64,000 bases of DNA from Acidimicrobiia bacterium. Lineage in GTDB: Bacteria > Actinomycetota > Acidimicrobiia > Acidimicrobiales > MedAcidi-G1. The stretch covers positions 1 to 64,000 of the forward strand of contig DUCC01000022.1 in the NCBI GenBank assembly GCA_012959995.1, given 5' to 3'. Below the pieces are notes generated by a model, which made no database searches, was not told the origin of the DNA, and saw only the letters and a program-made list of their open reading frames with translations. Below, piece by piece: positions 1 to 64,000 of the stretch (position 1 is the first letter of the stretch; each line of letters opens with the position of its first letter). Position numbers and translations under genes: made by a program.

Positions 1-78
1 CAAGACATGATTATTGCGCTTGATGCCGCCCTTATGGACGGTTCACAATCCACCGGATACTCATTCGGCGACGAATAA
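1..78 (+). CDS. C-terminal end of a probable solute-binding protein (partial)
   Basis: The frame is open from the first base and ends at TAA (76-78), giving 25 residues that finish GYSFGDE. It lies directly upstream of an amino-acid ABC permease and ATPase on the same strand, where the periplasmic or lipoprotein solute-binding component usually sits. The identity is inferred from position only; the fragment has no diagnostic motif. Confidence 0.5.
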   Translation, partial: QDMIIALDAALMDGSQSTGYSFGDE

Positions 79-94
79 ACATTAAGTAAACAAC

Positions 95-139
95 AGGGCC
101 GGGGAGCAGACAACAGTCGCTCCCCGGCCCTTTGTGTTT
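95..139 (+). terminator. Strong hairpin between binding protein and permease genes
   Basis: A perfect 13-bp stem (95-107 with 119-131, AGGGCCGGGGAGC and its complement) encloses an 11-nt loop and is followed by the T-rich tract TTGTGTTT. It looks like an intrinsic terminator or a partial one. Placed after the binding-protein gene, it could give more transcript for the binding protein than for the membrane components, a common arrangement in ABC uptake operons. Confidence 0.75.
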
Positions 140-198
140 AACCCAGCAAGTAGGGTGCTTCTCTAACACTCTGATTCTGAATATCGGGAGAAAATTTC

Positions 199-1038
199 GT
201 GACATCCGAAGCACCGGCAAAAGCTCCGGCACGCAAAAAACAGCTGAGCGACGAGCGCCCTTGGTGGGATACCTTCCCTTGGTGGGGTGCCTTGATCTTT
301 GCCATTTTACTTTGGATGGGGTGGCAAATCGCCACCAATGAAAACTACGACTTGGCTTGGGACCGCATTATCCCCGGTTTGCGCATCACCATTATTTCGA
401 CTTTGCAGGCCTTCGCCATTGCCCTGATAATCGGACTGTTGGCCGGCATGGGGCAACTTTCACGCAACGTGGTGCTCCGCAACGTGGCCCGCACTTACGT
501 TGAGTTCATTCGCGGTATACCTATTTTGCCGCTTATTTTTACCGTGGCTTTAATTGTGGTTCCTGAAACCAGCGAAGCCATTAATAGCCGTTTAGATGCT
601 TGGTTTGGATGGACTTTTGACCTTTCTTTCCAAATGCGGGCCACCGTAACCTTGGCCCTTATTTATGGGGCTTACATGGCTGAAATCTTTCGTGGAGGCA
701 TTCAGTCGGTTCCTCCTGGCCAAACCGAAGCCGGCCGCTCGCTGGGGCTGACTCGCCGGCAGTCCATGAACTCGGTAGTGCTTCCTCAAGCCATGCGAGC
801 CATCATCCCTCCGTTGGGCAATGATTTCATTGCTATTTTGAAAGACACCTCGCTTCTTTCTGTGTTGGGGGTACTTGAGATCACTCAACGAGCCCGCCAA
901 TTTTCGGCCAGCACCTTTAAGTTTCGCGAGGGTTACTTTGTGGTGGCCTTCATCTATCTAATTTTGACCCTCAGCCTCTCTTTGTTGTTGGGTGTCCTTG
1001 AGCGGCGAATGAGCCGCGACCGGAAGGGGCAGCGCTGA
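199..1038 (+). CDS. Amino-acid ABC transporter permease (HisM/GlnP family)
   Basis: Inner-membrane permease of a polar amino-acid uptake system, 279 residues. After a charged N-terminus there are hydrophobic segments near residues 28-45, 63-84, 97-121, in the middle, and at the C-terminus. The EAA loop that contacts the ATPase is visible around residues 165-185 (ending EAGRSLGLT). The GTG start follows a GGGAG ribosome site at 186-190. The stop is one base before the ATPase start, so the two are co-translated. Substrate cannot be told from sequence; downstream genes point to an imino or amino acid. Confidence 0.9.
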
Positions 1039-1039
1039 G

Positions 1040-1768
1040 ATGATCACTTTGACTGGGCTTTCTAAAACTTTCGACAAGACAATTCATGCCGTGCGTAACG
1101 TTGACCTTCAGATCAACGAAGGCGAAGTAGTGGTCATTGTGGGGCCTAGTGGGTCTGGAAAATCCACGGTGTTGCGCTGCATCAACTTATTGGAAATCCC
1201 CACCGAGGGTTCGGTAGTCGTTGATGGCCACGAGTTAACTGACCCAGCAACCGATATTGATGCGGTGCGCGCCGAAGTGGGCATGGTTTTTCAACAGTTC
1301 AACCTTTTTCCTCATCTCACGGTGCTCGAAAATGTGGCCTTGGCTTTGCGAAAAGTACGCAAGTACAGCAAAGATGAGGCAAACGAAATCGCTTTACGGC
1401 AACTCACCCGAGTAGATATCCCAGAAAAAGCTGATGCTTACCCTCGCCAACTTTCTGGTGGCCAGCAACAACGGGTAGCTATTGCTCGCTCGTTAGCCAT
1501 GGAACCCAAAGTAATGCTTTTTGATGAACCAACCTCTGCTTTGGACCCCGAGATGGTTAAAGAGGTGCTTGATGTCATGCTGGGTTTGGCCGCTGAGGGC
1601 ATGACCATGGTGGTAGTTACCCATGAGATGGGTTTCGCTCGTGCTGCCGCTGACCGCTTGGTGTTTATTGACGAAGGGGTAATCGTTGAGGTGGGCCCCC
1701 CGGAAGAGGTTTTCACCAACCCTGTGCAGCAACGCACTAAGGACTTCTTCGCCAAGATTCTTTACTAA
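1040..1768 (+). CDS. Amino-acid ABC transporter ATP-binding protein (GlnQ/HisP type)
   Basis: Cytoplasmic ATPase, 242 residues, the usual length for the polar amino-acid class. Walker A is GPSGSGKST (35-43), the Q-loop region [10 protein letters not shown] follows, the signature is [10 protein letters not shown] (138-147), Walker B ends in [10 protein letters not shown], and the switch histidine is His195 (VTHEM). It sits between the permease gene and a dioxygenase gene whose ATG overlaps its TAA by one base. The complete motif set implies an active transporter ATPase. Confidence 0.95.
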
Positions 1769-2619
1769 TGGGCGGGTTGACCGAAGAACACCGATCTTCA
1801 TGGAACAACAATGGCTTTTTAGTTTTTCCTGAGTTCGTGGATCAGCAATCGTTGGCGTGCCTGAACACTCAAATCGATGCCTTGGTTGCCGGCTTCGCCA
1901 ACCATCTCTCGCCGCAGGCCACCACAATTTTTTCTACCACCGAACAAAGCCATGCACAAGATGAGTGGTTTCTTTCTTCGGGGGCCACCATCCGGCCTTT
2001 TTTTGAAGATGGCGCTTTTGATGCGGGCGGAAAACTCTGTGTTCCTTTTGCAGAAGCGCTGAACAAAATTGGTCACGCAATGCACGATCTTGACCCAACC
2101 TTTGACCATTTTTCTCGAACCCCAGACCTCGCCAATTTGGTGAGTCAACTGGGGGTGGCTGACCCTTTGCTTCTACAGTCCATGGTCATTTTTAAGCCCC
2201 CGCGTATTGGCGGCGAGGTGGCTTGCCATACTGATCACACTTTTTTATGGACCGATCCACCGTCGGTGATTGGCCTTTGGTTTGCTTTAGATGATGCCAC
2301 GGTAGACAACGGGTGTTTGTGGGTGCTTCCTAGTGGCCATACCAAACCGGTACGGAGTCGTTCTCGTTTAACCGCTTCGGGCACGGTCACTGAGGTGCTT
2401 GACCCCACTCCTTACGACATGAAGCAACTGGTTCCGGTGGAGGTAAAAGCTGGTACTTTGGTGGCCTTTTCGGGGCTTCTCCCCCACTGGAGCGCACCCA
2501 ATACGTCAACGACGGCCCGGCGGGCTTATACCTTGCACATTATTGACGGAACTACTCAATACGCCGCTGACAATTGGCTACAAAGGCCTCGCGACCTCCC
2601 GCTTCGCGGTTTTTCGTGA
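1768..2619 (+). CDS. Phytanoyl-CoA dioxygenase (PhyH) family Fe(II)/2-oxoglutarate oxygenase
   Basis: Predicted hydroxylase of 283 residues with a jelly-roll fold. The iron facial triad is seen as His154 and Asp156 (CHTDHTF) plus the distal His240 (LLPHWSAPN); Arg251 or Arg252 is placed to hold 2-oxoglutarate. The stretch GLWFALDDATVDNGCLW resembles the PHYHD1-like branch. PhyH members hydroxylate lipids, ectoine or free amino acids, so the substrate is open. Translation is coupled to the ATPase gene (TAATG), tying it to the transporter and, by direction and spacing, to the deaminase and aconitase X genes downstream. Confidence 0.85.
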   Translation: MGGLTEEHRSSWNNNGFLVFPEFVDQQSLACLNTQIDALVAGFANHLSPQATTIFSTTEQSHAQDEWFLSSGATIRPFFEDGAFDAGGKLCVPFAEALNKIGHAMHDLDPTFDHFSRTPDLANLVSQLGVADPLLLQSMVIFKPPRIGGEVACHTDHTFLWTDPPSVIGLWFALDDATVDNGCLWVLPSGHTKPVRSRSRLTASGTVTEVLDPTPYDMKQLVPVEVKAGTLVAFSGLLPHWSAPNTSTTARRAYTLHIIDGTTQYAADNWLQRPRDLPLRGFS

Positions 2620-2651
2620 TTCCTCTTCGCTGGTTGTGGCTAGGCTGAACC

Positions 2652-3725
2652 ATGGACCTTGATTTAGAAATTCTGCGCCAAACACCCAAAGTGGTGCTTC
2701 ATGATCACCTCGATGGCGGTCTTCGCCCCGCCACCGTTATTGAGTTAGCCGACCAATACGGCTACCAAGGGCTTCCTTCTACTGACGTTGCAGAACTTGC
2801 CCAATGGTTTCATTTAGGCGCAGACCGTCGAGACCTTGGCCTGTACTTGGAAACTTTTGAACACACCGTGGGGGTGATGCAAACGGCCGACGCTTGTCGA
2901 CGGGTGGCTTACGAATGCGGACAAGATTTAGCAGCCGATGGAGTGGTTTATGCCGAAATCCGTTACGCACCGTCGTTGATGACCGCGGAAGGCTTATCGC
3001 TTGATGAGGTCATTGAAGCCACCACCGAAGGTTTTAATCAAGCCAGCGCAGAGTCGGGGATCATTATTGGCACGCTCGTTACGGCCATGCGAACTTCGCA
3101 AGATTCTTTAGCGGTGGCCGAGGCGGCGGTTCGTCACCGTGACCAAGGTGTGGTGGGTTTTGATATTGCTGGTCGAGAAGCGGGCTACCCCCCAACTTTG
3201 CATCTGGAGGCTTTTCAATATTTGCAGCGAGAGAACTTTCATTTCACCATTCATGCCGGGGAAGCTTTTGGCCCGGCCTCCATTTGGGAGGCGGTGCAGT
3301 TTTGTGGAGCGGAACGTTTGGGCCACGGGGTGCGCATTGTTGATGACATCACCTTTGATCGTGATGGTCAACCCCAATTGGGGCGTTTAGCGAACTTTGT
3401 GCGCAACCGCCGTATTCCTTTAGAGCTCTGTCCTACTTCTAATGTGCACACTGGTGCGGTTGAAAGTATCGCTCACCATCCCATTGGTTTGTTGCGGTCG
3501 TTGGGTTTTCGTGTCACCTTAAATACCGACAATCGCTTGATGAGCGACGTTTCTATGACTTCCGAGATGATGGCTCTTCACGAATCTTTTAATTGGGGTT
3601 TACCAGATTTTCGTTGGCTCGCCATCAACGCCATGAAGAGCGCTTTTTTGCCCTTTGATCAGCGGCTTGATCTCATCAATGAGGTCATCAAACCGGGCTA
3701 CGACGCGCTTATTGACCAAGGGTAG
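2652..3725 (+). CDS. add: Adenosine deaminase
   Basis: Zinc hydrolase converting adenosine (and deoxyadenosine) to inosine, 357 residues, full length. Zinc and catalytic residues are visible: His17 and His19 in HDHLDG, His201 and Glu204 in HAGE, His225 in GHGVR, and Asp293. The last motif reads NTDNRLMS where many bacteria have NTDDP; the Asn form is, as far as I recall, usual in actinobacterial Add proteins. It lies 32 bp after the PhyH gene and 2 bp before the aconitase X gene, so it is in the same transcript, although nucleoside salvage has no obvious link with its neighbours. Confidence 0.92.
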
Positions 3726-3727
3726 TC

Positions 3728-4996
3728 ATGCCGTTGCGCCTCACTGCCGAAGACCAGCAGTTACTTGACGGTGGCTCTGGGCCGGGTGCGCAAATGGCTA
3801 TGCGCATTGTGGTGCGTTTGGCCGAGGCCTTAGAAGCCGAACAACTCCTAACTATTTCGGGTGCGCACGTGGATTCTTGCCTCTACCACGGGCCTTCCAC
3901 TTTGGCGTTCGCCGAACGTTTGCTGGCTTTGGGTGCTTCGGTAAAGGTGCCCACCACACTTAATGTTTCTTCGCTGGATTTATTACATCCGGATCTTTTT
4001 ACCGGTGACCCCAAAGAGGCTGAGCAGAGTCGGCTTTTGACTGAGTGCTACAAAGGTTTGGGTGGTCAGCCCACTTGGACTTGCGCCCCTTACCAACTTG
4101 ATGAGCGGCCGGGTTTTGGGCAGCATGTGGCTTGGGCGGAGTCCAACGCCATTATTTTCGCTAACTCGGTGTTGGGGGCGCGAACCGACCGTTACGGCGA
4201 TTTCATTGATATTTGTGCGTCTATCACGGGGCGCGCTCCTGCTGCTGGTTTGCATTTGCAAGAAAACCGTCGGGCCAGACGAGTCTTTGATGTGTCTGGT
4301 CTTCCTTCTGCTTTGTTGGATTCCGATTGGTTGTTTCCGGTGTTGGGGGCGCTGGTGGGGGCGACTACTGGCGTGCAGGTTCCGGTGGTTACTGGGGTGC
4401 CCGGTGGCCAGCCGGAGCATCGTTTGAAGTCTTTGGGGGCGGCGGCGGCTTCCTCAGGGGGCATCGGGATGTTCCATATGGTAGGTAGCACCCCAGAGGC
4501 CCCTACGCTCTCTGAGGCCTTGGGTGGTGTTGATCCGCTAAGTACCATGCAGGTTTCGCTGACTGACTTAAACCAGGCCCGGGCTTCGCTTTCTACTGCT
4601 ACGGGTCTTTCTTTGAGCTCGGTGTGTTTGGGGACGCCGCACTATTCGCTTGACGAGTTTGCTGTTTTGGTTCCGTTGTTGTCCGGCCGCCAGGTACATC
4701 CTTCGGTGAATTTTTTAGTTTCTACTGGGCGAGGCATTTATCACGAACTGCAACTGCGAGGTTGGTTGGGCACGCTGGAAGCAGCAGGGGTGACCGTGGT
4801 GGTCGATACCTGCACTTATTTGTCTCCGGCGTTGACCGGCGGTACTGGCCCGGCCATGACCGACTCGGCCAAGTGGGCTTATTACGCCCCTAGCAACCTT
4901 GGGGTGGAGGTGACCTTGGCCAGTACCGCAGAATGCGTTAACTCTGCAATAAACGGCGTGGTGACCGTGGATGAAAGCCTGTGGGCTAATGGCTGA
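3728..4996 (+). CDS. Aconitase X catalytic (large) subunit, DUF521 family
   Basis: A 422-residue protein recognised by overall similarity to the DUF521/AcnX large subunit. Aconitase X members are Fe- or Fe-S-dependent hydro-lyases. The characterised bacterial ones dehydrate cis-3-hydroxy-L-proline to pyrroline-2-carboxylate; archaeal ones act on 5-phosphomevalonate. In a bacterium beside an amino-acid transporter the hydroxyproline role is the better guess, but it is an inference. The small swivelling subunit is encoded next, overlapping by 8 bp, so this is the split type rather than the fused type. Confidence 0.82.
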   Translation: MPLRLTAEDQQLLDGGSGPGAQMAMRIVVRLAEALEAEQLLTISGAHVDSCLYHGPSTLAFAERLLALGASVKVPTTLNVSSLDLLHPDLFTGDPKEAEQSRLLTECYKGLGGQPTWTCAPYQLDERPGFGQHVAWAESNAIIFANSVLGARTDRYGDFIDICASITGRAPAAGLHLQENRRARRVFDVSGLPSALLDSDWLFPVLGALVGATTGVQVPVVTGVPGGQPEHRLKSLGAAAASSGGIGMFHMVGSTPEAPTLSEALGGVDPLSTMQVSLTDLNQARASLSTATGLSLSSVCLGTPHYSLDEFAVLVPLLSGRQVHPSVNFLVSTGRGIYHELQLRGWLGTLEAAGVTVVVDTCTYLSPALTGGTGPAMTDSAKWAYYAPSNLGVEVTLASTAECVNSAINGVVTVDESLWANG

Positions 4997-5372
4997 CTTC
5001 CCGCATTTTCTTTGCCCGGGCCAAGCCGAGGGTTTGGTGCTGCGTCTTGATGAGCCGTTGAGTCTGTGGGGTGGCTTAGATGCGACTACCGGACGCATCA
5101 TTGATCAACATCACCCTCAAGTTGGGATGTCGATAAGCGGCACCATGTTGGTTATGCCCTCGGGCCGAGGTTCTAGTTCTGCCAGTGCGGTGCTTTTAGA
5201 GGCCATTCGTTGCGGCACTGCTCCGGCAGCCATCATTATGGAACACCCCGATGCCATTGTGGCTTTAGGGGCCATCGTGGCCGCCGAACTCTATGACGTG
5301 GCCCTCCCTGTGGTGGTGGTGTCTCCCCAAACCTTGGCCACCTACATCACCGGTGATTCTTTGTCGCTCTAG
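4989..5372 (+). CDS. Aconitase X swivel (small) subunit, DUF126 family
   Basis: A 127-residue partner of the upstream large subunit. The family signature MPSGRGSSSASAVLLEAIR is present near the middle; the serines are expected at the active site formed between the two subunits. I chose ATG 4989 (MADFPH), which overlaps the large-subunit stop by 8 bp, over the in-frame ATG at 4971. The gene converges on the AhpD-like gene, and the two stop regions overlap by 4 bp. Confidence 0.83.
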   Translation: MADFPHFLCPGQAEGLVLRLDEPLSLWGGLDATTGRIIDQHHPQVGMSISGTMLVMPSGRGSSSASAVLLEAIRCGTAPAAIIMEHPDAIVALGAIVAAELYDVALPVVVVSPQTLATYITGDSLSL

Positions 5373-5923
5373 CTCTCGTACCAGGATTCGTTGGGTTCGA
5401 CACCGAGACCATCGGCGAGGCGGTTGACGTAAGCGAAGTAAGCCGTTACTTCAACAATGTCAAGAATGTCTCGATCAGTAAAACCAACCGCCGTGAGCAT
5501 TTCGGCATCAGTTTTGGTCATTTGACCGGGGGTCACCGTCAACTTGAGGGCAAAAGCCAGCATGGCTTGGCGTTGCGGCGAAAGGCCAGCCGTTGCCCAA
5601 TCGCTTTCAACGGCCACCAGCAACTCATCATCTTTAAGCAAGCGACGCAGACCGCGTCGATGGTGAACAATTCAATAGTGGCAGTGGTTTTCCAAACTCA
5701 CTATCAAGGCCACCAACTCGCGTTCTACCTTGCGTAAAGTTTTGGTGCCGGACATGGCCGAGGCATAAAGATACTGATGGGCTTGCATGCCTTGCGGGTT
5801 CAATGAATGCACGGCCATGATGTGATCCACCCGGCCAGACTGCTGGTCAACGACCTGAGGGAACATTTCCGCCAAGGCGCCTTCGGTCCATTCGTCATCG
5901 GGTACGGTCTCAATCCAGGGCAT
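5369..5923 (-). CDS. Peroxidase-related AhpD-like protein, probable selenoprotein (UGA = Sec84)
   Basis: Read through one in-frame TGA (5672-5674), this gives a 184-residue protein of the peroxidase-related branch of the carboxymuconolactone decarboxylase/AhpD family. Before the TGA it reads NHCHY; after it IVHH, then the family ending NRLADGLGV. The family motif is N-x-CHYC-x-x-HH, so the TGA replaces the second, redox-active cysteine, giving Cys81-His-Tyr-Sec84. There is no frame change. A hairpin with a GGTCT loop begins 12 nt after the TGA (listed separately). ATG 5923 (MPWIETVP) fits the family start; ATG 5941 is possible. AhpD-type proteins reduce peroxides or protect against them through a CxxC pair. 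A nonsense mutation is the alternative. Confidence 0.85.
5643..5659 (-). promoter_or_regulatory. Putative bacterial SECIS element of the AhpD-like gene
   Basis: On the minus strand the sequence CGACGCGGTCTGCGTCG forms a perfect 6-bp stem with loop GGTCT. It begins 12 nt after the TGA, and its loop begins 21 nt from the first base of the TGA. The E. coli fdhF SECIS loop is AGGUCU, at about the same distance from its UGA. SelB recognises the G-U of that loop, so both loop content and position fit a selenocysteine insertion signal. Confidence 0.8.
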
Positions 5924-5940
5924 GCCTGTAGTCTCGCACA

Positions 5941-6639
5941 TTGGCCCATGTAGAACCCAACCGCTCTGGCCTGCTAGAAAAACTATTCGTGCCTACTCTT
6001 TCTGAAGCCCACTCCCGCACTTTGGTAGCGGACGCCGGAGTATTGGTTTCTTCGTGGGCCAGTGCTGAGACCGCCCAACAAGCAGCCCAGGCCGCTCAAA
6101 CTTTGGGCTTTCCCGTTGCCGTAAAATTGTGCGGTGATGCTATTGCGCACAAAACCGAACGTGGCTTGGTGCGCTTAAAATTGACCGATGCTGCATCGGT
6201 TGAGGCGGCCGCCGCCGAGTTGTTGGCCGCTGCCCTTCCCGAAGATGGACCAGTGAATTTACTTATCTCTCCTATGGTGACCGGCAATCGAGAGTTGATT
6301 GCCGGCTTGGTACGCGATGAGCAGTTCGGGGCCTGCGTCATGCTGGGCGTGGGTGGGGTATTAGCCGAAGCCATCGGCGACGTGGCCTTTCGCTTGGCCC
6401 CGTTAAGCCCCCTTGATGCCCAGGAACTCATTGATGACCTGGCGTCACAAACGTTGTTGGGTGCTTTTCGCGGCGAACCTGCGGTGGACCGTTCCACGCT
6501 GGTCAGCATTCTTTGCGCCTTAAGCACCCTCGCTCAGGACCCCAACATTGTTTCTGTTGACTTGAACCCGCTCATCGTGACCGACGGCCAACCGGTAGCC
6601 GTTGATGCTCTCGTTGAGGTGGCCGAGGCTCAATCATGA
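5941..6639 (+). CDS. Acyl-CoA synthetase (ADP-forming), ATP-grasp beta subunit
   Basis: A 232-residue ATP-grasp protein of the acetate-CoA ligase (ADP-forming) type, which interconverts acyl-CoA, ADP and phosphate with acid, CoA and ATP. The segments FPVAVKLCGDAIAHKTERG and MLGVGGVLAEAIGDVAFRL carry the nucleotide-binding pattern of this domain. The start is TTG 5941, only 17 bp from the divergent AhpD-like start, so its promoter must lie inside that gene; GTG 5989 is a fallback. The stop overlaps the alpha-subunit ATG (ATGA), so the two subunits are translated together. Confidence 0.85.
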   Translation: MAHVEPNRSGLLEKLFVPTLSEAHSRTLVADAGVLVSSWASAETAQQAAQAAQTLGFPVAVKLCGDAIAHKTERGLVRLKLTDAASVEAAAAELLAAALPEDGPVNLLISPMVTGNRELIAGLVRDEQFGACVMLGVGGVLAEAIGDVAFRLAPLSPLDAQELIDDLASQTLLGAFRGEPAVDRSTLVSILCALSTLAQDPNIVSVDLNPLIVTDGQPVAVDALVEVAEAQS

Positions 6640-8096
6640 CCCGTAACCTCTCCCCTCTTTTTGAACCCTCGGGTGTGGTGGTGGCCGGTGTTTCGAGCCA
6701 TCCCGGCAAGTTCGGTTTTGTGGTTCTCCACAACCTTTTGTCTTGCGGCTACCAGGGTCAGATTTTTGCTTTGGGCCGTTCGTCTGGCACTTTGCTCGAC
6801 CAACCGGTCATTGCTTCTTTGGATGAAGTACCGCAAGACGCCGCCGAACTTTTGGTGGTCTGCACGCCACCCGACGCCAACGAAGAACTCCTAAGGGCCG
6901 CCGCCGCTCGCGGCATCAAAGCGGTGTTCATGGTAACCGGCGGGTATTCCGAGGCCGGCCCCGAAGGCGCCAAGGCCGAAGCTCGTTTGGTGGCTTTAGC
7001 TAACGATTTGGGCCTTGTGCTGGCGGGCCCCAATGGGCAAGGCCTGGTTTCTCCCCCGATAGGCCTTTGTGCACAAATCGTTGCTCCTTACCCGCCCCGT
7101 GGTCGCATCGGTGTGGCCTCGCAATCCGGCAACTTTGTTTCGGCGTTCGAAAACTACGCCACCCAAACCGGTATCGGTATTAGTCGCGCCGTTTCGGCTG
7201 GTAACGCAGCAGCCACTTCGTTGGCCGATTATCTCGAATGGTTTGCCGACGACCCCGAAACCGATGTCGCTCTTTGCTATATCGAAGGCCTCAAAGATGG
7301 CCGAGCGTTTGCCGAACGGGTTCGACAAATCACCCCCCACCTGCCGGTGGTGGTGGTTAAAGGCGGTGCCACCAGTGGCGGGCAAAAAGCGGCCGCTTCA
7401 CACACCGGCTCGCTAGCCACCAACGATCGGGTTTTTGACGGGGTGGCCCGCCAAGCCGGCTTGGTTCGGGCCGCCACCATTGAAAGCGCTTTCGAAGCGG
7501 CCGCTACCTTGGCTACCCAACCCCTCCCTTCGGGTGGTCAAACCTTGGTGCTGACCACGGCAGGGGGCTGGGGGGTCATTACCGCTGATGCCATTACCCG
7601 CCACCGCCGACTCAACTTGGCGCCTCTACCTAAAGATCTCCAGGCCAGCATTGACCAACTCCTTCCCCCACGTTGGAGCCGTAACAACCCGGTGGATTTT
7701 GCCGGCGGAGAAACTCGGGACACCATTCCGGAAATACTTAACCTGGCGGCCACCCACCCCGACATTGATGCCATTGTGCAACTGGGTCTAGGCATTCAAG
7801 GCAACACCGCAGCGCTTACCCGGTTGGGCCCTTTTTACCCCGATCACGGCCTTGAGCGCATTGTGGATTTTCATGAGCGTCAAGAACGCCGCTACGCCGA
7901 AGCAGCGGCCGAGGCATCAAGCAAACACCACACCCCAGTGTTGGTGGCTTCAGAAATCGCCGCAACAGATCCGCGAAACCCGATGGTGCAGGCCGTCAAA
8001 GACTCAGGCCGGTTGTGTTACGCCTCCGCCGATCGTGCGGTAGAAGCCCTCGGTCACTTGGTTTCTTACGCTCAGTGGCGCAACGCTCGCCGCTAG
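6636..8096 (+). CDS. Acyl-CoA synthetase (ADP-forming), alpha subunit
   Basis: A 486-residue protein with an N-terminal CoA-binding Rossmann domain (SHPGKFGFVVLHNLLSCGY region, residues 21-40) followed by succinyl-CoA-ligase-like domains. His256 in ASHTGSL is the expected phosphohistidine that carries phosphate between the two subunits. With the beta subunit just upstream it forms the split version of an enzyme that is often a single fused chain. The acid substrate (acetate, propionate, branched acids) cannot be told from sequence. Confidence 0.87.
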   Translation: MTRNLSPLFEPSGVVVAGVSSHPGKFGFVVLHNLLSCGYQGQIFALGRSSGTLLDQPVIASLDEVPQDAAELLVVCTPPDANEELLRAAAARGIKAVFMVTGGYSEAGPEGAKAEARLVALANDLGLVLAGPNGQGLVSPPIGLCAQIVAPYPPRGRIGVASQSGNFVSAFENYATQTGIGISRAVSAGNAAATSLADYLEWFADDPETDVALCYIEGLKDGRAFAERVRQITPHLPVVVVKGGATSGGQKAAASHTGSLATNDRVFDGVARQAGLVRAATIESAFEAAATLATQPLPSGGQTLVLTTAGGWGVITADAITRHRRLNLAPLPKDLQASIDQLLPPRWSRNNPVDFAGGETRDTIPEILNLAATHPDIDAIVQLGLGIQGNTAALTRLGPFYPDHGLERIVDFHERQERRYAEAAAEASSKHHTPVLVASEIAATDPRNPMVQAVKDSGRLCYASADRAVEALGHLVSYAQWRNARR

Positions 8097-9293
8097 CTAT
8101 TTACTAAAAGACCGGAGGGCACTGGCCAAGTTGCCGCGGCGCTTCACCACGGTTTCTTGCAACCCAAGAAACTTTTGCAGCCGCTTGAGTTCTTTCGAAA
8201 GTTCCCGAGCAACTTTTTCTTTCGCTACGCCGGTTTCTGCATAAACGCCTTTTACTAACAACCGGCCGGTGGTTCGCTCGGCTTTAAGGTCTACCCGAGC
8301 CACTAACTGATCACCAAGAAGAAAGGGCAACACGTAGTAACCGTATTTTCGTTTGGCTTCCGGCACATAGATTTCTATGCGGTAATGAAAGCCAAACAGT
8401 CGCTCGGCGCGAGGCCGACACCACACCACAGGGTCAAACGGCGACAACAAAGCCCGAGCCTTTACCGGGTCGGCCTTTGGCCCCCGAGGAACCACCATCG
8501 CTAGCTCATCCCAGCCCTCTACTTCTGCGGGAAGCAGCAACCGTTCTTCTAACAACTCGGCCAGGCGAGGGCGCGCCACCCGGAGTTTCATCCGAAAATA
8601 GTCAGCCAGATCGCTGGCCGTAGCTACCCCGAGGCAGCGAGCCGCTATGAGTAAAAGTTGTCGTTGAGCTTCTTCGTCAGTGGGGGTGGTTTGGTGACGA
8701 ATGTGTTCCGGGATGACCTCGGCAAAAGATTCGTATCGCCTTTTGAAATTATCGGTGCGGCGAATACCTACCTCACCCACTCGGTACAACCAGTCCAATG
8801 AGCGGGTGCCTTCTGAACGACCGTTCCACCAGTCCCCTTTGCGGGGCCGAGGGTCGTTGAGGTCGGCGGCGCTGAGTGGCCCGTTTTGCTGAACTTCGGC
8901 CAGCACTCCCGCGACGTAGCCCGATCGTTGGGTAGCCATTTTGTGCAAGCCGTCCCAGGTAGCGCCGTGGCGGGCTTCACGTTTTGTCCATCGCAGCAAG
9001 GGCTCAATTTCGACCGGCACTACCGAGGCTTCGTGCGACCAAGTTTCGAACATTTTTCCTGAATGCCATAGCCATTTATCTAAAGTGGTTTGGTCGTATA
9101 CCCCGAGGCGACTGTAGACCGGCAAATAGTGCGACCGGCATACCGCTTGTACCGAATCGAGTTGTAACAGTCCGAGGCGTTTTATCACGCGTTTGAAGTG
9201 CTGCGCCGTTACCGGGCCCTTTGGGGCAGGGTCGGCAAACCCTTGAGCCCGCAAAGCGACGCGGCGTGCTTCGGTGCCAGACAAAGATCTCAT
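8097..9293 (-). CDS. Winged-helix protein of the YcaQ/AlkX-type DNA glycosylase family
   Basis: A 398-residue protein of the HTH_42 family. It opens with SGTEARRVALRAQGFADP, includes LGLLQLDSVQAVCRSHYLP, and has a central FDPVVWCRPRAERLFGFHY block typical of the family. Characterised members (E. coli YcaQ, Streptomyces AlkZ) are glycosylases that unhook interstrand crosslinks and bulky alkyl adducts. The catalytic QxQ or QxD pattern is seen as QLDSVQ near residue 40. It converges on the acyl-CoA synthetase alpha gene with adjoining stops. No biosynthetic cluster that it might protect is visible here. Confidence 0.8.
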   Translation of the reverse strand: MRSLSGTEARRVALRAQGFADPAPKGPVTAQHFKRVIKRLGLLQLDSVQAVCRSHYLPVYSRLGVYDQTTLDKWLWHSGKMFETWSHEASVVPVEIEPLLRWTKREARHGATWDGLHKMATQRSGYVAGVLAEVQQNGPLSAADLNDPRPRKGDWWNGRSEGTRSLDWLYRVGEVGIRRTDNFKRRYESFAEVIPEHIRHQTTPTDEEAQRQLLLIAARCLGVATASDLADYFRMKLRVARPRLAELLEERLLLPAEVEGWDELAMVVPRGPKADPVKARALLSPFDPVVWCRPRAERLFGFHYRIEIYVPEAKRKYGYYVLPFLLGDQLVARVDLKAERTTGRLLVKGVYAETGVAKEKVARELSKELKRLQKFLGLQETVVKRRGNLASALRSFSK

Positions 9294-9329
9294 GGCCCTA
9301 GTCTGGCCTATTTTTACTCTTGATGTTGC

Positions 9330-10190
9330 CTAATCGTCTTTGGTGAGTGCTCCCACGCCGCCTTGAAACGGAAACAGGTCTTCAAAATCGCTGTCTCGTC
9401 CTTCGGCTTGCGACTCAAAAGCTTCTTTCATGTCGACGGCTACAAACATGCCGGCTTGCCAGGTAGCGATGTGATCCAGCGAGTCGGCGGTGCTGTGATC
9501 ACGGGTGTAGTTAATCATTTGTTTGGTGCCCCAAATAGCCAGCGGTGACTTGCTGGCTATTTCGGCGGCCACCAGTTGTACTGCTTCCAACATGGTTTCG
9601 TGGTCGGGGAACACTTCGTTTACTAAGCCCACCGCTTTGGCTTCGGCGGCCGGCATACGGCGACCGGTGTAGGCCAACTCTCGGCATACTCCTTCGGGAA
9701 TCAGTTTCGGTAAGCGCTGCAAGGTACCGACATCGGCCGTCATACCAATGTTTATTTCTTGAATGCAAAAGAAGGCGTCTTCGGTGGCGTAGCGCATATC
9801 CGCGGCCGTCACCATGTCTACTGCTCCGCCGATGCAGCCGCCTTGAATGGCCACCAGCACTGGCATACGAGCTTTTTCTAGAGCAGAAAAAGTTTCTTGC
9901 AGGTGCAGCACGTTGAGTCGGGTGTTGGCTGCGGTACGGCCTCGCTCTTTGGTGCTGCCGCCTGCTCCACCACCAAAGACCGCCAGGTCCATGCCGGCGC
10001 TGAAATGCTTACCAGTGGAGACAATGACCACCGCTCGTACATCGCCCCGGGCATCAAGGTCGCGCACCAAGGCCGGCAGTTCATCCCAGAACTCGGGGAT
10101 CATGGTGTTTAAACGCTCGGGGCGTTTCATGGTTACCGTGGCCACGCCGTCAGTAACTTCTACATCAAAACAAATCATTTGGTCAGTCAT
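9330..10190 (-). CDS. Crotonase, probable delta3,5-delta2,4-dienoyl-CoA isomerase
   Basis: A 286-residue enoyl-CoA hydratase/isomerase. The three acidic residues that define dienoyl-CoA isomerase in rat ECH1 (Asp176, Glu196, Asp204) have counterparts at Asp125, Glu145 and Asp153 (QEINIGMTADVGTLQRLPK), with identical spacing. The oxyanion loop GKHFSAGMDL (61-69) is present. The role would be beta-oxidation of unsaturated fatty acids with odd-numbered double bonds. It is followed on the same strand, after the PfkB gene, by no other beta-oxidation gene, so it is not in an obvious fatty-acid operon. Confidence 0.85.
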   Translation of the reverse strand: MTDQMICFDVEVTDGVATVTMKRPERLNTMIPEFWDELPALVRDLDARGDVRAVVIVSTGKHFSAGMDLAVFGGGAGGSTKERGRTAANTRLNVLHLQETFSALEKARMPVLVAIQGGCIGGAVDMVTAADMRYATEDAFFCIQEINIGMTADVGTLQRLPKLIPEGVCRELAYTGRRMPAAEAKAVGLVNEVFPDHETMLEAVQLVAAEIASKSPLAIWGTKQMINYTRDHSTADSLDHIATWQAGMFVAVDMKEAFESQAEGRDSDFEDLFPFQGGVGALTKDD

Positions 10191-10233
10191 AGCGGTAACG
10201 CTAATACCCCGGGACCTCTTGTGCCTGATTGGG

Positions 10234-11241
10234 TCACCCGATAATACGTTGCGCTACCTCGGTCAGATTATCACCCGGACGGGCTCCGAGGTGGCTGATT
10301 ACTTCGGCGGCGGCGATGCTCCCCAAGCGGCCCGCTTGTTCAAGCGCTACCCCACGGCTAAGGCCGTAAAGCACTCCGGAAGCATAAAGGTCGCCGGCTC
10401 CGGTGGTATCCACTACCCCGTCGAGTTCGTCAGCTGGCACCTCAATGCGTTGCGATCCGTTGACGACAAGCGAACCTCGTGGCCCCAAGGTGATGAAAGC
10501 CAACTCCACGTGACTAGCTACTGCATCTACCGCCTGATCTAGATCGTCAACTTGATAAAAGGCGCAGAGTTCTGATCGGTTGGCAAACACCACATCTACC
10601 CGGTCATCAAGCAGGGTTTGCCATTCTTGGCGGTGGCGATCAACGCACATTTGGTCCGACATGGTGAGGGCCACTCGACGGTTAGCTTCTCGAGCGGCAT
10701 CCATGGCGTACCGAATAGCATCTTTGGCTACTTCACGATCCCAGAGGTAACCCTCGCAATACAACGTGGCTCCCGAAGCCACCAGTTCGGGGTCAACATC
10801 GTCTCGGGTGAGGTGCGACGAAACCCCCAGAAAAGTATTCATGGTGCGCTGCGCATCGGGGGTCACTTGAATCAAGCAGCGGGCCGTGGGTAAGCCTTCG
10901 GGGGATCCCGGAACCGAAAAGTTAACCCCGGCTTCGGCGAGGTCTCGGCCAAAATGATCACCGAGGCTATCGGCACTGACTTTGCCGATATAAGCCGCTC
11001 GCCCGCCAAAACCGGCCACCCCAACCATAGTATTGGCCGCCGAACCTCCGCTGATTTCCAACCCGGGCGGCATGGCTTCGTAGAGTTGTAGCGCTCGGTC
11101 GGCGTCGATGAGGGTCATGCCGCCTTTAGCCAGCGAGTGCTGGTTAATGAAAGCGTCGTCTACTTCGGCCAGCACATCAACAATGGCGTTACCGACACCG
11201 ACCACGTCAAAAGTCGCCGTGTTTTCTGTTGTACCCACCAT
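10234..11241 (-). CDS. PfkB-family sugar/nucleoside kinase (adenosine kinase-like)
   Basis: A 335-residue ribokinase-fold kinase. It opens VVGVGNAIVDVLAEV, has GGSAANTMVGVAGFGG in the substrate lid region, and the C-terminal signature DTTGAGDLYASG with the catalytic Asp of GAGD. This layout matches the adenosine kinase subgroup. The start is ATG 11241, just after a good GGAGGT ribosome site; an upstream GTG at 11280 has none. With adenosine deaminase 7 kb away an adenosine-salvage role is attractive, but PfkB substrates are hard to assign. Confidence 0.82.
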   Translation of the reverse strand: MVGTTENTATFDVVGVGNAIVDVLAEVDDAFINQHSLAKGGMTLIDADRALQLYEAMPPGLEISGGSAANTMVGVAGFGGRAAYIGKVSADSLGDHFGRDLAEAGVNFSVPGSPEGLPTARCLIQVTPDAQRTMNTFLGVSSHLTRDDVDPELVASGATLYCEGYLWDREVAKDAIRYAMDAAREANRRVALTMSDQMCVDRHRQEWQTLLDDRVDVVFANRSELCAFYQVDDLDQAVDAVASHVELAFITLGPRGSLVVNGSQRIEVPADELDGVVDTTGAGDLYASGVLYGLSRGVALEQAGRLGSIAAAEVISHLGARPGDNLTEVAQRIIG

Positions 11242-11316
11242 TGACCTCCGGTCAAAATTATTAGAAACCCATTGTGGCACGAAGTCTCTGCTTCGCCACC
11301 ACTAGCATCTGTCTTT

Positions 11317-13740
11317 ATGCCGTCACATCGTTTAAGCCGCACCGTACTCCCCCAGCATTACGCCTTGCATTTGGTGCCGGATCTTGAAAATCACACCTTC
11401 ACCGGTTCGGTGCGCATTGAGGCCACCGCCGACCAAGCCTTAAAGGAGTTGACGCTCAACGCCATTGAACTCAATGTTTCTTCGGCTCAGGTAAATGGCC
11501 AAGCGGTAGGTTTCTCCCTTGATACTGACCTTGAGCAACTTACCCTTTCGGGGTTAGTGGCTGCCGGGCCGTTGACTATCGATCTTGAATTTTCCGGCAT
11601 CCTCAATGACCGGTTGCGGGGCTTCTACCGCAGTACCTTGAACATCGAAGGCCAAGACCACACGGTGGCTACCACTCAGTTTCAATCCACCGATGCCCGA
11701 CGGTGTTTTCCTTGTTTTGATGAGCCGGATTTCAAAGCCACTTTTGGTATTACTTTGGATGCCCCCTCGGGTTTGCTAGCTATTTCTAATGGCGCAGAGG
11801 TTTCTCGTACTTCGTTGACTCCGCAGGTAGATCGGGTGGTTTTTGCCGACACCATTGCGCTTTCTACGTACTTGGTGGCTTTTGTAGTGGGCCCTTTGGC
11901 CGCTACCGACCCCATTGATGTGGGAGGTATTCCGGTACGGGTCATTCATCCTCCGGGCAAAGGGCACCTCACTCAATTTGCTTTAGAGGTGGCAGCCCAT
12001 TCACTCCGCTGGTTTGCCGAGTGGTATGACCTGCCCGTACCGGGCGGCAAGGTCGACTTGGTGGCTTTGCCCGATTTTGCTTTTGGGGCCATGGAAAACT
12101 TGGGTTGTATCACTTTTCGAGAAGTGTTGTTGTTGGTAGACCCTGAGCAAGCCACCCAACAAGAACTTGAAGCGGTCGCTGCGGTGCTTAGCCACGAACT
12201 AGCCCACCTTTGGTTCGGCGATTTGGTCACCATGCGTTGGTGGAACGGCATTTGGCTCAACGAAGCGTTCGCCACTTTCATGGAGATGAAAGCGGTGGAG
12301 ACTTTTCGCCCTCAGTGGGACATCTGGACGGGTTTTGGCACCTCTCGAGCGGCCGCTTTGGACGTTGATTCTTTGGCCGCTACCCGGCCCATTGAGTATC
12401 CGGTGGAAACCCCGGCCGACGCCGAAGGCATGTTTGATTTGTTGACTTATGAAAAAGGCGCCGCCGTGGTGCGCATGTTGGAACAGTTTTTAGGCCAAGA
12501 GGTTTTCCGCAACGGGGTGCGCCGTTATTTGGCTAACCATCTTTACGGCAACACCGACAATGAAGATTTGTGGCAAGCCCTTGAGGAGGTTTCGGGGCAA
12601 CCGGTGGGTGATTTAATGCAGGATTGGATTTTTCAAGGCGGCCACCCCGAAGTAACCGGCGAGGTAACCGGCGAGACATTGACGTTGCGTCAACAGCCCT
12701 TTCGCTACAACCCCGGAGGGGCCGACCAGCACTGGTCGATTCCGGTGCGTTTGCGTACCACCGAGGGAACGCAAGCAGTTTTGCTGGCCGGCGACCAACC
12801 GGTCACGGTGCAACTTGATGCACCGCTGTGCAACCTCAATGCTGATGCTTCTGGGTTTTATCGCTCCTCTTTGCCGGAGGCTCAGGCCACCACTGCAGCC
12901 GAACGAGCTAATCTGATTGGCGACCGGTGGGCTCAAACGCTGGCGGGGCGTCAAGACCCTCACCAGTTTGTGGCTGCTATGGAGCCTTACGCCCTTGACG
13001 GCGATTTAGCGGTGTGGCAAGCCATTTTGGGTGGACTCACCACCCTTGACTTGTTTTCGCCGGGCCGACCGGTTGCCGGGGTAGTTGACTTGCTGCTTCC
13101 TTTGGCCGAAACCTTGAGTTGGTCAGGCCCGCTCCACGAGGATCAACGCACTCAACAACTCCGGGGCCTTCTTTTGGGTGCTTTGGGTCAACTGGGCCAT
13201 CACCAGCCCACTATTGACCGGTGCCGGGAACTTTGGTCTTCTGGGGCTGTTGACCCGGCGGTAACGGCGGCCGCCGTGAGCGTCACCGCCCGTTTTGGTG
13301 ATGCTGCTACCTTCGGTCTTTTTCGCCAACGAGCCGACCAAGCAACCACTGCTCAAGAAGAGCAGCGTTTCTTGCGAGCTTTGGCGCTTTTTCCTGGACA
13401 ACAAGAGCTCCTGGTCTTGCTTGAAGAAATCGTCGCCGGAGGCATCCGCTCCCAGGACGCCCCGTTTATTCTTCGCCAAGCGCTTATGCACCCCGAACAC
13501 CGCAACTTGGTGTGGGCTACGGTGACCGAGCATTGGGGCACCCTCTCCAGCCAGCTGCCTTCCAACAGTATCGCCCGTTTGTTAGAAGGTGTCCGGGCTT
13601 TGATCGACCCAAATCTTCACCCCGATGTGGACCAGTTTTTAGATCAGCATCCGGTGCCCCAGGGAGCATTAGTGGTGGCTCAACACCGAGAGCGCCGCCG
13701 AGTAAACGTGCGCTTGGCCCAACGTTTGGCTAGTAAGTAA
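11317..13740 (+). CDS. M1-family zinc aminopeptidase (PepN-like)
   Basis: An 807-residue aminopeptidase, full length for an M1 enzyme with its C-terminal helical domain. The exopeptidase motif GAMEN is seen (FGAMENLGC), and the zinc site is His293-Glu294-x-x-His297 with Glu316 eighteen residues on (NEAFA). There is no signal peptide, so it probably works in the cytoplasm, trimming peptides from protein turnover. The start is ATG 11317 (MPSHRLSRTVLP), as the longer GTG frame at 11272 adds sequence without family match. It is divergent from the PfkB gene with 75 bp for both promoters. Confidence 0.93.
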   Translation: MPSHRLSRTVLPQHYALHLVPDLENHTFTGSVRIEATADQALKELTLNAIELNVSSAQVNGQAVGFSLDTDLEQLTLSGLVAAGPLTIDLEFSGILNDRLRGFYRSTLNIEGQDHTVATTQFQSTDARRCFPCFDEPDFKATFGITLDAPSGLLAISNGAEVSRTSLTPQVDRVVFADTIALSTYLVAFVVGPLAATDPIDVGGIPVRVIHPPGKGHLTQFALEVAAHSLRWFAEWYDLPVPGGKVDLVALPDFAFGAMENLGCITFREVLLLVDPEQATQQELEAVAAVLSHELAHLWFGDLVTMRWWNGIWLNEAFATFMEMKAVETFRPQWDIWTGFGTSRAAALDVDSLAATRPIEYPVETPADAEGMFDLLTYEKGAAVVRMLEQFLGQEVFRNGVRRYLANHLYGNTDNEDLWQALEEVSGQPVGDLMQDWIFQGGHPEVTGEVTGETLTLRQQPFRYNPGGADQHWSIPVRLRTTEGTQAVLLAGDQPVTVQLDAPLCNLNADASGFYRSSLPEAQATTAAERANLIGDRWAQTLAGRQDPHQFVAAMEPYALDGDLAVWQAILGGLTTLDLFSPGRPVAGVVDLLLPLAETLSWSGPLHEDQRTQQLRGLLLGALGQLGHHQPTIDRCRELWSSGAVDPAVTAAAVSVTARFGDAATFGLFRQRADQATTAQEEQRFLRALALFPGQQELLVLLEEIVAGGIRSQDAPFILRQALMHPEHRNLVWATVTEHWGTLSSQLPSNSIARLLEGVRALIDPNLHPDVDQFLDQHPVPQGALVVAQHRERRRVNVRLAQRLASK

Positions 13741-13747
13741 AAAACAG

Positions 13748-14152
13748 TTAAGTCGTCAAAGAGCCGGCTTGGGCTACGAACGCATCTAACCGCTGACGGT
13801 TGGGCATGCCCGTGATGCGGTCTACTTCGTTACCGCCAAGATCACAAAGCATCAGCGTCGGGATACTCATAATACCCAAGGCAGAGGCCAGGCCCGGAGA
13901 CTCATCAATATTCACTCGAACAAAATGAACGTTTTCCGTGGCCTGGTTACGAGCGATTTCTTCAAATACTGGGTGCAGTGTTTTACATGGGTTACACCAG
14001 GGGGCCCAAAAGTCCACCACAGTGGCGTGGCCATCTAGTGAGTCAAAGAAGTCACTTTCACCAAGGTCGGTAATGGGCGCTGGCTCTTGTGGCGCCGCAA
14101 CCTTTGCCTCTGGTTTGTTTTTATCATTTCGTGCGAAAAATCTTTTGCCCAT
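13748..14152 (-). CDS. Thioredoxin-like protein with N-terminal extension
   Basis: A 134-residue protein whose last ~105 residues form a thioredoxin domain. The active site is WAPWCNPCK (Cys53 and Cys56), a variant of the usual WCGPC with Asn for Gly. The cis-Pro loop MSIPTLML is present. The first 25 residues are a charged, Lys/Ala/Pro-rich tail without a hydrophobic signal, so it is cytoplasmic. The start is ATG 14152 (MGKRFF); an earlier ATG is less likely. A general disulfide reductase is expected, possibly serving the Sec enzymes nearby. Confidence 0.88.
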   Translation of the reverse strand: MGKRFFARNDKNKPEAKVAAPQEPAPITDLGESDFFDSLDGHATVVDFWAPWCNPCKTLHPVFEEIARNQATENVHFVRVNIDESPGLASALGIMSIPTLMLCDLGGNEVDRITGMPNRQRLDAFVAQAGSLTT

Positions 14153-14222
14153 ATTTTTCCTTACTTCTAACAAAGAGAACTATACAAAATTATCTTGGCT
14201 GGCGAATACCACCCAAGCCTCA

Positions 14223-14714
14223 TCAACCGTCCACCACCAAAGAAAGTCGGAAAGAACCTTCAGCGTCAAGTAACTGCGCCATGAATTTGTACTGGCGTCC
14301 TGCGGGTTCCTCTACCAGACAAGCAAACTCTTGGTCCGCTCGGGCTATCTGGACTTCTGGGGAACAAGAAACGGTGTGATCCAACCCCAAGTCAGCGTCA
14401 AGTTGTTGCTTAACCTGTTGGGCTACCTCGGCGCCCCAAATGAGGGTTCCGGCGAAAGACACCGCAACTTCGCCGTCGCCGTTGGGGCCCTCAACGTCGA
14501 GAGAAACTTTTTCTCCAGCTATTTCTGCGGTGCAGGTCAACGAATCGTTTACTTCTTGGCATTCCACCTCGCCCACCACGCCCGGAAAACCAGGGGCCAG
14601 CACCTCAGGAATACTTTCTTCTAACGCTGGTACATCAAAACTTTCTACGGTTTCTGATCCGCAGGAAACAACCAGCAATAAGCCCACCGCCCAGACCCCA
14701 TGCTTTATTCCCAT
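14223..14714 (-). CDS. Secreted lipoprotein with DUF4333-like repeats
   Basis: A 163-residue protein with a lipoprotein signal (hydrophobic GVWAVGLLLVVSCGS, lipid-modified Cys18). The mature part holds two similar units, each with a pair of cysteines (VEC...LTC and VSC...FAC) and a beta-rich pattern typical of DUF4333 lipoproteins of actinobacteria. Function unknown; anchored outside the membrane. ATG 14714 (MGIKHG) is chosen; it overlaps the reductase stop by 10 bp, so it probably sits in the same transcript. Confidence 0.75.
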   Translation of the reverse strand: MGIKHGVWAVGLLLVVSCGSETVESFDVPALEESIPEVLAPGFPGVVGEVECQEVNDSLTCTAEIAGEKVSLDVEGPNGDGEVAVSFAGTLIWGAEVAQQVKQQLDADLGLDHTVSCSPEVQIARADQEFACLVEEPAGRQYKFMAQLLDAEGSFRLSLVVDG

Positions 14715-15907
14715 GCTGCGGCTACCGCGAGAGCTTCTTGCCAACTGGCTCCTTGGGCTAACAAGTTTTTACCTTGCATGACTTGGCGCGGCCGGTTCAT
14801 ACCAAAAACTGCTCGGAGTTTTCCGTGGCTGCCGTAAAAAGCCGCGAAGCGATGCTCCTCAATTGAGCCGTTCACGATCTGCACCTCATCGTCGGGGCTG
14901 GGGCGGCCCGCTAACTGGATTTTGCGGTCAAACTGGTCGCTCCAAAACCACGGCACGGGGGTGAATGGGTCGGCCGGTTGATCAACGAGTAAACGCCGAG
15001 CAGCGTAGGGGCCTTGTTCCACCGCGTTGTCCCAGTGCTCTACTCGCATGAGTTCGCCGTAACGCTGGTTTAGCCAGCGGGCCACATCGCCGGCGGCCGT
15101 CACCCCTGGTGCTGCTAAGCAGGTTTCGTCACAGACCACACCGTTTTCAATGGTCAGGCCCGAGCCCTCTAGCCATTCGGTGTTGGGTAACACGCCAATG
15201 CCCACCACCAACAAGTCGGTTTCAATGATTGTGCCGTCGGTGAGTTCTACGGCTTCTATTTGCTCTCGGCCGTGCACTGCAGTCACCCCGACCCCGCACC
15301 GCAAATCCACCCCGTTTGACCGGTGCACTTCGGCCACCACCTCCCCCACCATGTTCCCCACTACTCGTTCTAAGGGTGCTGCTAATGATTCGATCAGGGT
15401 GGTGGGTACGCCCCTCCCTACCGCAGTCGCTGCTACTTCGGCGCCAATGAAACCGGCACCGACCACCACCAGTCGGCGGGGGCCGGCTTCCAGTGCGGTG
15501 CGAATCGCTAAGCAATCGTTGAGGCTGCGCAGGGTGTGCACCCCGTTCATACCTTCGGTGCCGGGCAAGGTTCGACAGCGGGCGCCGGTGGCTATTAGCA
15601 ACCCCTGGTAAGCCTCCGGTTCACCGTCTACCCACAGGGTTTGGCTGTCTACATTGAGTTTGGTGGCTCGGCTACCTAAGCGGAGGTCAAGGTTGAGGTC
15701 TGCGAAACGTTCTGCCGGGGTGAGGGCCGCTCGGTCGGCTTCCCAGTCGCCCGCCAATATTTTTTTTGACAACGGTGGCCGGTCGTAGGGAGCGTGGGGT
15801 TCGTCGCCTATTAACGAAATGGGGCCGTTAAACCCGTCTCGGCGTAGCGCTTCGGCACCGCGTAAGCCGGCCAGCGAAGCCCCGACGATGGTTATAGATT
15901 TTCGCAC
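14705..15907 (-). CDS. FAD-dependent NAD(P)H:ferredoxin reductase
   Basis: A 400-residue pyridine nucleotide-disulfide oxidoreductase of the ferredoxin-reductase type used with P450s and Rieske oxygenases. FAD is bound through GASLAGLRGAEALRRDG near the N-terminus, NAD(P)H through VVVGAGFIGAEVAATA (middle), and the second FAD motif is VTAAGDVARW. There is no CxxC redox pair, as expected. It follows the ferredoxin gene by 14 bp on the same strand, so the two form an electron-transfer pair. The terminal oxygenase is not in this window. Confidence 0.88.
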   Translation of the reverse strand: MRKSITIVGASLAGLRGAEALRRDGFNGPISLIGDEPHAPYDRPPLSKKILAGDWEADRAALTPAERFADLNLDLRLGSRATKLNVDSQTLWVDGEPEAYQGLLIATGARCRTLPGTEGMNGVHTLRSLNDCLAIRTALEAGPRRLVVVGAGFIGAEVAATAVGRGVPTTLIESLAAPLERVVGNMVGEVVAEVHRSNGVDLRCGVGVTAVHGREQIEAVELTDGTIIETDLLVVGIGVLPNTEWLEGSGLTIENGVVCDETCLAAPGVTAAGDVARWLNQRYGELMRVEHWDNAVEQGPYAARRLLVDQPADPFTPVPWFWSDQFDRKIQLAGRPSPDDEVQIVNGSIEEHRFAAFYGSHGKLRAVFGMNRPRQVMQGKNLLAQGASWQEALAVAAAWE

Positions 15908-15921
15908 GGGTTTAACCGGCG

Positions 15922-16113
15922 TCAGTCTTTAAGTGCTATTGCTTGTTTGGGGCAACGGCGCACTGCATCTTCCATTACTTCTCGACGGTCGTCGCTCGGG
16001 GTCTCGTTCAGCACATAGAGAAAGTCGTCGTCTCGTACTTCAAATACATCCGGGGCGAGGTCCATGCAGGTGGCGTTGCTTTCGCAGAGGTCGTAATCAA
16101 CCACAATTCGCAT
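15922..16113 (-). CDS. 3Fe-4S ferredoxin (P450-type)
   Basis: A 63-residue acidic ferredoxin. Cluster ligands are Cys10, Cys16 (LCESNATCMDLAP) and the cysteine of RRCPKQA; the position that would hold a fourth ligand is not Cys, giving the [3Fe-4S] pattern of actinobacterial P450 ferredoxins. It passes electrons from the reductase encoded just downstream to an unknown oxygenase. The alcohol dehydrogenase gene lies 58 bp upstream on the same strand. Confidence 0.88.
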   Translation of the reverse strand: MRIVVDYDLCESNATCMDLAPDVFEVRDDDFLYVLNETPSDDRREVMEDAVRRCPKQAIALKD

Positions 16114-16171
16114 GATGAGCCTTTCGGTTATTGTGTACTTTGGTCACCCTAGATCATAAAGCTCTTGGGGA

Positions 16172-17257
16172 TCAGTCAAAGTCAATAACTTGACGAATCA
16201 CATCAGCGTCGCCCATGCAGGACAAGGCATCGTTGACCTCGTCGAGCTTGATACGGCGAGAGATCATGCCCTCAAGGTCTAGGCGCCCGGCTTTGTAAAG
16301 CCGTAAGAAACGGTTGAAATCGGTGCGCACGTCGGCTCCGCCGTACATGGAGCCAACCAAGATTTTTTCTGAAAAGAACATTTCGAAAGCCGAAAGTTCA
16401 AAAGTTTCTTCGGCCCGACCCACGCCGACGATGCAAGCGGTGCCGCCCCGACGGGTCAGGTCAAAGGCTTGACGCATGGTGGTAGGCAAGCCAATGCATT
16501 CCAAGGTGAAGTCAAACCCTTCGCCCCCGGTGATCTCGGCCATTACCGCCGGTACATCGTCGGGCACCACAGCGTGGGTGGCGCCAAAGGCTTTGGCTCG
16601 GTCAAGTTTTCCTTCGTGAAGGTCCACGGCCACGATGACCGCCGCTCCGGCGATAGCCGCTCCTTGAATGGCCGCAATCCCTACGCCGCCGGCACCGATA
16701 ACCATGACCGATGATCCGGGGGTTACCTTGGCCGTGTTCAATGCTGCGCCTACCCCAGTGGTTACCCCACAGCCCACCAAGGCGGCCACGTCAAGGGGTA
16801 CGTCGTTGTCAATTTTGATAGCGGCAATGCCGGCCACAATGGTTTCTTCGGCGAAGGTTCCGCAACCGGTCATGGAGCCCACCACGTTGTCTCCTTGGCG
16901 AAATTGGGGGTTGGAGTTCATGGTGAAGTAACCGGTGAGGCACAGGTTGGGCTGGCCGCGGCCGGTGCAATAGGCGCAGGTGCCGCAGGGTGGGGAGAAG
17001 GCAATGATGACGTGATCGCCGGGCACCACGTGGGTTATGGCGCTTCCTACTTCGGTGACTACCCCGGCTCCTTCGTGGCCCAACACGGCGGGTGGGGCTT
17101 GAGGAATGGTGCCGTTCATGGCCGAGAGGTCAGAGTGGCAGACCCCGCTGTGGGCGATCTTTATCTTGACGTCGCCGGGGCCCATGTCCCGGAGGGTGAC
17201 GTCGTCGGCGATGACGAGTTCGTCGGTGGGGACTTTGGTCATTATTGCGGCCAGCAT
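16172..17257 (-). CDS. Zinc-dependent alcohol dehydrogenase (class III-like)
   Basis: A 361-residue medium-chain dehydrogenase. Catalytic zinc ligands are seen in HSGVCHSDLS and GHEGAGVV; the structural zinc loop is CGTCAYCTGRGQPNLC, and the NAD site is MVIGAGGVGIAAIQGA. ATG 17257 (MLAAIMTK) follows a GGGAG ribosome site; the longer frame to 17332 has none. The pattern resembles actinobacterial NAD- or mycothiol/NDMA-linked alcohol dehydrogenases; the substrate is open. It lies upstream of the ferredoxin gene and may share its transcript. Confidence 0.87.
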   Translation of the reverse strand: MLAAIMTKVPTDELVIADDVTLRDMGPGDVKIKIAHSGVCHSDLSAMNGTIPQAPPAVLGHEGAGVVTEVGSAITHVVPGDHVIIAFSPPCGTCAYCTGRGQPNLCLTGYFTMNSNPQFRQGDNVVGSMTGCGTFAEETIVAGIAAIKIDNDVPLDVAALVGCGVTTGVGAALNTAKVTPGSSVMVIGAGGVGIAAIQGAAIAGAAVIVAVDLHEGKLDRAKAFGATHAVVPDDVPAVMAEITGGEGFDFTLECIGLPTTMRQAFDLTRRGGTACIVGVGRAEETFELSAFEMFFSEKILVGSMYGGADVRTDFNRFLRLYKAGRLDLEGMISRRIKLDEVNDALSCMGDADVIRQVIDFD

Positions 17258-17363
17258 GTGGTTCTCCCTGTAAATGGTTGTTTCTGTACCGTAGTGGGTT
17301 TTGTTCCTTGAGGTGAAGGTGGCCAACAGCATTCTTTCGCCTTTTGCGGGCTACCTTTTGCCT

Positions 17364-18185
17364 ATGGAGTTAAAGGTCACCCGTTTAGAACGCCACCATT
17401 CCACGGCGGTCATCGTGTTGTCGCGTCCGCCGCGCCGTAATGCGTGGACGGGCCGTATGCACACCGAGTACCGGTGGTTGCTGCAACAGGTCGAAGAGGA
17501 CCCAACGGTCAAGGTCATTGTGGTTACCGGCGACCCAGAGGGAAAAGCTTTTGGGGTAGGGGCCGATGCTGGGGCTTTAGATGGCCACGTTGACCGCGGT
17601 GGTTACGCCTCGGGGGTCGCTGATGATATTGCGCTTCCGGGCTACGGGGTTGACTCGGTTTTTGATGCCGATTTTGCTTACCATTTTGGTTTGACTAAAC
17701 CGGTTATTGCGGCGCTTAATGGGGCAACGGCGGGCATTAGTTTGGTGCTGGCGTGTTTTGCTGATCTGCGTTTTGCTGTGCCGGGGGCCAAACTCACTAC
17801 TTCGCACGGCAAGTTGGGGTTGCCGGCCGAATATGGATTGTCTTGGTTGTTGCCTCGCCTGATTGGTTTGGGGCGGGCCAATGACTTGTTGTTGACTAGT
17901 CGGGTGGTGCTGGCCGAAGAGGCGCACACTCTGGGCTTGGTGACTGCGGTTTTTGAGGCGGAAGATTTTATGGGTCAGGTCCACCGGTGGATTGACGAGT
18001 TTTTGGGCCCGGTGGCGCGGTCAAGTTTGGCGGCCACCCGGCATCAGATTTATTTAGATTTGCATCGCGACGTTGCTACCTCGGTTGAGGATTCATTAGA
18101 CCGCTTGAACGAACACATGGCGGGGCCTGATTTTTCTGAAGGAGTGGCGGCATTGGGTGAAAAACGGCCGCCGAACTTTCCTTAG
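17364..18185 (+). CDS. Enoyl-CoA hydratase/isomerase family protein
   Basis: A 273-residue crotonase starting at ATG 17364 (MELKVTRLE). The CoA and oxyanion regions read RPPRRNAWTG and KAFGVGADAGAL, and the second half has the GKLGLPAEYGLSWLLPRL block, in which the Glu of PAE fits one of the two hydratase acids. It stands alone on the plus strand, divergent from the alcohol dehydrogenase (106 bp apart) and convergent with RraA. Precise acyl-CoA substrate unknown. Confidence 0.85.
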   Translation: MELKVTRLERHHSTAVIVLSRPPRRNAWTGRMHTEYRWLLQQVEEDPTVKVIVVTGDPEGKAFGVGADAGALDGHVDRGGYASGVADDIALPGYGVDSVFDADFAYHFGLTKPVIAALNGATAGISLVLACFADLRFAVPGAKLTTSHGKLGLPAEYGLSWLLPRLIGLGRANDLLLTSRVVLAEEAHTLGLVTAVFEAEDFMGQVHRWIDEFLGPVARSSLAATRHQIYLDLHRDVATSVEDSLDRLNEHMAGPDFSEGVAALGEKRPPNFP

Positions 18186-18188
18186 GGG

Positions 18189-18680
18189 TCAGAGCAAAGC
18201 TTTTTGGGCTGCCACCAGGCCGTCGGCGTCGGCGTAGAGAAACATGCCGGGGGTTAGGGTTATTTCGCCTATTTTTACCGCAACATCTCGCTGGCCTTTT
18301 CCGGCTTTTACGCTGCGTCGGGGGCAAGCACCGCGGGCTCGTACTCCTACGGCGTGGGTCGCCAACTCGTCGAGGTCGCGCACGCAGCCGTCAACCACTA
18401 CGCCGGCCCAGTTATTTGCGGCGGCTAATGCTCCGAGGTTGCCGCCCAATAAGGCACAGGTTGTTGAGCCGTGGCCGGCCACCACCAATACTCGTCCTTG
18501 GCCGGGTTCTTCTAAAGCAGTGCGTACCAAGGTGTTGTCGTTTTCTACAGCCAAGGTGGTAAGTGGCCCAGAGAAACTCGCTACCCCGCCATAGTTGGCG
18601 AACCCGCCGTCAAGCACTTGCACATCTTCGCCGTGGGCGTCGCAAAGGTCGGCGGTGGCCCAAGGGGCTTGTTCGGTCAT
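18189..18680 (-). CDS. RraA-family protein (HMG aldolase/oxaloacetate decarboxylase-like)
   Basis: A 163-residue member of the RraA/demethylmenaquinone methyltransferase-like family. Recognisable are ATADLCDAHG at the N-terminus, GGNLGALAAANNWAGVVVDG, and the CVRDLDEL segment whose Arg-Asp pair marks the metal-dependent aldolase/decarboxylase branch. Likely activities are 4-hydroxy-4-methyl-2-oxoglutarate aldolase or oxaloacetate decarboxylase; RNase E inhibition is known for the E. coli member only. It starts 2 bp after the ArsC-like stop in a glnB-arsC-rraA operon. Confidence 0.85.
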   Translation of the reverse strand: MTEQAPWATADLCDAHGEDVQVLDGGFANYGGVASFSGPLTTLAVENDNTLVRTALEEPGQGRVLVVAGHGSTTCALLGGNLGALAAANNWAGVVVDGCVRDLDELATHAVGVRARGACPRRSVKAGKGQRDVAVKIGEITLTPGMFLYADADGLVAAQKALL

Positions 18681-18682
18681 GG

Positions 18683-19066
18683 CTATTTTTGGCCAATGAA
18701 CTGGTAAAGCTTGTCTTTGGGGCGGCCTACGCAGGCTTCTAACGGCCCGGTGCCTTCAAGGTCGCCGCGCACTAATACCGGGCGTTGGAGCAAAGCTTTT
18801 CGGTCGGCCAACAAAGCCACCACGGCTTCGGGGTTGCCTACATAGTGGTCAGCGTTGAGTTCACGTTTTTTGAACTGTGAGTCTTTGCGCACTAGGTCTT
18901 CTACTGGTCCGTCTAAGCCCGCAGCGATGCGGGTCAGCAGTTCTGCGGTGGGGGGCTCTTTCATGTAGAGCACCACATTGATTTCTACTCCGAGTTCCTC
19001 AGCGACCGCTAAGGCATTTTTTGAGGCGTGTCAATGAGGGTTATGAAAAACAGTGAGGTTGGTCAT
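18683..19066 (-). CDS. ArsC-family oxidoreductase, probable selenoprotein (UGA = Sec12)
   Basis: Starting at ATG 19066 and reading through TGA 19031-19033 gives 127 residues: TVFHNPH-Sec-HASKNALAVAEELG, then MKEPPTAELL and LLQRPVLV. This is the ArsC/YffB thioredoxin-fold family, whose N-terminal HNPxC holds the catalytic cysteine; TGA takes exactly that codon (12, as in E. coli ArsC Cys12). Without read-through a gene finder would start at ATG 18976 and lose the active site. A GGTC-loop hairpin lies 16 nt downstream. The gene begins 11 bp after glnB and is followed by rraA. Substrate may be arsenate or another oxidised compound. Confidence 0.85.
18997..19014 (-). promoter_or_regulatory. Putative bacterial SECIS element of the ArsC-like gene
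   Basis: On the minus strand CCTTAGCGGTCGCTGAGG folds into a 7-bp stem (one G-U pair) with loop GGTC. The stem begins 16 nt after the TGA and the loop 26 nt from its first base, within the range for bacterial SECIS elements. The loop shares GGTC with the element in the AhpD-like gene and with the E. coli fdhF loop. Confidence 0.75.
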
Positions 19067-19077
19067 GAGTTGATCCC

Positions 19078-19425
<348 letters not shown>

Positions 19426-19503
19426 CTATTTTTTGGTGAACAATTGCTACAACTATGCTTTGTACTAGTGGACATGGCAAGAGTAAAGGACAAAATAGCT
19501 TCT

Positions 19504-19535
19504 ATTTGTTTATTGTATTAGTACAATGAACAAAT
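19504..19535. promoter_or_regulatory. Long inverted repeat at the GntR gene start, probable operator
   Basis: Arms of 14 nt (19504-19517 and 19522-19535) pair with a single mismatch around the centre TTAG; the core is ATTGTA-TTAG-TACAAT and the outer arms ATTTGTT and AACAAAT. It overlaps the ATG of the GntR gene and a TACAAT that could act as a -10 box seven bases before that ATG. An autoregulatory operator is the natural reading, and the site could also touch the divergent glnB promoter about 90 bp away. Confidence 0.65.
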
Positions 19536-19980
19536 GGCCGCTCCTCTTGTCGCACAGTTCACCGATCACCATGGCCAATCCCGCCGTCTCGTTTTACGCT
19601 TGAACTCCCACACCAGCGTTCCGCTCTTTGAGCAACTCCGAGCCCAAATCTCTGTCATGGTGGCAGTCGGCCGGCTTGAGCCCGGTTGCCGTCTTCCCAC
19701 CGTACGTCAATTGGCCGAACAGTTGCGTCTCGCTCCGGGCACGGTGGCTCGTACTTATCGTGAACTGGAGAGCGATGGCATCACTAGGGGGCAAGGCCGT
19801 TCTGGAACCTTCGTTGCTGACGAGCCGCCGCACTCTGAACCCATGGAAGAGCGCCGCCAGCGCCTCAAACAATCTGCTCAGCGCTTCGCTTTTGAGGTGC
19901 GCCAACTTGGCATTGAACTTCACCAGGCCATTGCCGCTTTTGAACAAGCACTTTCCGCTGAGGAAACTGCCGAGGGTTAG
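19534..19980 (+). CDS. GntR-family transcriptional regulator (YtrA-like)
   Basis: A 148-residue regulator with an N-terminal winged helix (VPLFEQLRAQI, LPTVRQLAEQLRLAPGTVARTYRELE, RGQGRSGTFV) and only a short helical C-terminal tail of about 50 residues, the hallmark of the YtrA subfamily, which has no large ligand-binding domain. YtrA regulators usually control an adjacent ABC exporter, but here the downstream gene is a convergent asparaginase. The start overlaps a long inverted repeat, suggesting autoregulation and perhaps a leaderless transcript. Confidence 0.88.
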   Translation: MAAPLVAQFTDHHGQSRRLVLRLNSHTSVPLFEQLRAQISVMVAVGRLEPGCRLPTVRQLAEQLRLAPGTVARTYRELESDGITRGQGRSGTFVADEPPHSEPMEERRQRLKQSAQRFAFEVRQLGIELHQAIAAFEQALSAEETAEG

Positions 19981-20927
19981 GCCCGTACCCGTATCTCCCC
20001 GACCACCCGGCCGGCGTGGTTGGTTACCTCGTCGGTGCCGTCAAAATCGAGTGCTCCGAGTTGATGCAACAGCCAGGCGGCGGCCGCCCCTGAAGCTCGT
20101 GAACCACCATCGTGCACTTTGAGCGCCATCCCTAAGCCTTGATCAGGCAGGGTTCCGCAGAACACCCCTTCGGCCCCTGTTTTTACTACGGCTCGTCCTT
20201 GCCCCTCGGTGTTGATGCGGGTACAGGATCGGCCGGTGCCGGCCATATAAAAGGGCTCAGCAATCATGGCATCCAGTAACCGGCGTCCGGCGGGCCGGCC
20301 GGGCAGGTTGGCCCATCCGGTGGCTAGCCCGGTGAGCGGTATAGCCCACACCGGGACTCCGCAACCATCGATGCCTGGTGCTTGAGCTGCCGGGTCGAAG
20401 TGGCACATTTCGGCCAGCATGGGGGTGATGTAGTCCCGGTGCAGAGGGTGCTCGGGATCCAGGTAGCCGTCAATCTCAACACCTTCGTGACGCATCAGGG
20501 TGATGAAGCCGCTGTGTTTGCCCGAGCAGTTGTTTGACACCGGAGTGGGCAAACCGCTGCAGTAGTCGTCGGCTTTTAACCGAGGTTCGCTATGCGAGTG
20601 GCTGGCGCAGGCCAGGTCTTGTTGACCCGACCCGACTTTGGCTAGCCAGGCTTCTACGGTGGACACGTGGGCTGCTTCTCCGTTGTGGCTGGCGCAGGCC
20701 ATGGAGAGTTCCACGGTGCTGAGGTTGAAGGCGTCGGCGGCCCCGGTTTCTACCAGCGGTAAGGCTTGTAAAGGTTTGGTAGCCGACCGGGGCAAGGTGA
20801 GGCGAGAAAAATCCCCCCAAGTTTGTTGCACCCGGCCCTCGACATCTACCACCACGGCATCTACCAGGTGGACGCTTTCTCCAATGCCTGCCCGGGTGAG
20901 TTCTACCTGGAGTGGCGGATTGCTCAT
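19977..20927 (-). CDS. L-asparaginase II family protein (Rhizobium type)
   Basis: A 316-residue protein of the AnsA/asparaginase II family found in Rhizobium etli, unrelated to the E. coli type. Family motifs are visible: LPRSATKPLQAL, CASHNGEA, NNCSGKHSGF and GIDGCGVP. It hydrolyses asparagine to aspartate and ammonia in the cytoplasm. It converges on the GntR gene with a 4-bp overlap, and the small DUF6356 gene just upstream overlaps its start by 4 bp, so these two are co-translated. Confidence 0.9.
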   Translation of the reverse strand: MSNPPLQVELTRAGIGESVHLVDAVVVDVEGRVQQTWGDFSRLTLPRSATKPLQALPLVETGAADAFNLSTVELSMACASHNGEAAHVSTVEAWLAKVGSGQQDLACASHSHSEPRLKADDYCSGLPTPVSNNCSGKHSGFITLMRHEGVEIDGYLDPEHPLHRDYITPMLAEMCHFDPAAQAPGIDGCGVPVWAIPLTGLATGWANLPGRPAGRRLLDAMIAEPFYMAGTGRSCTRINTEGQGRAVVKTGAEGVFCGTLPDQGLGMALKVHDGGSRASGAAAAWLLHQLGALDFDGTDEVTNHAGRVVGEIRVRA

Positions 20928-21148
20928 TGCTGAGCCGCTTTTTGTCGCAAGGCCACGATTTCTTCGTTCAGTACAAGAATCTCGTCGCTGGCCGTGGTCT
21001 TGAATAATCCAGGCACTAAAGCGTGCACGAAAGCCGCCAAACCAATTTTTATGAGGCGAAAAGCTATAGCCAACGCTCGAACGCCATGTTGGGTATAACT
21101 CTCTCCCACGGTGGCCGGATGGGCACGAAATTCTTTAATAATTGACAT
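20924..21148 (-). CDS. Small DUF6356-type protein
   Basis: A 74-residue protein beginning MSIIKEFRAHPATVGESY. The HP-x-x-VGESY opening, the hydrophobic stretch with VHALVPGLF and the TASDEILVLNEEI end match the DUF6356 family as I know it. One membrane-associated helix near residues 22-45 is likely. Function unknown. I use ATG 21148; ATG 21154 is two codons upstream and equally possible. Divergent from the ArsC gene. Confidence 0.65.
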   Translation of the reverse strand: MSIIKEFRAHPATVGESYTQHGVRALAIAFRLIKIGLAAFVHALVPGLFKTTASDEILVLNEEIVALRQKAAQQ

Positions 21149-21208
21149 AGCCATTACCTTAAAGAGTCGGCGTCCCGAAACCCGACATGACTGCGCTAGT
21201 CTTCGGCT

Positions 21209-21553
21209 ATGAGCGACCGACTGTTGTTGTACCACAACCCTGGTTGAGGTAAGTCTCGTGGCGCCTTAACCCTTTTGGAAGAGCGCAACGTCGAGTTCGA
21301 CGTCATTGACTATCTCAAAGATCCGTTAGATCGCCCCACTTTGCAAAGGTTTTTGCGCCTACTCGCTGGCCCGCCGGCTGATTTGGTGCGTGCCGATCCG
21401 GCCAACGGTGTTAACCCCTCCGGTTTAAACGCCGACCAAATCGTCGACCTTTTGTTGGCGCACCCCAAAGCGATGCAGCGCCCGGTGGGTGTGCTTGGCG
21501 GCCAGGCGGTCATTGCTCGGCCTTCAGATTTAATCCTTAACTTGTTGCCTTAA
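21209..21553 (+). CDS. ArsC-family arsenate reductase, probable selenoprotein (UGA = Sec13)
   Basis: ATG 21209 leads through TGA 21245-21247 into a single open frame of 114 residues: LLLYHNPG-Sec-GKSRGALTLLEERNVEFD, then LNADQIVDLLLAHPKAMQRPVGV. This is close to classical ArsC (HNPxCGxSR), and the TGA again takes the catalytic cysteine. The rest of the family pattern, including the Arg of QRPV, is intact, arguing against decay. Unlike the other two cases I do not find a GGTC-loop hairpin; an imperfect helix starts at once after the TGA, and a better stem (21261-21286) has a U-rich loop. It converges on rsgA, 3 bp apart. Confidence 0.72.
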
Positions 21554-21556
21554 GCG

Positions 21557-22555
21557 TTAACGGCGGCGGCCTTGTTTTTTGCGTTGCCGTTCTTCTTCGC
21601 GTTGGCGTTGCTCGGCTAGTTCCGCGTGAAGCGCTCGGTAGCGCCCCACCCGGCGAGCATCAGCAATACCGTCTTTTACCGCTTCGGTTACTGCACAACC
21701 CGGTTCGGCGTCATGAGCGCAATCGTTAAAGCGGCAAGTGGTCGCCAGTTCTTCAAGGTCGCCAAACACTCGGTCTAGGGCTTCTTGGGCGTCCCATATG
21801 CCTACGGCTCGAATACCCGGGGTGTCTACTAGTAGCCCGCCGGCGGGGCGCAGTACCAGTTCTCGGCTGACCGTAGTGTGGCGCCCTTTGTTATCGCCTT
21901 GGCGAACATCGCCGGTGGGGAGTTGTTCCTCGCCGAGAAAAGCGTTGATTAACGTTGACTTTCCGGCTCCTGATTCTCCCAGCAAAGCCACGGTGCGGCC
22001 GGGGCTCAGCAGGGCCTCTACTGCGTCTAGCCCTTGGGTTTCTTCTCGGCCGAGAGCTACCACCAGTACTGCCACCTCGGGAGCTACCGCTCGAATGGTG
22101 GCTTCCATTTCTGAAGATGGTTCCACGCGGTCTGCTTTGGTAAGCACCAACGCAACTTCGGCGCCGCTGTCTTCGGCCACAATCAAAAAACGCTCCAAAC
22201 GGCCCGGCGGCAAGGGCCGGTCGAGGGCGTGCACAATGAGCACGAGGTCAACGTTGGCTACCAGCACTTGTTCAATTACCGCTTCGGAGGGGTCGCGCCG
22301 CGACACCGTGTTGGCTCGGGGGAGCACTTCAGCAATCAGCGGGCCCAACTCGGCGTCTTGGTCTATTTGTACCCAGTCGCCGGTGGCCGGGGCGGTTTCG
22401 CTTTGCGCCCGCTGCGAGTCGGAAAGCACGCGAAGCAACCCGTGGGCGGTGATGGCATCGCATTCGCCGCGGTCAACCCGGACGATGCGTCCCAGTACTC
22501 CGTCTCCAGACGGGGGGTTTCCGTGCCACCCGTAAGCGGCGAGGTCTACTGTCAT
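21557..22555 (-). CDS. rsgA: Ribosome small-subunit-dependent GTPase A
   Basis: A 332-residue circularly permuted GTPase that helps late 30S assembly. The motif order G4-G1-G3 is seen: TKAD, then GESGAGKSTLINAF, then DTPGIR. An OB domain precedes it, and a C-terminal zinc site (CRFNDCAHDAEPGC) follows, ending in a basic, Glu/Arg/Lys-rich tail. All hallmarks are intact. Confidence 0.95.
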   Translation of the reverse strand: MTVDLAAYGWHGNPPSGDGVLGRIVRVDRGECDAITAHGLLRVLSDSQRAQSETAPATGDWVQIDQDAELGPLIAEVLPRANTVSRRDPSEAVIEQVLVANVDLVLIVHALDRPLPPGRLERFLIVAEDSGAEVALVLTKADRVEPSSEMEATIRAVAPEVAVLVVALGREETQGLDAVEALLSPGRTVALLGESGAGKSTLINAFLGEEQLPTGDVRQGDNKGRHTTVSRELVLRPAGGLLVDTPGIRAVGIWDAQEALDRVFGDLEELATTCRFNDCAHDAEPGCAVTEAVKDGIADARRVGRYRALHAELAEQRQREEERQRKKQGRRR

Positions 22556-22605
22556 GGTCTGATGTTAGATGGGCTAAGGGCTCCAAGGACGCCTAGCCTG
22601 CTGTT

Positions 22606-23832
22606 ATGGCCGACTTCTTTCAAAACGGGGTAATCGCTACCTTGCATAATTTGGCCGATCGGCCGGTGGCTGAGCTTGAAACCGATCTCGCTATGTGGGG
22701 CCAGGAGCGTCCCATGACGTTGATTATTCCCTGCTTGGCTTCTGAGTTGGGGTCACCGGCGTTAAGCCACATTGTTGAAGAACTCTCTACCGCCCATTAT
22801 CTCGAAGAGGTGGTGGTGGGCCTTGATCAAGCCGATCGGCAACAATTTGTTCAGGCCCAACAGGTGTTTTCTGTTTTGCCGCAGCGTTGCCGTGTTTTGT
22901 GGAACGATGGCCCGGGGTTGCAAACGGTTACCCAGCAAGTTTTTGAGCATCTCGGGGCCCCTATCGAGCCGGGCAAGGGCCGCAATGTGTGGGGTTGTTT
23001 GGGCTACGTGTTGGGCCACGGCCAGGCACAAATAATTGCTTTGCACGATGCGGACATTGCTACTTATGATCGTTCGTTACTGGCTCGTTTGCTTTACCCG
23101 GTGGCTCACCCTTCTTTCGACTACGCCTTTGCTAAAGGGTTTTACGCTCGGGCTTCATCGGACCCTAAGCAATTAAATGGTCGGGTGAGCAGGCTTTACG
23201 TGACCCCGTTGGTGCGGGCCTTGGCCGCTACTTTTGGCCGACGCGATTATTTGGATTATTTGGAGAGTTTTCGTTACCCGTTGGCTGGTGAGTGGGCTTT
23301 AGAGGTCAGTGTGGCTCGTTCACTGCGGGTACCTGCTGACTGGGGCTTAGAGATCGGGGTGCTTTCGGAGATCGCCCGCAGTTACCCGGTGAACCGTATT
23401 TGCCAGGTGGAACTCGCCGACCTTTATGACCACAAGCATCAGGATCTCTCCTCTGAGGACTCCACTGCAGGGTTGCATCGCATGAGCAGCGATATTGCTA
23501 AAGCGTTTTTTCGAAAACTGGCCATCTCTGGAGTGGTCTTAACCACGGAGAGTTTTCGTACCTTAAAGGCGGCCTACACCCGGGAGGCCTACGAACTTAT
23601 TGAGCACTACGACAGCGACGCCGCTTTTAATGGGTTTGTTTATGATCGCCGTCAAGAAGAGGCCTCGGTGGACCTTTTTGGTCAGGCTGCACTCCAAGCC
23701 GGTCAAGACTTTTTAGAAAGCCCTTTGGAGTCGCCGTTTATCCCCAGTTGGGGGCGGTTGGAGGCTGATTTGCCGGGGGTGGGCGCTGCTTTGGTGGCGG
23801 CCGTTGAGCACGACCAGCAAAACTTTAGTTGA
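22606..23832 (+). CDS. Glucosyl-3-phosphoglycerate synthase-like glycosyltransferase (GT81)
   Basis: A 408-residue GT-A glycosyltransferase. The nucleotide-sugar site is LHDADIATYD (DxD-type), followed by the family blocks FAKGFYARA, GRVSRLYVTPLVRAL, ESFRYPLAGEWA, WGLEIGVLSEIA and DLYDHKHQDLS. These match GpgS enzymes that make glucosyl-3-phosphoglycerate for glucosylglycerate or methylglucose lipopolysaccharide. No cognate phosphatase is adjacent. Mannosyl-phosphoglycerate synthesis is a less likely alternative. Confidence 0.82.
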   Translation: MADFFQNGVIATLHNLADRPVAELETDLAMWGQERPMTLIIPCLASELGSPALSHIVEELSTAHYLEEVVVGLDQADRQQFVQAQQVFSVLPQRCRVLWNDGPGLQTVTQQVFEHLGAPIEPGKGRNVWGCLGYVLGHGQAQIIALHDADIATYDRSLLARLLYPVAHPSFDYAFAKGFYARASSDPKQLNGRVSRLYVTPLVRALAATFGRRDYLDYLESFRYPLAGEWALEVSVARSLRVPADWGLEIGVLSEIARSYPVNRICQVELADLYDHKHQDLSSEDSTAGLHRMSSDIAKAFFRKLAISGVVLTTESFRTLKAAYTREAYELIEHYDSDAAFNGFVYDRRQEEASVDLFGQAALQAGQDFLESPLESPFIPSWGRLEADLPGVGAALVAAVEHDQQNFS

Positions 23833-24090
23833 GTTCGTTGGTCATCCTTTAACAAAGATTCATGAACTCATCACCTAATGGTCGCGTGAGTTTTTTATAA
23901 CCACCGCCCTCCACGGCCGTGCTGGGCGCATTGAACTCACGCTTGCCGACTCAACCAGCCATGCTTTGCCCACCGAGGTGCTAGCCAACAATGGAGATGT
24001 TTTTGAGGCACCTTAAAAGCTCCCTGCTTTGAAAGGTAACGGCCACCCCACCCTCTTCTCTGGGCGCACCAAGCAGTCAAACAGTTTGTG
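23833..24090. other. Intergenic stretch with short ORF remnants
   Basis: 258 bp between convergent genes. One frame reads GRIELTLADSTSHALPTEVL and ends at TAA (about 24013-24015), and a separate ATG frame at 23862 runs only to TAA. This looks like a decayed coding fragment, not a gene; I do not recognise a parent family. No clear terminator hairpin is seen. Confidence 0.35.
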
Positions 24091-24783
24091 TTATTGACCC
24101 TGTTCAGCAAAATCGTAAAGCGGGGTGCCGTTTACTCGTATTTCGGCTTGGCCGCTGAACTGCTGGCCGGTGCGCATGATGGCGGTGGTTATTGAGTGAA
24201 AAGCAAGCAAGTTTTGTATCAAAACTGGGGTGCCCACAAAATCTATAACCACCACGGGGCCTTCTTTAAAAACTGCGAAGTCAGGCCATGCATCAAAAAG
24301 AACGAGTCGAAAAGCCTCTTGGGCTCGCTCGACTTCGGTGGGGCCAGCCACCAGTTGTTCAAAAGCGTACGACAAGGGGTCTTGGCCCTCGGGCAACTGG
24401 CGAAGAAAACTTGCCGCATCGGCCATGGTATTGCCACAGGGAAAATAAACCAGCACGGAGCCAACCTGGGGAGCCACCTGTTCACAAGGGGTCAGAGGCG
24501 TCGCTGAAACCGGGGGAGGCTCGTTTTCGTTTGCTTCCCGCTCTCGATCTTCAAGGGTTTGGTTTTCTTTTTCGTCTTCCTCTGTTGGCTGGTATTGCTC
24601 AAAAGTAATGCTTACTTCGGGAAGGGTGGTTGTTTGAAGAATCGGCTCGGTGGTGGTCGTTTGAAGAATCGGCTCGGTGGTGGTCGTCCCGGATTCACCG
24701 GGCACAGAGGTTTCTGTGCTGCTGCAGGCCGTGAGCAACAAAGAAAACCCCGCCAAGACCAGTAACGATTTAACCCTCAACAC
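24091..24783 (-). CDS. Lipoprotein with GerMN domain
   Basis: A 230-residue lipoprotein: signal LLVLAGFSLLLTACSS with lipidated Cys20, a Thr-rich linker containing two tandem TTTTEPILQ units, an acidic stretch, then a GerMN (sporulation/spore germination) domain from about residue 105, with VLVYFPCGN, FEQLVAGPTEVERAQ and VVVIDFVG. GerMN domains occur in exported actinobacterial lipoproteins such as LpqB; their ligand is unclear. It overlaps the upstream EF-hand gene by 14 bp. Confidence 0.78.
   Translation of the reverse strand: MLRVKSLLVLAGFSLLLTACSSTETSVPGESGTTTTEPILQTTTTEPILQTTTLPEVSITFEQYQPTEEDEKENQTLEDREREANENEPPPVSATPLTPCEQVAPQVGSVLVYFPCGNTMADAASFLRQLPEGQDPLSYAFEQLVAGPTEVERAQEAFRLVLFDAWPDFAVFKEGPVVVIDFVGTPVLIQNLLAFHSITTAIMRTGQQFSGQAEIRVNGTPLYDFAEQGQ
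24634..24687. repeat. 27-bp perfect tandem duplication
   Basis: Two exact copies (24634-24660 and 24661-24687) inside the GerMN lipoprotein gene, encoding the repeated TTTTEPILQ linker. Being in frame, it alters linker length only. Confidence 0.9.
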
Positions 24784-25531
24784 TCACTCCAAACTCTTCA
24801 AGAGTTTTTTGGTGCTGGTAGACAAAAAGAGTTTCTTGACGTATCACCTCTCCTTGTCGCACCAAGTGGTAGCCGGGCTCACACTCGTCCAACAACGCCC
24901 TTGTCTCTGATTGATCCAACTGCGCATCTAGTTGAGACAATATCTGTGTTCTTGATGAGCCTTGAAAATCTTTGTTTTTGGCAACACAGGCCAACCAATC
25001 TTGCTCCGCCGCCAAAACAACGGGCGAAGTCTGAGCCTCAAGGCGAAGTTGATTATATTCCTCAGTCAATATCGCCTTGGCGGCAAATACTCCTAAAACC
25101 TCTCGATGCGCATCACCAGAACAACCCCCGCCGAAACTTTCCGCATAATCAATCACCCCATCCGCATTGGTATCTAAATCCGCGGTTGAAATTTCAGGGT
25201 TAACTTCTCCATAGAGAGCCAGAAAATAGGCTTCGTTGCTGGTTCTTGCCTCAGAACGATCACCGTTTGGATCAGAAATATTTAGTTGACTTGAAGTGTT
25301 ATCAAGAATGCGGGTTTGGTAGTTCTGGCCTTGTTGTTGCATACAAGCCGCGGTGAGTGCTTCTCGTTGCTTGAACTCTTGAGAAAATATCTGCTCATCT
25401 TCTTCATAATGATGGCCGAACCCTCGCCAAGAGGCCAGTGGTGAAACCCGGTCGGCGTCCGCAGTGTTGGAGAACAATAAAAATGTACCCAAAAGAACAG
25501 CAAGTGTGGAAACAATAATTTTTACTTTCAA
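24770..25531 (-). CDS. Secreted protein of unknown family with one EF-hand loop
   Basis: A 253-residue protein with a clear signal peptide (KVKIIVSTLAVLLGTFLLF, cut near ADA-D). I do not recognise the fold. Residues 120-131 (DTNADGVIDYAE) form a textbook 12-residue EF-hand calcium loop with Asp at 1, Asn at 3, Asp at 5, Gly at 6 and Glu at 12. Four cysteines in the mature part could form disulfides. Base composition is AT-richer than flanking genes, like the amidase gene 12 bp upstream, suggesting shared origin. Exported and perhaps calcium-stabilised. Confidence 0.7.
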   Translation of the reverse strand: MKVKIIVSTLAVLLGTFLLFSNTADADRVSPLASWRGFGHHYEEDEQIFSQEFKQREALTAACMQQQGQNYQTRILDNTSSQLNISDPNGDRSEARTSNEAYFLALYGEVNPEISTADLDTNADGVIDYAESFGGGCSGDAHREVLGVFAAKAILTEEYNQLRLEAQTSPVVLAAEQDWLACVAKNKDFQGSSRTQILSQLDAQLDQSETRALLDECEPGYHLVRQGEVIRQETLFVYQHQKTLEEFGVSVEG

Positions 25532-25543
25532 AGCTTTCCTCCT

Positions 25544-26323
25544 TTAGGGATAACCCAAATAAACATCTACCGACCAACCTATTCTCGATTGCCAATTTGT
25601 AGTGTCTAACCACGAGGCACCGGTATTCCAGTCATGGAATTCAGCTTCCAAATAAGCCGCTACCGCCGTTGTATAACAAACCTCAGTTAGTGCAGGAACC
25701 CCGTTGCCACTAATACAATCAAAAGAGGTAATACCAGTATTTACATGCCCCCTATAATCATTCGTCCCGGGAGACGGTGACCCATACGATGTGTAATTTC
25801 GTTGCCCCACATAGTAAACGAGTTTACTGGCTAGCCCGCTCCCCCCAGAAGACACATAAATTACTCGCGTGCCCGCATTTGACGAAGAAATTGGTGAAGA
25901 ACAACCCCAGGCGGCATTTGAGTGGATCGGGATATGGTAATTCGCACCCCAACTATTCGAATCATTTTTATTGGCCACCGGGCTGCCAATACCAACCGCT
26001 ACGTCGTAGCCACGCTCGCGTAAAGTAAACATCCCCGACACCCAATCATAAACTGAAGCATGATATGCAGTAACCCTAGCCATCGACCTTTCAGACTTGT
26101 TAAGGCACTCTCCCCTGGCTCCGGCAGTTGAAGAATGCCAAGCAGGCGACAGATAAACCCTGTAGTAATTCCTTGGCGAGTTGCCGTTCCAATAACCGGT
26201 AGTTGCTTCTGCGGGAGAAGAAAAATGAACTATTGAAGCAGCAGCAAGGAAGGCAATCGAAAAAAACAGGAAGATGCTTGACCAGTGCTTGCCGCTTATC
26301 CTATTCATGACTAGTTTTACCAT
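25544..26323 (-). CDS. Secreted N-acetylmuramoyl-L-alanine amidase-like protein (Amidase_3 type)
   Basis: About 259 residues with a signal peptide (IFLFFSIAFLAAASIV...AEA). The mature part follows the zinc amidase pattern: VYLSPAWH (first His), a Glu in NKSERSMAR, IPIHSNA (second zinc His) and AAYLEAEFHDW holding the probable catalytic Glu. Four cysteines are present. It would cleave peptidoglycan stem peptides outside the cell. The match is remote. ATG 26323 is used; ATG 26308 is an alternative. Composition is AT-rich compared with the rest, and the gene sits 110 bp from the 3' end of a tRNA, so it may be acquired. Confidence 0.68.
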   Translation of the reverse strand: MVKLVMNRISGKHWSSIFLFFSIAFLAAASIVHFSSPAEATTGYWNGNSPRNYYRVYLSPAWHSSTAGARGECLNKSERSMARVTAYHASVYDWVSGMFTLRERGYDVAVGIGSPVANKNDSNSWGANYHIPIHSNAAWGCSSPISSSNAGTRVIYVSSGGSGLASKLVYYVGQRNYTSYGSPSPGTNDYRGHVNTGITSFDCISGNGVPALTEVCYTTAVAAYLEAEFHDWNTGASWLDTTNWQSRIGWSVDVYLGYP

Positions 26324-26433
26324 AGGCAAATATAGATGTCAACCGAGTCCATTTTCTCTGAACTGAATCCTTTATTAGCGAAAAACACCAGTAGTTAGAC
26401 GTGAAAACACTACAAACTATTCGAGGATTCCCA

Positions 26434-26509
26434 TGGTGGAGGTGAGCGGAATTGAACCGCCGGCCTCTACGTTGCGAACGTAGCGCTCTGCCAACTGAGC
26501 TACACCCCC
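26434..26509 (-). tRNA. tRNA-Ala (anticodon CGC)
   Basis: 76 nt including an encoded CCA. The acceptor stem GGGGGTG pairs with CACCTCC (one G-U), discriminator A; D arm GCTC-AGTTGGCA-GAGC; anticodon stem CTACG/CGTAG around loop TTCGCAA, giving anticodon CGC for GCG codons; T arm with GGTTCAATTCC. Its 3' end faces the AT-rich block. Confidence 0.95.
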
Positions 26510-26542
26510 ATGGGCGCAGTGGAGCGTAGCGGTTTTGAAGCC

Positions 26543-27001
26543 TTAGTTGGCTTGTCGCCGTAACACTGCTTCGTCTCGCATAGCAATACCCAAGTCGGGC
26601 ACCATTGCCGAAGAGGGGCGAAACGGGATAACCACGTCAGGACGTTCCATGGAACGTTGGTGGCGCATGGTCAACAAAGTGGCGTAGCCCACCAAAGCCA
26701 CGTCGGCGAGGAAATGCGCCATCCACATGATGCTCCCCACGGCCAAGCCAAAAAGGAAGGTCATAACGGCTACCCCGCCCAAAGCGATCAACACGTCACG
26801 GCGGCGACGGCGGGCCGCTCGAGCACTGTTTGGAGCTTCAGCAGCGGTGCGTTTTAAGGCATGAAACCCCGAGGGGTCAAGAGCTCCCACTGATGGCAAA
26901 GCGATTAGCGGACGGGTGCTGGACCCAGCACCACTACGGCGAACCAACGGGGGAAGCAACACCGTGGCCCAGAGCACTCCGAGTCCCAATAAGATTAACA
27001 A
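26543..27001 (-). CDS. Hypothetical membrane protein
   Basis: 152 residues. A hydrophobic N-terminus (LILLGLGVLWATVLLPPL) is followed by a Ser/Ala/Arg region and two membrane helices near residues 70-92 and 95-112 (VAVMTFLFGLAVGSIMWMA, LADVALVGYATLL); the last 40 residues are soluble. I recognise no family. It sits between moaC and tRNA-Ala on the same strand, separated from moaC by a strong hairpin. Confidence 0.6.
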   Translation of the reverse strand: MLILLGLGVLWATVLLPPLVRRSGAGSSTRPLIALPSVGALDPSGFHALKRTAAEAPNSARAARRRRRDVLIALGGVAVMTFLFGLAVGSIMWMAHFLADVALVGYATLLTMRHQRSMERPDVVIPFRPSSAMVPDLGIAMRDEAVLRRQAN

Positions 27002-27085
27002 TGCCTTCTCCGTTCGACTGTCCGAACCTTTTGTTCGACTTTGGAGCAGGCTAGTACTACAACACTGTCATTTGGTGGACTTCTA

Positions 27086-27121
27086 CGCGCGCAGGGCGCG
27101 AAGCCTCGCGCCTAACGCGCG
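27086..27121. other. Large GC-rich double hairpin downstream of moaC
   Basis: A perfect inner stem GGCGCGA/TCGCGCC (27095-27101 with 27106-27112, loop AGCC) is enclosed by outer CGCGCG arms (27086-27091 with 27116-27121). No T-run follows on either strand, so it may act as a transcript-stabilising or factor-dependent stop signal rather than an intrinsic terminator. Confidence 0.6.
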
Positions 27122-27128
27122 AAGAGGG

Positions 27129-27602
27129 TTATTCGTTGCGGCGCCACGACCCAGAACGACCGCCGTCTTTTTCCCACAAGGCCACGCCCTCGATCACCAT
27201 GTGCTTATCCAAAGCCTTACACATGTCATAAATAGTCAAAGCAGCCACCGAACAAGCCGTCAAAGCTTCCATCTCTACCCCAGTAGGGCCCACCGTTTCA
27301 GCCACCGCCTCAAGAGCCACGTGATCTTCGCCCACCACTAAATCCACCGACAAAGCACTCAACGACAAAGGGTGACACAGCGGGATTAACTCCCAAGTGC
27401 GCTTCGCGGCCTGAATGCCCGCCACCCGAGCCACCGCCAACACATCACCTTTAGGAACCGTGCCCTCCAACAGCGCAGTAGCCGTGACTGGGCTCATAGT
27501 TACCCGCCCTCGCGCCACCGCCCGGCGACGCGTCGCCGGCTTGTCGCCCACATCGACCATACGAGCATTACCTTCAGCGTCTAAATGCGTAAACTCAGTC
27601 AT
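27129..27602 (-). CDS. moaC: Cyclic pyranopterin monophosphate synthase
   Basis: 157 residues, standard length. MoaC converts the MoaA product to cyclic pyranopterin monophosphate, the first stable intermediate of molybdenum cofactor. Motifs [16 protein letters not shown] and [11 protein letters not shown] are intact; the Asp and Lys of YDMCK correspond to the catalytic pair. ATG 27602 lies one base past the moaA stop; a TTG at 27614 is an alternative. Forms an operon with moaA. Confidence 0.95.
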
Positions 27603-27603
27603 C

Positions 27604-28587
27604 TCAACCCCCAATTTGCGACATGGACCGCGACGGGCGAATAAAGTTCACCGTGCCAATACCGTGGCCCGCCCATTTACCGGCCACCGCTTTTTCTAAA
27701 AACTCCCCCACCTCATCGTCGTCGGCGCCCGAACGCAACAAAGCCCGCAAATCGAACTCGTCAACCGCAAACAAACAATTACGAAACTGTCCATCAGCGG
27801 TTAACCGCACCCGGTCGCAAGAATCACAGAACTTTTGCGTAACGCTGGCCACCACCCCAATTTCACCCCGGCCATCTTCGTAAACAAAACGGGTAGCCGG
27901 TGCCGCAGTGCGCTCCTTTGGCACCAAGGGAAAGACCTCATTAATGCGTTCTACAATTTGCTGTTGGGTAACTACCGAATCCTCAGTCCACTGTTCAGAA
28001 GCATCCAAAGGCATGAACTCAATAAAGCGCACCGTCGCCCCTTTGTCTCGGCCAAAGCGAGCAAAGTCCACAATCTCGTCATCGTTTATTCCGGTCATAA
28101 CCACCATGTTGATTTTCACCGGGTCAAAACCAGCAGCCAAAGCAGCATCAATGCCATCGAGAACCTTGCCGAGGTCTTCGCGCAAGGTCAACTCGGCAAA
28201 ACGCTCCGGGCGCAAAGAATCCAACGAAACATTTACCCGCCTCAAACCTGCACGCTTTAAATCTTCCGCCAAAGTCGACAATTTTGTGGCATTGGTAGTC
28301 ATAGACAAATCCACCGGTAGTTGCGCCAGCATGTCAACCAAAACTGGTAGATGGGCACGCACCGTGGGCTCACCGCCGGTCAAGCGAATACTGGTCACCC
28401 CGTAACGCTCCACCATTAAACGCGCCGCACGTTCTATCTCTTCAAAAGTCAAAAGCTCGTCTCGGGGCACCCAATCCAACCCCTCGGCTGGCATGCAATA
28501 AGTACAACGAAAATTACAACGATCGGTCACCGAAATACGCAGATCTCGATGCACCCGCCCGAAAGAATCAATCAGTTGCCGGCTCAT
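27604..28587 (-). CDS. moaA: GTP 3',8-cyclase
   Basis: A 327-residue radical SAM enzyme that turns GTP into 3',8-cyclo-GTP. The N-terminal cluster motif is Cys24-x3-Cys28-x2-Cys31 (CNFRCTYC), the SAM motif TGGEP follows, and the C-terminal cluster cysteines are seen in [11 protein letters not shown] and RNCLF. The chain ends in Gly-Gly (SQIGG), which MoaA inserts into its active site. It is upstream of moaC and downstream of moeA on the same strand. Confidence 0.96.
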
Positions 28588-28630
28588 CCCCTCAGGCTAG
28601 AGGCACCTCAGTCGTTACGTCCACTAGTTT

Positions 28631-29833
28631 CTAGCGCAACAACAAAACCTCAACCTGGTCACCATCTTGGGCCCCCGGCCCGTCAGGCAACACTGCCAAA
28701 GCATCGGCGGCCGCCATGGCCGACAACTGATGCGAGCCCTGACCACCCGCCGAACGCACCCGGTAGCGGCCATCCACCAAGGTGGCCGCCACCCGATTGA
28801 AATGCGTTTTCCCATCAAGGTGACGCGGCAACGCCCCCTCCAAAGTAGCCAAAACTCGAGGACGGCTGAGTTCTTCGTGCCCGGCCATAGCCCGCAAAGC
28901 CGGGCGAGCAAAAAGTTCAAACGACACCATGGACGACACCGGGTTGCCGGGCAAACCAAACACCGGCACCTCGCCCACCACACCAAAAGCCAACGGCTTA
29001 GCTGGCTTAATCGCTACCTGCATCCAGCGCATGTCTCCCAAACGATCAAGCACCACCTTGACGTAATCAAAATCCCCCATGCTTACCCCACCCGACGAAA
29101 GCACGGCATGGCACCGCTGCTCACCCAGACAAGCCGCAGAAAACGCTTCTTCAAGCGCCTCTTGGTTGTCGGGCACCAAACCCAAATCAACGCCCACAAA
29201 ACCCGTTTCAGCTAACAAAGCCAACAGAGAATGCCGGTTAGCGTCACGAATTTGCCCCGGAGCCAACGCCTGAGGGCCATCGATCAACTCGTCGCCGGTA
29301 GACATCACACCCACTCGCAAAGGCTCCCGCACCAGAACCTCAACACAGCCGATGCTGGCCAGCACCCCAAGATGCCCCGGGGTCAAGACCTGGCCCGCCG
29401 CAAAAACTATTTGACCGGGTTGTAAATCTTCGCCAGCGTTGCGCACATGGTTGCCCTCTGGCACTTCAGCTTCCACCATCACTTGGTCACCCTCCACCGA
29501 GGTCAACTCCACCATGATCACCGCATCGGCCCCCGGCGGCATCGGCGCGCCGGTCATAATGCGAATCGCTTCACCCGCCTGAACCATCACCTGAGGCACC
29601 GCCCCCGCAGCCAAAGTGTCGACAACCTTAAGTTGTTTGGGTGCCTCCTGCGTATCGGAGGCCCGCACCGCAAACCCGTCCATAGCGGTATTAGCAAAAG
29701 GCGGCACCGCTTCGGTAGTCATTACCTCGGCCGTCAACACCAAACCCAAAGAATCATTGGGGTGTCGCTTCACCGAGGCCACCACCGGGCAGCGCTCCAA
29801 CACATATTTTTGGGCTTCTTCTAACGGAATCAT
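28631..29833 (-). CDS. moeA: Molybdopterin molybdenumtransferase
   Basis: A 400-residue MoeA that inserts molybdate into adenylated molybdopterin. Seen are PPFANTAMDGFAVR, ITGAPMPPGADAVI-type sequence (MTGAPMPPGADAVIMVE), STGDELIDGPQ, SSGGVSMGDFDYV and FGLPGNPVSSMVSFE, with the C-terminal beta domain complete. The ATG 29833 has a GGGGAG ribosome site. With moaA and moaC it supplies part of the cofactor pathway; moaB, moaD and moaE are outside the window. Confidence 0.95.
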   Translation of the reverse strand: MIPLEEAQKYVLERCPVVASVKRHPNDSLGLVLTAEVMTTEAVPPFANTAMDGFAVRASDTQEAPKQLKVVDTLAAGAVPQVMVQAGEAIRIMTGAPMPPGADAVIMVELTSVEGDQVMVEAEVPEGNHVRNAGEDLQPGQIVFAAGQVLTPGHLGVLASIGCVEVLVREPLRVGVMSTGDELIDGPQALAPGQIRDANRHSLLALLAETGFVGVDLGLVPDNQEALEEAFSAACLGEQRCHAVLSSGGVSMGDFDYVKVVLDRLGDMRWMQVAIKPAKPLAFGVVGEVPVFGLPGNPVSSMVSFELFARPALRAMAGHEELSRPRVLATLEGALPRHLDGKTHFNRVAATLVDGRYRVRSAGGQGSHQLSAMAAADALAVLPDGPGAQDGDQVEVLLLR

Positions 29834-29867
29834 TGCTTTACTCCCCACAACTCATAAGACCTAAAGG

Positions 29868-30464
29868 TTACCGAGGAGACCAAGAAGACTCGGTGCCATT
29901 AAGCAACCGCCGAATATTGCGGTGATGACGAGCCACAATCAGCAATCCCAAAGCAGCAGTCCCCCACACCTCGTTGGCCGGACGGCCCGTTAACACCAGC
30001 AGCAACGGCATAGCCAGAGCCACCGAAATCGAACCCAAAGAAACCTTTTTCGTTACCTGAGCCAACAAGAAAAACAAAGCAAAACCCCCGGCGGCCGGCA
30101 AAGGAAACAAAACCACCGCTCCTCCGGCACTGGTCGCTACCCCTTTTCCGCCCTTTAACCCACGAGTCACCGGCACCACATGGCCCACGGTGGCCGCCAC
30201 CCAACACGCCACCCCCAAAGGGCGACCATCCAATGCTAAACCCGCCGTGGCCGCCACCAAGCCCTTTAAAAAATCCAGAAAAAACACCACCACCCCAGGG
30301 CGACGCCCAGCAATACGGTAAACGTTGGTGGCCCCCGGGTTACCCGAACCCTCTTTGGTGGGGTCCATACCTACCCGGCCCGCCACCAAGTGCGCCGAAG
30401 GGAACGTGCCCAATAAATAAGCCGCCGCTATCAGCACCACGTTGACCAACATGTAGGTAAGCAT
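29868..30464 (-). CDS. plsY: Acyl-phosphate:glycerol-3-phosphate acyltransferase
   Basis: About 198 residues with five or more membrane helices. PlsY starts phospholipid synthesis by moving an acyl group from acyl phosphate to glycerol-3-phosphate. Family motifs are GTFPSAHLVAG, GSGNPGATNVYR and GLKGGKGVATSAG. The start is uncertain: ATG 30464 follows GAGGGG almost directly; ATG 30452 and a TTG at 30482 are alternatives. Confidence 0.93.
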   Translation of the reverse strand: MLTYMLVNVVLIAAAYLLGTFPSAHLVAGRVGMDPTKEGSGNPGATNVYRIAGRRPGVVVFFLDFLKGLVAATAGLALDGRPLGVACWVAATVGHVVPVTRGLKGGKGVATSAGGAVVLFPLPAAGGFALFFLLAQVTKKVSLGSISVALAMPLLLVLTGRPANEVWGTAALGLLIVARHHRNIRRLLNGTESSWSPR

Positions 30465-30578
30465 CCCCTCTGCAGCGCCCAAAAGGGCGGATCCATAAGA
30501 TCTTTCCTCTCAGGACGGTACACTCAGACTCTCGTAAAGAGATCAACTTTCCCCCTCACTTTTTTCTTAGGCTTACCG

Positions 30579-30893
30579 ATGCCCACTTACCAATACCGTT
30601 GCCAAACCTGCGCCCACGAATTTGAGGCCCGTCAATCTTTTGCTGACGATGCCCTCACCGACTGCCCCGCCAGCGATTGCCACGGTTCGGTCAACAAAGT
30701 ATTTAGCGGCGTAGGCATCGCCTTTAAAGGCGACGGTTTTTACCGCAACGACCACGGGGCCTCCAAAAAAACCACGACGCCTAAAAAAACTAGCAGCGGT
30801 TCGACCAGTACCTCTGAGCCCTCAACCACCAAAACTGAGTCGACCAAAAAGCCTGCCGAAAACAAAACCAGCACCACCAGTTCGTCGGACTAA
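30579..30893 (+). CDS. FmdB-family zinc-ribbon protein
   Basis: 104 residues. The N-terminal zinc ribbon MPTYQYRCQTCAHEFEARQ (Cys8, Cys11) with a second pair CPASDC, then GVGIAFKGDGFYRND, is the actinobacterial FmdB pattern. The rest is a low-complexity Lys/Thr/Ser tail. Function unknown; possibly regulatory. Often found near SAF-domain genes in actinobacteria, as here. Confidence 0.88.
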   Translation: MPTYQYRCQTCAHEFEARQSFADDALTDCPASDCHGSVNKVFSGVGIAFKGDGFYRNDHGASKKTTTPKKTSSGSTSTSEPSTTKTESTKKPAENKTSTTSSSD

Positions 30894-30952
30894 TCGCCGG
30901 GCCATGCCCCACCCACTTCCCCCATTAAACCCCCTACGTGGGAGACACATAA

Positions 30953-31375
30953 ATGGGATTCTTCTTCGCTCGCATCCGGCTCTGGGCCGCTCATCGCCGC
31001 CTTATGTGGTGGCTCATCGCCGCCTCGCTGGCTTTAATTACCGGCCGGGCCGTCGACGCTGCTCTTGCCCAAAGCACCTGCCCAGCAGAACAAATCGTCA
31101 CCGTGGCACCCCCCGATGAGCACCGACCACAAATCGGCGAACGGGCCATCGCTCTCACACAAGACACCGACCGGCTTTCGTTAACCGCCGGCGACCGGGT
31201 AGATCTCTACGCCGTAGACGACTACGCCCCCACCGGACGGTTGCTGGTTGAAAACGCACGAGTACTCGACCAAACCGAACAAGGCATAACCGTGGCCGTG
31301 CCCATGACTCAAGTGGCCGATTTAGCAGCGGCTCGCCATTGGGGAGAAATCGCTTTGGCCTTAACCCCGGGCTAA
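30953..31375 (+). CDS. Membrane-anchored SAF/CpaB-like domain protein
   Basis: 140 residues with an N-terminal membrane anchor (LMWWLIAASLALITGRAVDAAL) and an outside domain with GERAIALTQDTD...LTAGDRVDLYAVDD, resembling the C-terminal RcpC/CpaB part of Flp-pilus assembly proteins. No other pilus gene is nearby, so a pilus role is doubtful. Converges on uppP with a 4-bp overlap. Confidence 0.65.
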   Translation: MGFFFARIRLWAAHRRLMWWLIAASLALITGRAVDAALAQSTCPAEQIVTVAPPDEHRPQIGERAIALTQDTDRLSLTAGDRVDLYAVDDYAPTGRLLVENARVLDQTEQGITVAVPMTQVADLAAARHWGEIALALTPG

Positions 31376-32193
31376 CGCACCCCGCTGGCCAACAGCAACA
31401 ACACCCCGCTACCTAGCAACACCCGGTAAACAACAAAACTGTCAAAGTTTCGATGGGCGACCAAACGGATCATGCCCGACACAGCCAGCCATCCACTGAG
31501 CGCTGCAGCCAACGTGCCCACCACAAAAGCGGCCCGCCAGCCCGACGGCACCTGCAGGTCGGAGGCTTTAATCAGCCCCGCCCCGGCAATAACTGGCAAG
31601 CTCATCAAAAATACTAAGCGGGCGGCTTCTTCACGAGCTAAACCAAAAAACCTAGCCACCGTCAAGGTGACCCCCGAACGAGAAACCCCCGGCTGAAAAG
31701 CCAAACCTTGCGCTACCCCCAACAACACTGCGTGGCCCATTCCCAAATCGCTTAAAGAACGCTCCGCAGGCCGGCGATCAGCCCAACCCAGCAACAAACC
31801 AAAAAGAATCAAACAAAGCGCCACCAACCAAATACGGTCACCCAAGTCTTCGGTCACCGCCAACACCCCCACACCCAAAAGCCCGGTGGGCACCGCCGTA
31901 ACCAGCAAAAACATTGCCGTAGCGGCATCACCCGCTAAACGGTCCCGTTTACGCAACCAACCAAAGCCCGCCGTGGCGTACCGAACAATGTCGGACCGCA
32001 AATACACCACCGCCCCGGCCAAGGTCCCTAAATGTAAAGCCACATCGAAAGCATTTTCCAACTCGGGTTTTCCGGCAAAATCATCCCACCCAAACAGCCA
32101 AGGAGCCAACGCCAAATGTCCGCTAGAAGACACCGGTAAAAACTCGGTAACCCCCTGCAACAACCCTAAAAAAAACGCATGAAGAAGCGGCAA
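31372..32193 (-). CDS. uppP: Undecaprenyl-diphosphatase
   Basis: A 273-residue polytopic membrane protein of the BacA family that recycles the lipid carrier for peptidoglycan. The two active-site motifs EFLPVSSSGHLAL (near residues 17-29) and QPGVSRSGVTLT are intact. It lies downstream of the pmbA-like gene on the same strand. Bacitracin tolerance is a known effect of this family. Confidence 0.94.
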   Translation of the reverse strand: MPLLHAFFLGLLQGVTEFLPVSSSGHLALAPWLFGWDDFAGKPELENAFDVALHLGTLAGAVVYLRSDIVRYATAGFGWLRKRDRLAGDAATAMFLLVTAVPTGLLGVGVLAVTEDLGDRIWLVALCLILFGLLLGWADRRPAERSLSDLGMGHAVLLGVAQGLAFQPGVSRSGVTLTVARFFGLAREEAARLVFLMSLPVIAGAGLIKASDLQVPSGWRAAFVVGTLAAALSGWLAVSGMIRLVAHRNFDSFVVYRVLLGSGVLLLLASGVR

Positions 32194-32202
32194 AATAAAC
32201 CC

Positions 32203-33543
32203 CTAAGCCCCAGAAACCGTAAGTTCGGCAATCACCAAAGTCACCCCAGCTGCCTTCATCGGCAACCAAACCAAGTCGTCGCCTACCGCAGTGACCTCCA
32301 ACAACATTTTCTGCAACGTCGAAGCAATGGTGAACTCCCGCACCGGTTCAGCCAACTCTCCGTTACGAATACGCAAACCTTCGGCCCCGGTGGAGAAATC
32401 CCCGCTGACCGGGTTCACCCCAGAGTGCAGACCACTCACTCCTTGCACTAACAAGCCGTCGGTAATACCAGCAATCAAAGCATCCGGACTGAGTTGGCCC
32501 GGTTGCACCGACACTGCTTGCACTCCTACGCCAGGGGTCGAGGAATAACCCCGTACCGCTGACCCGGTAGAAGCGGTACCGACCCGACGAGCGGTGTAAC
32601 TGTTATGCACAAATTTCTCTAATCGGCCGTCTTGCATCAACACGTTGCGGCGGGTAGCGAGGCCCTCGCCGTCGGTAGCGGTAGCGGTAAATGCCGCCGG
32701 GTTGGTGGGGTCATCAATCAACGTCAAAGACGCCGCGGCCACTTGGTCACCTAAACGTTCGGCAAACAAAGAGCGGCCCTTTTGTACCGCTTCGCCGCTC
32801 AAGGTGCCCCCCACGATGCCCAAAAACTGTGCGCTCACCCACGGATCAAGTACCACCATCATGCGGCCCGAAGGAGGTTTCACCGCACCCAACATGCGGG
32901 TGGAGCGTTCTACCGCATCGGTAGCAGCCTGGCTTACCTCAAGGTCGCTGGGCTGGCGCCCTACCGAAAAGCCGAACCCGGCTTGGGTGTCGCCGTTTTC
33001 TTCGGCCAACGAATACGCAGAAAGAAAGCAGCCGGTTTCGGCGGCCGTGGTACGTATGCCGGTTGTGGTGGCTACCGCAGTTTGGGTCACCGAATCTGAA
33101 TAATCAGCTGATTCCACCCCAATGATGCGAGGGTCGCCTTGCCTGGTTCGGCGTTCCAACTCGAGGGCTAACGCCACTTTGCTTTCGACGGGAAAGTCCA
33201 CCAGTTCTTGGCGGTAAATATCTAACACTGCAGGGTCTAAAGCATCGGGAGTAGCCAAGGCACAAAACTCGTCGGGAGTAGCAAAAGCAAGGTTTTCTCG
33301 TGCTTCGGCCAGCGTCTCGTCCAAAATGGCCAGATCGAGCGTGCCTGCAGAAGCAAAACCCTGACGACCATCACGTATGACTCGCACCCCGACCCCTTGC
33401 GATTCGGCAGCAGTTAGCGACTCAACTTGGCCCTCGTAGGCCCGCACTTCGGTTTCACGCTCATGGACAGCCACCACTTCAACTTGTTCCCCGGGTTGGG
33501 CCTGGGCTACCAAACGATCACAAAGAGATAAAAGGTCGCTCAT
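32203..33543 (-). CDS. pmbA: TldE/PmbA-type partner of metalloprotease TldD
   Basis: A 446-residue member of the TldD/TldE family without the HExxxH zinc motif, hence the TldE (PmbA) partner. Recognisable are the N-terminal VRAYEGQVESLTAAESQGVGVRV-like region (cut short here) and SGDFSTGAEGLRIRNGEL near the end. The pair forms a heterodimeric protease acting on unfolded or modified peptides (microcin B17, CcdA in E. coli). It overlaps tldD by 4 bp. No candidate peptide substrate gene is visible beside it. Confidence 0.88.
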   Translation of the reverse strand: MSDLLSLCDRLVAQAQPGEQVEVVAVHERETEVRAYEGQVESLTAAESQGVGVRVIRDGRQGFASAGTLDLAILDETLAEARENLAFATPDEFCALATPDALDPAVLDIYRQELVDFPVESKVALALELERRTRQGDPRIIGVESADYSDSVTQTAVATTTGIRTTAAETGCFLSAYSLAEENGDTQAGFGFSVGRQPSDLEVSQAATDAVERSTRMLGAVKPPSGRMMVVLDPWVSAQFLGIVGGTLSGEAVQKGRSLFAERLGDQVAAASLTLIDDPTNPAAFTATATDGEGLATRRNVLMQDGRLEKFVHNSYTARRVGTASTGSAVRGYSSTPGVGVQAVSVQPGQLSPDALIAGITDGLLVQGVSGLHSGVNPVSGDFSTGAEGLRIRNGELAEPVREFTIASTLQKMLLEVTAVGDDLVWLPMKAAGVTLVIAELTVSGA

Positions 33544-34958
33544 GCTGCGGTCCCCCCAACGGTTAAACGGGCCACCCGCAAGGTGGGGGTGCCGTCGCCG
33601 ACTGGAACTCCTTGGCCATCTTTGCCGCAGGTACCCGGGGACCCCATAGCAAAGTCGCCGGCAATGGCGTCAATGTCTTGCAGGGTTTGCGGGCCGTTGC
33701 CAATCAAGTTGCCGTCACGGATAGGCGACGTCAACTCACCGTTTTCTATGAGGTAAGCCTCGGTCATGCCGAACACAAAATCTCCGGTCACCGTGTTGAC
33801 TTGCCCGCCGCCCAACTGCGCCACATAAACCCCATGGTCGGTCGAAGCAATAATTTCTGCCGGGTCATTGGGCCCTGGTTCAAGAAACGTGTTGGTCATG
33901 CGGACCATAGGAAGATGCTGGTAACTCTCGCGGCGCCCGTTGCCTGAACACGGCCGGCCTTCTTTGGTGGCCCGTAGATAATCCCACATGTAGTCAGTAA
34001 GCACTCCGTTTTCAATGAGCACATTGCGTTGAGCGAGGTGGCCTTCGTCGTCTACGCCGTAACGCCCCCATTCGCCGGCCATGGTGCCGTCGTCGACCAA
34101 AGTCACCATAGGGTTGGCGACCATTTCGCCTCGCCGGCCGGCAAACACCGAAGCCGACTTGGCAATAATGTCGGCTTCGAGCCCGTGGCCGCAGGCCTCG
34201 TGAAAAAGCACGCCCCCGCCGCCGGGGCCCACCACTACTGGCATTTCGCCACTGGGGGCGGGCACGGCAGACAATTTGGTGTAAGCCCGTTGCGCTGCTT
34301 GGAGGGCCATAGATTCGACGTCGACGGAGTCAAAGATTTCGAAACCCACGGTGTGGCCCATGAATTGCCGCCCCGTTTGTCGCCCGAGGTCTCCTTGGGC
34401 CACGCAAGAAACAGCAAATAAGGTGCGTACCTGATCATCACCGGCCAACAAGCCTTCGCTGTTCGCTATTTGAATGCGGCGACGGCTGTCTGCGTAGTGC
34501 GCTGATACTTGGGTGATGGCTGCTTGAAAGCCTCGTGCTGCCTGGTCAGCTTTTTGCAACAACGCTACTTTTTGACTGCCGGAAACCTGGTCGGGCATAA
34601 CCGCAGCAGCCGGAGCGGGCAGGGATCCGTCAGAGGTAAAAGCCACCGACTTGTTGCTGTTGCCTGCGCTTTGTGCGGCGGCGGCGGCCGCTCGGGCTGC
34701 CGTTTGTAGGCCTTCAGGCGAAAGGTCAGCGGTATGGGCAAACCCGGTGGTTTCTCCTAAAATCACTCGTATGCCGGCCCCTCGGCGACGGCCGCTGGTT
34801 AGCTCTTCAATTTTGCTGTCGTCGAGCACCGCCGAAGTAGAGCGTTTGTCCTCTACGAACACTTCCGCAAAGGTCGCTCCCGACTGAAGCGCTGTTTCTA
34901 TGGTTTCTTGCAGCAATGCTGGGTCAAGCAAAGGCCGTGCATCATGTTGAGTACTCAC
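33540..34958 (-). CDS. tldD: Metalloprotease TldD
   Basis: A 472-residue zinc protease. The active site reads LFHEACGHGLEADII (HExxxH), and the C-terminal metal-binding region includes CGKDGQGVPVG. The N-terminal domain (EVFVEDKRSTSAVLDDSKIE) and the GDFVFGMTEAYLIENGELT block are intact. It is the first gene of a tldD-pmbA-uppP run on the minus strand. Confidence 0.93.
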   Translation of the reverse strand: MSTQHDARPLLDPALLQETIETALQSGATFAEVFVEDKRSTSAVLDDSKIEELTSGRRRGAGIRVILGETTGFAHTADLSPEGLQTAARAAAAAAQSAGNSNKSVAFTSDGSLPAPAAAVMPDQVSGSQKVALLQKADQAARGFQAAITQVSAHYADSRRRIQIANSEGLLAGDDQVRTLFAVSCVAQGDLGRQTGRQFMGHTVGFEIFDSVDVESMALQAAQRAYTKLSAVPAPSGEMPVVVGPGGGGVLFHEACGHGLEADIIAKSASVFAGRRGEMVANPMVTLVDDGTMAGEWGRYGVDDEGHLAQRNVLIENGVLTDYMWDYLRATKEGRPCSGNGRRESYQHLPMVRMTNTFLEPGPNDPAEIIASTDHGVYVAQLGGGQVNTVTGDFVFGMTEAYLIENGELTSPIRDGNLIGNGPQTLQDIDAIAGDFAMGSPGTCGKDGQGVPVGDGTPTLRVARLTVGGTAA

Positions 34959-35045
34959 CGATTTATCTTCTCTCCGCTTTAAGGTTTTGGATCTTTAAGG
35001 TCCGCTGGTCTGGCAAGAACCTCTCTGAATGCGTATGGTAACCCT

Positions 35046-35447
35046 ATGGCTTTACGCATTGGTCTTCAGGCTTCTCTTGAACTCACGGTGTCCGACGAAG
35101 ACACTGCCTTGGCGTGGCGGTCGGGCAATGTACCAGTTCTCGGTACCCCACGTTTGGCGGCCCTTTTGGAAGAGGCCACCGTGGCGGCTCTTGCCGACCA
35201 TCTTGAGCCGGGTAAAACCACCGTCGGCATGCGCATCCACCTTGATCATTTTGCTCCGTCAGCGGTAGGCGACCAGATTGTGGCTTCTGCCGAGGTGGAG
35301 CAAATCAGTGGGCGTCGCATCACCTTTAACGCTCAAGCGGTGTGTGGCTCTCGTTGCCTTGAAGGCGAAGCCGGCACGGTGATTGGCTCAGCGGTTATTG
35401 TACGAGTGGTGGTAGACGCCGAACGCTTCCTTCAACGACTGCAGTAG
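35046..35447 (+). CDS. Hotdog-fold thioesterase (FlK-like)
   Basis: 133 residues with the pattern VPVLGTPRLAALLEEATVAAL and VGMRIHLDHFAPSAVGDQI of small acyl-CoA thioesterases related to fluoroacetyl-CoA thioesterase FlK. The His of DHFAPS and upstream Thr/Glu fit the FlK catalytic set. The substrate is probably a short acyl-CoA; there is no sign of fluorometabolite genes. It precedes the PAP2 gene by 12 bp. Confidence 0.82.
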   Translation: MALRIGLQASLELTVSDEDTALAWRSGNVPVLGTPRLAALLEEATVAALADHLEPGKTTVGMRIHLDHFAPSAVGDQIVASAEVEQISGRRITFNAQAVCGSRCLEGEAGTVIGSAVIVRVVVDAERFLQRLQ

Positions 35448-35459
35448 TTTTAAGGTTTA

Positions 35460-36278
35460 ATGTTGTCTGCTGATTCAAAGCCCACGCTGAGTAAACGTCT
35501 TCGACGCCTTTCGGCCGAGGGGGTAGGTACCGGGCTGCGTTGGTGGGCTGAGGTGCTGCTGGTGTTGGCTTTCTATGCCACCTACACCACCACGCGAAAC
35601 CAATTTGGTTCCGTCTCGGTGAGCCCTCAGCAGGCGCTGGAAAATGCCGAAAGCATCATTGATTTTGAACGCTCTCTGGGCCTTTTTCAAGAACTACGCA
35701 TTCAAGACTTCTTTATTGATTGGCGTTGGTTTATTCAGTTTTGGAACCTTTTTTACGGGACCTTTCATTTTGCGGTCACCATTTTTGCTTTGATGTGGCT
35801 TTACCGCCGCTTCCCCATGCTTTACCCTCGTTGGCGCACCTCATTTTTGTGCACCACCGGGTTAGCGCTCATCGGGTTTAGTTTGTTTCCACTCATGCCC
35901 CCTCGTCTGCTTACTGATTGCGGCCAATACGGGGCTTGTCTTACCACTTGGCCTTTTGTGGACACGGTGCGCGAGGTCGGCGGCCTGTGGTCGTTTGATT
36001 CGGGCACCATGCAGCAAGTTTCTAACCAATACGCCGCCATGCCCAGTTTGCATTTTGCTTGGGCCCTGTGGTCTGCTTTGGCTCTGTGGCCGGTGTTAGA
36101 AAACCGTTGGGCTCGCCGACTCATTGCCTTTTACCCGGTCGGTACTTTGTTTGCGGTAATCGTTACCGGCAACCACTATTGGGTAGATGCTTTGGGTGGG
36201 CTGGTTGTTCTGGCCATCGGTATTGTTTTGGGCCGTTTTCTGGCCGATAGTTGGCATAACTGGAACCTTCACCGTTGA
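35460..36278 (+). CDS. PAP2-family membrane phosphatase
   Basis: A 272-residue protein with about six membrane helices. The PAP2 (inositolphosphotransferase-like) motifs are MPSLHFAWALWSAL and GNHYWVDALGGLVVLAI, containing the two catalytic histidines. Such proteins remove phosphate from lipid phosphates or transfer inositol phosphate. It is followed by dxs, whose longest frame overlaps its stop. Confidence 0.82.
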   Translation: MLSADSKPTLSKRLRRLSAEGVGTGLRWWAEVLLVLAFYATYTTTRNQFGSVSVSPQQALENAESIIDFERSLGLFQELRIQDFFIDWRWFIQFWNLFYGTFHFAVTIFALMWLYRRFPMLYPRWRTSFLCTTGLALIGFSLFPLMPPRLLTDCGQYGACLTTWPFVDTVREVGGLWSFDSGTMQQVSNQYAAMPSLHFAWALWSALALWPVLENRWARRLIAFYPVGTLFAVIVTGNHYWVDALGGLVVLAIGIVLGRFLADSWHNWNLHR

Positions 36279-36316
36279 CCGGTAACGTTGACTTTAATCG
36301 CTCGTCAGGACCCCCG

Positions 36317-38149
36317 GTGTTACTTAAAGAAATCCATTCGCCTCAAGATCTTCGTGGCCTTACCGTTGACCAGTTGACCGCGCTGGCTGCCGAGATTCGT
36401 CAAGAAATCGTGGCGGTTGTTGACCGTACCGGCGGGCATTTGGGCTCCAACTTGGGGGTAGTGGAGCTCACCATGGCTTTACATCGCACCTTTGAAAGCC
36501 CGCACGATGTCATCTTGTGGGACGTGGGGCATCAAACTTACGTACACAAACTCTTGACTGGGCGAGCCAACGAGTTTGCCTCTTTGCGGCAACCCGGCGG
36601 CCTTTCTGGCTACCCGGCGCAAAAAGAATCTCCCCACGACTGGATAGAAAACTCTCACGCTTCGCCGGTGCTTTCTTACGCCCATGGTTTAGCCACGGCT
36701 TTTGCCGCCACTGGCGAAGACCGTCGGGTGGTCGCGGTGATTGGTGATGGTTCAATGACGGGCGGCATGGCCTTCGAAGGGTTGAACAACCTTGGCCACA
36801 GCGAGCTTGGGGTGACCATTGTTTTAAACGACAACGGCCGTTCTTACGCCCCTACGGTGGGCAAGTTGTCGGAGAGCCTTATCCGTATTCGCTCTAACCC
36901 CACCTACATGCGGCGCCAGCGCCGTTTAGAGGAACTCGCTGAGCAACTGCCCTGGGTGGGTGAAATAGTTGAACGAGGTATTAACGCCACCAAGGCGGCT
37001 ATACGGGAGTTTTTAGAACCCACCGCCTTTTTTGAAGCCCTCGGCGTGCACTACCTCGGGCCTTTCGACGGCCATGATATTGCCGAAATTGAAGATGCTT
37101 TAGCGAACGCCGCCGAATTTGATGGGCCGGTGGTGGTTCACGTGTTGACCCAAAAAGGCCGTGGCTATCAGCCTGCTGAAGAAGACTCCATCAAACACAT
37201 GCACGACACTTCGGGCATCAAACCAGGCAGTTATACCGAAGCTTTCACCGAAGCCCTTATTAAAGAAGCGGAATCTCGCCCCGAGTTGGTGGCTATTACG
37301 GCGGCCATGCCGGACTCCACCGGGTTACTTTCTTTTAAAGAACGTTTCACCGATCGCTGTTTCGATGTTGGCATTGCCGAACAACATGCCGTTACCGCCG
37401 CTGCGGGGATGGCCTTGGGCGGTTTACACCCGGTGGTGGCTTTGTACGCCACGTTCTTGACTCGAGCCATTGACCAAATCAACTTGGATGTGGCTTTGCA
37501 CAAACTCCCGGTGGTTTTTTGCCTTGATCGGGCCGGCATTACCGGCGACGATGGGCCCTCTCATCACGGGGTTTTAGACATGGTGTTGCTTACCAAAGTG
37601 CCCGGGATGACTGTTTTTGCCCCCTCGTCGTACCAGGAACTTCAACAAATGCTTCACGATGCTTTAGAGATAACCGGTGGCCCGTCGGCCATTCGTTGGG
37701 CCAAAACGGCTGCCCCGCATGTCGGTGAAGAAGAAATCGGTCAAGGACTTTCGGCTCGTTTGGCCAGCGGCCCCGCTGACGGCCCGGCTGATGTGTGTTT
37801 GCTGGGGGCCGGCAAAATGTTTGCCGTCGCTACCCAAGCCGCCGAGTTGTTGGCCCAATCTGGGGTCACTACCACCGTCTGGGACCCTCGTTTAATTTCG
37901 CCGTTAGACCCGGCCATGTTAGAAAATGCTGCCAGTCACCCACTGGTGGTTACCGTTGAAGACGGTTTTCGCCAAGGCGGCTTCGGCACGCTGGTACGTG
38001 ATGCGTTGGCCGAAAATCTTGACGCTCCCCCCGTGGTGGTGCTCGGTGTACCGGTAGACCATCACCCCCATAACGACGCCGACGCTTTGTTGGCTTCGTT
38101 TGGTTTAGATCCGCAAGGCGTGGCCGATACGATCCTGGCTCGCCGATAG
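36317..38149 (+). CDS. dxs: 1-deoxy-D-xylulose-5-phosphate synthase
   Basis: A thiamine-diphosphate enzyme, 610 residues, making deoxyxylulose phosphate from pyruvate and glyceraldehyde phosphate, the entry to the MEP isoprenoid pathway. Visible are HIS-type GGHLGSNLGVVELT, the ThDP site GDGSMTGGMAFEGLNN with NDNGRSYAPTVG, and FDVGIAEQHAVTAAAGMA. GTG 36317 is chosen: it follows AGGA by 6 nt and gives the family start LLKEIHSPQDLR; a TTG at 36275 is less likely. Confidence 0.96.
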   Translation: MLLKEIHSPQDLRGLTVDQLTALAAEIRQEIVAVVDRTGGHLGSNLGVVELTMALHRTFESPHDVILWDVGHQTYVHKLLTGRANEFASLRQPGGLSGYPAQKESPHDWIENSHASPVLSYAHGLATAFAATGEDRRVVAVIGDGSMTGGMAFEGLNNLGHSELGVTIVLNDNGRSYAPTVGKLSESLIRIRSNPTYMRRQRRLEELAEQLPWVGEIVERGINATKAAIREFLEPTAFFEALGVHYLGPFDGHDIAEIEDALANAAEFDGPVVVHVLTQKGRGYQPAEEDSIKHMHDTSGIKPGSYTEAFTEALIKEAESRPELVAITAAMPDSTGLLSFKERFTDRCFDVGIAEQHAVTAAAGMALGGLHPVVALYATFLTRAIDQINLDVALHKLPVVFCLDRAGITGDDGPSHHGVLDMVLLTKVPGMTVFAPSSYQELQQMLHDALEITGGPSAIRWAKTAAPHVGEEEIGQGLSARLASGPADGPADVCLLGAGKMFAVATQAAELLAQSGVTTTVWDPRLISPLDPAMLENAASHPLVVTVEDGFRQGGFGTLVRDALAENLDAPPVVVLGVPVDHHPHNDADALLASFGLDPQGVADTILARR

Positions 38150-38158
38150 GGCGCAGAA

Positions 38159-38803
38159 TCAACTATAAAAAGGGTTATCGCCTGAACTGTGGTCGGTGCT
38201 GTCAACTACTTCGGTGATTTCAGGGATTGCTTCAACGATGGCTTTTTGAATACCTTCGGTGAGGGTGGCTTGGCTCATGGAGCAGCCTTGGCACCCGCCG
38301 CCCATGGTCACGTAGGCGGTGCTTTCTTTTATTCCAACCAAGGTGGCGAACCCGCCGTGAGAGGCCAACGCCGGGTTGATGCGTTGTTCGAGTAGTTGTT
38401 CAATGCGTTCTGGTATTTCACCGGTGAGTTCCAGGTCGGTGATGTCCCCTAATGGGTTGGGTCGGTTGGGGTTGCGGATAACCAGTCCGCCTTGGGAAGC
38501 GTTGGCTGGCATGTCGAGGGTCGCTCCGGTTAAACGGTCGGCGCTTTCTTCGGGGACCAGCATGGTCAACCCTTCGATTTCCCACTGGCGGTCGTCGTCG
38601 GCAAACTCATCGGGGCCAACAAATGCTAAGTCGTAGGCGTAATCAACGCCTGCGGTGCCAGTGATGGAGATACGCAAACCAAGGGTGTCGGCGTGGTCTT
38701 CGTTGGCCCGCACTTCAATAACCATGGCCAGGGCTTCTGCGCTGACTCCGATCACTGCACTGTCGGGGTGGTGCACAATTTGTTCGGTTGCCGTTTCGCT
38801 CAT
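38159..38803 (-). CDS. NfuA-like iron-sulfur carrier protein
   Basis: 214 residues: an N-terminal degenerate A-type carrier domain (residues ~20-105, without the usual cysteines) and a C-terminal NifU domain with GGGCQGCSMSQATL, the CxxC that binds a bridging 4Fe-4S cluster between two chains. It delivers clusters to apoproteins, perhaps the MoaA, aconitase X or ferredoxin proteins of this region. Convergent with dxs. Confidence 0.88.
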   Translation of the reverse strand: MSETATEQIVHHPDSAVIGVSAEALAMVIEVRANEDHADTLGLRISITGTAGVDYAYDLAFVGPDEFADDDRQWEIEGLTMLVPEESADRLTGATLDMPANASQGGLVIRNPNRPNPLGDITDLELTGEIPERIEQLLEQRINPALASHGGFATLVGIKESTAYVTMGGGCQGCSMSQATLTEGIQKAIVEAIPEITEVVDSTDHSSGDNPFYS

Positions 38804-38859
38804 GAGGCATCTTACTGCTGACTTATTTGTTGAGTGTGTTTAGAGGCTAGGTTCTTACC

Positions 38860-39564
38860 ATGAGTAAAAATTTAGTAACCATAGAAAACGATGACAACAT
38901 CGCCATATTGCATTGGGATGACGGCAAGGCCAATGTTTTGGGCTATGACGGTATTGCTGCTTTACTCGAAGCGCTTGACGAGGTGGAAGCTGCCGGAGCG
39001 GACGCCGTGGTCTTGTCTGGTCAAGCCGGCAAGTACTGCGCCGGTTTTGATTTAGCGGTAATGAAAGAAGGCAACGAAGCGGCCCGCGGCATGTTGGCTC
39101 GTGGGGTGGATTTATTCATGCGTCTTTATTTGTTCCCTCGCCCGGTAGTTTCGGCCTGCACCGGTCATGCCATTGCTGCCGGGGCCATCATGTTGATGTG
39201 CACCGACTTGCGGGTTGGGGCGCAGGGGAAGTTCAAGATCGGTTTACCAGAAGTCACTATCGGCATGAGCCTTCCGTTTTTTGCTACCGAGTTGGCTCGT
39301 GATCGTTTGTCTAAGCGGCATTACACCCGAGCTACTGCTTTGGGTTACTTGTATTCCCCCGACCAGGCCGTTGACGTGGGGTACCTCGATGAAGTGGTGG
39401 CAGCAGACCAGGTTTTGGCTACCGCTGTTGAGCAAGCGCATGGGCTGACCGGCATTAGTCGAGGCGGCTTGGTGGCCACTCGTCAAACCACCCGGGCAGT
39501 TATTGCTGGTGAGATCAAGGCCGGGCTGGCTGCCGACTTGGCCAACTTTGACACCACTAACTAA
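38860..39564 (+). CDS. Enoyl-CoA hydratase/isomerase family protein
   Basis: A 234-residue crotonase: SGQAGKYCAGFDLAVM forms the first oxyanion loop, and ACTGHAIAAGAIMLMCTDLRVG the second. The catalytic Glu region reads FKIGLPEVTIGMSLPFFATE. The chain is a little short for the family. It is followed 3 bp later by ferrochelatase. Substrate unknown. Confidence 0.85.
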   Translation: MSKNLVTIENDDNIAILHWDDGKANVLGYDGIAALLEALDEVEAAGADAVVLSGQAGKYCAGFDLAVMKEGNEAARGMLARGVDLFMRLYLFPRPVVSACTGHAIAAGAIMLMCTDLRVGAQGKFKIGLPEVTIGMSLPFFATELARDRLSKRHYTRATALGYLYSPDQAVDVGYLDEVVAADQVLATAVEQAHGLTGISRGGLVATRQTTRAVIAGEIKAGLAADLANFDTTN

Positions 39565-39567
39565 CTC

Positions 39568-40581
39568 TTGACCGTTTCGAACCTTCCTGATGCGCTGCTT
39601 TTAGTGGCTTTTGGTGGCCCCGAAGGCCCCGTAGATGTCGAACCATTTTTACAAAATGTTACGGCGGGGCGTGATGTTCCTGCCGATCGGCTGGCCGAGG
39701 TTGCGCAGCGTTATTTGAGTCGGGGCGGCAAGTCGCCGGGCAATGACCGCATGCGTGCTTTGTTGGCTGCTGTTCAAACCGAGTTGAGAAGCCGTGACTT
39801 GGTGGTGCCGGTGGTGTGGGGAAACCGTAATTGGCATCCTTTTATTGAAGAAACTGTTGAGGAACTGGAGCGGCAAGGTCACCAGCGGGTGATGGCTTGG
39901 TTTTCTTCGCCTTACCGGTCGTATTCCACTTGTCGCCAATACCTTGAACAGATTTCTGCCGCTACCGAGGGTTGCTCGGTGTCGGTGGAACGCCTGCGCC
40001 CTTATTTTGATCACCCGGGTTGCATCGAGCCGGCTGCTGATCGGCTTCGGGAGGCTTTGCTTACCTTGCCGGCCGATCTTCGAGACGAGACTTGCCTCTT
40101 GTTTTCGGCCCACAGTCTTCCTTTGGCTTCGGCCGACACTTGCGCTTATGTTGACGAGATCAACGAGGCGGCTCGCTTGATTGCCGAACGGGTCAGCCCC
40201 CAAGGCCAACACCGCTGGGAAGTGGTGTGGCAATCGCGTAGCGGTTCGCCGCACGTGCCGTGGCTGGTCCCCGATGTGGGTGATCGCATTGACGAGCTGG
40301 CTGGCCTCGGGGTTCAGGCGGTCGCCGTTTCGCCGGTGGGTTTCCCGGTGGGGAACTTTGAGGTGGAATGGGACCTCGACGTAGAAGCGGCTCAGCGAGC
40401 AGCAGCCCATGGCATGAGTTTTGCCCGAGCCGACACCATTGACCAGGACCCCCGGTTTGCCGCCATGATTGTGGACCTTTTGGTGGAACATTGTACTTCG
40501 GGAGCCACCCCCGCTGCTTTGGGAAACTTAGGAGTGGCCCCCGCAGCGTGCCCCAGCCACTGCTGCCCTCCCCCGCCCTAG
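39568..40581 (+). CDS. hemH: Ferrochelatase
   Basis: A 337-residue chelatase of the heme pathway; in actinobacteria it usually inserts iron into coproporphyrin III. It starts at TTG 39568 with ALLLVAFGGPEGP; GGKSPGNDRMRA and LLFSAHSLPLAS (catalytic His) are intact. The C-terminal cysteines (HCTSG, PAACPSHCCPPPP) resemble those that hold a 2Fe-2S cluster in actinobacterial enzymes. A strong terminator hairpin follows at 40595. Confidence 0.93.
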   Translation: MTVSNLPDALLLVAFGGPEGPVDVEPFLQNVTAGRDVPADRLAEVAQRYLSRGGKSPGNDRMRALLAAVQTELRSRDLVVPVVWGNRNWHPFIEETVEELERQGHQRVMAWFSSPYRSYSTCRQYLEQISAATEGCSVSVERLRPYFDHPGCIEPAADRLREALLTLPADLRDETCLLFSAHSLPLASADTCAYVDEINEAARLIAERVSPQGQHRWEVVWQSRSGSPHVPWLVPDVGDRIDELAGLGVQAVAVSPVGFPVGNFEVEWDLDVEAAQRAAAHGMSFARADTIDQDPRFAAMIVDLLVEHCTSGATPAALGNLGVAPAACPSHCCPPPP

Positions 40582-40594
40582 CGCCCCCCAACCT

Positions 40595-40639
40595 AAAAAT
40601 CCGTTACATGGGGACAGTCCCCAGGTAACGGATTTTTTT
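40595..40639. terminator. Long, near-symmetrical terminator hairpin after hemH
   Basis: AAAAATCCGTTAC and GTAACGGATTTTTTT flank an inner stem TGGGGAC-A-GTCCCCA. The stem is about 20 bp in two parts with one unpaired base each side. A-run before and T-run after make it a bidirectional-looking intrinsic terminator. Such symmetrical GGGGACAGTCCCC elements also occur as dispersed repeats in bacteria, so it may be a mobile hairpin unit. Confidence 0.85.
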
Positions 40640-40774
40640 ATTTTTGCTGTCCCCGTTTCTTGGTCGGGGGTGGACTACGGTCAAATGTCGGCAAAAGCCG
40701 CGTAATGACCGCTAACTGTCACAGGTTGCTGTCATTATGGAGAACACACCAAACGAACCATTGAGATTACAAAA

Positions 40775-43192
40775 GTGACCGAGCAACAAAAACTAATTCC
40801 TGACGAACAAAACTTCGCTAAAGACATCGTGCGCATCACGGTGGGCGAAGAAATGCGTGAATCTTTTCTGGCTTACTCGCTTTCGGTCATTACTGCTCGA
40901 GCTATCCCCGATGTACGCGATGGGCTCAAACCCGTACAGCGCCGCATTCTTTACGCCATGTTGCGCATGGGTATACGGGCCGACACCCCGCACCGCAAAA
41001 GCGCCCGGGTGGTAGGCGAAACCATGGGGCGTTATCACCCCCACGGTGATGCCGCCATTTACGATGCTTTAGTTCGTTTGGGCCAAGACTTCGCTCGAGG
41101 GATCACGTTTATTGACCCGCAAGGCAACTTCGGTTCGCTTGACGATCCACCGGCTGCTCCTCGTTATACCGAATGCCGCCTAACCGAAGCGGCTATGGCC
41201 ATGGTGGGCGAGATAGATGAAGACACCGTTGATTTTCGCCCTACTTATGACGGCGAATCTTTAGAGCCCATTAGTTTGCCGGGCCTTATCCCCGGGTTGC
41301 TGGTTAACGGAACCACCGGCATTGCTGTGGGTATGGCCACCAACATGCCCACCCACAATTTGGCTGAAGTAGCAGCGGCCATAGAAATCGTCATGAAAAA
41401 GCGTCGCCCCAAACCCACCGTTGATGAACTTTTAGCGGTACTTCCTGGGCCAGATTTTCCTAGTGGCGGCATCATCATTGACGAGGATCTTCGCACCGCC
41501 TACCAAACCGGTCGAGGGTCGGTGCGTATCCGCGCCAAGGCCCATATCGAATCGCTGAGTCGAGGTCGCCAAGCCATCGTGGTTACCGAACTCCCTTACA
41601 TGGTGGGCCCCGAACGAGTGGTCGCCAAGCTCAAAGACCTCAACGAAAAAGGCAACATTCCGGGCATTAGCGACTTCAAAAATCTTTCCGACCGCAGCAC
41701 CGGGCTTCGTTTGCAACTCACCGTCCGGTCGGGCCACAACCCTCAAGCGGTGTTGAACGATCTTTACCGCACCACCCCGTTGGAAGAATCTTTCGGCGTA
41801 AACAACGTGGTGTTGGTTAACGGCGAGCCGCAAACCTTAGGTTTGTTGGCCCTTTGCCAGCACTACATTGACCACCGTCTCGATGTGGTGGTACGTCGCA
41901 CCACTTATCGCCGGCAAAAAGCGTTAGATCGTCTGCACATTGTGGAGGGTTTGCTCATTGCTTTGGACGCCATCGACGAGGTGGTGGCCATCATCCGAGG
42001 GTCGCAAAATACTGCTGAAGCCCGCAGTTCTTTAATGGAGCGGTTCAACCTGAGCCGCATACAAACCGACCACATTTTGGATATGCCTCTCAAGCGCCTT
42101 ACCGCTTTAGAGAAACTCCGGCTCGAAGACGAACGTGACGAGCTGACTTCTGATATTTCTGGTTTTGAACAGTTACTTAAGTCAGAAACCCGTCAACGCA
42201 CCTTGGTGCTTACCGAACTCCAAGAGGCAGTGAAACGCTTCGGCCGCCCACGCCGCACCGAGATTATCCACCCTGATGATGTGCCGGTCTTTGAAGCAAC
42301 CGAAGAGGTAGAAAAGGTAGCTGACGAGCCTTGTGCGGTAACTTTGTCTACCTCAGGGCAGATCGGCCGCACCTCAGTGGATGGTGCTCGCCAGGCCAGT
42401 CCCGGCCGCCACGATATTTTGACGGCCGCCATTTTGGCTCGCACTACCTCAACCGTTACTGCTGTCACCTCAGAAGGGCGTGCCCTGCAAGTAAAAGCCG
42501 CTGAACTTTCCGACGCAACCGGTCGGGCCCGGGGAGCGAGCGCCGCACAAATCTTTGGCGCCAACCGAGGAGAAACGCTGCATACCGTGGTGGCTGAAGG
42601 AAGCGAACACCTCATGTTGGTCACCGCCAAGGGCGTGGTCAAACAACTCGCCCTCGACGAGGTACGAGACACCAAAGCGGGGAAAACGCTTATTAACCTT
42701 AAAAACGGCGACCGGGTTGCTGCCGCTTTTTGTGTTCCGGAAAAAGCAGACATTTTGTTTGTGACCTCTGATGGACAGGTATTGCGCACTACCGGCGACG
42801 AAATCAGCATTCAAGGCCGGGGCGCATCTGGTGTCGCCGGCATGAAGGTGCGGGGTGATGCCCAAGTAATTTACGGTGGAGTCATTTTGGGCGACGACGT
42901 GCTCTTTACCATCAGCGACGACGGGCTTATTAAAGCAACTTCGGTAACTGAGTTCGATACCAAGGGACGCAACGGGGTGGGCGTTCGGGTTGGCAAACTC
43001 ATCGACTCGGCCCAAATAACCACCGCTTATTTAGGGCAACCCTTCGGCTTGCTTTGTGTGATGACGCAAGATGAAGACCCCAGCAAACCCGACCCCAACC
43101 CGGTTCCTTTGATGATTGAACCGACGCGCCGAGAGCTCACCCCAAGTACCAGCGAACGACAAATATTGGCTCTTGGCCCGGCGAGGTGGTGA
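40775..43192 (+). CDS. Type IIA DNA topoisomerase subunit A (ParC/GyrA-like)
   Basis: An 805-residue breakage-reunion subunit. AIPDVRDGLKPVQRRILYAM, RYHPHGDAAIYDALVR and the catalytic Tyr131 (AAPRYTECRL) are intact. The C-terminal beta-pinwheel lacks an obvious QRRGGKG GyrA box, so a topoisomerase IV-like decatenase is more likely than gyrase. The quinolone-contact Ser83 of E. coli GyrA is Ala93 here; Asp87 is kept. GTG start 40775. Its partner ATPase gene starts 3 bp after, A before B, unlike the usual gyrB-gyrA at dnaA. Confidence 0.9.
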   Translation: MTEQQKLIPDEQNFAKDIVRITVGEEMRESFLAYSLSVITARAIPDVRDGLKPVQRRILYAMLRMGIRADTPHRKSARVVGETMGRYHPHGDAAIYDALVRLGQDFARGITFIDPQGNFGSLDDPPAAPRYTECRLTEAAMAMVGEIDEDTVDFRPTYDGESLEPISLPGLIPGLLVNGTTGIAVGMATNMPTHNLAEVAAAIEIVMKKRRPKPTVDELLAVLPGPDFPSGGIIIDEDLRTAYQTGRGSVRIRAKAHIESLSRGRQAIVVTELPYMVGPERVVAKLKDLNEKGNIPGISDFKNLSDRSTGLRLQLTVRSGHNPQAVLNDLYRTTPLEESFGVNNVVLVNGEPQTLGLLALCQHYIDHRLDVVVRRTTYRRQKALDRLHIVEGLLIALDAIDEVVAIIRGSQNTAEARSSLMERFNLSRIQTDHILDMPLKRLTALEKLRLEDERDELTSDISGFEQLLKSETRQRTLVLTELQEAVKRFGRPRRTEIIHPDDVPVFEATEEVEKVADEPCAVTLSTSGQIGRTSVDGARQASPGRHDILTAAILARTTSTVTAVTSEGRALQVKAAELSDATGRARGASAAQIFGANRGETLHTVVAEGSEHLMLVTAKGVVKQLALDEVRDTKAGKTLINLKNGDRVAAAFCVPEKADILFVTSDGQVLRTTGDEISIQGRGASGVAGMKVRGDAQVIYGGVILGDDVLFTISDDGLIKATSVTEFDTKGRNGVGVRVGKLIDSAQITTAYLGQPFGLLCVMTQDEDPSKPDPNPVPLMIEPTRRELTPSTSERQILALGPARW

Positions 43193-43194
43193 CC

Positions 43195-45255
43195 ATGGCA
43201 ACTAAACCTAAAGCAAAAAAGAAAACTATCGGCTACGACGCCGATGCTATTGAAACCCTCGAAGGCCTTGAGGCGGTGCGTAAACGCCCCGGCATGTACA
43301 TCGGCGGCACCGGAAGCCCCGGGTTAACCCACCTGGTGTGGGAGTTGATCGACAACTCCGTAGACGAAGCCGCCGCCGGTTACGCCAAACGTATTGAGGT
43401 CACCTTGCATCGAGATCGTTCGGTAGAAGTCGCCGACAACGGCCGTGGCATCCCTGTTGACCTTCACGCTAAGCGAAAGGTTTCTGCGCTCGAAGTGGTG
43501 CTCACCGAACTCCACGCTGGGGGAAAGTTCGGGGGCGGCGCTTACGGAGCATCCGGTGGCCTGCATGGTGTAGGGGCTTCGGTGGTGAACGCACTGTCTA
43601 CCAAACTGATCGCTCAGGTAGACAGAGACGGCCACACGCACGAACTGGCTTTCAAAGAACGAAAAGCCGGGCAGTTTTCTGGGGCAAAGTTCACCAAAGG
43701 CCACCAACTCGAGCGCATTAAACGCATTGCCAAAACCAAAACCGGTACCCGTATTCGATTCTGGCCCGACTTTGACATTTTCGACAAAGATGCTGTGCTT
43801 GATTTTGAAGAAATATGCAACCGGGTTACTCAAGCATGTTTCTTGGTGCCAGGGGTAAAGATAAAAGTCGTTGATAAACGCACCGGGCAAAGCAATGAGC
43901 CATTTGAGTTTGTTTCTCGCGGCGGCTTGACCGACCTCGTTGATCACCTCTCAAACGGCGACAACGTTTGCGAAATAATTACTCTTTCGGGCATTGAAAC
44001 CTTTACCGAACGGGTACCGGTTGAAGGAAAAATGACCGACGTAGACCGAGAATGCACGATCGAAGTGGCTTTGCGGTGGGTGCGTTCTTACGACACGGTG
44101 ACCCAAACTTTCGTTAACACCATCCCCACCAGCCAAGGGGGAACCCACGTTGCCGGTTTTGAGCGGGCCCTGACCCGAGCAGTGAACGATGTCCTATTAA
44201 AAGACACTCGCAAGTTGGCCAAATTGGCGAAACAAAACAAGCACCGAGCCATCAAAGACGACGTGGGCGAGGGTTTGGTGGCTGCGGTAAAAGTGCTGTT
44301 TCCTGAACCGCAGTTTCGTGGTCAAACCAAACAAGAACTCGGCACCCCAGCGGTAGAAAAAATTGTTTACAACGTAGTTAAACAAGGCCTCACCGAATGG
44401 TTCGAAGGGGGCGGGCCCAAGAGCCACATAAACGCCGTGCGAGACAAAATGGCTATGGCCGTCATCAACCGGGTGAGCTCAAAACAGATGCTGGAAAACA
44501 AGCGTCGCGCCGCCAACTTAGGCTCGGCGGGTATGCCCGACAAACTTGCGGATTGCCGTAACCATGGGCGGGACTCCGAACTAATCATCGTAGAAGGTGA
44601 CTCTGCCGCTGGCCCTGCTAAAGCGGGACGAGATTCCTCATTTATGGCTATTTTGCCTTTACGAGGCAAGGTAGTGAACGCCGGAAAAGCGACCTTGAAA
44701 CAGGTACTCGACAACGCAGAAGCAAAAGCGTTGTTTACGGCGGTCGGCGCAGGTTCTGGTAAAGACTTCAACATCGACGATGCTCGTTATGGTCGCATCA
44801 TTATTTTGTGCGATGCCGATGTTGATGGCAGCCATATTCGCTGCTTGTTACTTACCTTGATCTATAAATACATGCGCCCCATGCTTGAAGAGGGCCGAGT
44901 TTTCGCCGCTCAACCACCGCTGTTTACTTGCCGAGTGGGTGACACTATTCATCGGGCTTTTAGCGACGAAGAACGCGATGCTTTGACGCTGGAACTCAGC
45001 AAGGGGAAACGTAAAGTAGAAAACCTTAGGTGGAACCGCTTTAAAGGCCTCGGCGAAATGAACGTGGACGAACTCGCCGAGTGTGCTCTTGACTCCGATA
45101 CTCGAATCTTGCGTCAACTTTCTATGGACGATGGCCAAGAGGCCAAAGAGGCGGCAAACCTTTTCGATGTGCTTATGGGCTCAGATGTGGGCCAACGCCG
45201 AGATTTCCTTATCGCTAACAGTTCTCTCCTTGACCCCGACGCATTGGACATTTAA
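43195..45255 (+). CDS. Type IIA DNA topoisomerase subunit B (ParE/GyrB-like)
   Basis: A 686-residue ATPase subunit. GHKL motifs: ELIDNSVDEAAAGYA, DNGRGIPVD, GGLHGVGASVVNALS; the TOPRIM metal site is IVEGDSAAGPAK and CDADVDGSHIR. The length, close to 690 without a large insert, fits ParE or a short GyrB. ATG 43195 follows GAGG by about 8 nt; an in-frame GTG at 43186 is possible. The stop overlaps the next ATG by one base. Confidence 0.93.
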   Translation: MATKPKAKKKTIGYDADAIETLEGLEAVRKRPGMYIGGTGSPGLTHLVWELIDNSVDEAAAGYAKRIEVTLHRDRSVEVADNGRGIPVDLHAKRKVSALEVVLTELHAGGKFGGGAYGASGGLHGVGASVVNALSTKLIAQVDRDGHTHELAFKERKAGQFSGAKFTKGHQLERIKRIAKTKTGTRIRFWPDFDIFDKDAVLDFEEICNRVTQACFLVPGVKIKVVDKRTGQSNEPFEFVSRGGLTDLVDHLSNGDNVCEIITLSGIETFTERVPVEGKMTDVDRECTIEVALRWVRSYDTVTQTFVNTIPTSQGGTHVAGFERALTRAVNDVLLKDTRKLAKLAKQNKHRAIKDDVGEGLVAAVKVLFPEPQFRGQTKQELGTPAVEKIVYNVVKQGLTEWFEGGGPKSHINAVRDKMAMAVINRVSSKQMLENKRRAANLGSAGMPDKLADCRNHGRDSELIIVEGDSAAGPAKAGRDSSFMAILPLRGKVVNAGKATLKQVLDNAEAKALFTAVGAGSGKDFNIDDARYGRIIILCDADVDGSHIRCLLLTLIYKYMRPMLEEGRVFAAQPPLFTCRVGDTIHRAFSDEERDALTLELSKGKRKVENLRWNRFKGLGEMNVDELAECALDSDTRILRQLSMDDGQEAKEAANLFDVLMGSDVGQRRDFLIANSSLLDPDALDI

Positions 45256-46076
45256 TGGCTGCTCTGCCAAAGTTTTTTTCTCCTTCGGCTTCTAACACCT
45301 ACCAGCAGTGCCCTCTACGTTGGAAGTTTCGCTACGTAGACAAACTCCCCGACCCACCGGGGGTTCCAGCGTTGGTTGGTACTTTTGCCCACCGGGTATT
45401 GGAACTTCTTTGCGAAGAGCCTGCCCCGCAAAGGACGAGTGCCCGGGCAAAAGAATTGGCCCGTCAGGTATGGCCAGAAATATCTGGTCATAAAGACTTT
45501 CAAGCCCTGTTCTTAACCGATGAAGAACAACATGACTTTCGGTGGCGTTCCTGGAAAGCCATTGAAGGTCTCTGGGATTTAGAAAACCCCAGCGAGGTGG
45601 AAGTACTTTCTACCGAAAAAAAGATGCGCACCGAACTCTCTGGTGTGCCTTTTATGGGCATCATTGACCGCCTCGACCAGGCTCAAGATGGCACGGTGGT
45701 GACCGATTACAAGTCGGGAAAACCACCGCGGGTAGCTGACCGAGACCATGCTTTAGAACAGATCCTTCTTTACGCGGCGGCTGTGGAAGCCGAAACCGGC
45801 GAACGACCGGTTCGGGGGCAACTTCTTTACTTAGGGAAAGAAACGCTCGAAACGGAGGTCACGGCAGACCGTCTTGCCGACTGCACCGGGCAACTTGCTT
45901 CCATTTGGTCTTCACTCAACAAAGATTGCGCCGCCGATACTTTTGCTGCCTCGCCGGGGCCACTTTGCGGGTGGTGCCCTTATGCCGGCCGATGCGAAGA
46001 CGGGGCAAAAGAAATCAAACGACGTTTAGCTGCGGGCCGTATGCGCCAAGACGCTCCGGCGCTTAAATTAATTTAG
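45255..46076 (+). CDS. RecB-family PD-(D/E)XK exonuclease
   Basis: A 273-residue nuclease. The core reads GIIDRLDQ and VVTDYKSGKPP (PD-(D/E)XK with Asp and Lys), followed by the Gln-Tyr type helix ALEQILLYAAAV. Cysteines at the N-terminus (TYQQCPLRWKFRY) and C-terminus (CGWCPYAGRC) match an AddB/RecB-type 4Fe-4S clamp. Stand-alone versions of this family are common in actinobacteria and may act in repair. Translationally coupled to the topoisomerase B gene. Confidence 0.86.
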   Translation: MAALPKFFSPSASNTYQQCPLRWKFRYVDKLPDPPGVPALVGTFAHRVLELLCEEPAPQRTSARAKELARQVWPEISGHKDFQALFLTDEEQHDFRWRSWKAIEGLWDLENPSEVEVLSTEKKMRTELSGVPFMGIIDRLDQAQDGTVVTDYKSGKPPRVADRDHALEQILLYAAAVEAETGERPVRGQLLYLGKETLETEVTADRLADCTGQLASIWSSLNKDCAADTFAASPGPLCGWCPYAGRCEDGAKEIKRRLAAGRMRQDAPALKLI

Positions 46077-46077
46077 T

Positions 46078-46368
46078 TCAGCGGCGCCGGCGGCGAAGGG
46101 CGAGCAACAAGACAATCGCAACCACCGCGGCAAACACCCCGATGCGGTGAAGCAAATCTGCCCGTTCGTCGGTCATTTCAACCGGTGGGGTCTCAAAAGG
46201 TAAAACCTCGTCCTCGCTGGATGTTTCAAGTGGCGCTTCAGTAACCGCCGTCGTCTCTTCTTGAGACGGTTCGGGTTGGTCTGCTGGCTCAGGCAACAAA
46301 TCATCTACCGGGCTGTCCTCGGGTGGCCCAGAACGAGGGCGGCGTGATTGTGGGTTGTAACTACTCAT
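46078..46368 (-). CDS. Small tail-anchored membrane protein
   Basis: 96 residues: a Pro/Glu/Ser-rich acidic soluble part, then one C-terminal membrane helix (VFAAVVAIVLLLAL) and five Arg (RRRRR). No family recognised. It overlaps the parA stop by 4 bp (ATGA), so it is co-translated with the ParA-like ATPase and may act with it at the membrane. Confidence 0.6.
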   Translation of the reverse strand: MSSYNPQSRRPRSGPPEDSPVDDLLPEPADQPEPSQEETTAVTEAPLETSSEDEVLPFETPPVEMTDERADLLHRIGVFAAVVAIVLLLALRRRRR

Positions 46369-47156
46369 AAGGAACCTCCAGAAAGAACATGGTCGAGAAG
46401 AACATCAAATTCGCCCGCGGCCTCGGTGGCTCCTGGGCGTTTGCCTAAACCGTGGATCGGCAAAGATTGTGCGGCGGCTTCGGACACTGCGGCACGCTGA
46501 TGTACCGGCGGCAAGCAGTGTTCTGGGTAGGCCTCGGCGAGTTGTTCGTGCCAGTACCGGGCGTCTCGGGTGCGAGCCAGCCGGTTTATAGCTATACCGG
46601 CGATCTCCGGTTGGGCGTTGGGTCGACGGGTTTGGATTCGTTCGATGGTTTGCAGCATGCGGCCAACGCCATCAACCGCCCAAGCGCCGGGTTCTGTTAC
46701 CAAAAGCACCCGGTCGGCGGCAAACAGTGCGTTGATGGTCAATAGGCCAAGCGAAGGCGGGCAGTCGATGAGCACCAACGGCCACGACGCTCCGCTTCCC
46801 CCAGAAAGTGCGATTTGTAAACGGTTTTGAGCCCCTAAAGGGTCGGTAGCCAACTGAGGTTCTCGAGCCGCTAACGAAGCAGTCGAAGGAGCCACCAATG
46901 GTCGTGCCCCGCAGGTCACTGGCCATCCCGTGGTTTCCACCGATGAATGGATGCCTCCCGGTGTTTCTTCGGCCAGCACTGCATCAATGCTTCGCGTGGG
47001 CTCAAAGACGCCTAAACCGGTGGTGGCGTTTCCTTGCGGGTCTAGGTCGATGACCAACGTTTCGATGCCTCGAGCGGCGGCGGCCGAGGCCAAACCCAAG
47101 GTGACCGTCGTTTTACCCACTCCACCTTTTTGATTTACTACAGCCACTGACGTCAT
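46365..47156 (-). CDS. ParA-family ATPase
   Basis: A 263-residue deviant-Walker ATPase. The P-loop is VNQKGGVGKTTVTLG, Walker A' Lys is present, switch regions include VIDLDPQGNATTGLGV and LVLIDCPPSLGLLTINAL. No ParB gene or parS site is seen next to it, so it may be an orphan ParA/MinD-like protein positioning another cargo. The partner may be the small membrane protein downstream. Confidence 0.88.
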   Translation of the reverse strand: MTSVAVVNQKGGVGKTTVTLGLASAAAARGIETLVIDLDPQGNATTGLGVFEPTRSIDAVLAEETPGGIHSSVETTGWPVTCGARPLVAPSTASLAAREPQLATDPLGAQNRLQIALSGGSGASWPLVLIDCPPSLGLLTINALFAADRVLLVTEPGAWAVDGVGRMLQTIERIQTRRPNAQPEIAGIAINRLARTRDARYWHEQLAEAYPEHCLPPVHQRAAVSEAAAQSLPIHGLGKRPGATEAAGEFDVLLDHVLSGGSL

Positions 47157-47273
47157 AGCCCCAACTTAACCCATGGCAACACCAAACCCGGGCCTTGTTA
47201 AGAAAGGCTTTCTGTCTGCTCTTTATGGGGGGGTGCCCCGCTTGCCCCCCTCCGGGCATCTACGCTCAACCTT

Positions 47274-48848
47274 GTGCGTCGACCTTCTCTATTTTCTTTA
47301 GTTTCTCTTATTTTGGTTGGCGGGGTTTTGGCCAGCGCTACCGCTTCTGCAGAAACTTACGTTGAAGCCATGGCTCGAGAAGAAACAAGCATTGTTGACT
47401 ATCGGGCAGAGATCGTGGTACTTCAAGGGGCCATCGCCGTTGCTGAAGACAAGCTGGTGAACATTGCCGACCAAATAGCCGAAGCCGAAACACGTCGCAC
47501 GTTGGAAGATGAAAAACTCGCCCTGCTCCCGATCTATTTAGAGCTGGTAGCCGACGATCTGCTTAATCGTTTTGTGGCTTTGGACCAACCCACGTTGGTA
47601 CGTCACGAAATGGCCATCGACGCTTATGTACGTAACGACGAGCACATGAACGCGGTGTTAACCCAGTCCACCGAACTGACCGAAGAAGCGCTCCAAGGCA
47701 TTCGTGCTCGCCTGCTTTACGAAGCGATCATTAACGACGCCAACGACCAACTTCTGGCTATCTACGACGAACTTCTGGCTTTAGGGGTACAAGTAGATTC
47801 ACTCTATTCAAGGACCGAACGCAGCCAAGTGCGTTGGGGCCTCGCCCAAAGTGATGCGGATCAGGCATGGTCAATTATCCCTGGAGTTGACCAAGAAATA
47901 GCTACCGCTCAGGCCAACATTGCCATCGTTGAAGCGTCGATTGCTGCTGCCCAATCAGAAATAATCCGCTTGGAAGAACTTTTAGTCACCATGCGATGGA
48001 CCGCTGTTTTGGGTCAAGACATGGATCGGCCGGCTTTGGCTATAAAAATTGACAACGTTTTTGCGGCCTGGCCGCAAAGCGGCATCAACCAAGCCGACGT
48101 GGTGTACGAAGAAGTCGTAGAGTCTGGATTGACCCGTCTTATTGCTATTTTTCAAACCCAAAGCCCCGGCACAGTAGGGCCAATTCGTTCAGCACGCACC
48201 TCGGACCCCATTTTGCTTGAAGGGTTCGACCGGCCCTTGTTCGCTTATTCAGGGGCCAACAACATCACCTTAGACATCGTTATGGCCTCCGACGTCGAAT
48301 CAGTCAACTACTACAATTCATCGAGCGCTTACTGGCGTTCAGAAACCCGGCGAGCCCCGCATAATCTTTATGCCTCAACATCACGGCTCTGGAACTTGCG
48401 CCCCGAGCGCACCGAAATGCCGCCGCCCCCTTTCGATTTCCGGGGCGAAGCCGAAGCGTTACCTCCCTCGGCCGTCCCGGCTTCAGAAATCGCCGTTGAC
48501 TACGGATGGACCAGCGTGGACTATTCGTGGACCGGTTCCGGCTGGGCTCGTCGTCAAAACGGGTCGGCTCATGTTGATGCTGCTGGGGTAAGGGTGGCTC
48601 CCGCCAACGTCATCGTGCAGTTTGTGCGCTACGGCACCAGCCCTGCTGCAGCGACATCACCCGAAGCCATAACCACCGGTACCGGAGTGGCTTGGGTGTT
48701 TACCGACGGGCACATGATCGTCGGCGAATGGGACCGCACCGACCCAGAACTTCCGGCCATTTACCATCTTGATGGCGAAACTATTCGCATGTCTCCCGGC
48801 CGTACCTGGGTTTCGCTAGCCGAGGCAGGAACCGCTTCGTGGAATTAA
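47274..48848 (+). CDS. Secreted DUF3048 protein with N-terminal coiled coil
   Basis: A 524-residue exported protein with signal SLFSLVSLILVGGVLASATASAE. Residues ~25-245 are mainly helical with coiled-coil character. The DUF3048 (YerB-like) domain starts near 255: AIKIDNVFAAWPQSGI, QADVVYEEVVESGLTRL, GPIRSARTSDPIL. A second DUF3048 part with the AYWRSETRRAPHNLYAS region follows. Function unknown; lipoprotein homologues exist. GTG start 47274. Confidence 0.82.
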   Translation: MRRPSLFSLVSLILVGGVLASATASAETYVEAMAREETSIVDYRAEIVVLQGAIAVAEDKLVNIADQIAEAETRRTLEDEKLALLPIYLELVADDLLNRFVALDQPTLVRHEMAIDAYVRNDEHMNAVLTQSTELTEEALQGIRARLLYEAIINDANDQLLAIYDELLALGVQVDSLYSRTERSQVRWGLAQSDADQAWSIIPGVDQEIATAQANIAIVEASIAAAQSEIIRLEELLVTMRWTAVLGQDMDRPALAIKIDNVFAAWPQSGINQADVVYEEVVESGLTRLIAIFQTQSPGTVGPIRSARTSDPILLEGFDRPLFAYSGANNITLDIVMASDVESVNYYNSSSAYWRSETRRAPHNLYASTSRLWNLRPERTEMPPPPFDFRGEAEALPPSAVPASEIAVDYGWTSVDYSWTGSGWARRQNGSAHVDAAGVRVAPANVIVQFVRYGTSPAAATSPEAITTGTGVAWVFTDGHMIVGEWDRTDPELPAIYHLDGETIRMSPGRTWVSLAEAGTASWN

Positions 48849-49777
48849 CCGGCCACTAAAGCGTCAGCGGGCACTGTTCCGTCGGCGGCTGCGGTGAGTA
48901 TTTCGATACCTTCTTCGGTGACCAGCAGCGTGTGTTCAAACTGTGCTGTACGGCGACCGTCACGGGTGACCGCTGTCCAGTCATCGTCCCACATGGCGCA
49001 AGCGGGGTCGCCCAAAGTAAGCATGGGTTCGATGGTGAAGGTCATTCCGGGCACCAAAATAGTGTCCGGGTATGGGGCGTAATAATGTTTGACCTGCAGC
49101 CCGGAGTGAAACTCGGTGCCGATGCCGTGGCCGATAAATTCTTGCACTACCCCAAGCCCGTTCCGTAAGGCAAAACGCTCAATGGCTCGACCGATGGCGT
49201 TCACCGGAACACCTGGTCCGGCGGCGGCGATGCCCTCAGCGAGAGCGGTCCGGGTTTGCAAAACAAGTGCCCGCGAAGCGTCATCAACCTCGCCCACTAA
49301 AAGAGTGACCGAGGTGTCGCCATGTACCCCGTTGAGATAGATGGTGACGTCAACATTTATGATGTCGCCATCGGCTAACGGGCGACTGTCGGGGATTCCG
49401 TGGCAAACCACTTCGTTTACTGAGGTGCACACTGATTTGGGGTAGCCACGATAGTTCAGTGGGCTGGGGTAGCCCCCTCGGGCTACGGTGGCTTGATGAA
49501 CTAATTCGTCTATACGGTCGGTGGTCATGCCGGGCACTATCTGCGGGCAGACTTCAAGCAGCACTTCAGCGGCCGCTTGGCCAGCGAGGCGCATGCGTTC
49601 AATTTCTTCTTCGGTGCGCACGTTTGACGAAGTTGACGGGCCGGGGTCGCCGGTAGCGGCGTAGGGGGGTCTGCCTATCTCTGCCGGAACGGTACGCATG
49701 GGGCTTAAAAGCCCTGGTCGCACTGGTGGTTCAGAAACAGGAGCGAGCGGGGTGCGCCGACGTTTACGTTTAACCAT
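48845..49777 (-). CDS. map: Methionine aminopeptidase, type I with N-terminal extension
   Basis: A 310-residue metallo-aminopeptidase that removes initiator methionine. Metal ligands are in NVDVTIYLNGVHGDTS (two Asp), GHGIGTEFHSG (His), FTIEPML and QFEHTLLVT (two Glu). About 50 extra residues at the N-terminus, Pro/Arg-rich with SxxP-like content, match the longer actinobacterial isoform. Converges on the DUF3048 gene with 4-bp overlap. Confidence 0.94.
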   Translation of the reverse strand: MVKRKRRRTPLAPVSEPPVRPGLLSPMRTVPAEIGRPPYAATGDPGPSTSSNVRTEEEIERMRLAGQAAAEVLLEVCPQIVPGMTTDRIDELVHQATVARGGYPSPLNYRGYPKSVCTSVNEVVCHGIPDSRPLADGDIINVDVTIYLNGVHGDTSVTLLVGEVDDASRALVLQTRTALAEGIAAAGPGVPVNAIGRAIERFALRNGLGVVQEFIGHGIGTEFHSGLQVKHYYAPYPDTILVPGMTFTIEPMLTLGDPACAMWDDDWTAVTRDGRRTAQFEHTLLVTEEGIEILTAAADGTVPADALVAG

Positions 49778-49862
49778 TTGGAGAGGCTACCCGACGCACC
49801 CCACAAGACAGCCCGGGCACTACGCTGCATTTAGTCATCTCCCTAACGCAGGATTTTTTATT

Positions 49863-50765
49863 ATGTCTACCTCTGGTAGCAAACGAGCCATCATGGCAGC
49901 GCTTCTGGCCAACTTGGGGATTTCTGTAGCCAAGTTTGTGGGCTTTCTGATTACTCGTTCATCTTCGCTCTTGGCCGAAAGTGTGCACTCGGTAGCGGAC
50001 TCCACCAATCAGGCATTGTTGCTGTTTGGGGCGCGCCGGGCCGCTCGCCCTGCTACACAAGCCCACCCTTTTGGTTATGGTCGAGAAAGATACTTTTGGT
50101 CGTTTGTGGTGGCCGTGGTGTTGTTTACCGCCGGAGCTGCTTTCGCTATTTACGAGGGGGTAGCGAAACTTCGTAATCCTCATGCCCTGGAAAACGTGCA
50201 GTGGGCTATCGGTATTTTGTTACTGGGTTTGTTGTTAGAGAGCTTTTCTTTACGCACTGCGGTGAAGGAAGCCAACCATGAACGGGGAGACCAAACGTGG
50301 TGGAGGTACGTGATCCAAGCCAAAAAACCAGAACTCCCGGTGGTGCTGCTTGAAGATGTCGGTGCGCTGCTGGGGTTACTTATTGCCTTAAGTGCGGTGG
50401 TTTTAAGCGAAATAACCGGCCAGCCTCGTTGGGACGGCGCCGGCACCCTGATCATTGGTTTGTTGCTATTTGCTATTGCCACTGTGCTAGCTCGTGAAAT
50501 GCAAAGCCTGCTTATTGGCGAAGCGGTTTCTGACCCCGACCAGCAAGCCATAACGAAAGCCATCACCGAAACCACTGGAGTTGAGCAGTTGATCCATTTG
50601 CGAACCCAGCACCTGGGACCTGACGATATTTTGGTTGGCGCAAAAGTTGTTTTCGATGCCACCCTTGACGGAGTAGGCATCGCCGAGACCATTGACCGCA
50701 TTGAGCAAGACATTCGTCTTGTGGTGCCCAGCGCTCACCCTATTTACGTTGAGCCAGTTAGCTAA
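49863..50765 (+). CDS. Cation diffusion facilitator (CDF) transporter
   Basis: A 300-residue exporter with six helices; LLAESVHSVADSTNQALLL is the metal-site motif of helix II (HSVAD). The soluble C-terminal domain (GPDDILVGAKVVFD) is present. It probably exports Zn, Mn or Fe by proton exchange. ATG 49863 (MSTSGSK) is chosen over the long upstream frame, which covers the divergent map promoter. Confidence 0.88.
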   Translation: MSTSGSKRAIMAALLANLGISVAKFVGFLITRSSSLLAESVHSVADSTNQALLLFGARRAARPATQAHPFGYGRERYFWSFVVAVVLFTAGAAFAIYEGVAKLRNPHALENVQWAIGILLLGLLLESFSLRTAVKEANHERGDQTWWRYVIQAKKPELPVVLLEDVGALLGLLIALSAVVLSEITGQPRWDGAGTLIIGLLLFAIATVLAREMQSLLIGEAVSDPDQQAITKAITETTGVEQLIHLRTQHLGPDDILVGAKVVFDATLDGVGIAETIDRIEQDIRLVVPSAHPIYVEPVS

Positions 50766-51462
50766 CCGCGATGCCTAACAAACTGCCGACCAGGTAAGTA
50801 GCGCCACAGGCCCCACTGGTTACCAAAACTTGGCGTAACACGGTACGCCACATGGAGCGTTCGGTAAGCCACGCCAAGAGCCCTCCTACCCCTGCCGAAG
50901 CCCCTATTCCCAAGCCCACGGAGGCTTCAACGGCCCAAGACCCTGCGCCAAATATCCAGGGGGCAAGCGGGATAAACGCTCCGATTACAAAAGCGGCGAA
51001 GCTCGTCAGGGCTGCTCCGATGGGGTCACCTACTTGGGAAGGGTCAACGCCGAGTTCTTCTCGAGCGTGGATTTCTAACGCCACTTCGGGGTCGGTCATC
51101 AACTCTCGAGCCACTGTTTCGGCGTGCTCTGCGCTCAGTCCTCTTTCTTGATAGATGGCGGCCAGTTCAGCGATCTCAAATTCTGGGTTTTCGGCCAAGG
51201 AAACTCGTTCGATGGCTAATTCGCGTTCTACTAATTCCGCTTGGGCTTTGAGCGAAACGTATTCTCCGGCGGCCATAGAAATAGCCCCGGCGAGTAGCCC
51301 CGATACTCCAGCGACCCGCACCATGGAGGGGTCTGCGCTGGCTCCGGCGATGCCGAGGATAAGCGCCACGTTGGAGACCAATCCGTCACTTACCCCAAAC
51401 ACGGCAGCACGTTCAATGCCGCCTTGTACGTTGCGGTGACGATGGACCATTGATGAACTCAT
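50758..51462 (-). CDS. VIT1/CCC1-family membrane protein
   Basis: A 234-residue transporter with five helices and a central cytoplasmic segment. Motifs ERAAVFGVSDGLVSNVALILG and AGAISMAAGEYVSLKAQ are classic for the vacuolar iron transporter family; bacterial members move Fe or Mn. The acidic middle (ELAAIYQERGLS...MTDPEVALEIHAREELG) is the metal-binding loop. Converges on the CDF gene with 8-bp overlap; both concern metal traffic. Confidence 0.88.
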   Translation of the reverse strand: MSSSMVHRHRNVQGGIERAAVFGVSDGLVSNVALILGIAGASADPSMVRVAGVSGLLAGAISMAAGEYVSLKAQAELVERELAIERVSLAENPEFEIAELAAIYQERGLSAEHAETVARELMTDPEVALEIHAREELGVDPSQVGDPIGAALTSFAAFVIGAFIPLAPWIFGAGSWAVEASVGLGIGASAGVGGLLAWLTERSMWRTVLRQVLVTSGACGATYLVGSLLGIAVS

Positions 51463-51486
51463 AAGGTAAATCTAGCGGAGCGAGCG

Positions 51487-52380
51487 TTACTCAGCGGGCC
51501 GTGTGGTCATCCAAGCGCCAACTATTAGCGTGCCGGACCCCACCAGTTGCCAGGTTTGCAGGGTCTCATCTAACAGAAAAAGACCCAAGACTATGGCTAC
51601 CACCGGAACGAGGTAGGTGACGATTGACATGCGAACCGCTCCTACTCGACCGGTCAAGGTGGCCGCCGCTACAAAAGCAAAACCCGTGCCTCCTACTCCC
51701 AAAATAAGGTTGCTGACCACGGCATCTACCGCCCACGTTGAATCCAGCAGGCCAACGATTCCATAGGGAGTGACCGCCACAACCGCTACCGCCAAGGCAC
51801 GAGACAACACGGCCAGCGACCCGTACTTTCTTTGCAGGGGCCCAGCGATGTGTACCGCTACCCCGTAAGACGAAACAGCTACCACCACTAAAATAACTCC
51901 CAAAGCGGTGGTGGTGTCTCCTGAGGCGGCGGGTAAGCCGATCATGAGAATGCCAAGAATCCCCACCGCTACGCCGGTTAATTGTTTTCGATGGGTGGGG
52001 GTGTTGAACACGGTGGCCCCGACCATTACCGCCATGACCGGCATCGCGCTGTTGAGCATGCCGGTCAGCGACGAGTTAATCCATTGTTGTGCTATCGGAA
52101 ACAAAGTGAGCGGGAAAGCCATCCAGGTTACGCCGAGGAGCAACAGTTTTTTGTGGTCTGTGGCTTCTACTGGGCGCCGTGAGGCGGGGAACACCATGAT
52201 GGTGCAAAAGCCAAAGAGCACCCGCAGCCAGGTAATCAGTCCGGGGTGTTCTGCCCTTAGAGCAATATCGGTGAAATAAAACGAGGAACCCCAAATGCCC
52301 GCGGCGGCTAAAAGGAGCAGCCAGTCGAACCCAGCAAATGGTTGATTTTCTGCAGAATCTTTTACCGGAGCGCTCGCCAT
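51487..52380 (-). CDS. EamA/DMT-family metabolite exporter
   Basis: 297 residues with ten predicted helices in two EamA repeats (WLLLLAAAGIWGSSFYFTD opens the first; LGVILVVVAVSSYGVAVHI the second). Drug/metabolite transporters of this type export amino acids or other small molecules. Divergent from the lipase gene. Confidence 0.85.
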   Translation of the reverse strand: MASAPVKDSAENQPFAGFDWLLLLAAAGIWGSSFYFTDIALRAEHPGLITWLRVLFGFCTIMVFPASRRPVEATDHKKLLLLGVTWMAFPLTLFPIAQQWINSSLTGMLNSAMPVMAVMVGATVFNTPTHRKQLTGVAVGILGILMIGLPAASGDTTTALGVILVVVAVSSYGVAVHIAGPLQRKYGSLAVLSRALAVAVVAVTPYGIVGLLDSTWAVDAVVSNLILGVGGTGFAFVAAATLTGRVGAVRMSIVTYLVPVVAIVLGLFLLDETLQTWQLVGSGTLIVGAWMTTRPAE

Positions 52381-52438
52381 TGTCCGAACGCTATCTACCC
52401 AATAACTAACTCAGGCTATTTATCTGGCACACTAGGTG

Positions 52439-53752
52439 ATGAAAAAAATTACTTACCCATCTATCTTTTTAGCCTTTGCCTTAGTGGCGGGTGCGTGTGG
52501 GAATACAGAAGTTTCCGTCGCCCCTACGACCACTGCCGCTCCAACCACTACGACCGTCGCCCCTACGACCACTGCCGCTCCAACCACTACGACCGTCGCC
52601 CCTACGACCACTGCCGCTCCAGCCACTACGACCGTCGCCCCTACGACCACTGCCGCTCCTCGCAGTGTTCAAATTCAGGCTTCTGACGATGAGGCAGTTT
52701 TGGGCGCCATCTTGGCATCTGAAGAAATCAATTTTGGGTCAGATGACACCCTCGGTTGGAACATCACTTACCGTTCGCAGTCAGTGACCGGTGAACCTAT
52801 TGAGGTTACTGGGACTATTTTAGCCTCTGCCGAAGCTGCCGATGGACCTCGCCCGGTGCTTTCCATTACGCACGGAACCACCGGCATGGCCGATCAGTGC
52901 GCTCCTTCTTTATCGTTTGCGGACGCAGAGGTTGACTCGTACTTTCTTGAACTGCTGAACCCGCTTTTAGCCAAAGGGTGGATACTGGTAGCCACCGACT
53001 ACGAAGGGATGGGCGGGCCGGGGCTCCACCCTTACATGGTGGGTGAAAGCGAAGCCCAAGGCGCTTTTGACATTGTGCGTGCGGCACAAACCATTCCGGA
53101 ACTTAACGCCACCGGCCCGTTGGTGGTATGGGGCCACTCGCAAGGCGGTCATGCGGCGATGCACGTGGCAGAACGGTGGCAAGAGATTGCCCCCGAACTT
53201 GACTTAGTAGGGGTGGGCGCTGGTGCTCCCCCCAGCCAAATGGGTCTCTTGAAAGACTTCCTTACTGGTAGCGATTTTCAAGGATATTTAGTCATGGTGG
53301 CTGCTGGTTTGGCCACCGCTTACCCAGATCTTGACCTCTCCACGGTCATCAGCGCTGACTACTTTGGCCTCCTTGACGAACTCGAAAAGGGCTGCACGGG
53401 CCATATTTTTGAAGTCTTTAACCCGATCGCTTACGACGATTTTGTTGCTGTAGACGACATTTTTGCTCTCCCCGAATGGAACGCTCGCCTCATTGAGAAC
53501 GACACCAATCAACTCCCCAACCAAACCCCGGTCCTTATCTTGCACGGCGATGCCGACGAACAGATCCCAGTTATTAGCAGCGAGTGGCTCCTTGACCAGC
53601 TCTGCGCTCTTGATGGTCACCAAGCTTTAGAACGACGGGTTTACCCAGGGTTTGGGCATTCCGCTGCGGTGGGCGCTTACTGGTCAGAACTGATTGAATG
53701 GCTTGACCAGCGCATTGCTGGCCAGCCGGCTACTGACCAGTGCCCGGCTTAG
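52439..53752 (+). CDS. Secreted lipoprotein alpha/beta-hydrolase (secretory lipase-like)
   Basis: A 437-residue lipoprotein: signal SIFLAFALVAGACGN with the lipid-modified Cys, a Thr/Pro-rich spacer of 39-bp repeats, then a hydrolase. Catalytic triad: Ser in GHSQGGHA, Asp in HGDADEQIP, His in GFGHSAAV. The domain resembles LIP secretory lipases and large actinobacterial esterases. The repeat spacer likely lifts the enzyme off the membrane. ATG 52439 is used; a GTG one codon earlier exists. Confidence 0.82.
   Translation: MKKITYPSIFLAFALVAGACGNTEVSVAPTTTAAPTTTTVAPTTTAAPTTTTVAPTTTAAPATTTVAPTTTAAPRSVQIQASDDEAVLGAILASEEINFGSDDTLGWNITYRSQSVTGEPIEVTGTILASAEAADGPRPVLSITHGTTGMADQCAPSLSFADAEVDSYFLELLNPLLAKGWILVATDYEGMGGPGLHPYMVGESEAQGAFDIVRAAQTIPELNATGPLVVWGHSQGGHAAMHVAERWQEIAPELDLVGVGAGAPPSQMGLLKDFLTGSDFQGYLVMVAAGLATAYPDLDLSTVISADYFGLLDELEKGCTGHIFEVFNPIAYDDFVAVDDIFALPEWNARLIENDTNQLPNQTPVLILHGDADEQIPVISSEWLLDQLCALDGHQALERRVYPGFGHSAAVGAYWSELIEWLDQRIAGQPATDQCPA
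52517..52660. repeat. 39-bp tandem repeat, about 3.7 copies
   Basis: In-frame copies begin at 52517, 52556, 52595 and 52634 and encode VAPTTTAAPTTTT. They are nearly identical, the third with one change (PATTT). They form the spacer of the secreted lipase. Confidence 0.92.
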
Positions 53753-54417
53753 TCTTGTTGCGGAAACAGTTGGCGGATTAACGCTATTGCTATCGCTACC
53801 CCTACCAGTTGCATAGCAATAAACATGGGGGCCGAACTGCAGGCGATCCCGGCAAAGGTGTCAGACAAGGTACGGGCCACGGTGACGGCGGGGTTGGCGA
53901 AACTGGTAGATGAGGTGAAGTAATACGCCCCACCGATGTAGGCGCCGACCACATATGGAATGGCCGACAAACGAGCGGTTCGCACCAAACTAAACACCAC
54001 CAGCAAGAGCCCTACGGTGGCTACTACTTCAGAAAGCCAAAGGTTGCTGCCGGTGCGTTCGGTGGTTGACCACACTACGGCGGGCAGGTCGAACATAAGG
54101 TTGGCCAGCATTGAGCCGATGGCTCCGCCCACTACTTGGGCGACCACCATGGGAGCCACTTGGCGCCCTTCTCGATGGCCGAGCGCCCATGCGCCAAGGG
54201 TGACTGCTGGGTTGAAGTCAGCGGAGATGGTGCCAAATATTGAGATGATGGCCACCAGTACCCCGGCGGTAGCGGCGGCGTTTTGAAAGAGTTGCAGCCC
54301 TACGTCGTTGGGTGAGAGTCGTTGGGCCATAATGCCCGAACCGACCACGCCGATGAGCAAAAACATAGTGCCGACGCCCTCGGCGAGCAGGGTGCGCCGA
54401 AAGGCGGAAGTGTTCAT
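53749..54417 (-). CDS. MIP-family (aquaporin/aquaglyceroporin) channel
   Basis: 222 residues, six helices and both NPA motifs (ADFNPAVTLGAW and SFANPAVTVART). Bacterial MIPs of this compact form are often linked with arsenic genes (AqpS/AqpN type) and pass arsenite or other neutral solutes. Here the gene overlaps the cimA stop by 4 bp at the end of the leuB-ilvE-cimA operon, so it comes under the leucine attenuator. Water, glycerol or metalloid transport cannot be told apart. Confidence 0.85.
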   Translation of the reverse strand: MNTSAFRRTLLAEGVGTMFLLIGVVGSGIMAQRLSPNDVGLQLFQNAAATAGVLVAIISIFGTISADFNPAVTLGAWALGHREGRQVAPMVVAQVVGGAIGSMLANLMFDLPAVVWSTTERTGSNLWLSEVVATVGLLLVVFSLVRTARLSAIPYVVGAYIGGAYYFTSSTSFANPAVTVARTLSDTFAGIACSSAPMFIAMQLVGVAIAIALIRQLFPQQD

Positions 54418-56033
54418 AGTTTGTTTTCTTCCTTCAAGAGTCCGTAAACCATGGAGTCGGCCAAGGCTTGCCAGGAGGCTTCAATAATGTTTTCTGACAC
54501 GCCGATGGTGGTCCAGGTGTCTTCGCCGTTGGTGGTATCGAGCAGCACTCGGGTGACGGCGCCGGTGCCTCGCCCGGTTTCTAGCACCCGTACTTTGAAG
54601 TCGGTGAGCCGCAAAGTGTCTATGGCCGAGTAGCGGTCACCGAGGGCACTGCGTAAAGCCGCATCGAGAGCATTTACTGGACCGTTGCCGCTTCCGGTAG
54701 CGGTCACCGATTGTTGATCTAAAGTTATGGTCACGGTGGCTTCGGTTTCTACTTCTACCGCTACGTCGTTCCATGCTCGGCTTCCGCTTCCTGAATGATG
54801 ACCAACCTGCACGGAGAAAGATTCCAGTTGAAAGAACTCTTGTTCCCAACCGCCAGCGGCCCGCATCAAAAGTTCTAACGAGGCGTCGGCTGCTTCGAAG
54901 TGGTAGCCCCGATATTCGAGGTCTTTAAGCGTTTCTACTACTTCGCCCAGGACTTCGGTTTCTAAGTTGAGGCCCAGTTGTTCGGCCCGTAGGGCAATGG
55001 TGGCTCGTCCGGCCATTTCGGAAACCAAGAACCGGGTGCCGTTTCCAACCAGGTCGGGGTCAATGTGTTCGTAGGCGTCGGGGCGACGGGCAATAGCGCT
55101 GGTGTGGAGCCCTGCTTTGTGGGCGAAGGCGGTGGACCCGGCGTAGGGCTGTTGTGGGTCGGCGGCAAAGTTGGCTACTTCGGCCACGTGATGGGCCACC
55201 GAGGTGATTTCTTTTAAGTGTCCTTCGGGCAAAGTTTCTATGCCCAGTTTGAGGCTGAGGTTGGCGATGACCGGTATCAGGTCGCAGTTCCCTACTCGTT
55301 CGCCATAGCCGTTGATGGTGCCCTGTACTTGGGTGGCGCCGGCCTTGACCCCGATCATGGTGTTGGCAATGGCGCAACCGGTGTCGTTATGAAAGTGCAC
55401 GCCTATGGGGGTCGAGAATTTGGCTACTACCTCGGTCACCGTGCGCTCTACTTCGTCGGGCAGCGTTCCGCCGTTGGTGTCGCAAATAACCAAGCAGTCG
55501 GCGCCGGCGTCGACAGCACCTTGCAAGACGTCTAAAGCAAACGTTGGGTTGGCTCGGTAGCCGTCAAAAAAGTGTTCGGCATCAAAGAACACTTCGAGGC
55601 CTTGTTCTTTTAAGTACCGAATGGAGTCGGCCACCATGGCCACCCCTTCTTCCAGGGTGGTGCGTAGCGCTTCGGTTACGTGATAGTCCCAGGACTTCCC
55701 CACGATGCACACCGTTTGAGTGCCCGAGGCCACCAAGTTGGCCAGGGTGGGGTCGTTTTTTGCTTCGCCGTTTACGCGGCGGGTAGAGCCGAAAGCCACC
55801 AAACGAGATTGTTTGAGGTTCAATTCGGTTTTAGCCCGCTCAAAAAACTCTACGTCTTTGGGGTTGGCGCCCGGCCAACCACCTTCGATGTAGTGCACGC
55901 CCAGACGGTCGAGTTGCTCGGCGATACGCAGTTTGTCGTCCACGGTGAACGAGATGCCTTCCAGTTGAGCACCGTCGCGCAGCGTGGTGTCGTAGATATC
56001 TACGGCCTTTGGGGTGCCCCCGGGGTTAGGCAT
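54414..56033 (-). CDS. cimA: (R)-citramalate synthase
   Basis: A 539-residue enzyme of the isopropylmalate synthase family. It joins pyruvate and acetyl-CoA to citramalate, a threonine-free route to 2-ketobutyrate and isoleucine. DIYDTTLRDGAQLEGISF opens the TIM barrel; HFHNDTGCAIANT holds metal-binding His; GYGERVGNCDLIPV follows; the C-terminal LeuA regulatory domain is present. The DTTLRDGAQ/EGISF form fits CimA rather than LeuA. Overlaps ilvE by 8 bp. Confidence 0.9.
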   Translation of the reverse strand: MPNPGGTPKAVDIYDTTLRDGAQLEGISFTVDDKLRIAEQLDRLGVHYIEGGWPGANPKDVEFFERAKTELNLKQSRLVAFGSTRRVNGEAKNDPTLANLVASGTQTVCIVGKSWDYHVTEALRTTLEEGVAMVADSIRYLKEQGLEVFFDAEHFFDGYRANPTFALDVLQGAVDAGADCLVICDTNGGTLPDEVERTVTEVVAKFSTPIGVHFHNDTGCAIANTMIGVKAGATQVQGTINGYGERVGNCDLIPVIANLSLKLGIETLPEGHLKEITSVAHHVAEVANFAADPQQPYAGSTAFAHKAGLHTSAIARRPDAYEHIDPDLVGNGTRFLVSEMAGRATIALRAEQLGLNLETEVLGEVVETLKDLEYRGYHFEAADASLELLMRAAGGWEQEFFQLESFSVQVGHHSGSGSRAWNDVAVEVETEATVTITLDQQSVTATGSGNGPVNALDAALRSALGDRYSAIDTLRLTDFKVRVLETGRGTGAVTRVLLDTTNGEDTWTTIGVSENIIEASWQALADSMVYGLLKEENKL

Positions 56034-56946
56034 TTACGTAGTCGTTCCATTCAGTGTATTGAGGGCTTTGGCCGCGTACTGCAGCAAAGTAGCCTTCTTG
56101 GATGACTTGGGTGATGGGCCCTGGGTCGCCGATTTCTCGGTCATCAACTGAGCGGATGGGTACTACTTCTGCTGCGGTGCCCGAAACAAATGCTTCGTCA
56201 GCGATGTAAAGGTCGCTGCGCAAAATGTTGCCTTGGCTGTAGGGAATGCCGAGGTCTTCGGCGATACGTCGCACTGTTTTTTGGGTGATGCCTTCTAACG
56301 CTCCGGCCGAGGTGGGTGGGGTCACGATGCCTCCATCTCGGACTACGAACAGGTTTTCGCCGGTACATTCAGAAACATAGCCCTGAGGTGACAGCAAGAT
56401 GGCTTCGTCGTAGCCGGCTTTTATGGCTTGCACTTTGGCCATTTGCGAGTTGATGTAGTGGCCGCAGCCTTTGGCGGCGGGTGGCATGGCGTTGGGGTCG
56501 TGGCGTTGCCAGGAGGAGATCATCATGCGCACGCCATTTTTTACCCCGTCGTCGCCCAGGTAGGAGCCCCATGGCCAGCAGGCGATGGAAACGTCAACGG
56601 AGCAGGGCAAGGGGTTGAGGCCCATCTCGCCGTACCCGAGGTAGGCCAGAGGGCGGATGTAGCAGGAGGAAAAGCCGTTGACTCGTACTGTTTCCAAGGT
56701 GGCTTCAACGAGTTGGTCGACTGTCCAGGGGATGTCGATGAAAAGTATTTTGGCCGATTGAAACAATCGTTCAATGTGCGGCCGAAGTTGAAAAATGGCT
56801 GGGCCTCGGTCGGTTTCGTAGGCACGGATGCCTTCAAAAACGCCGTTGCCGTAGTGCAAAGTGTGGGTGAGGACATGCACCGTGGCGTCGTCCCAATTTA
56901 CCAGCTCACCATTCATCCATATTTTGTCTGCTTTTTCGAGGGGCAT
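56026..56946 (-). CDS. ilvE: Branched-chain amino-acid aminotransferase
   Basis: A 306-residue class IV PLP transaminase performing the last step of Ile, Leu and Val synthesis. HTLHYGNGVFEGIRAY, the PLP lysine Lys159 in PAAKGCGHYINS, and YVSECTGENLFVV are intact. The start follows leuB by 28 bp; cimA overlaps its end. The gene set leuB-ilvE-cimA covers entry and exit of the pathway. Confidence 0.94.
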   Translation of the reverse strand: MPLEKADKIWMNGELVNWDDATVHVLTHTLHYGNGVFEGIRAYETDRGPAIFQLRPHIERLFQSAKILFIDIPWTVDQLVEATLETVRVNGFSSCYIRPLAYLGYGEMGLNPLPCSVDVSIACWPWGSYLGDDGVKNGVRMMISSWQRHDPNAMPPAAKGCGHYINSQMAKVQAIKAGYDEAILLSPQGYVSECTGENLFVVRDGGIVTPPTSAGALEGITQKTVRRIAEDLGIPYSQGNILRSDLYIADEAFVSGTAAEVVPIRSVDDREIGDPGPITQVIQEGYFAAVRGQSPQYTEWNDYVNA

Positions 56947-56974
56947 GTGCTTTTCTTTCTCTTGAGATTTGGGG

Positions 56975-57955
56975 TTAGTGAACTCGTTGGGCTATTGCGT
57001 CGCCGATGGCTACGGTGCCTTCGACTTGGGTTTCTGGGTCAGCGCAGGCTGCTCTAATGTTTTTCGCGGCAACTGTTTCACCGAGGAAGTCCAGCATCAT
57101 GGCGCCCGACAAGATGGCGGCCGTGGGGTTGGCGATGCCTTGTCCGGTGATGTCGGGGGCTGAGCCATGAACGGGTTCGAACATGGAGGGGCTGGTGCGG
57201 TCTGGGTTGAGGTTGGCGGAGGCTGCTAAGCCGATGCCTCCGGCTACCGCTCCCCCGAGGTCGGTGAGGATGTCGCCAAACAAGTTGTCGGTCACGATGA
57301 CGTCGTATTGTTCGGGTGCTTGCACAAAATGGATGCAGGCCGCATCAATATGGTTGTAGGCCGTTTCTACGTTGGGGTATTCGGCGGCGACTTCGTTGAA
57401 GGTGCGTTCCCAGAGGTCGCCGGAAAAGGTCAACACGTTGGTTTTGTGTACCAAGGTGAGGTGTCCTCGGCGGCTCGCTGCAAGGTCGAAAGCAAAACGG
57501 ATGCAGCGTTCGGCACCCCGGCGGGTGTTAACTGACCCTTGGGTGGCTATTTCGTGTGGAGTGTTTTTGCGTAAGAATCCGCCTTCGCCGGCGTAGGTGC
57601 CTTCGGTGTTTTCGCGCACGACTTGAAAGTCAATATTTTTTTCTGAAAAAAGAAATGGTCGAAGGTTGATGTAGAGGTCAAGCTCGAAACGCATTTTGAG
57701 CAGCAACCCGCGCTCGATGAGCCCTGGGGGCACTGCTGGTGTCCCTACTGCTCCGAGGTAAAGGGCATCGAGGCTGCGCCATTCTTCGATAATACTGTCG
57801 GGCAGAACCGTGCCGTCGCGGCCGTAGCGTTCCCCACCGAGGTCGTAGTCCACGGTGTCTAGGGTGACACCAGCCGCGCTGATTACCTTGAGTCCTTCGG
57901 CTATGACCTCGGGGCCAATGCCGTCACCGCCGATGATTCCTATGCGATGTGCCAC
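56975..57955 (-). CDS. leuB: 3-isopropylmalate dehydrogenase
   Basis: A 326-residue NAD-dependent dehydrogenase of leucine synthesis, possibly also acting on 3-methylmalate in the citramalate route. [21 protein letters not shown]-type substrate loop, [13 protein letters not shown] and [16 protein letters not shown] are present. The start is GTG 57955 after AGGAG 8 nt upstream. An attenuator with leader peptide lies just upstream. Confidence 0.93.
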
Positions 57956-58001
57956 TTGCTTGCTCCTGTTTGCTGGTTGTCGTTTTGTTGAATCCGAGGG
58001 T

Positions 58002-58030
58002 AAAGAAAAAACCGCCCACTAAGTGGACGG
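58002..58030 (-). terminator. Attenuator terminator upstream of leuB
   Basis: On the minus strand CCGTCCAC-TTA-GTGGGCGG (58012-58030) makes an 8-bp stem (one G-U) directly followed by TTTTTT. It lies between leader peptide and leuB, 47 bp before the GTG. The 5' arm can also pair imperfectly with the distal arm of the pause hairpin (GTGTGCG with CGTCCAC), the expected antiterminator. Confidence 0.88.
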
Positions 58031-58035
58031 TCGAA

Positions 58036-58057
58036 GCGCACACCAAAAGGCGTGCGC
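58036..58057 (-). promoter_or_regulatory. Pause hairpin of the leu attenuator
   Basis: GCGCACGCC-TTTT-GGTGTGCGC on the minus strand forms a 9-bp stem with one G-T pair, starting at the last base of the leader stop codon. It fits the 1:2 pause hairpin of an amino-acid attenuator. Confidence 0.8.
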
Positions 58058-58092
58058 TACAAAATAATAATTACCGACGGTGTTTTGTTCAT
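58057..58092 (-). CDS. Leader peptide MNKTPSVIIIL of the leuB operon attenuator
   Basis: An 11-codon ORF (ATG 58092, TAG at 58057-58059) with five branched-chain codons in a row, Val-Ile-Ile-Ile-Leu, at its end. Ribosome stalling there when Ile, Leu or Val tRNA is short would free the antiterminator and let transcription reach leuB-ilvE-cimA and the MIP gene. No ribosome site precedes the ATG; the promoter position suggests a leaderless transcript starting at the A of ATG. Confidence 0.85.
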   Translation of the reverse strand: MNKTPSVIIIL

Positions 58093-58099
58093 GGTGAAG

Positions 58100-58130
58100 A
58101 GTGTAGCAAGTCGCCCCCCGGGGCAGTCAA
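58100..58130 (-). promoter_or_regulatory. Predicted promoter of the leu operon
   Basis: Minus-strand TTGACT (58125-58130) and TACACT (58100-58105), with a 19-bp spacer, longer than the ideal 17. The -10 ends 7 bp before the leader ATG, as in actinobacterial leaderless promoters. Confidence 0.45.
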
Positions 58131-58191
58131 ATGGATAACGATCGCTTCAAAGGAACGTGGCGTAACCTCTTCCGAGGGCTACCATCGCCGT

Positions 58192-58665
58192 ATGCCTCAG
58201 ATACATCATCTTTCTCAACAAGCTCACGACCGTTTACTGGCCGAACTCACCGACCTGACCACTCGGGGGCGTATTGACATTGCTCGTAAAATCGAAGCGG
58301 CTCGTGAACTTGGAGATCTTTCCGAAAACGGCGATTATCACGCTGCGAAAGAAGAAAAAGGAAAAATGGAGGGCCGCGTTATGCATCTTGAAAGCGTCCT
58401 TGAAGACTGCGAGATCGTGGAAAGCCCTGTAGGCCCGGTTGATGAGGTCACTACCGGGGTGACCGTTACAGTTCTTTATGAGGGCGATGATGAGCCAGAA
58501 CGCATGTTGGTTGGTTCTATCGAAGAGCAACGTGATGACATTGTCGTGGTTTCTCCTCGTTCTCCTTTGGGGGAAGTTCTTTTGGGGGCTTCGGTGGGTC
58601 AGGAAGTGACTTTTGCGGCGCCTAACGGTGATCTGCAGGTGCGAATCATCGGTATTGGCGAGTAA
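58192..58665 (+). CDS. greA: Transcription elongation factor GreA
   Basis: 157 residues. The N-terminal coiled coil carries the acidic tip motif ARELGDLSENGDYHAAKEEK used to stimulate RNA cleavage in backtracked RNA polymerase; the C-terminal FKBP-like domain (SPRSPLGEVLLGASVGQEV) is intact. ATG 58192 (MPQIHHLSQQ) is the family start; the longer frame runs into the divergent leu leader. Confidence 0.95.
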   Translation: MPQIHHLSQQAHDRLLAELTDLTTRGRIDIARKIEAARELGDLSENGDYHAAKEEKGKMEGRVMHLESVLEDCEIVESPVGPVDEVTTGVTVTVLYEGDDEPERMLVGSIEEQRDDIVVVSPRSPLGEVLLGASVGQEVTFAAPNGDLQVRIIGIGE

Positions 58666-58668
58666 TTC

Positions 58669-59544
58669 ATGCCGGCCGCTGCAACAGAATTGGCGGCCGC
58701 TCCGCCTTGGCGAACAATAGAGCTACCTTCGGGTCGTTCGCTTCGTGTACGAGATTCTGGTCCCTTGGTCACCGACCCAGATAAACCGGCGGTGGTGTTG
58801 CTGCATGGCTGGTCGGTGAACGCTGACCTTAATTGGTGTCGTTCTTATGAAGCGCTGGGTCGTGTGTCGCGTATTATTGCGTGGGACCACCACGGCCATG
58901 GCCAGCATGGTTTTCGAGGCCGCCGCCGTTTTTCTCTTGAGGGTTGCGCCGATGATGCGGCAGAGGTGATCGCTGCTTTGGGCGTGGACTCGGTTGTTGT
59001 TGTGGGATATTCCATGGGAGGTGCGGTGGCTCAACTGCTGGCTCGCCGCCATCCGGGCTTGGTGGAGGGTTTGGTTTTGTGCGCTACTGCTACACGTTTT
59101 GCTGAATCTTCTCGGGAAAAACGGGACCATCGGGTTATGAGTTTTTTGGCTCCTTTTGCTTTATTCTTTCCGGGTTTGATGTGGAAACTTGTTGAGCGAA
59201 TCACCGAATCTCGGGGCGGTGCTCTCGGCATTGGTGATCCAGAATTTGATGCTTGGGCTAATCAGGAGGTTAAGTCCGGGCAGTTGCATCGGATTTTAGA
59301 AGCAGGCGGGGCGCTTGGTGATTTTGATTCTTCTTCTTGGGTTGGTGACTTGGCCGTACCCACGGCGGTGGTTTCTTTTACTGAAGACACCGTGGTGGCT
59401 CCTTTTCGCCAAGAGGCTCTTGTGGCTGCTCTTAGTGACCCGACAATTTTTGAGGTGCCAGCGGACCACGTGGGGTGCACCACCCAGCCCAATCTTTTTG
59501 TGCCGGCCTTGTTGAGGGCACAAGCCGCGGTGTCTCAACCATGA
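58669..59544 (+). CDS. Alpha/beta-fold hydrolase
   Basis: 291 residues. PAVVLLHGWSVNADLNW, the DHHGHGQHG turn, nucleophile Ser in VVGYSMGGAVAQ, Asp in VSFTEDTVV and His in PADHVGC give a complete triad. Esterase or lactonase-type activity on an unknown substrate. Stop overlaps the next small ORF (ATGA); it is 3 bp after greA. Confidence 0.85.
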   Translation: MPAAATELAAAPPWRTIELPSGRSLRVRDSGPLVTDPDKPAVVLLHGWSVNADLNWCRSYEALGRVSRIIAWDHHGHGQHGFRGRRRFSLEGCADDAAEVIAALGVDSVVVVGYSMGGAVAQLLARRHPGLVEGLVLCATATRFAESSREKRDHRVMSFLAPFALFFPGLMWKLVERITESRGGALGIGDPEFDAWANQEVKSGQLHRILEAGGALGDFDSSSWVGDLAVPTAVVSFTEDTVVAPFRQEALVAALSDPTIFEVPADHVGCTTQPNLFVPALLRAQAAVSQP

Positions 59545-59636
59545 GCAGTGCTCCGTGGTGGTGGAAAGTTTTGGTGGTGGCTGGAGGGGCTTTGCTGGCT
59601 TTAGCCATTGTGTACCCGACGCTTACCAGCGGTTAA
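59541..59636 (+). CDS. 31-residue membrane miniprotein
   Basis: ATG 59541 overlaps the hydrolase stop (ATGA), and the ORF MSSAPWWWKVLVVAGGALLA (first 20) ends in IVYPTLTSG at TAA 59634-59636. A single helix with a Trp-rich interface is predicted. Overlap coupling supports translation. No family recognised; actinobacteria have other such short proteins. Confidence 0.5.
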   Translation: MSSAPWWWKVLVVAGGALLALAIVYPTLTSG

Positions 59637-61123
59637 CTCAAAATTCGGCTGCACACGTTTCCGGCCCACATGTCGAGCACGATTCCGGTGTCTTCGGTGG
59701 TGTTGCTCAAACCATAAACACCATCGTCGCTTCCGGTGGAATCAAAGGTAAAGAACCCGGAGAGGTCTCCGTCGATGGCCAAGCCAATGGAGAAATTGCC
59801 TGGGTAAGCCATGCGTATGTCGGCCACGGTGGACCCAATGCCGATGCGGCTTAGTGTCCAGATTGATGACTCCACGGCCCAGGGGCCAGAAATATACCAT
59901 TGCTCGAAAGTGGCCCCTATGCCGGGTTCTCCGTCATCTATGTCTTGGTCGGCGAAAACAATTTCTTTGTCGCCGTAGGTAACGGTTCGTACCATGGGAG
60001 CAAAACAGGTGGCGTTTTCTTGCCAGCCGGTGTCGGAATCTGGTGCTCCGAATGCTTCTTGGAAGGTGAGTAATACGTCGTCCACTGGGTTGCCGAAGGC
60101 CACCATGTTGCGGTCGCTTTCAAGGGCGTCTAGCAAAAGCCCTACCGGGGTCATGGTTACTTGACCGAGAGGAGGCAAGGTAGTGGTAGTGGTAGTGGTA
60201 GGGGCCAGCGTGGTAGTGGTGCTGGTGGTCGTTGAGGTGGAGGTGGTGGTTTCTTCGACCGGGGTAAAGGTAGTGGTGGAGGCCAGCGTGGTAGTGGTGC
60301 TGGTGGTCGTTGAGGTGGAGGTTGCGGGGGTGATCACCATGGGGGCTTTTTCTTGGCCACCCGTGGCTGCGAGGGCAGCAACGACGCCGAGACCTATCAC
60401 CGCCAGGAGAGCGAGGATGACCCAAGGCGAGCGACGTTTGCGTCGTAAAGAGACGGGGGCCGCTTCTTCGAAAACTGATCGGGAACCTACTGAGATTACG
60501 CTTGGCGGGGGTTGGGGTACCCGGGTAGTGGTGGGTGCTTCGTGGCCAAGGTCTTCGCGAGTTACTCGGCCTTTGGGGGCCGCGGGGGCGTCACCGTGGC
60601 GCTTCCAAAAGAGCCCGCCGAGAACGCCCGATAATTCGCTATCAGCGTTTGACGGCCCGTGGGTTGCCATGGCTGACCACGCTCGGGTTTCGTTTACGAA
60701 CTCGACTTTGCCCATGAGTGCTCGTTGGGTTGCTGCGGCATAAATACTTTGGTCGGGGCCACCGGCGGTCAGCACCACCAAGGTTTCGTCGGGAGCGCCA
60801 TCAAGCACCTGAATGCTTTGGGCATGCACTTGGGTCAGCAAATGGGCGAGAAGTACTTCGCCGGTCATGGTGCGTCCGGCTATTTCTACCGTTTGACTAT
60901 CTGCTAAAACCCCGATGGGGTCTTCGAGCAGACCTTGGGGGTCTTTTGCGCCTCGTTCAAGTGCTGAACGTCCTGCGACCACTGCCCCTTCAGCATCCAC
61001 GTGGAGCACCATGGGCATTCCTGCCTGGTCACCGCCTAAGGCAATCAGATCAATTCGGCCGTTTTTATCTATGGCCGCATGGGCGAGGGACGGTCCGAGG
61101 TGTATGGCGAGGGTGGTGGTCAT
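59633..61123 (-). CDS. Membrane protein with N-terminal Hsp70/actin-like domain and Thr-rich linker
   Basis: 496 residues. The N-terminal ~170 residues (LAIHLGPSLAHAAIDKNGR, VVLTAGGPDQSIY) look like a degenerate Hsp70-type ATPase half, known in actinobacterial membrane proteins. A cytoplasmic linker, one membrane helix (WVILALLAVIGLGVVAALAA), a Ser/Thr repeat linker and an outside ~150-residue domain with two cysteines follow. ATG 61123 (MTTTLAIHLG) is preferred to the longer frame at 61198. Function unknown; perhaps envelope sensing. Confidence 0.65.
   Translation of the reverse strand: MTTTLAIHLGPSLAHAAIDKNGRIDLIALGGDQAGMPMVLHVDAEGAVVAGRSALERGAKDPQGLLEDPIGVLADSQTVEIAGRTMTGEVLLAHLLTQVHAQSIQVLDGAPDETLVVLTAGGPDQSIYAAATQRALMGKVEFVNETRAWSAMATHGPSNADSELSGVLGGLFWKRHGDAPAAPKGRVTREDLGHEAPTTTRVPQPPPSVISVGSRSVFEEAAPVSLRRKRRSPWVILALLAVIGLGVVAALAATGGQEKAPMVITPATSTSTTTSTTTTLASTTTFTPVEETTTSTSTTTSTTTTLAPTTTTTTTLPPLGQVTMTPVGLLLDALESDRNMVAFGNPVDDVLLTFQEAFGAPDSDTGWQENATCFAPMVRTVTYGDKEIVFADQDIDDGEPGIGATFEQWYISGPWAVESSIWTLSRIGIGSTVADIRMAYPGNFSIGLAIDGDLSGFFTFDSTGSDDGVYGLSNTTEDTGIVLDMWAGNVCSRILS
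60203..60322. repeat. 42-bp duplicated segment in a Thr-rich linker
   Basis: Identical 42-bp copies at 60203-60244 and 60281-60322, 78 bp apart, encode the TSTSTTTSTTTTLA stretches of the membrane protein above. It probably arose by in-frame slippage. Confidence 0.88.
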
Positions 61124-61270
61124 AGTCAAAGAAAAAGCTTTATTGCCGTTTAGGGGCTTCTTGCAGGAAATCCTAGAGGGTTTTCCCTTTTGTCGCACTT
61201 CTGTATCTTTTTAAGACACATCCACCCATCGGTAGCAAATATGGCTTTGCTCGTGGCATCATTCTTAGCG

Positions 61271-62188
61271 ATGGACCTTCGCCAACTCACTCACCTTCTT
61301 GCCGTAGCAGACCACCAAAGCTTTTCGGGGGCTGCCCGCTCTTTACATACTGTGCAGTCCAACGTGTCAACCCATGTCGCTCGTCTTGAAGCTGAGCTAG
61401 AAACTGTGCTCATCGACCGCCGTACTATGTCGCCTACGGCAGAAGGTCACGCCGTCATTGAACGCGCTCAGCGTATTCGTAACGAACTTCAAGCCATAAC
61501 CGATGACATCGCTTCCATGCGTAGCGAGGTCGCTGGCTTGGTGCGTATCGGCTGCATCGGGACCACCGCTCGTTGGCTGGCTAACCCACTTTTGCAGCGA
61601 CTCAACGATCTCTACCCAGCGTTGCGGCCCATGTTGGTTGATGCCACCACCACCTCGCTTCTCTCTCGCATTTCTAACGGTGAACTAGATATGGCTGTGG
61701 TGAACACCCCGGTGGTTGGTGCCGGCTTATCTACGTTGAACCTTTTCGAAGAGGAGCGGGTGATCATTGCGCCTCGTGATCATCCGTGGGCCAACCGAAA
61801 AACCATCACCATTCGTGAACTCGCTGACTACCCCATCATGCTTACCCCTGCGGGCACGACCTTTCGCGATGCCGTAGATAAAGAACTCGCTTCTATCGGG
61901 ATTCACCTTGAACCTTCTGCAGAAGTTGACGGTCTACGGCTGCTGGCTTCCTTAGCCCTCCAAGGCCATGCCCCGGCCTTGTTGCCGGCCAGTGCAGCTT
62001 TTGACCATCCCGACGACAACTGGGTGCTCATTCGTATCGATGGGCTTACCCGGCGATCGGTGGGCTTAACTTTTAACCAACGCACTACCCCGTCTACTCC
62101 GGTTCGTTCCACCATTGAGGTGTTGTCCGGCGTGGTGAGCGACATTGCTCCTTTGCAGCCGGGGGTTTACTTGGCCTTTGATCACTGA
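61271..62188 (+). CDS. LysR-family transcriptional regulator
   Basis: 305 residues: winged helix MDLRQLTHLLAVADHQSFSGAARSLHTVQSNVSTHVARLE at the N-terminus (first part cited), then a periplasmic-binding-like effector domain (LVRIGCIGTTARWLANPLL). ATG 61271 fits the family start. It is 71 bp before a carboxyltransferase gene in the same direction, which it might control; the effector is unknown. Confidence 0.9.
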   Translation: MDLRQLTHLLAVADHQSFSGAARSLHTVQSNVSTHVARLEAELETVLIDRRTMSPTAEGHAVIERAQRIRNELQAITDDIASMRSEVAGLVRIGCIGTTARWLANPLLQRLNDLYPALRPMLVDATTTSLLSRISNGELDMAVVNTPVVGAGLSTLNLFEEERVIIAPRDHPWANRKTITIRELADYPIMLTPAGTTFRDAVDKELASIGIHLEPSAEVDGLRLLASLALQGHAPALLPASAAFDHPDDNWVLIRIDGLTRRSVGLTFNQRTTPSTPVRSTIEVLSGVVSDIAPLQPGVYLAFDH

Positions 62189-62259
62189 TCATTGTCCGAG
62201 CGGTCTAAGGTACCGTTGTCCCCTAATCCCTTACTTACTCCTGAGAGATCGCCCTAAAC

Positions 62260-63624
62260 GTGTCCCAAGTTTCTTCTTCACCTGCTGCTTCGCTGGCTTT
62301 GCGGTCTGGTACTGGCGGGAACGTGTCTTTTGGCGTGGCTTCCCTTGATGGTCGGCGTGTGGTCCGTGTTGAGGTAGGCGGAGAAAATCTTGGTGCGTTG
62401 CTTCCTGTTGATGGGGAAAATCTCGCCGAGGCGGCCCGTATGGCTCGGCGTCAGTCGCTTCCTTTGGTTTGCCATTTGAGTTCCAGTGGCGCCGATGTAG
62501 CCCACGGGGTGGCTGGCATTCATGGCTGGGGCACCGCCGCTCGTGAGTTTGTGCAGTGCTCTGGGGTGGTTCCACTTATTTTTTGTGTCACTGGCCCGGC
62601 GGTTTCTGGTCCGGCTCTTTTGTTGGGTCTTGCTGACCTGGTCATCATGGTTGACGATGCTTACGCCTTTATTAGTGGCCCCAATATGGTGCGCCAATAC
62701 ACTGGCGAAGACCTCACCGCAGAAAGGTTGGGAGGCGCTTCGCAGCACGCGAGAATCTCTGGTGTTGCTCATTTCACCGCGCCTGACCGAGAGGCCGCTG
62801 ATGAGTTGCTTGCTGAGTTGTTAACTTTTTTGCCCGACAGTTTGCATGACCTTCCCCCTCGGTGGCCTTGTTCTGACCCGTTGGACCGTTTGGTTCCAGA
62901 AGTGGCCGAGCTCATTCCTGATTCGCCAACCGGCAGTTACGACGTGCGGCACGTCATCGAAAGCTTGGTTGACCATGGCCATTATTTAGAACCGCGCGCT
63001 GCTTTTGCTACCAACTTGGTGACTGCTTTCGCTTGTTTGGGGGGTCAGTCGGTGGGCATTGTGGCTAACCAACCGCAATCGGTTGCGGGTACTCTTGATA
63101 TTCCTGCGTCGCAAAAAGGCGGAAGGTTCGTGGCTTTTTGCGATGCTTTCAATTTGCCGCTCGTTACTTTGGTAGATACGTCTGGGTTCTACCCCGGCAA
63201 AGATTTAGAGTGGCGAGGGATGATCCGCTACGGCGCCCAAATGGCCTTTGCTTACGCTCGGGCCACCGTGCCTCGGGTGTGCGTGACCTTACGCAAGTCT
63301 TATGGCGGTGCTTACATTGTGATGGATTCTCGTTACATGGGTAACGATTTAATGTTGGCTTGGCCTACTGCGGAGATTGCGGTCATGGGGGCCAAGGGGG
63401 CGGTAGAGATTTTACATCGCCAGGCTGACGAAGATGAGCGGGTGGCTTTGGTGGCGGCTTACGAGGAACGTTTGTTGAACCCTTATATCGCAGCGGAACG
63501 AGGGACGGTTGATCGGGTCATCGACCCCTCAGAGACTCGTAAAGAACTTACTAATGCTTTGATGCTGTTGAGTGGTAAACGTGAGCGTCTTCCTCGGCGG
63601 CGCCACGACAACACCCCGCTTTAA
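62260..63624 (+). CDS. Acyl-CoA carboxylase carboxyltransferase-like subunit
   Basis: 454 residues with two crotonase-fold halves. FCVTGPAVSGPALLLGLADL and FISGPNMVRQYTGE lie in the N half; PASQKGGRFVAFCDAFN, LVDTSGFYPGKDLEWRGMIR, RKSYGGAYIVMDSR and WPTAEIAVMGAKGAVEI in the C half match the AccD/PccB family. Slightly shorter than typical 510-530-residue beta chains. The acyl-CoA (acetyl, propionyl) is undetermined. No biotin carboxylase is nearby. Confidence 0.88.
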   Translation: MSQVSSSPAASLALRSGTGGNVSFGVASLDGRRVVRVEVGGENLGALLPVDGENLAEAARMARRQSLPLVCHLSSSGADVAHGVAGIHGWGTAAREFVQCSGVVPLIFCVTGPAVSGPALLLGLADLVIMVDDAYAFISGPNMVRQYTGEDLTAERLGGASQHARISGVAHFTAPDREAADELLAELLTFLPDSLHDLPPRWPCSDPLDRLVPEVAELIPDSPTGSYDVRHVIESLVDHGHYLEPRAAFATNLVTAFACLGGQSVGIVANQPQSVAGTLDIPASQKGGRFVAFCDAFNLPLVTLVDTSGFYPGKDLEWRGMIRYGAQMAFAYARATVPRVCVTLRKSYGGAYIVMDSRYMGNDLMLAWPTAEIAVMGAKGAVEILHRQADEDERVALVAAYEERLLNPYIAAERGTVDRVIDPSETRKELTNALMLLSGKRERLPRRRHDNTPL

Positions 63625-63747
63625 CCGTCTTCACCGCATAAATATAAATTTCGCCTTTTTTCGCGTCTTTCATGCCGCTAAGCAGCGCAGAACCCCGTAA
63701 AGTCAGAAAGTAACGAATTTTGACCGTATAAGCGAAGAAAGGCCCCT

Positions 63748-64000
63748 GTGTCCGAAAGCATCAGCATCACAGATAACCGCACCGGCCAAACCGTCGAAAT
63801 CCCCATTGAAAATGGTGGCGTTGACGCCAAGGCCTGGGGCAGTCTCTTGCCGGGCGTTTGGTTTACCGACCCATCGTTTGGTGTTACCGCTGGTGCCGTG
63901 AGTTCCATCACCGACCTTGACGGCGGGGCCGGCATTTTGCGCTACCGCGGCTACCCCATTGAGCAAGTGGCTCCGACTTTAAGTTTCTTGCAGGTTTGCT
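63748..64000 (+). CDS. gltA: Citrate synthase, N-terminal part (runs off the window)
   Basis: 84 codons from GTG 63748 (after AAGG). The sequence WFTDPSFGVTAGAVSSITDL and GGAGILRYRGYPIEQVA is the standard N-terminus of type II citrate synthase, which condenses oxaloacetate and acetyl-CoA at TCA cycle entry. The active site lies beyond the window. Confidence 0.9.
   Translation, partial: MSESISITDNRTGQTVEIPIENGGVDAKAWGSLLPGVWFTDPSFGVTAGAVSSITDLDGGAGILRYRGYPIEQVAPTLSFLQVC

Follow-up and report, generated by a model that had tools for sequence, protein, structure and literature searches.

An AhpD-like gene with an in-frame UGA, a conserved bSECIS hairpin and selenocysteine as its best reading in an Acidimicrobiia genome

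The interrupted frame and its redox site

Under the standard code, one locus in the window (the whole 64,000-nucleotide stretch of Acidimicrobiia DNA analysed here) yields two ORFs, 5941–5672 and 5641–5369, which raises the question of whether the TGA closing the first of them is a true stop or a codon for selenocysteine (Sec). An earlier note on this DNA had anticipated two broken ORFs under standard annotation, described a single frame interrupted by nothing but this TGA, and taken Sec insertion as the best reading. Read-through translation bears out the single frame, as the TGA at 5672–5674 is the sole internal stop of a minus-strand frame. The location proposed for the gene also stood, while its strand had been left out and was found to be minus. 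The gene spans 5369–5941 on this strand, ends with a TAG at 5371–5369 and starts at either of two equally possible codons, ATG 5941 or ATG 5923, the latter being the start implied by the earlier note. Its read-through product comprises 190 amino acids, with the Sec position at residue 90. The residues around the TGA, SLENHCHY-U-IVHHRRGLRRLL, reproduce the expected context, in which the CHYC motif of the family becomes CHY-TGA and continues with IVHH.

A profile search placed the read-through protein in the TIGR01926 family ("peroxidase-related enzyme") with 141.8 bits against a curated cut-off of 81.8, and the match is full-length, covering residues 8–185 and profile positions 1–177 of 178 across the TGA. 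The Pfam CMD domain (PF02627) is matched with 44.2 bits. In the alignment with the solved relatives 3c1l, 2pfx and 2oyo, proposed as a check in the earlier note, the TGA lies opposite the second Cys of their redox pair. The locus thereby carries one mark of a bacterial selenoprotein, an in-frame UGA opposite the Cys of homologues, and the assignment of the UGA as the Sec codon of a CHYU redox motif draws on this alignment and on the TGA found in homologues. The functional hints visible in the sequence are confined to the CxxU site and the downstream HH. Combined with the AhpD fold, the CxxU site suggests reduction of peroxides or of a peroxiredoxin, a chemistry that would follow from family membership.

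The window was also scanned for further frames that combine a read-through TGA with a hairpin. This gave only four candidates, all short, which resemble chance frames. The Rfam scan of the window returned one tRNA and nothing else.

The SECIS hairpin and the Sec machinery

The hairpin CGACGC-GGUCU-GCGUCG (5643–5659, minus strand) begins exactly 12 nt 3' of the TGA, where the earlier note had placed a perfect 6-bp hairpin with the loop GGTCT. Published criteria for bSECIS elements (PMC13188914) call for a loop of 3–9 nt, a stem of 4–16 bp, a G within the first two nucleotides of the loop, a UGA-to-loop distance of 16–37 nt and a minimum free energy of at most −7.5 kcal/mol. The window hairpin falls within all of these limits, with a 5-nt loop that opens with GG, 6 bp, a distance of 18 nt and −9.1 kcal/mol. 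When only the window gene is recoded at random with synonymous codons of its own, 1.5% of the trials yield GGTCT with a stem of 6 bp or more. The folding-energy z-score is −2.1 for the bare hairpin and about 0 for longer stretches, and the folding energy of these longer stretches was discarded as SECIS evidence, being indistinguishable from that of shuffled sequences. Because the folding energy in the wider context is not unusual, the case for a SECIS element rests on conservation.

This conservation was evaluated in 61 distinct TGA-bearing homologous genes, each recoded synonymously with its own codons in 500 runs. The loop is GGTCT in 61 of 61 genes (null mean 11.4, maximum 21), and in 51 the stem reaches at least 5 bp (null mean 6.7, maximum 14), the other 10 having shorter stems. 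The hairpin exceeds chance. Partial covariation of the stem was observed across these genes, with G-C, A-U, G-U and C-G at pair 4, and G-C and A-U at pair 5. A distant homologue (L097, 36% identity) carries another stem at the same position, GGAGAA-GGTCT-TTCTCC, in register with a U-rich 3' arm (sequence GGAGAAGGTCTTCTCC). The hairpin was not found in nine homologues without a TGA at the Sec site.

The host genome (2.03 Mb in 37 contigs, 96.7% complete) was searched for the Sec machinery with family models. A tRNA-Sec with the anticodon TCA (63.4 bits, gathering cut-off 47) was located on contig C14, together with SelA (329 bits) and the adjoining SelB (273 bits), both above cut-off, while SelD (361 bits) lies on contig C20. 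All of selA, selB, selC and selD, a further mark of a bacterial selenoprotein, are thus found, as the earlier note had asked, and the absence of selB or tRNA-Sec, which it would have held against Sec, does not apply. The SelD gene (L107, C20:35949–37869) is a selenoprotein gene too, with an in-frame TGA in GAG-U-GCK.

These results concern the sequences themselves, which establish the family, the conserved TGA, the conserved hairpin and the complete Sec machinery. For the locus as a whole, we are nearly certain that it encodes a thiol/selenol oxidoreductase of TIGR01926 with the AhpD (carboxymuconolactone decarboxylase-like) fold, whose C-x-x-C redox pair would be C-x-x-U with Sec in the second position. 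Sec would be inserted at the UGA by SelB with tRNA-Sec, directed by the adjacent bSECIS hairpin. The Cys–Sec pair most likely alternates between a selenenylsulfide and the reduced form, and in this cycle it would reduce peroxides or an AhpC/peroxiredoxin-type partner.

Homologues in the order and class, and competing explanations

The distribution of the gene was analysed in 198 genomes of the order, including the window's own, nearly all of them draft assemblies. A TGA-bearing homologue was found in 61 of them, namely 60 close orthologues (at least 59% identity) and one distant homologue (G063). Residue-by-residue reading of 63 homologous loci (61 distinct genes) located the TGA at this exact codon, in genes from many families. 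SelA scores above cut-off in 134 of the 198 genomes, which indicates that Sec use is widespread in the order. Among the 61 genomes with a TGA-bearing homologue, SelA is present in 59, the exceptions being G004 (85% complete) and G029 (69% complete). A full-score tRNA-Sec match is missing in seven (G004, G007, G029, G038, G042, G046 and G116), each with a completeness of 85% or less. Class-wide, 78 of 79 close matches contain an in-frame TGA, its position not having been confirmed in each. Throughout this actinobacterial class most close orthologues have the Sec form, which is a minor addition. A 97% identical copy of the gene occurs in the metagenome-assembled genome (MAG) Acidimicrobiales bacterium ANT-33, so that the window probably comes from an actinobacterium of the Acidimicrobiales type.

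The median dN/dS across 352 gene pairs was 0.23 for the part 5' of the TGA and 0.35 for the part 3' of it; these figures are rough, as the pairs are non-independent and synonymous divergence is high. Therefore, both halves, including the part after the TGA, appear to be under purifying selection. Only 2 synonymous and 5 non-synonymous changes separate the window gene from its closest relative, too few for a dN/dS. A second Sec codon or decay was considered for the matches with two TGAs or a TGA plus a TAG and dismissed, the extra stop being the normal gene end in those read (L077, L080, L109 and L110).

Several loci depart from the common pattern. One orthologue (L108, G446:C116:24-963) has TTA (Leu) where the Sec TGA would stand and keeps a SECIS-like hairpin; its genome, G446, is a MAG of 79% completeness. 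Either Sec was recently lost here and is not absolutely required, or the codon is an assembly error. In two genomes of one genus, a paralogue with TGG at the Sec position and without the second redox residue (L095 and L096, G182:C239 and G151:C289) directly adjoins the Sec gene. A copy at 57% identity, which shares the TGA and has a matching hairpin, sits on a contig binned as Planctomycetota (L021, JABACD010000014.1), a case of either horizontal transfer or mis-binning.

Three other explanations of the interrupted frame have to be weighed. A nonsense mutation or a sequencing error could have split an ordinary Cys-type peroxidase-related gene, and the two ORFs under the standard code are what such an event would leave. 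However, the same TGA occurs at the same codon in all 61 distinct genes of many families, nearly all class-wide matches contain an in-frame TGA, dN/dS after the TGA stays below 1, and the SECIS element is conserved alongside a full Sec machinery. Frameshifts or decay near the TGA, which the earlier note would have counted against Sec, were not seen in close relatives. This explanation is extremely improbable, and conservation over independent assemblies already refutes it.

Read-through by itself leaves the inserted residue unnamed, and the TGA might be decoded as another amino acid, such as Trp in a code-4-like reassignment, or be suppressed without Sec. Against this, the family has Cys at the TGA position, many orthologues themselves terminate at a TGA, which is therefore also a normal stop, and a tRNA-Sec with a UCA anticodon is present with selA, selB and selD; we consider decoding as another residue hardly credible. 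It is just as implausible that the locus makes two separate proteins, a 5' half that terminates at the UGA and a product of internal restart. The TTG-started ORF 3' of the TGA would fit such an arrangement, but the match to the 178-position TIGR01926 profile runs from one end to the other without a break at the TGA, and the redox motif would be split. Sec insertion at the UGA is the best reading because of the family match, the alignment of the TGA with Cys, the conservation of the hairpin and the presence of tRNA-Sec, selA, selB and selD, and this part of the earlier note is upheld, all the computational checks that it proposed having spoken for it. The locus illustrates cleanly how standard annotation would report two broken ORFs for what is, on this best reading, one selenoprotein.

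The aconitase X neighbourhood and known selenoproteins

The selenoprotein gene lies convergently (tail-to-tail) with a pair of genes for the catalytic and swivel parts of aconitase X (3728–5372, plus strand; PF04412 with 420.9 bits and PF01989 with 98.7 bits). The same convergent layout, with a swivel gene within about 1.5 kb, recurs in 24 of the 32 loci that were compared, nearly all of them from the window's own family. Most genomes of this family show the tail-to-tail order. The aconitase X genes are not part of the Sec mechanism, and for a linkage within one family, inheritance alone would suffice. A wider proposal takes this clade as almost exclusively Sec-dependent in the class and, in one family, as physically tied to aconitase X, and gives it a specific function, for instance the protection or regulation of this Fe-S-type enzyme; we regard this proposal as unlikely.

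AhpD-like selenoproteins have been known since the Sargasso Sea survey of 2005 (Zhang et al., PMC1088965), which listed 27 AhpD-like and 4 CMD-domain selenoproteins, all with CxxU. A 2026 review (PMC13188914) contains the entry "AhpD-like protein, TIGR01926, CxxU, MCB9421940.1". The window gene agrees with these in family, in a CxxU motif with Sec second and in a bSECIS directly downstream. It differs from the 2005 proteins in its setting, an Acidimicrobiales-type genome and a tail-to-tail position with aconitase X, with no mechanistic difference seen. With the two AhpD-like families of the Global Ocean Sampling survey (299 and 70 sequences; PMC2398784) it shares the CxxU motif and COG2128/PF02627. 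Those families were recovered from metagenomic reads and assemblies, and lack the accompanying host genome and Sec machinery that are available for the window gene. The (seleno)protein family NF041238 (AhpD_rel_CFYUT) is likewise AhpD-related with CxxU, but it is a different, longer family, to which the window protein scores only 45 bits (cut-off 175). M. tuberculosis AhpD, with the active site Cys130/Cys133/His137 (PMC3141380), has the C-x-x-C active-site hairpin and downstream His in common with the window protein; in contrast, it is Cys-type, has another chain topology and shows low sequence similarity. Combined, the window gene adds a member, with its host context, to a selenoprotein family catalogued since 2005 and is no new kind, which leaves the overall picture unchanged.
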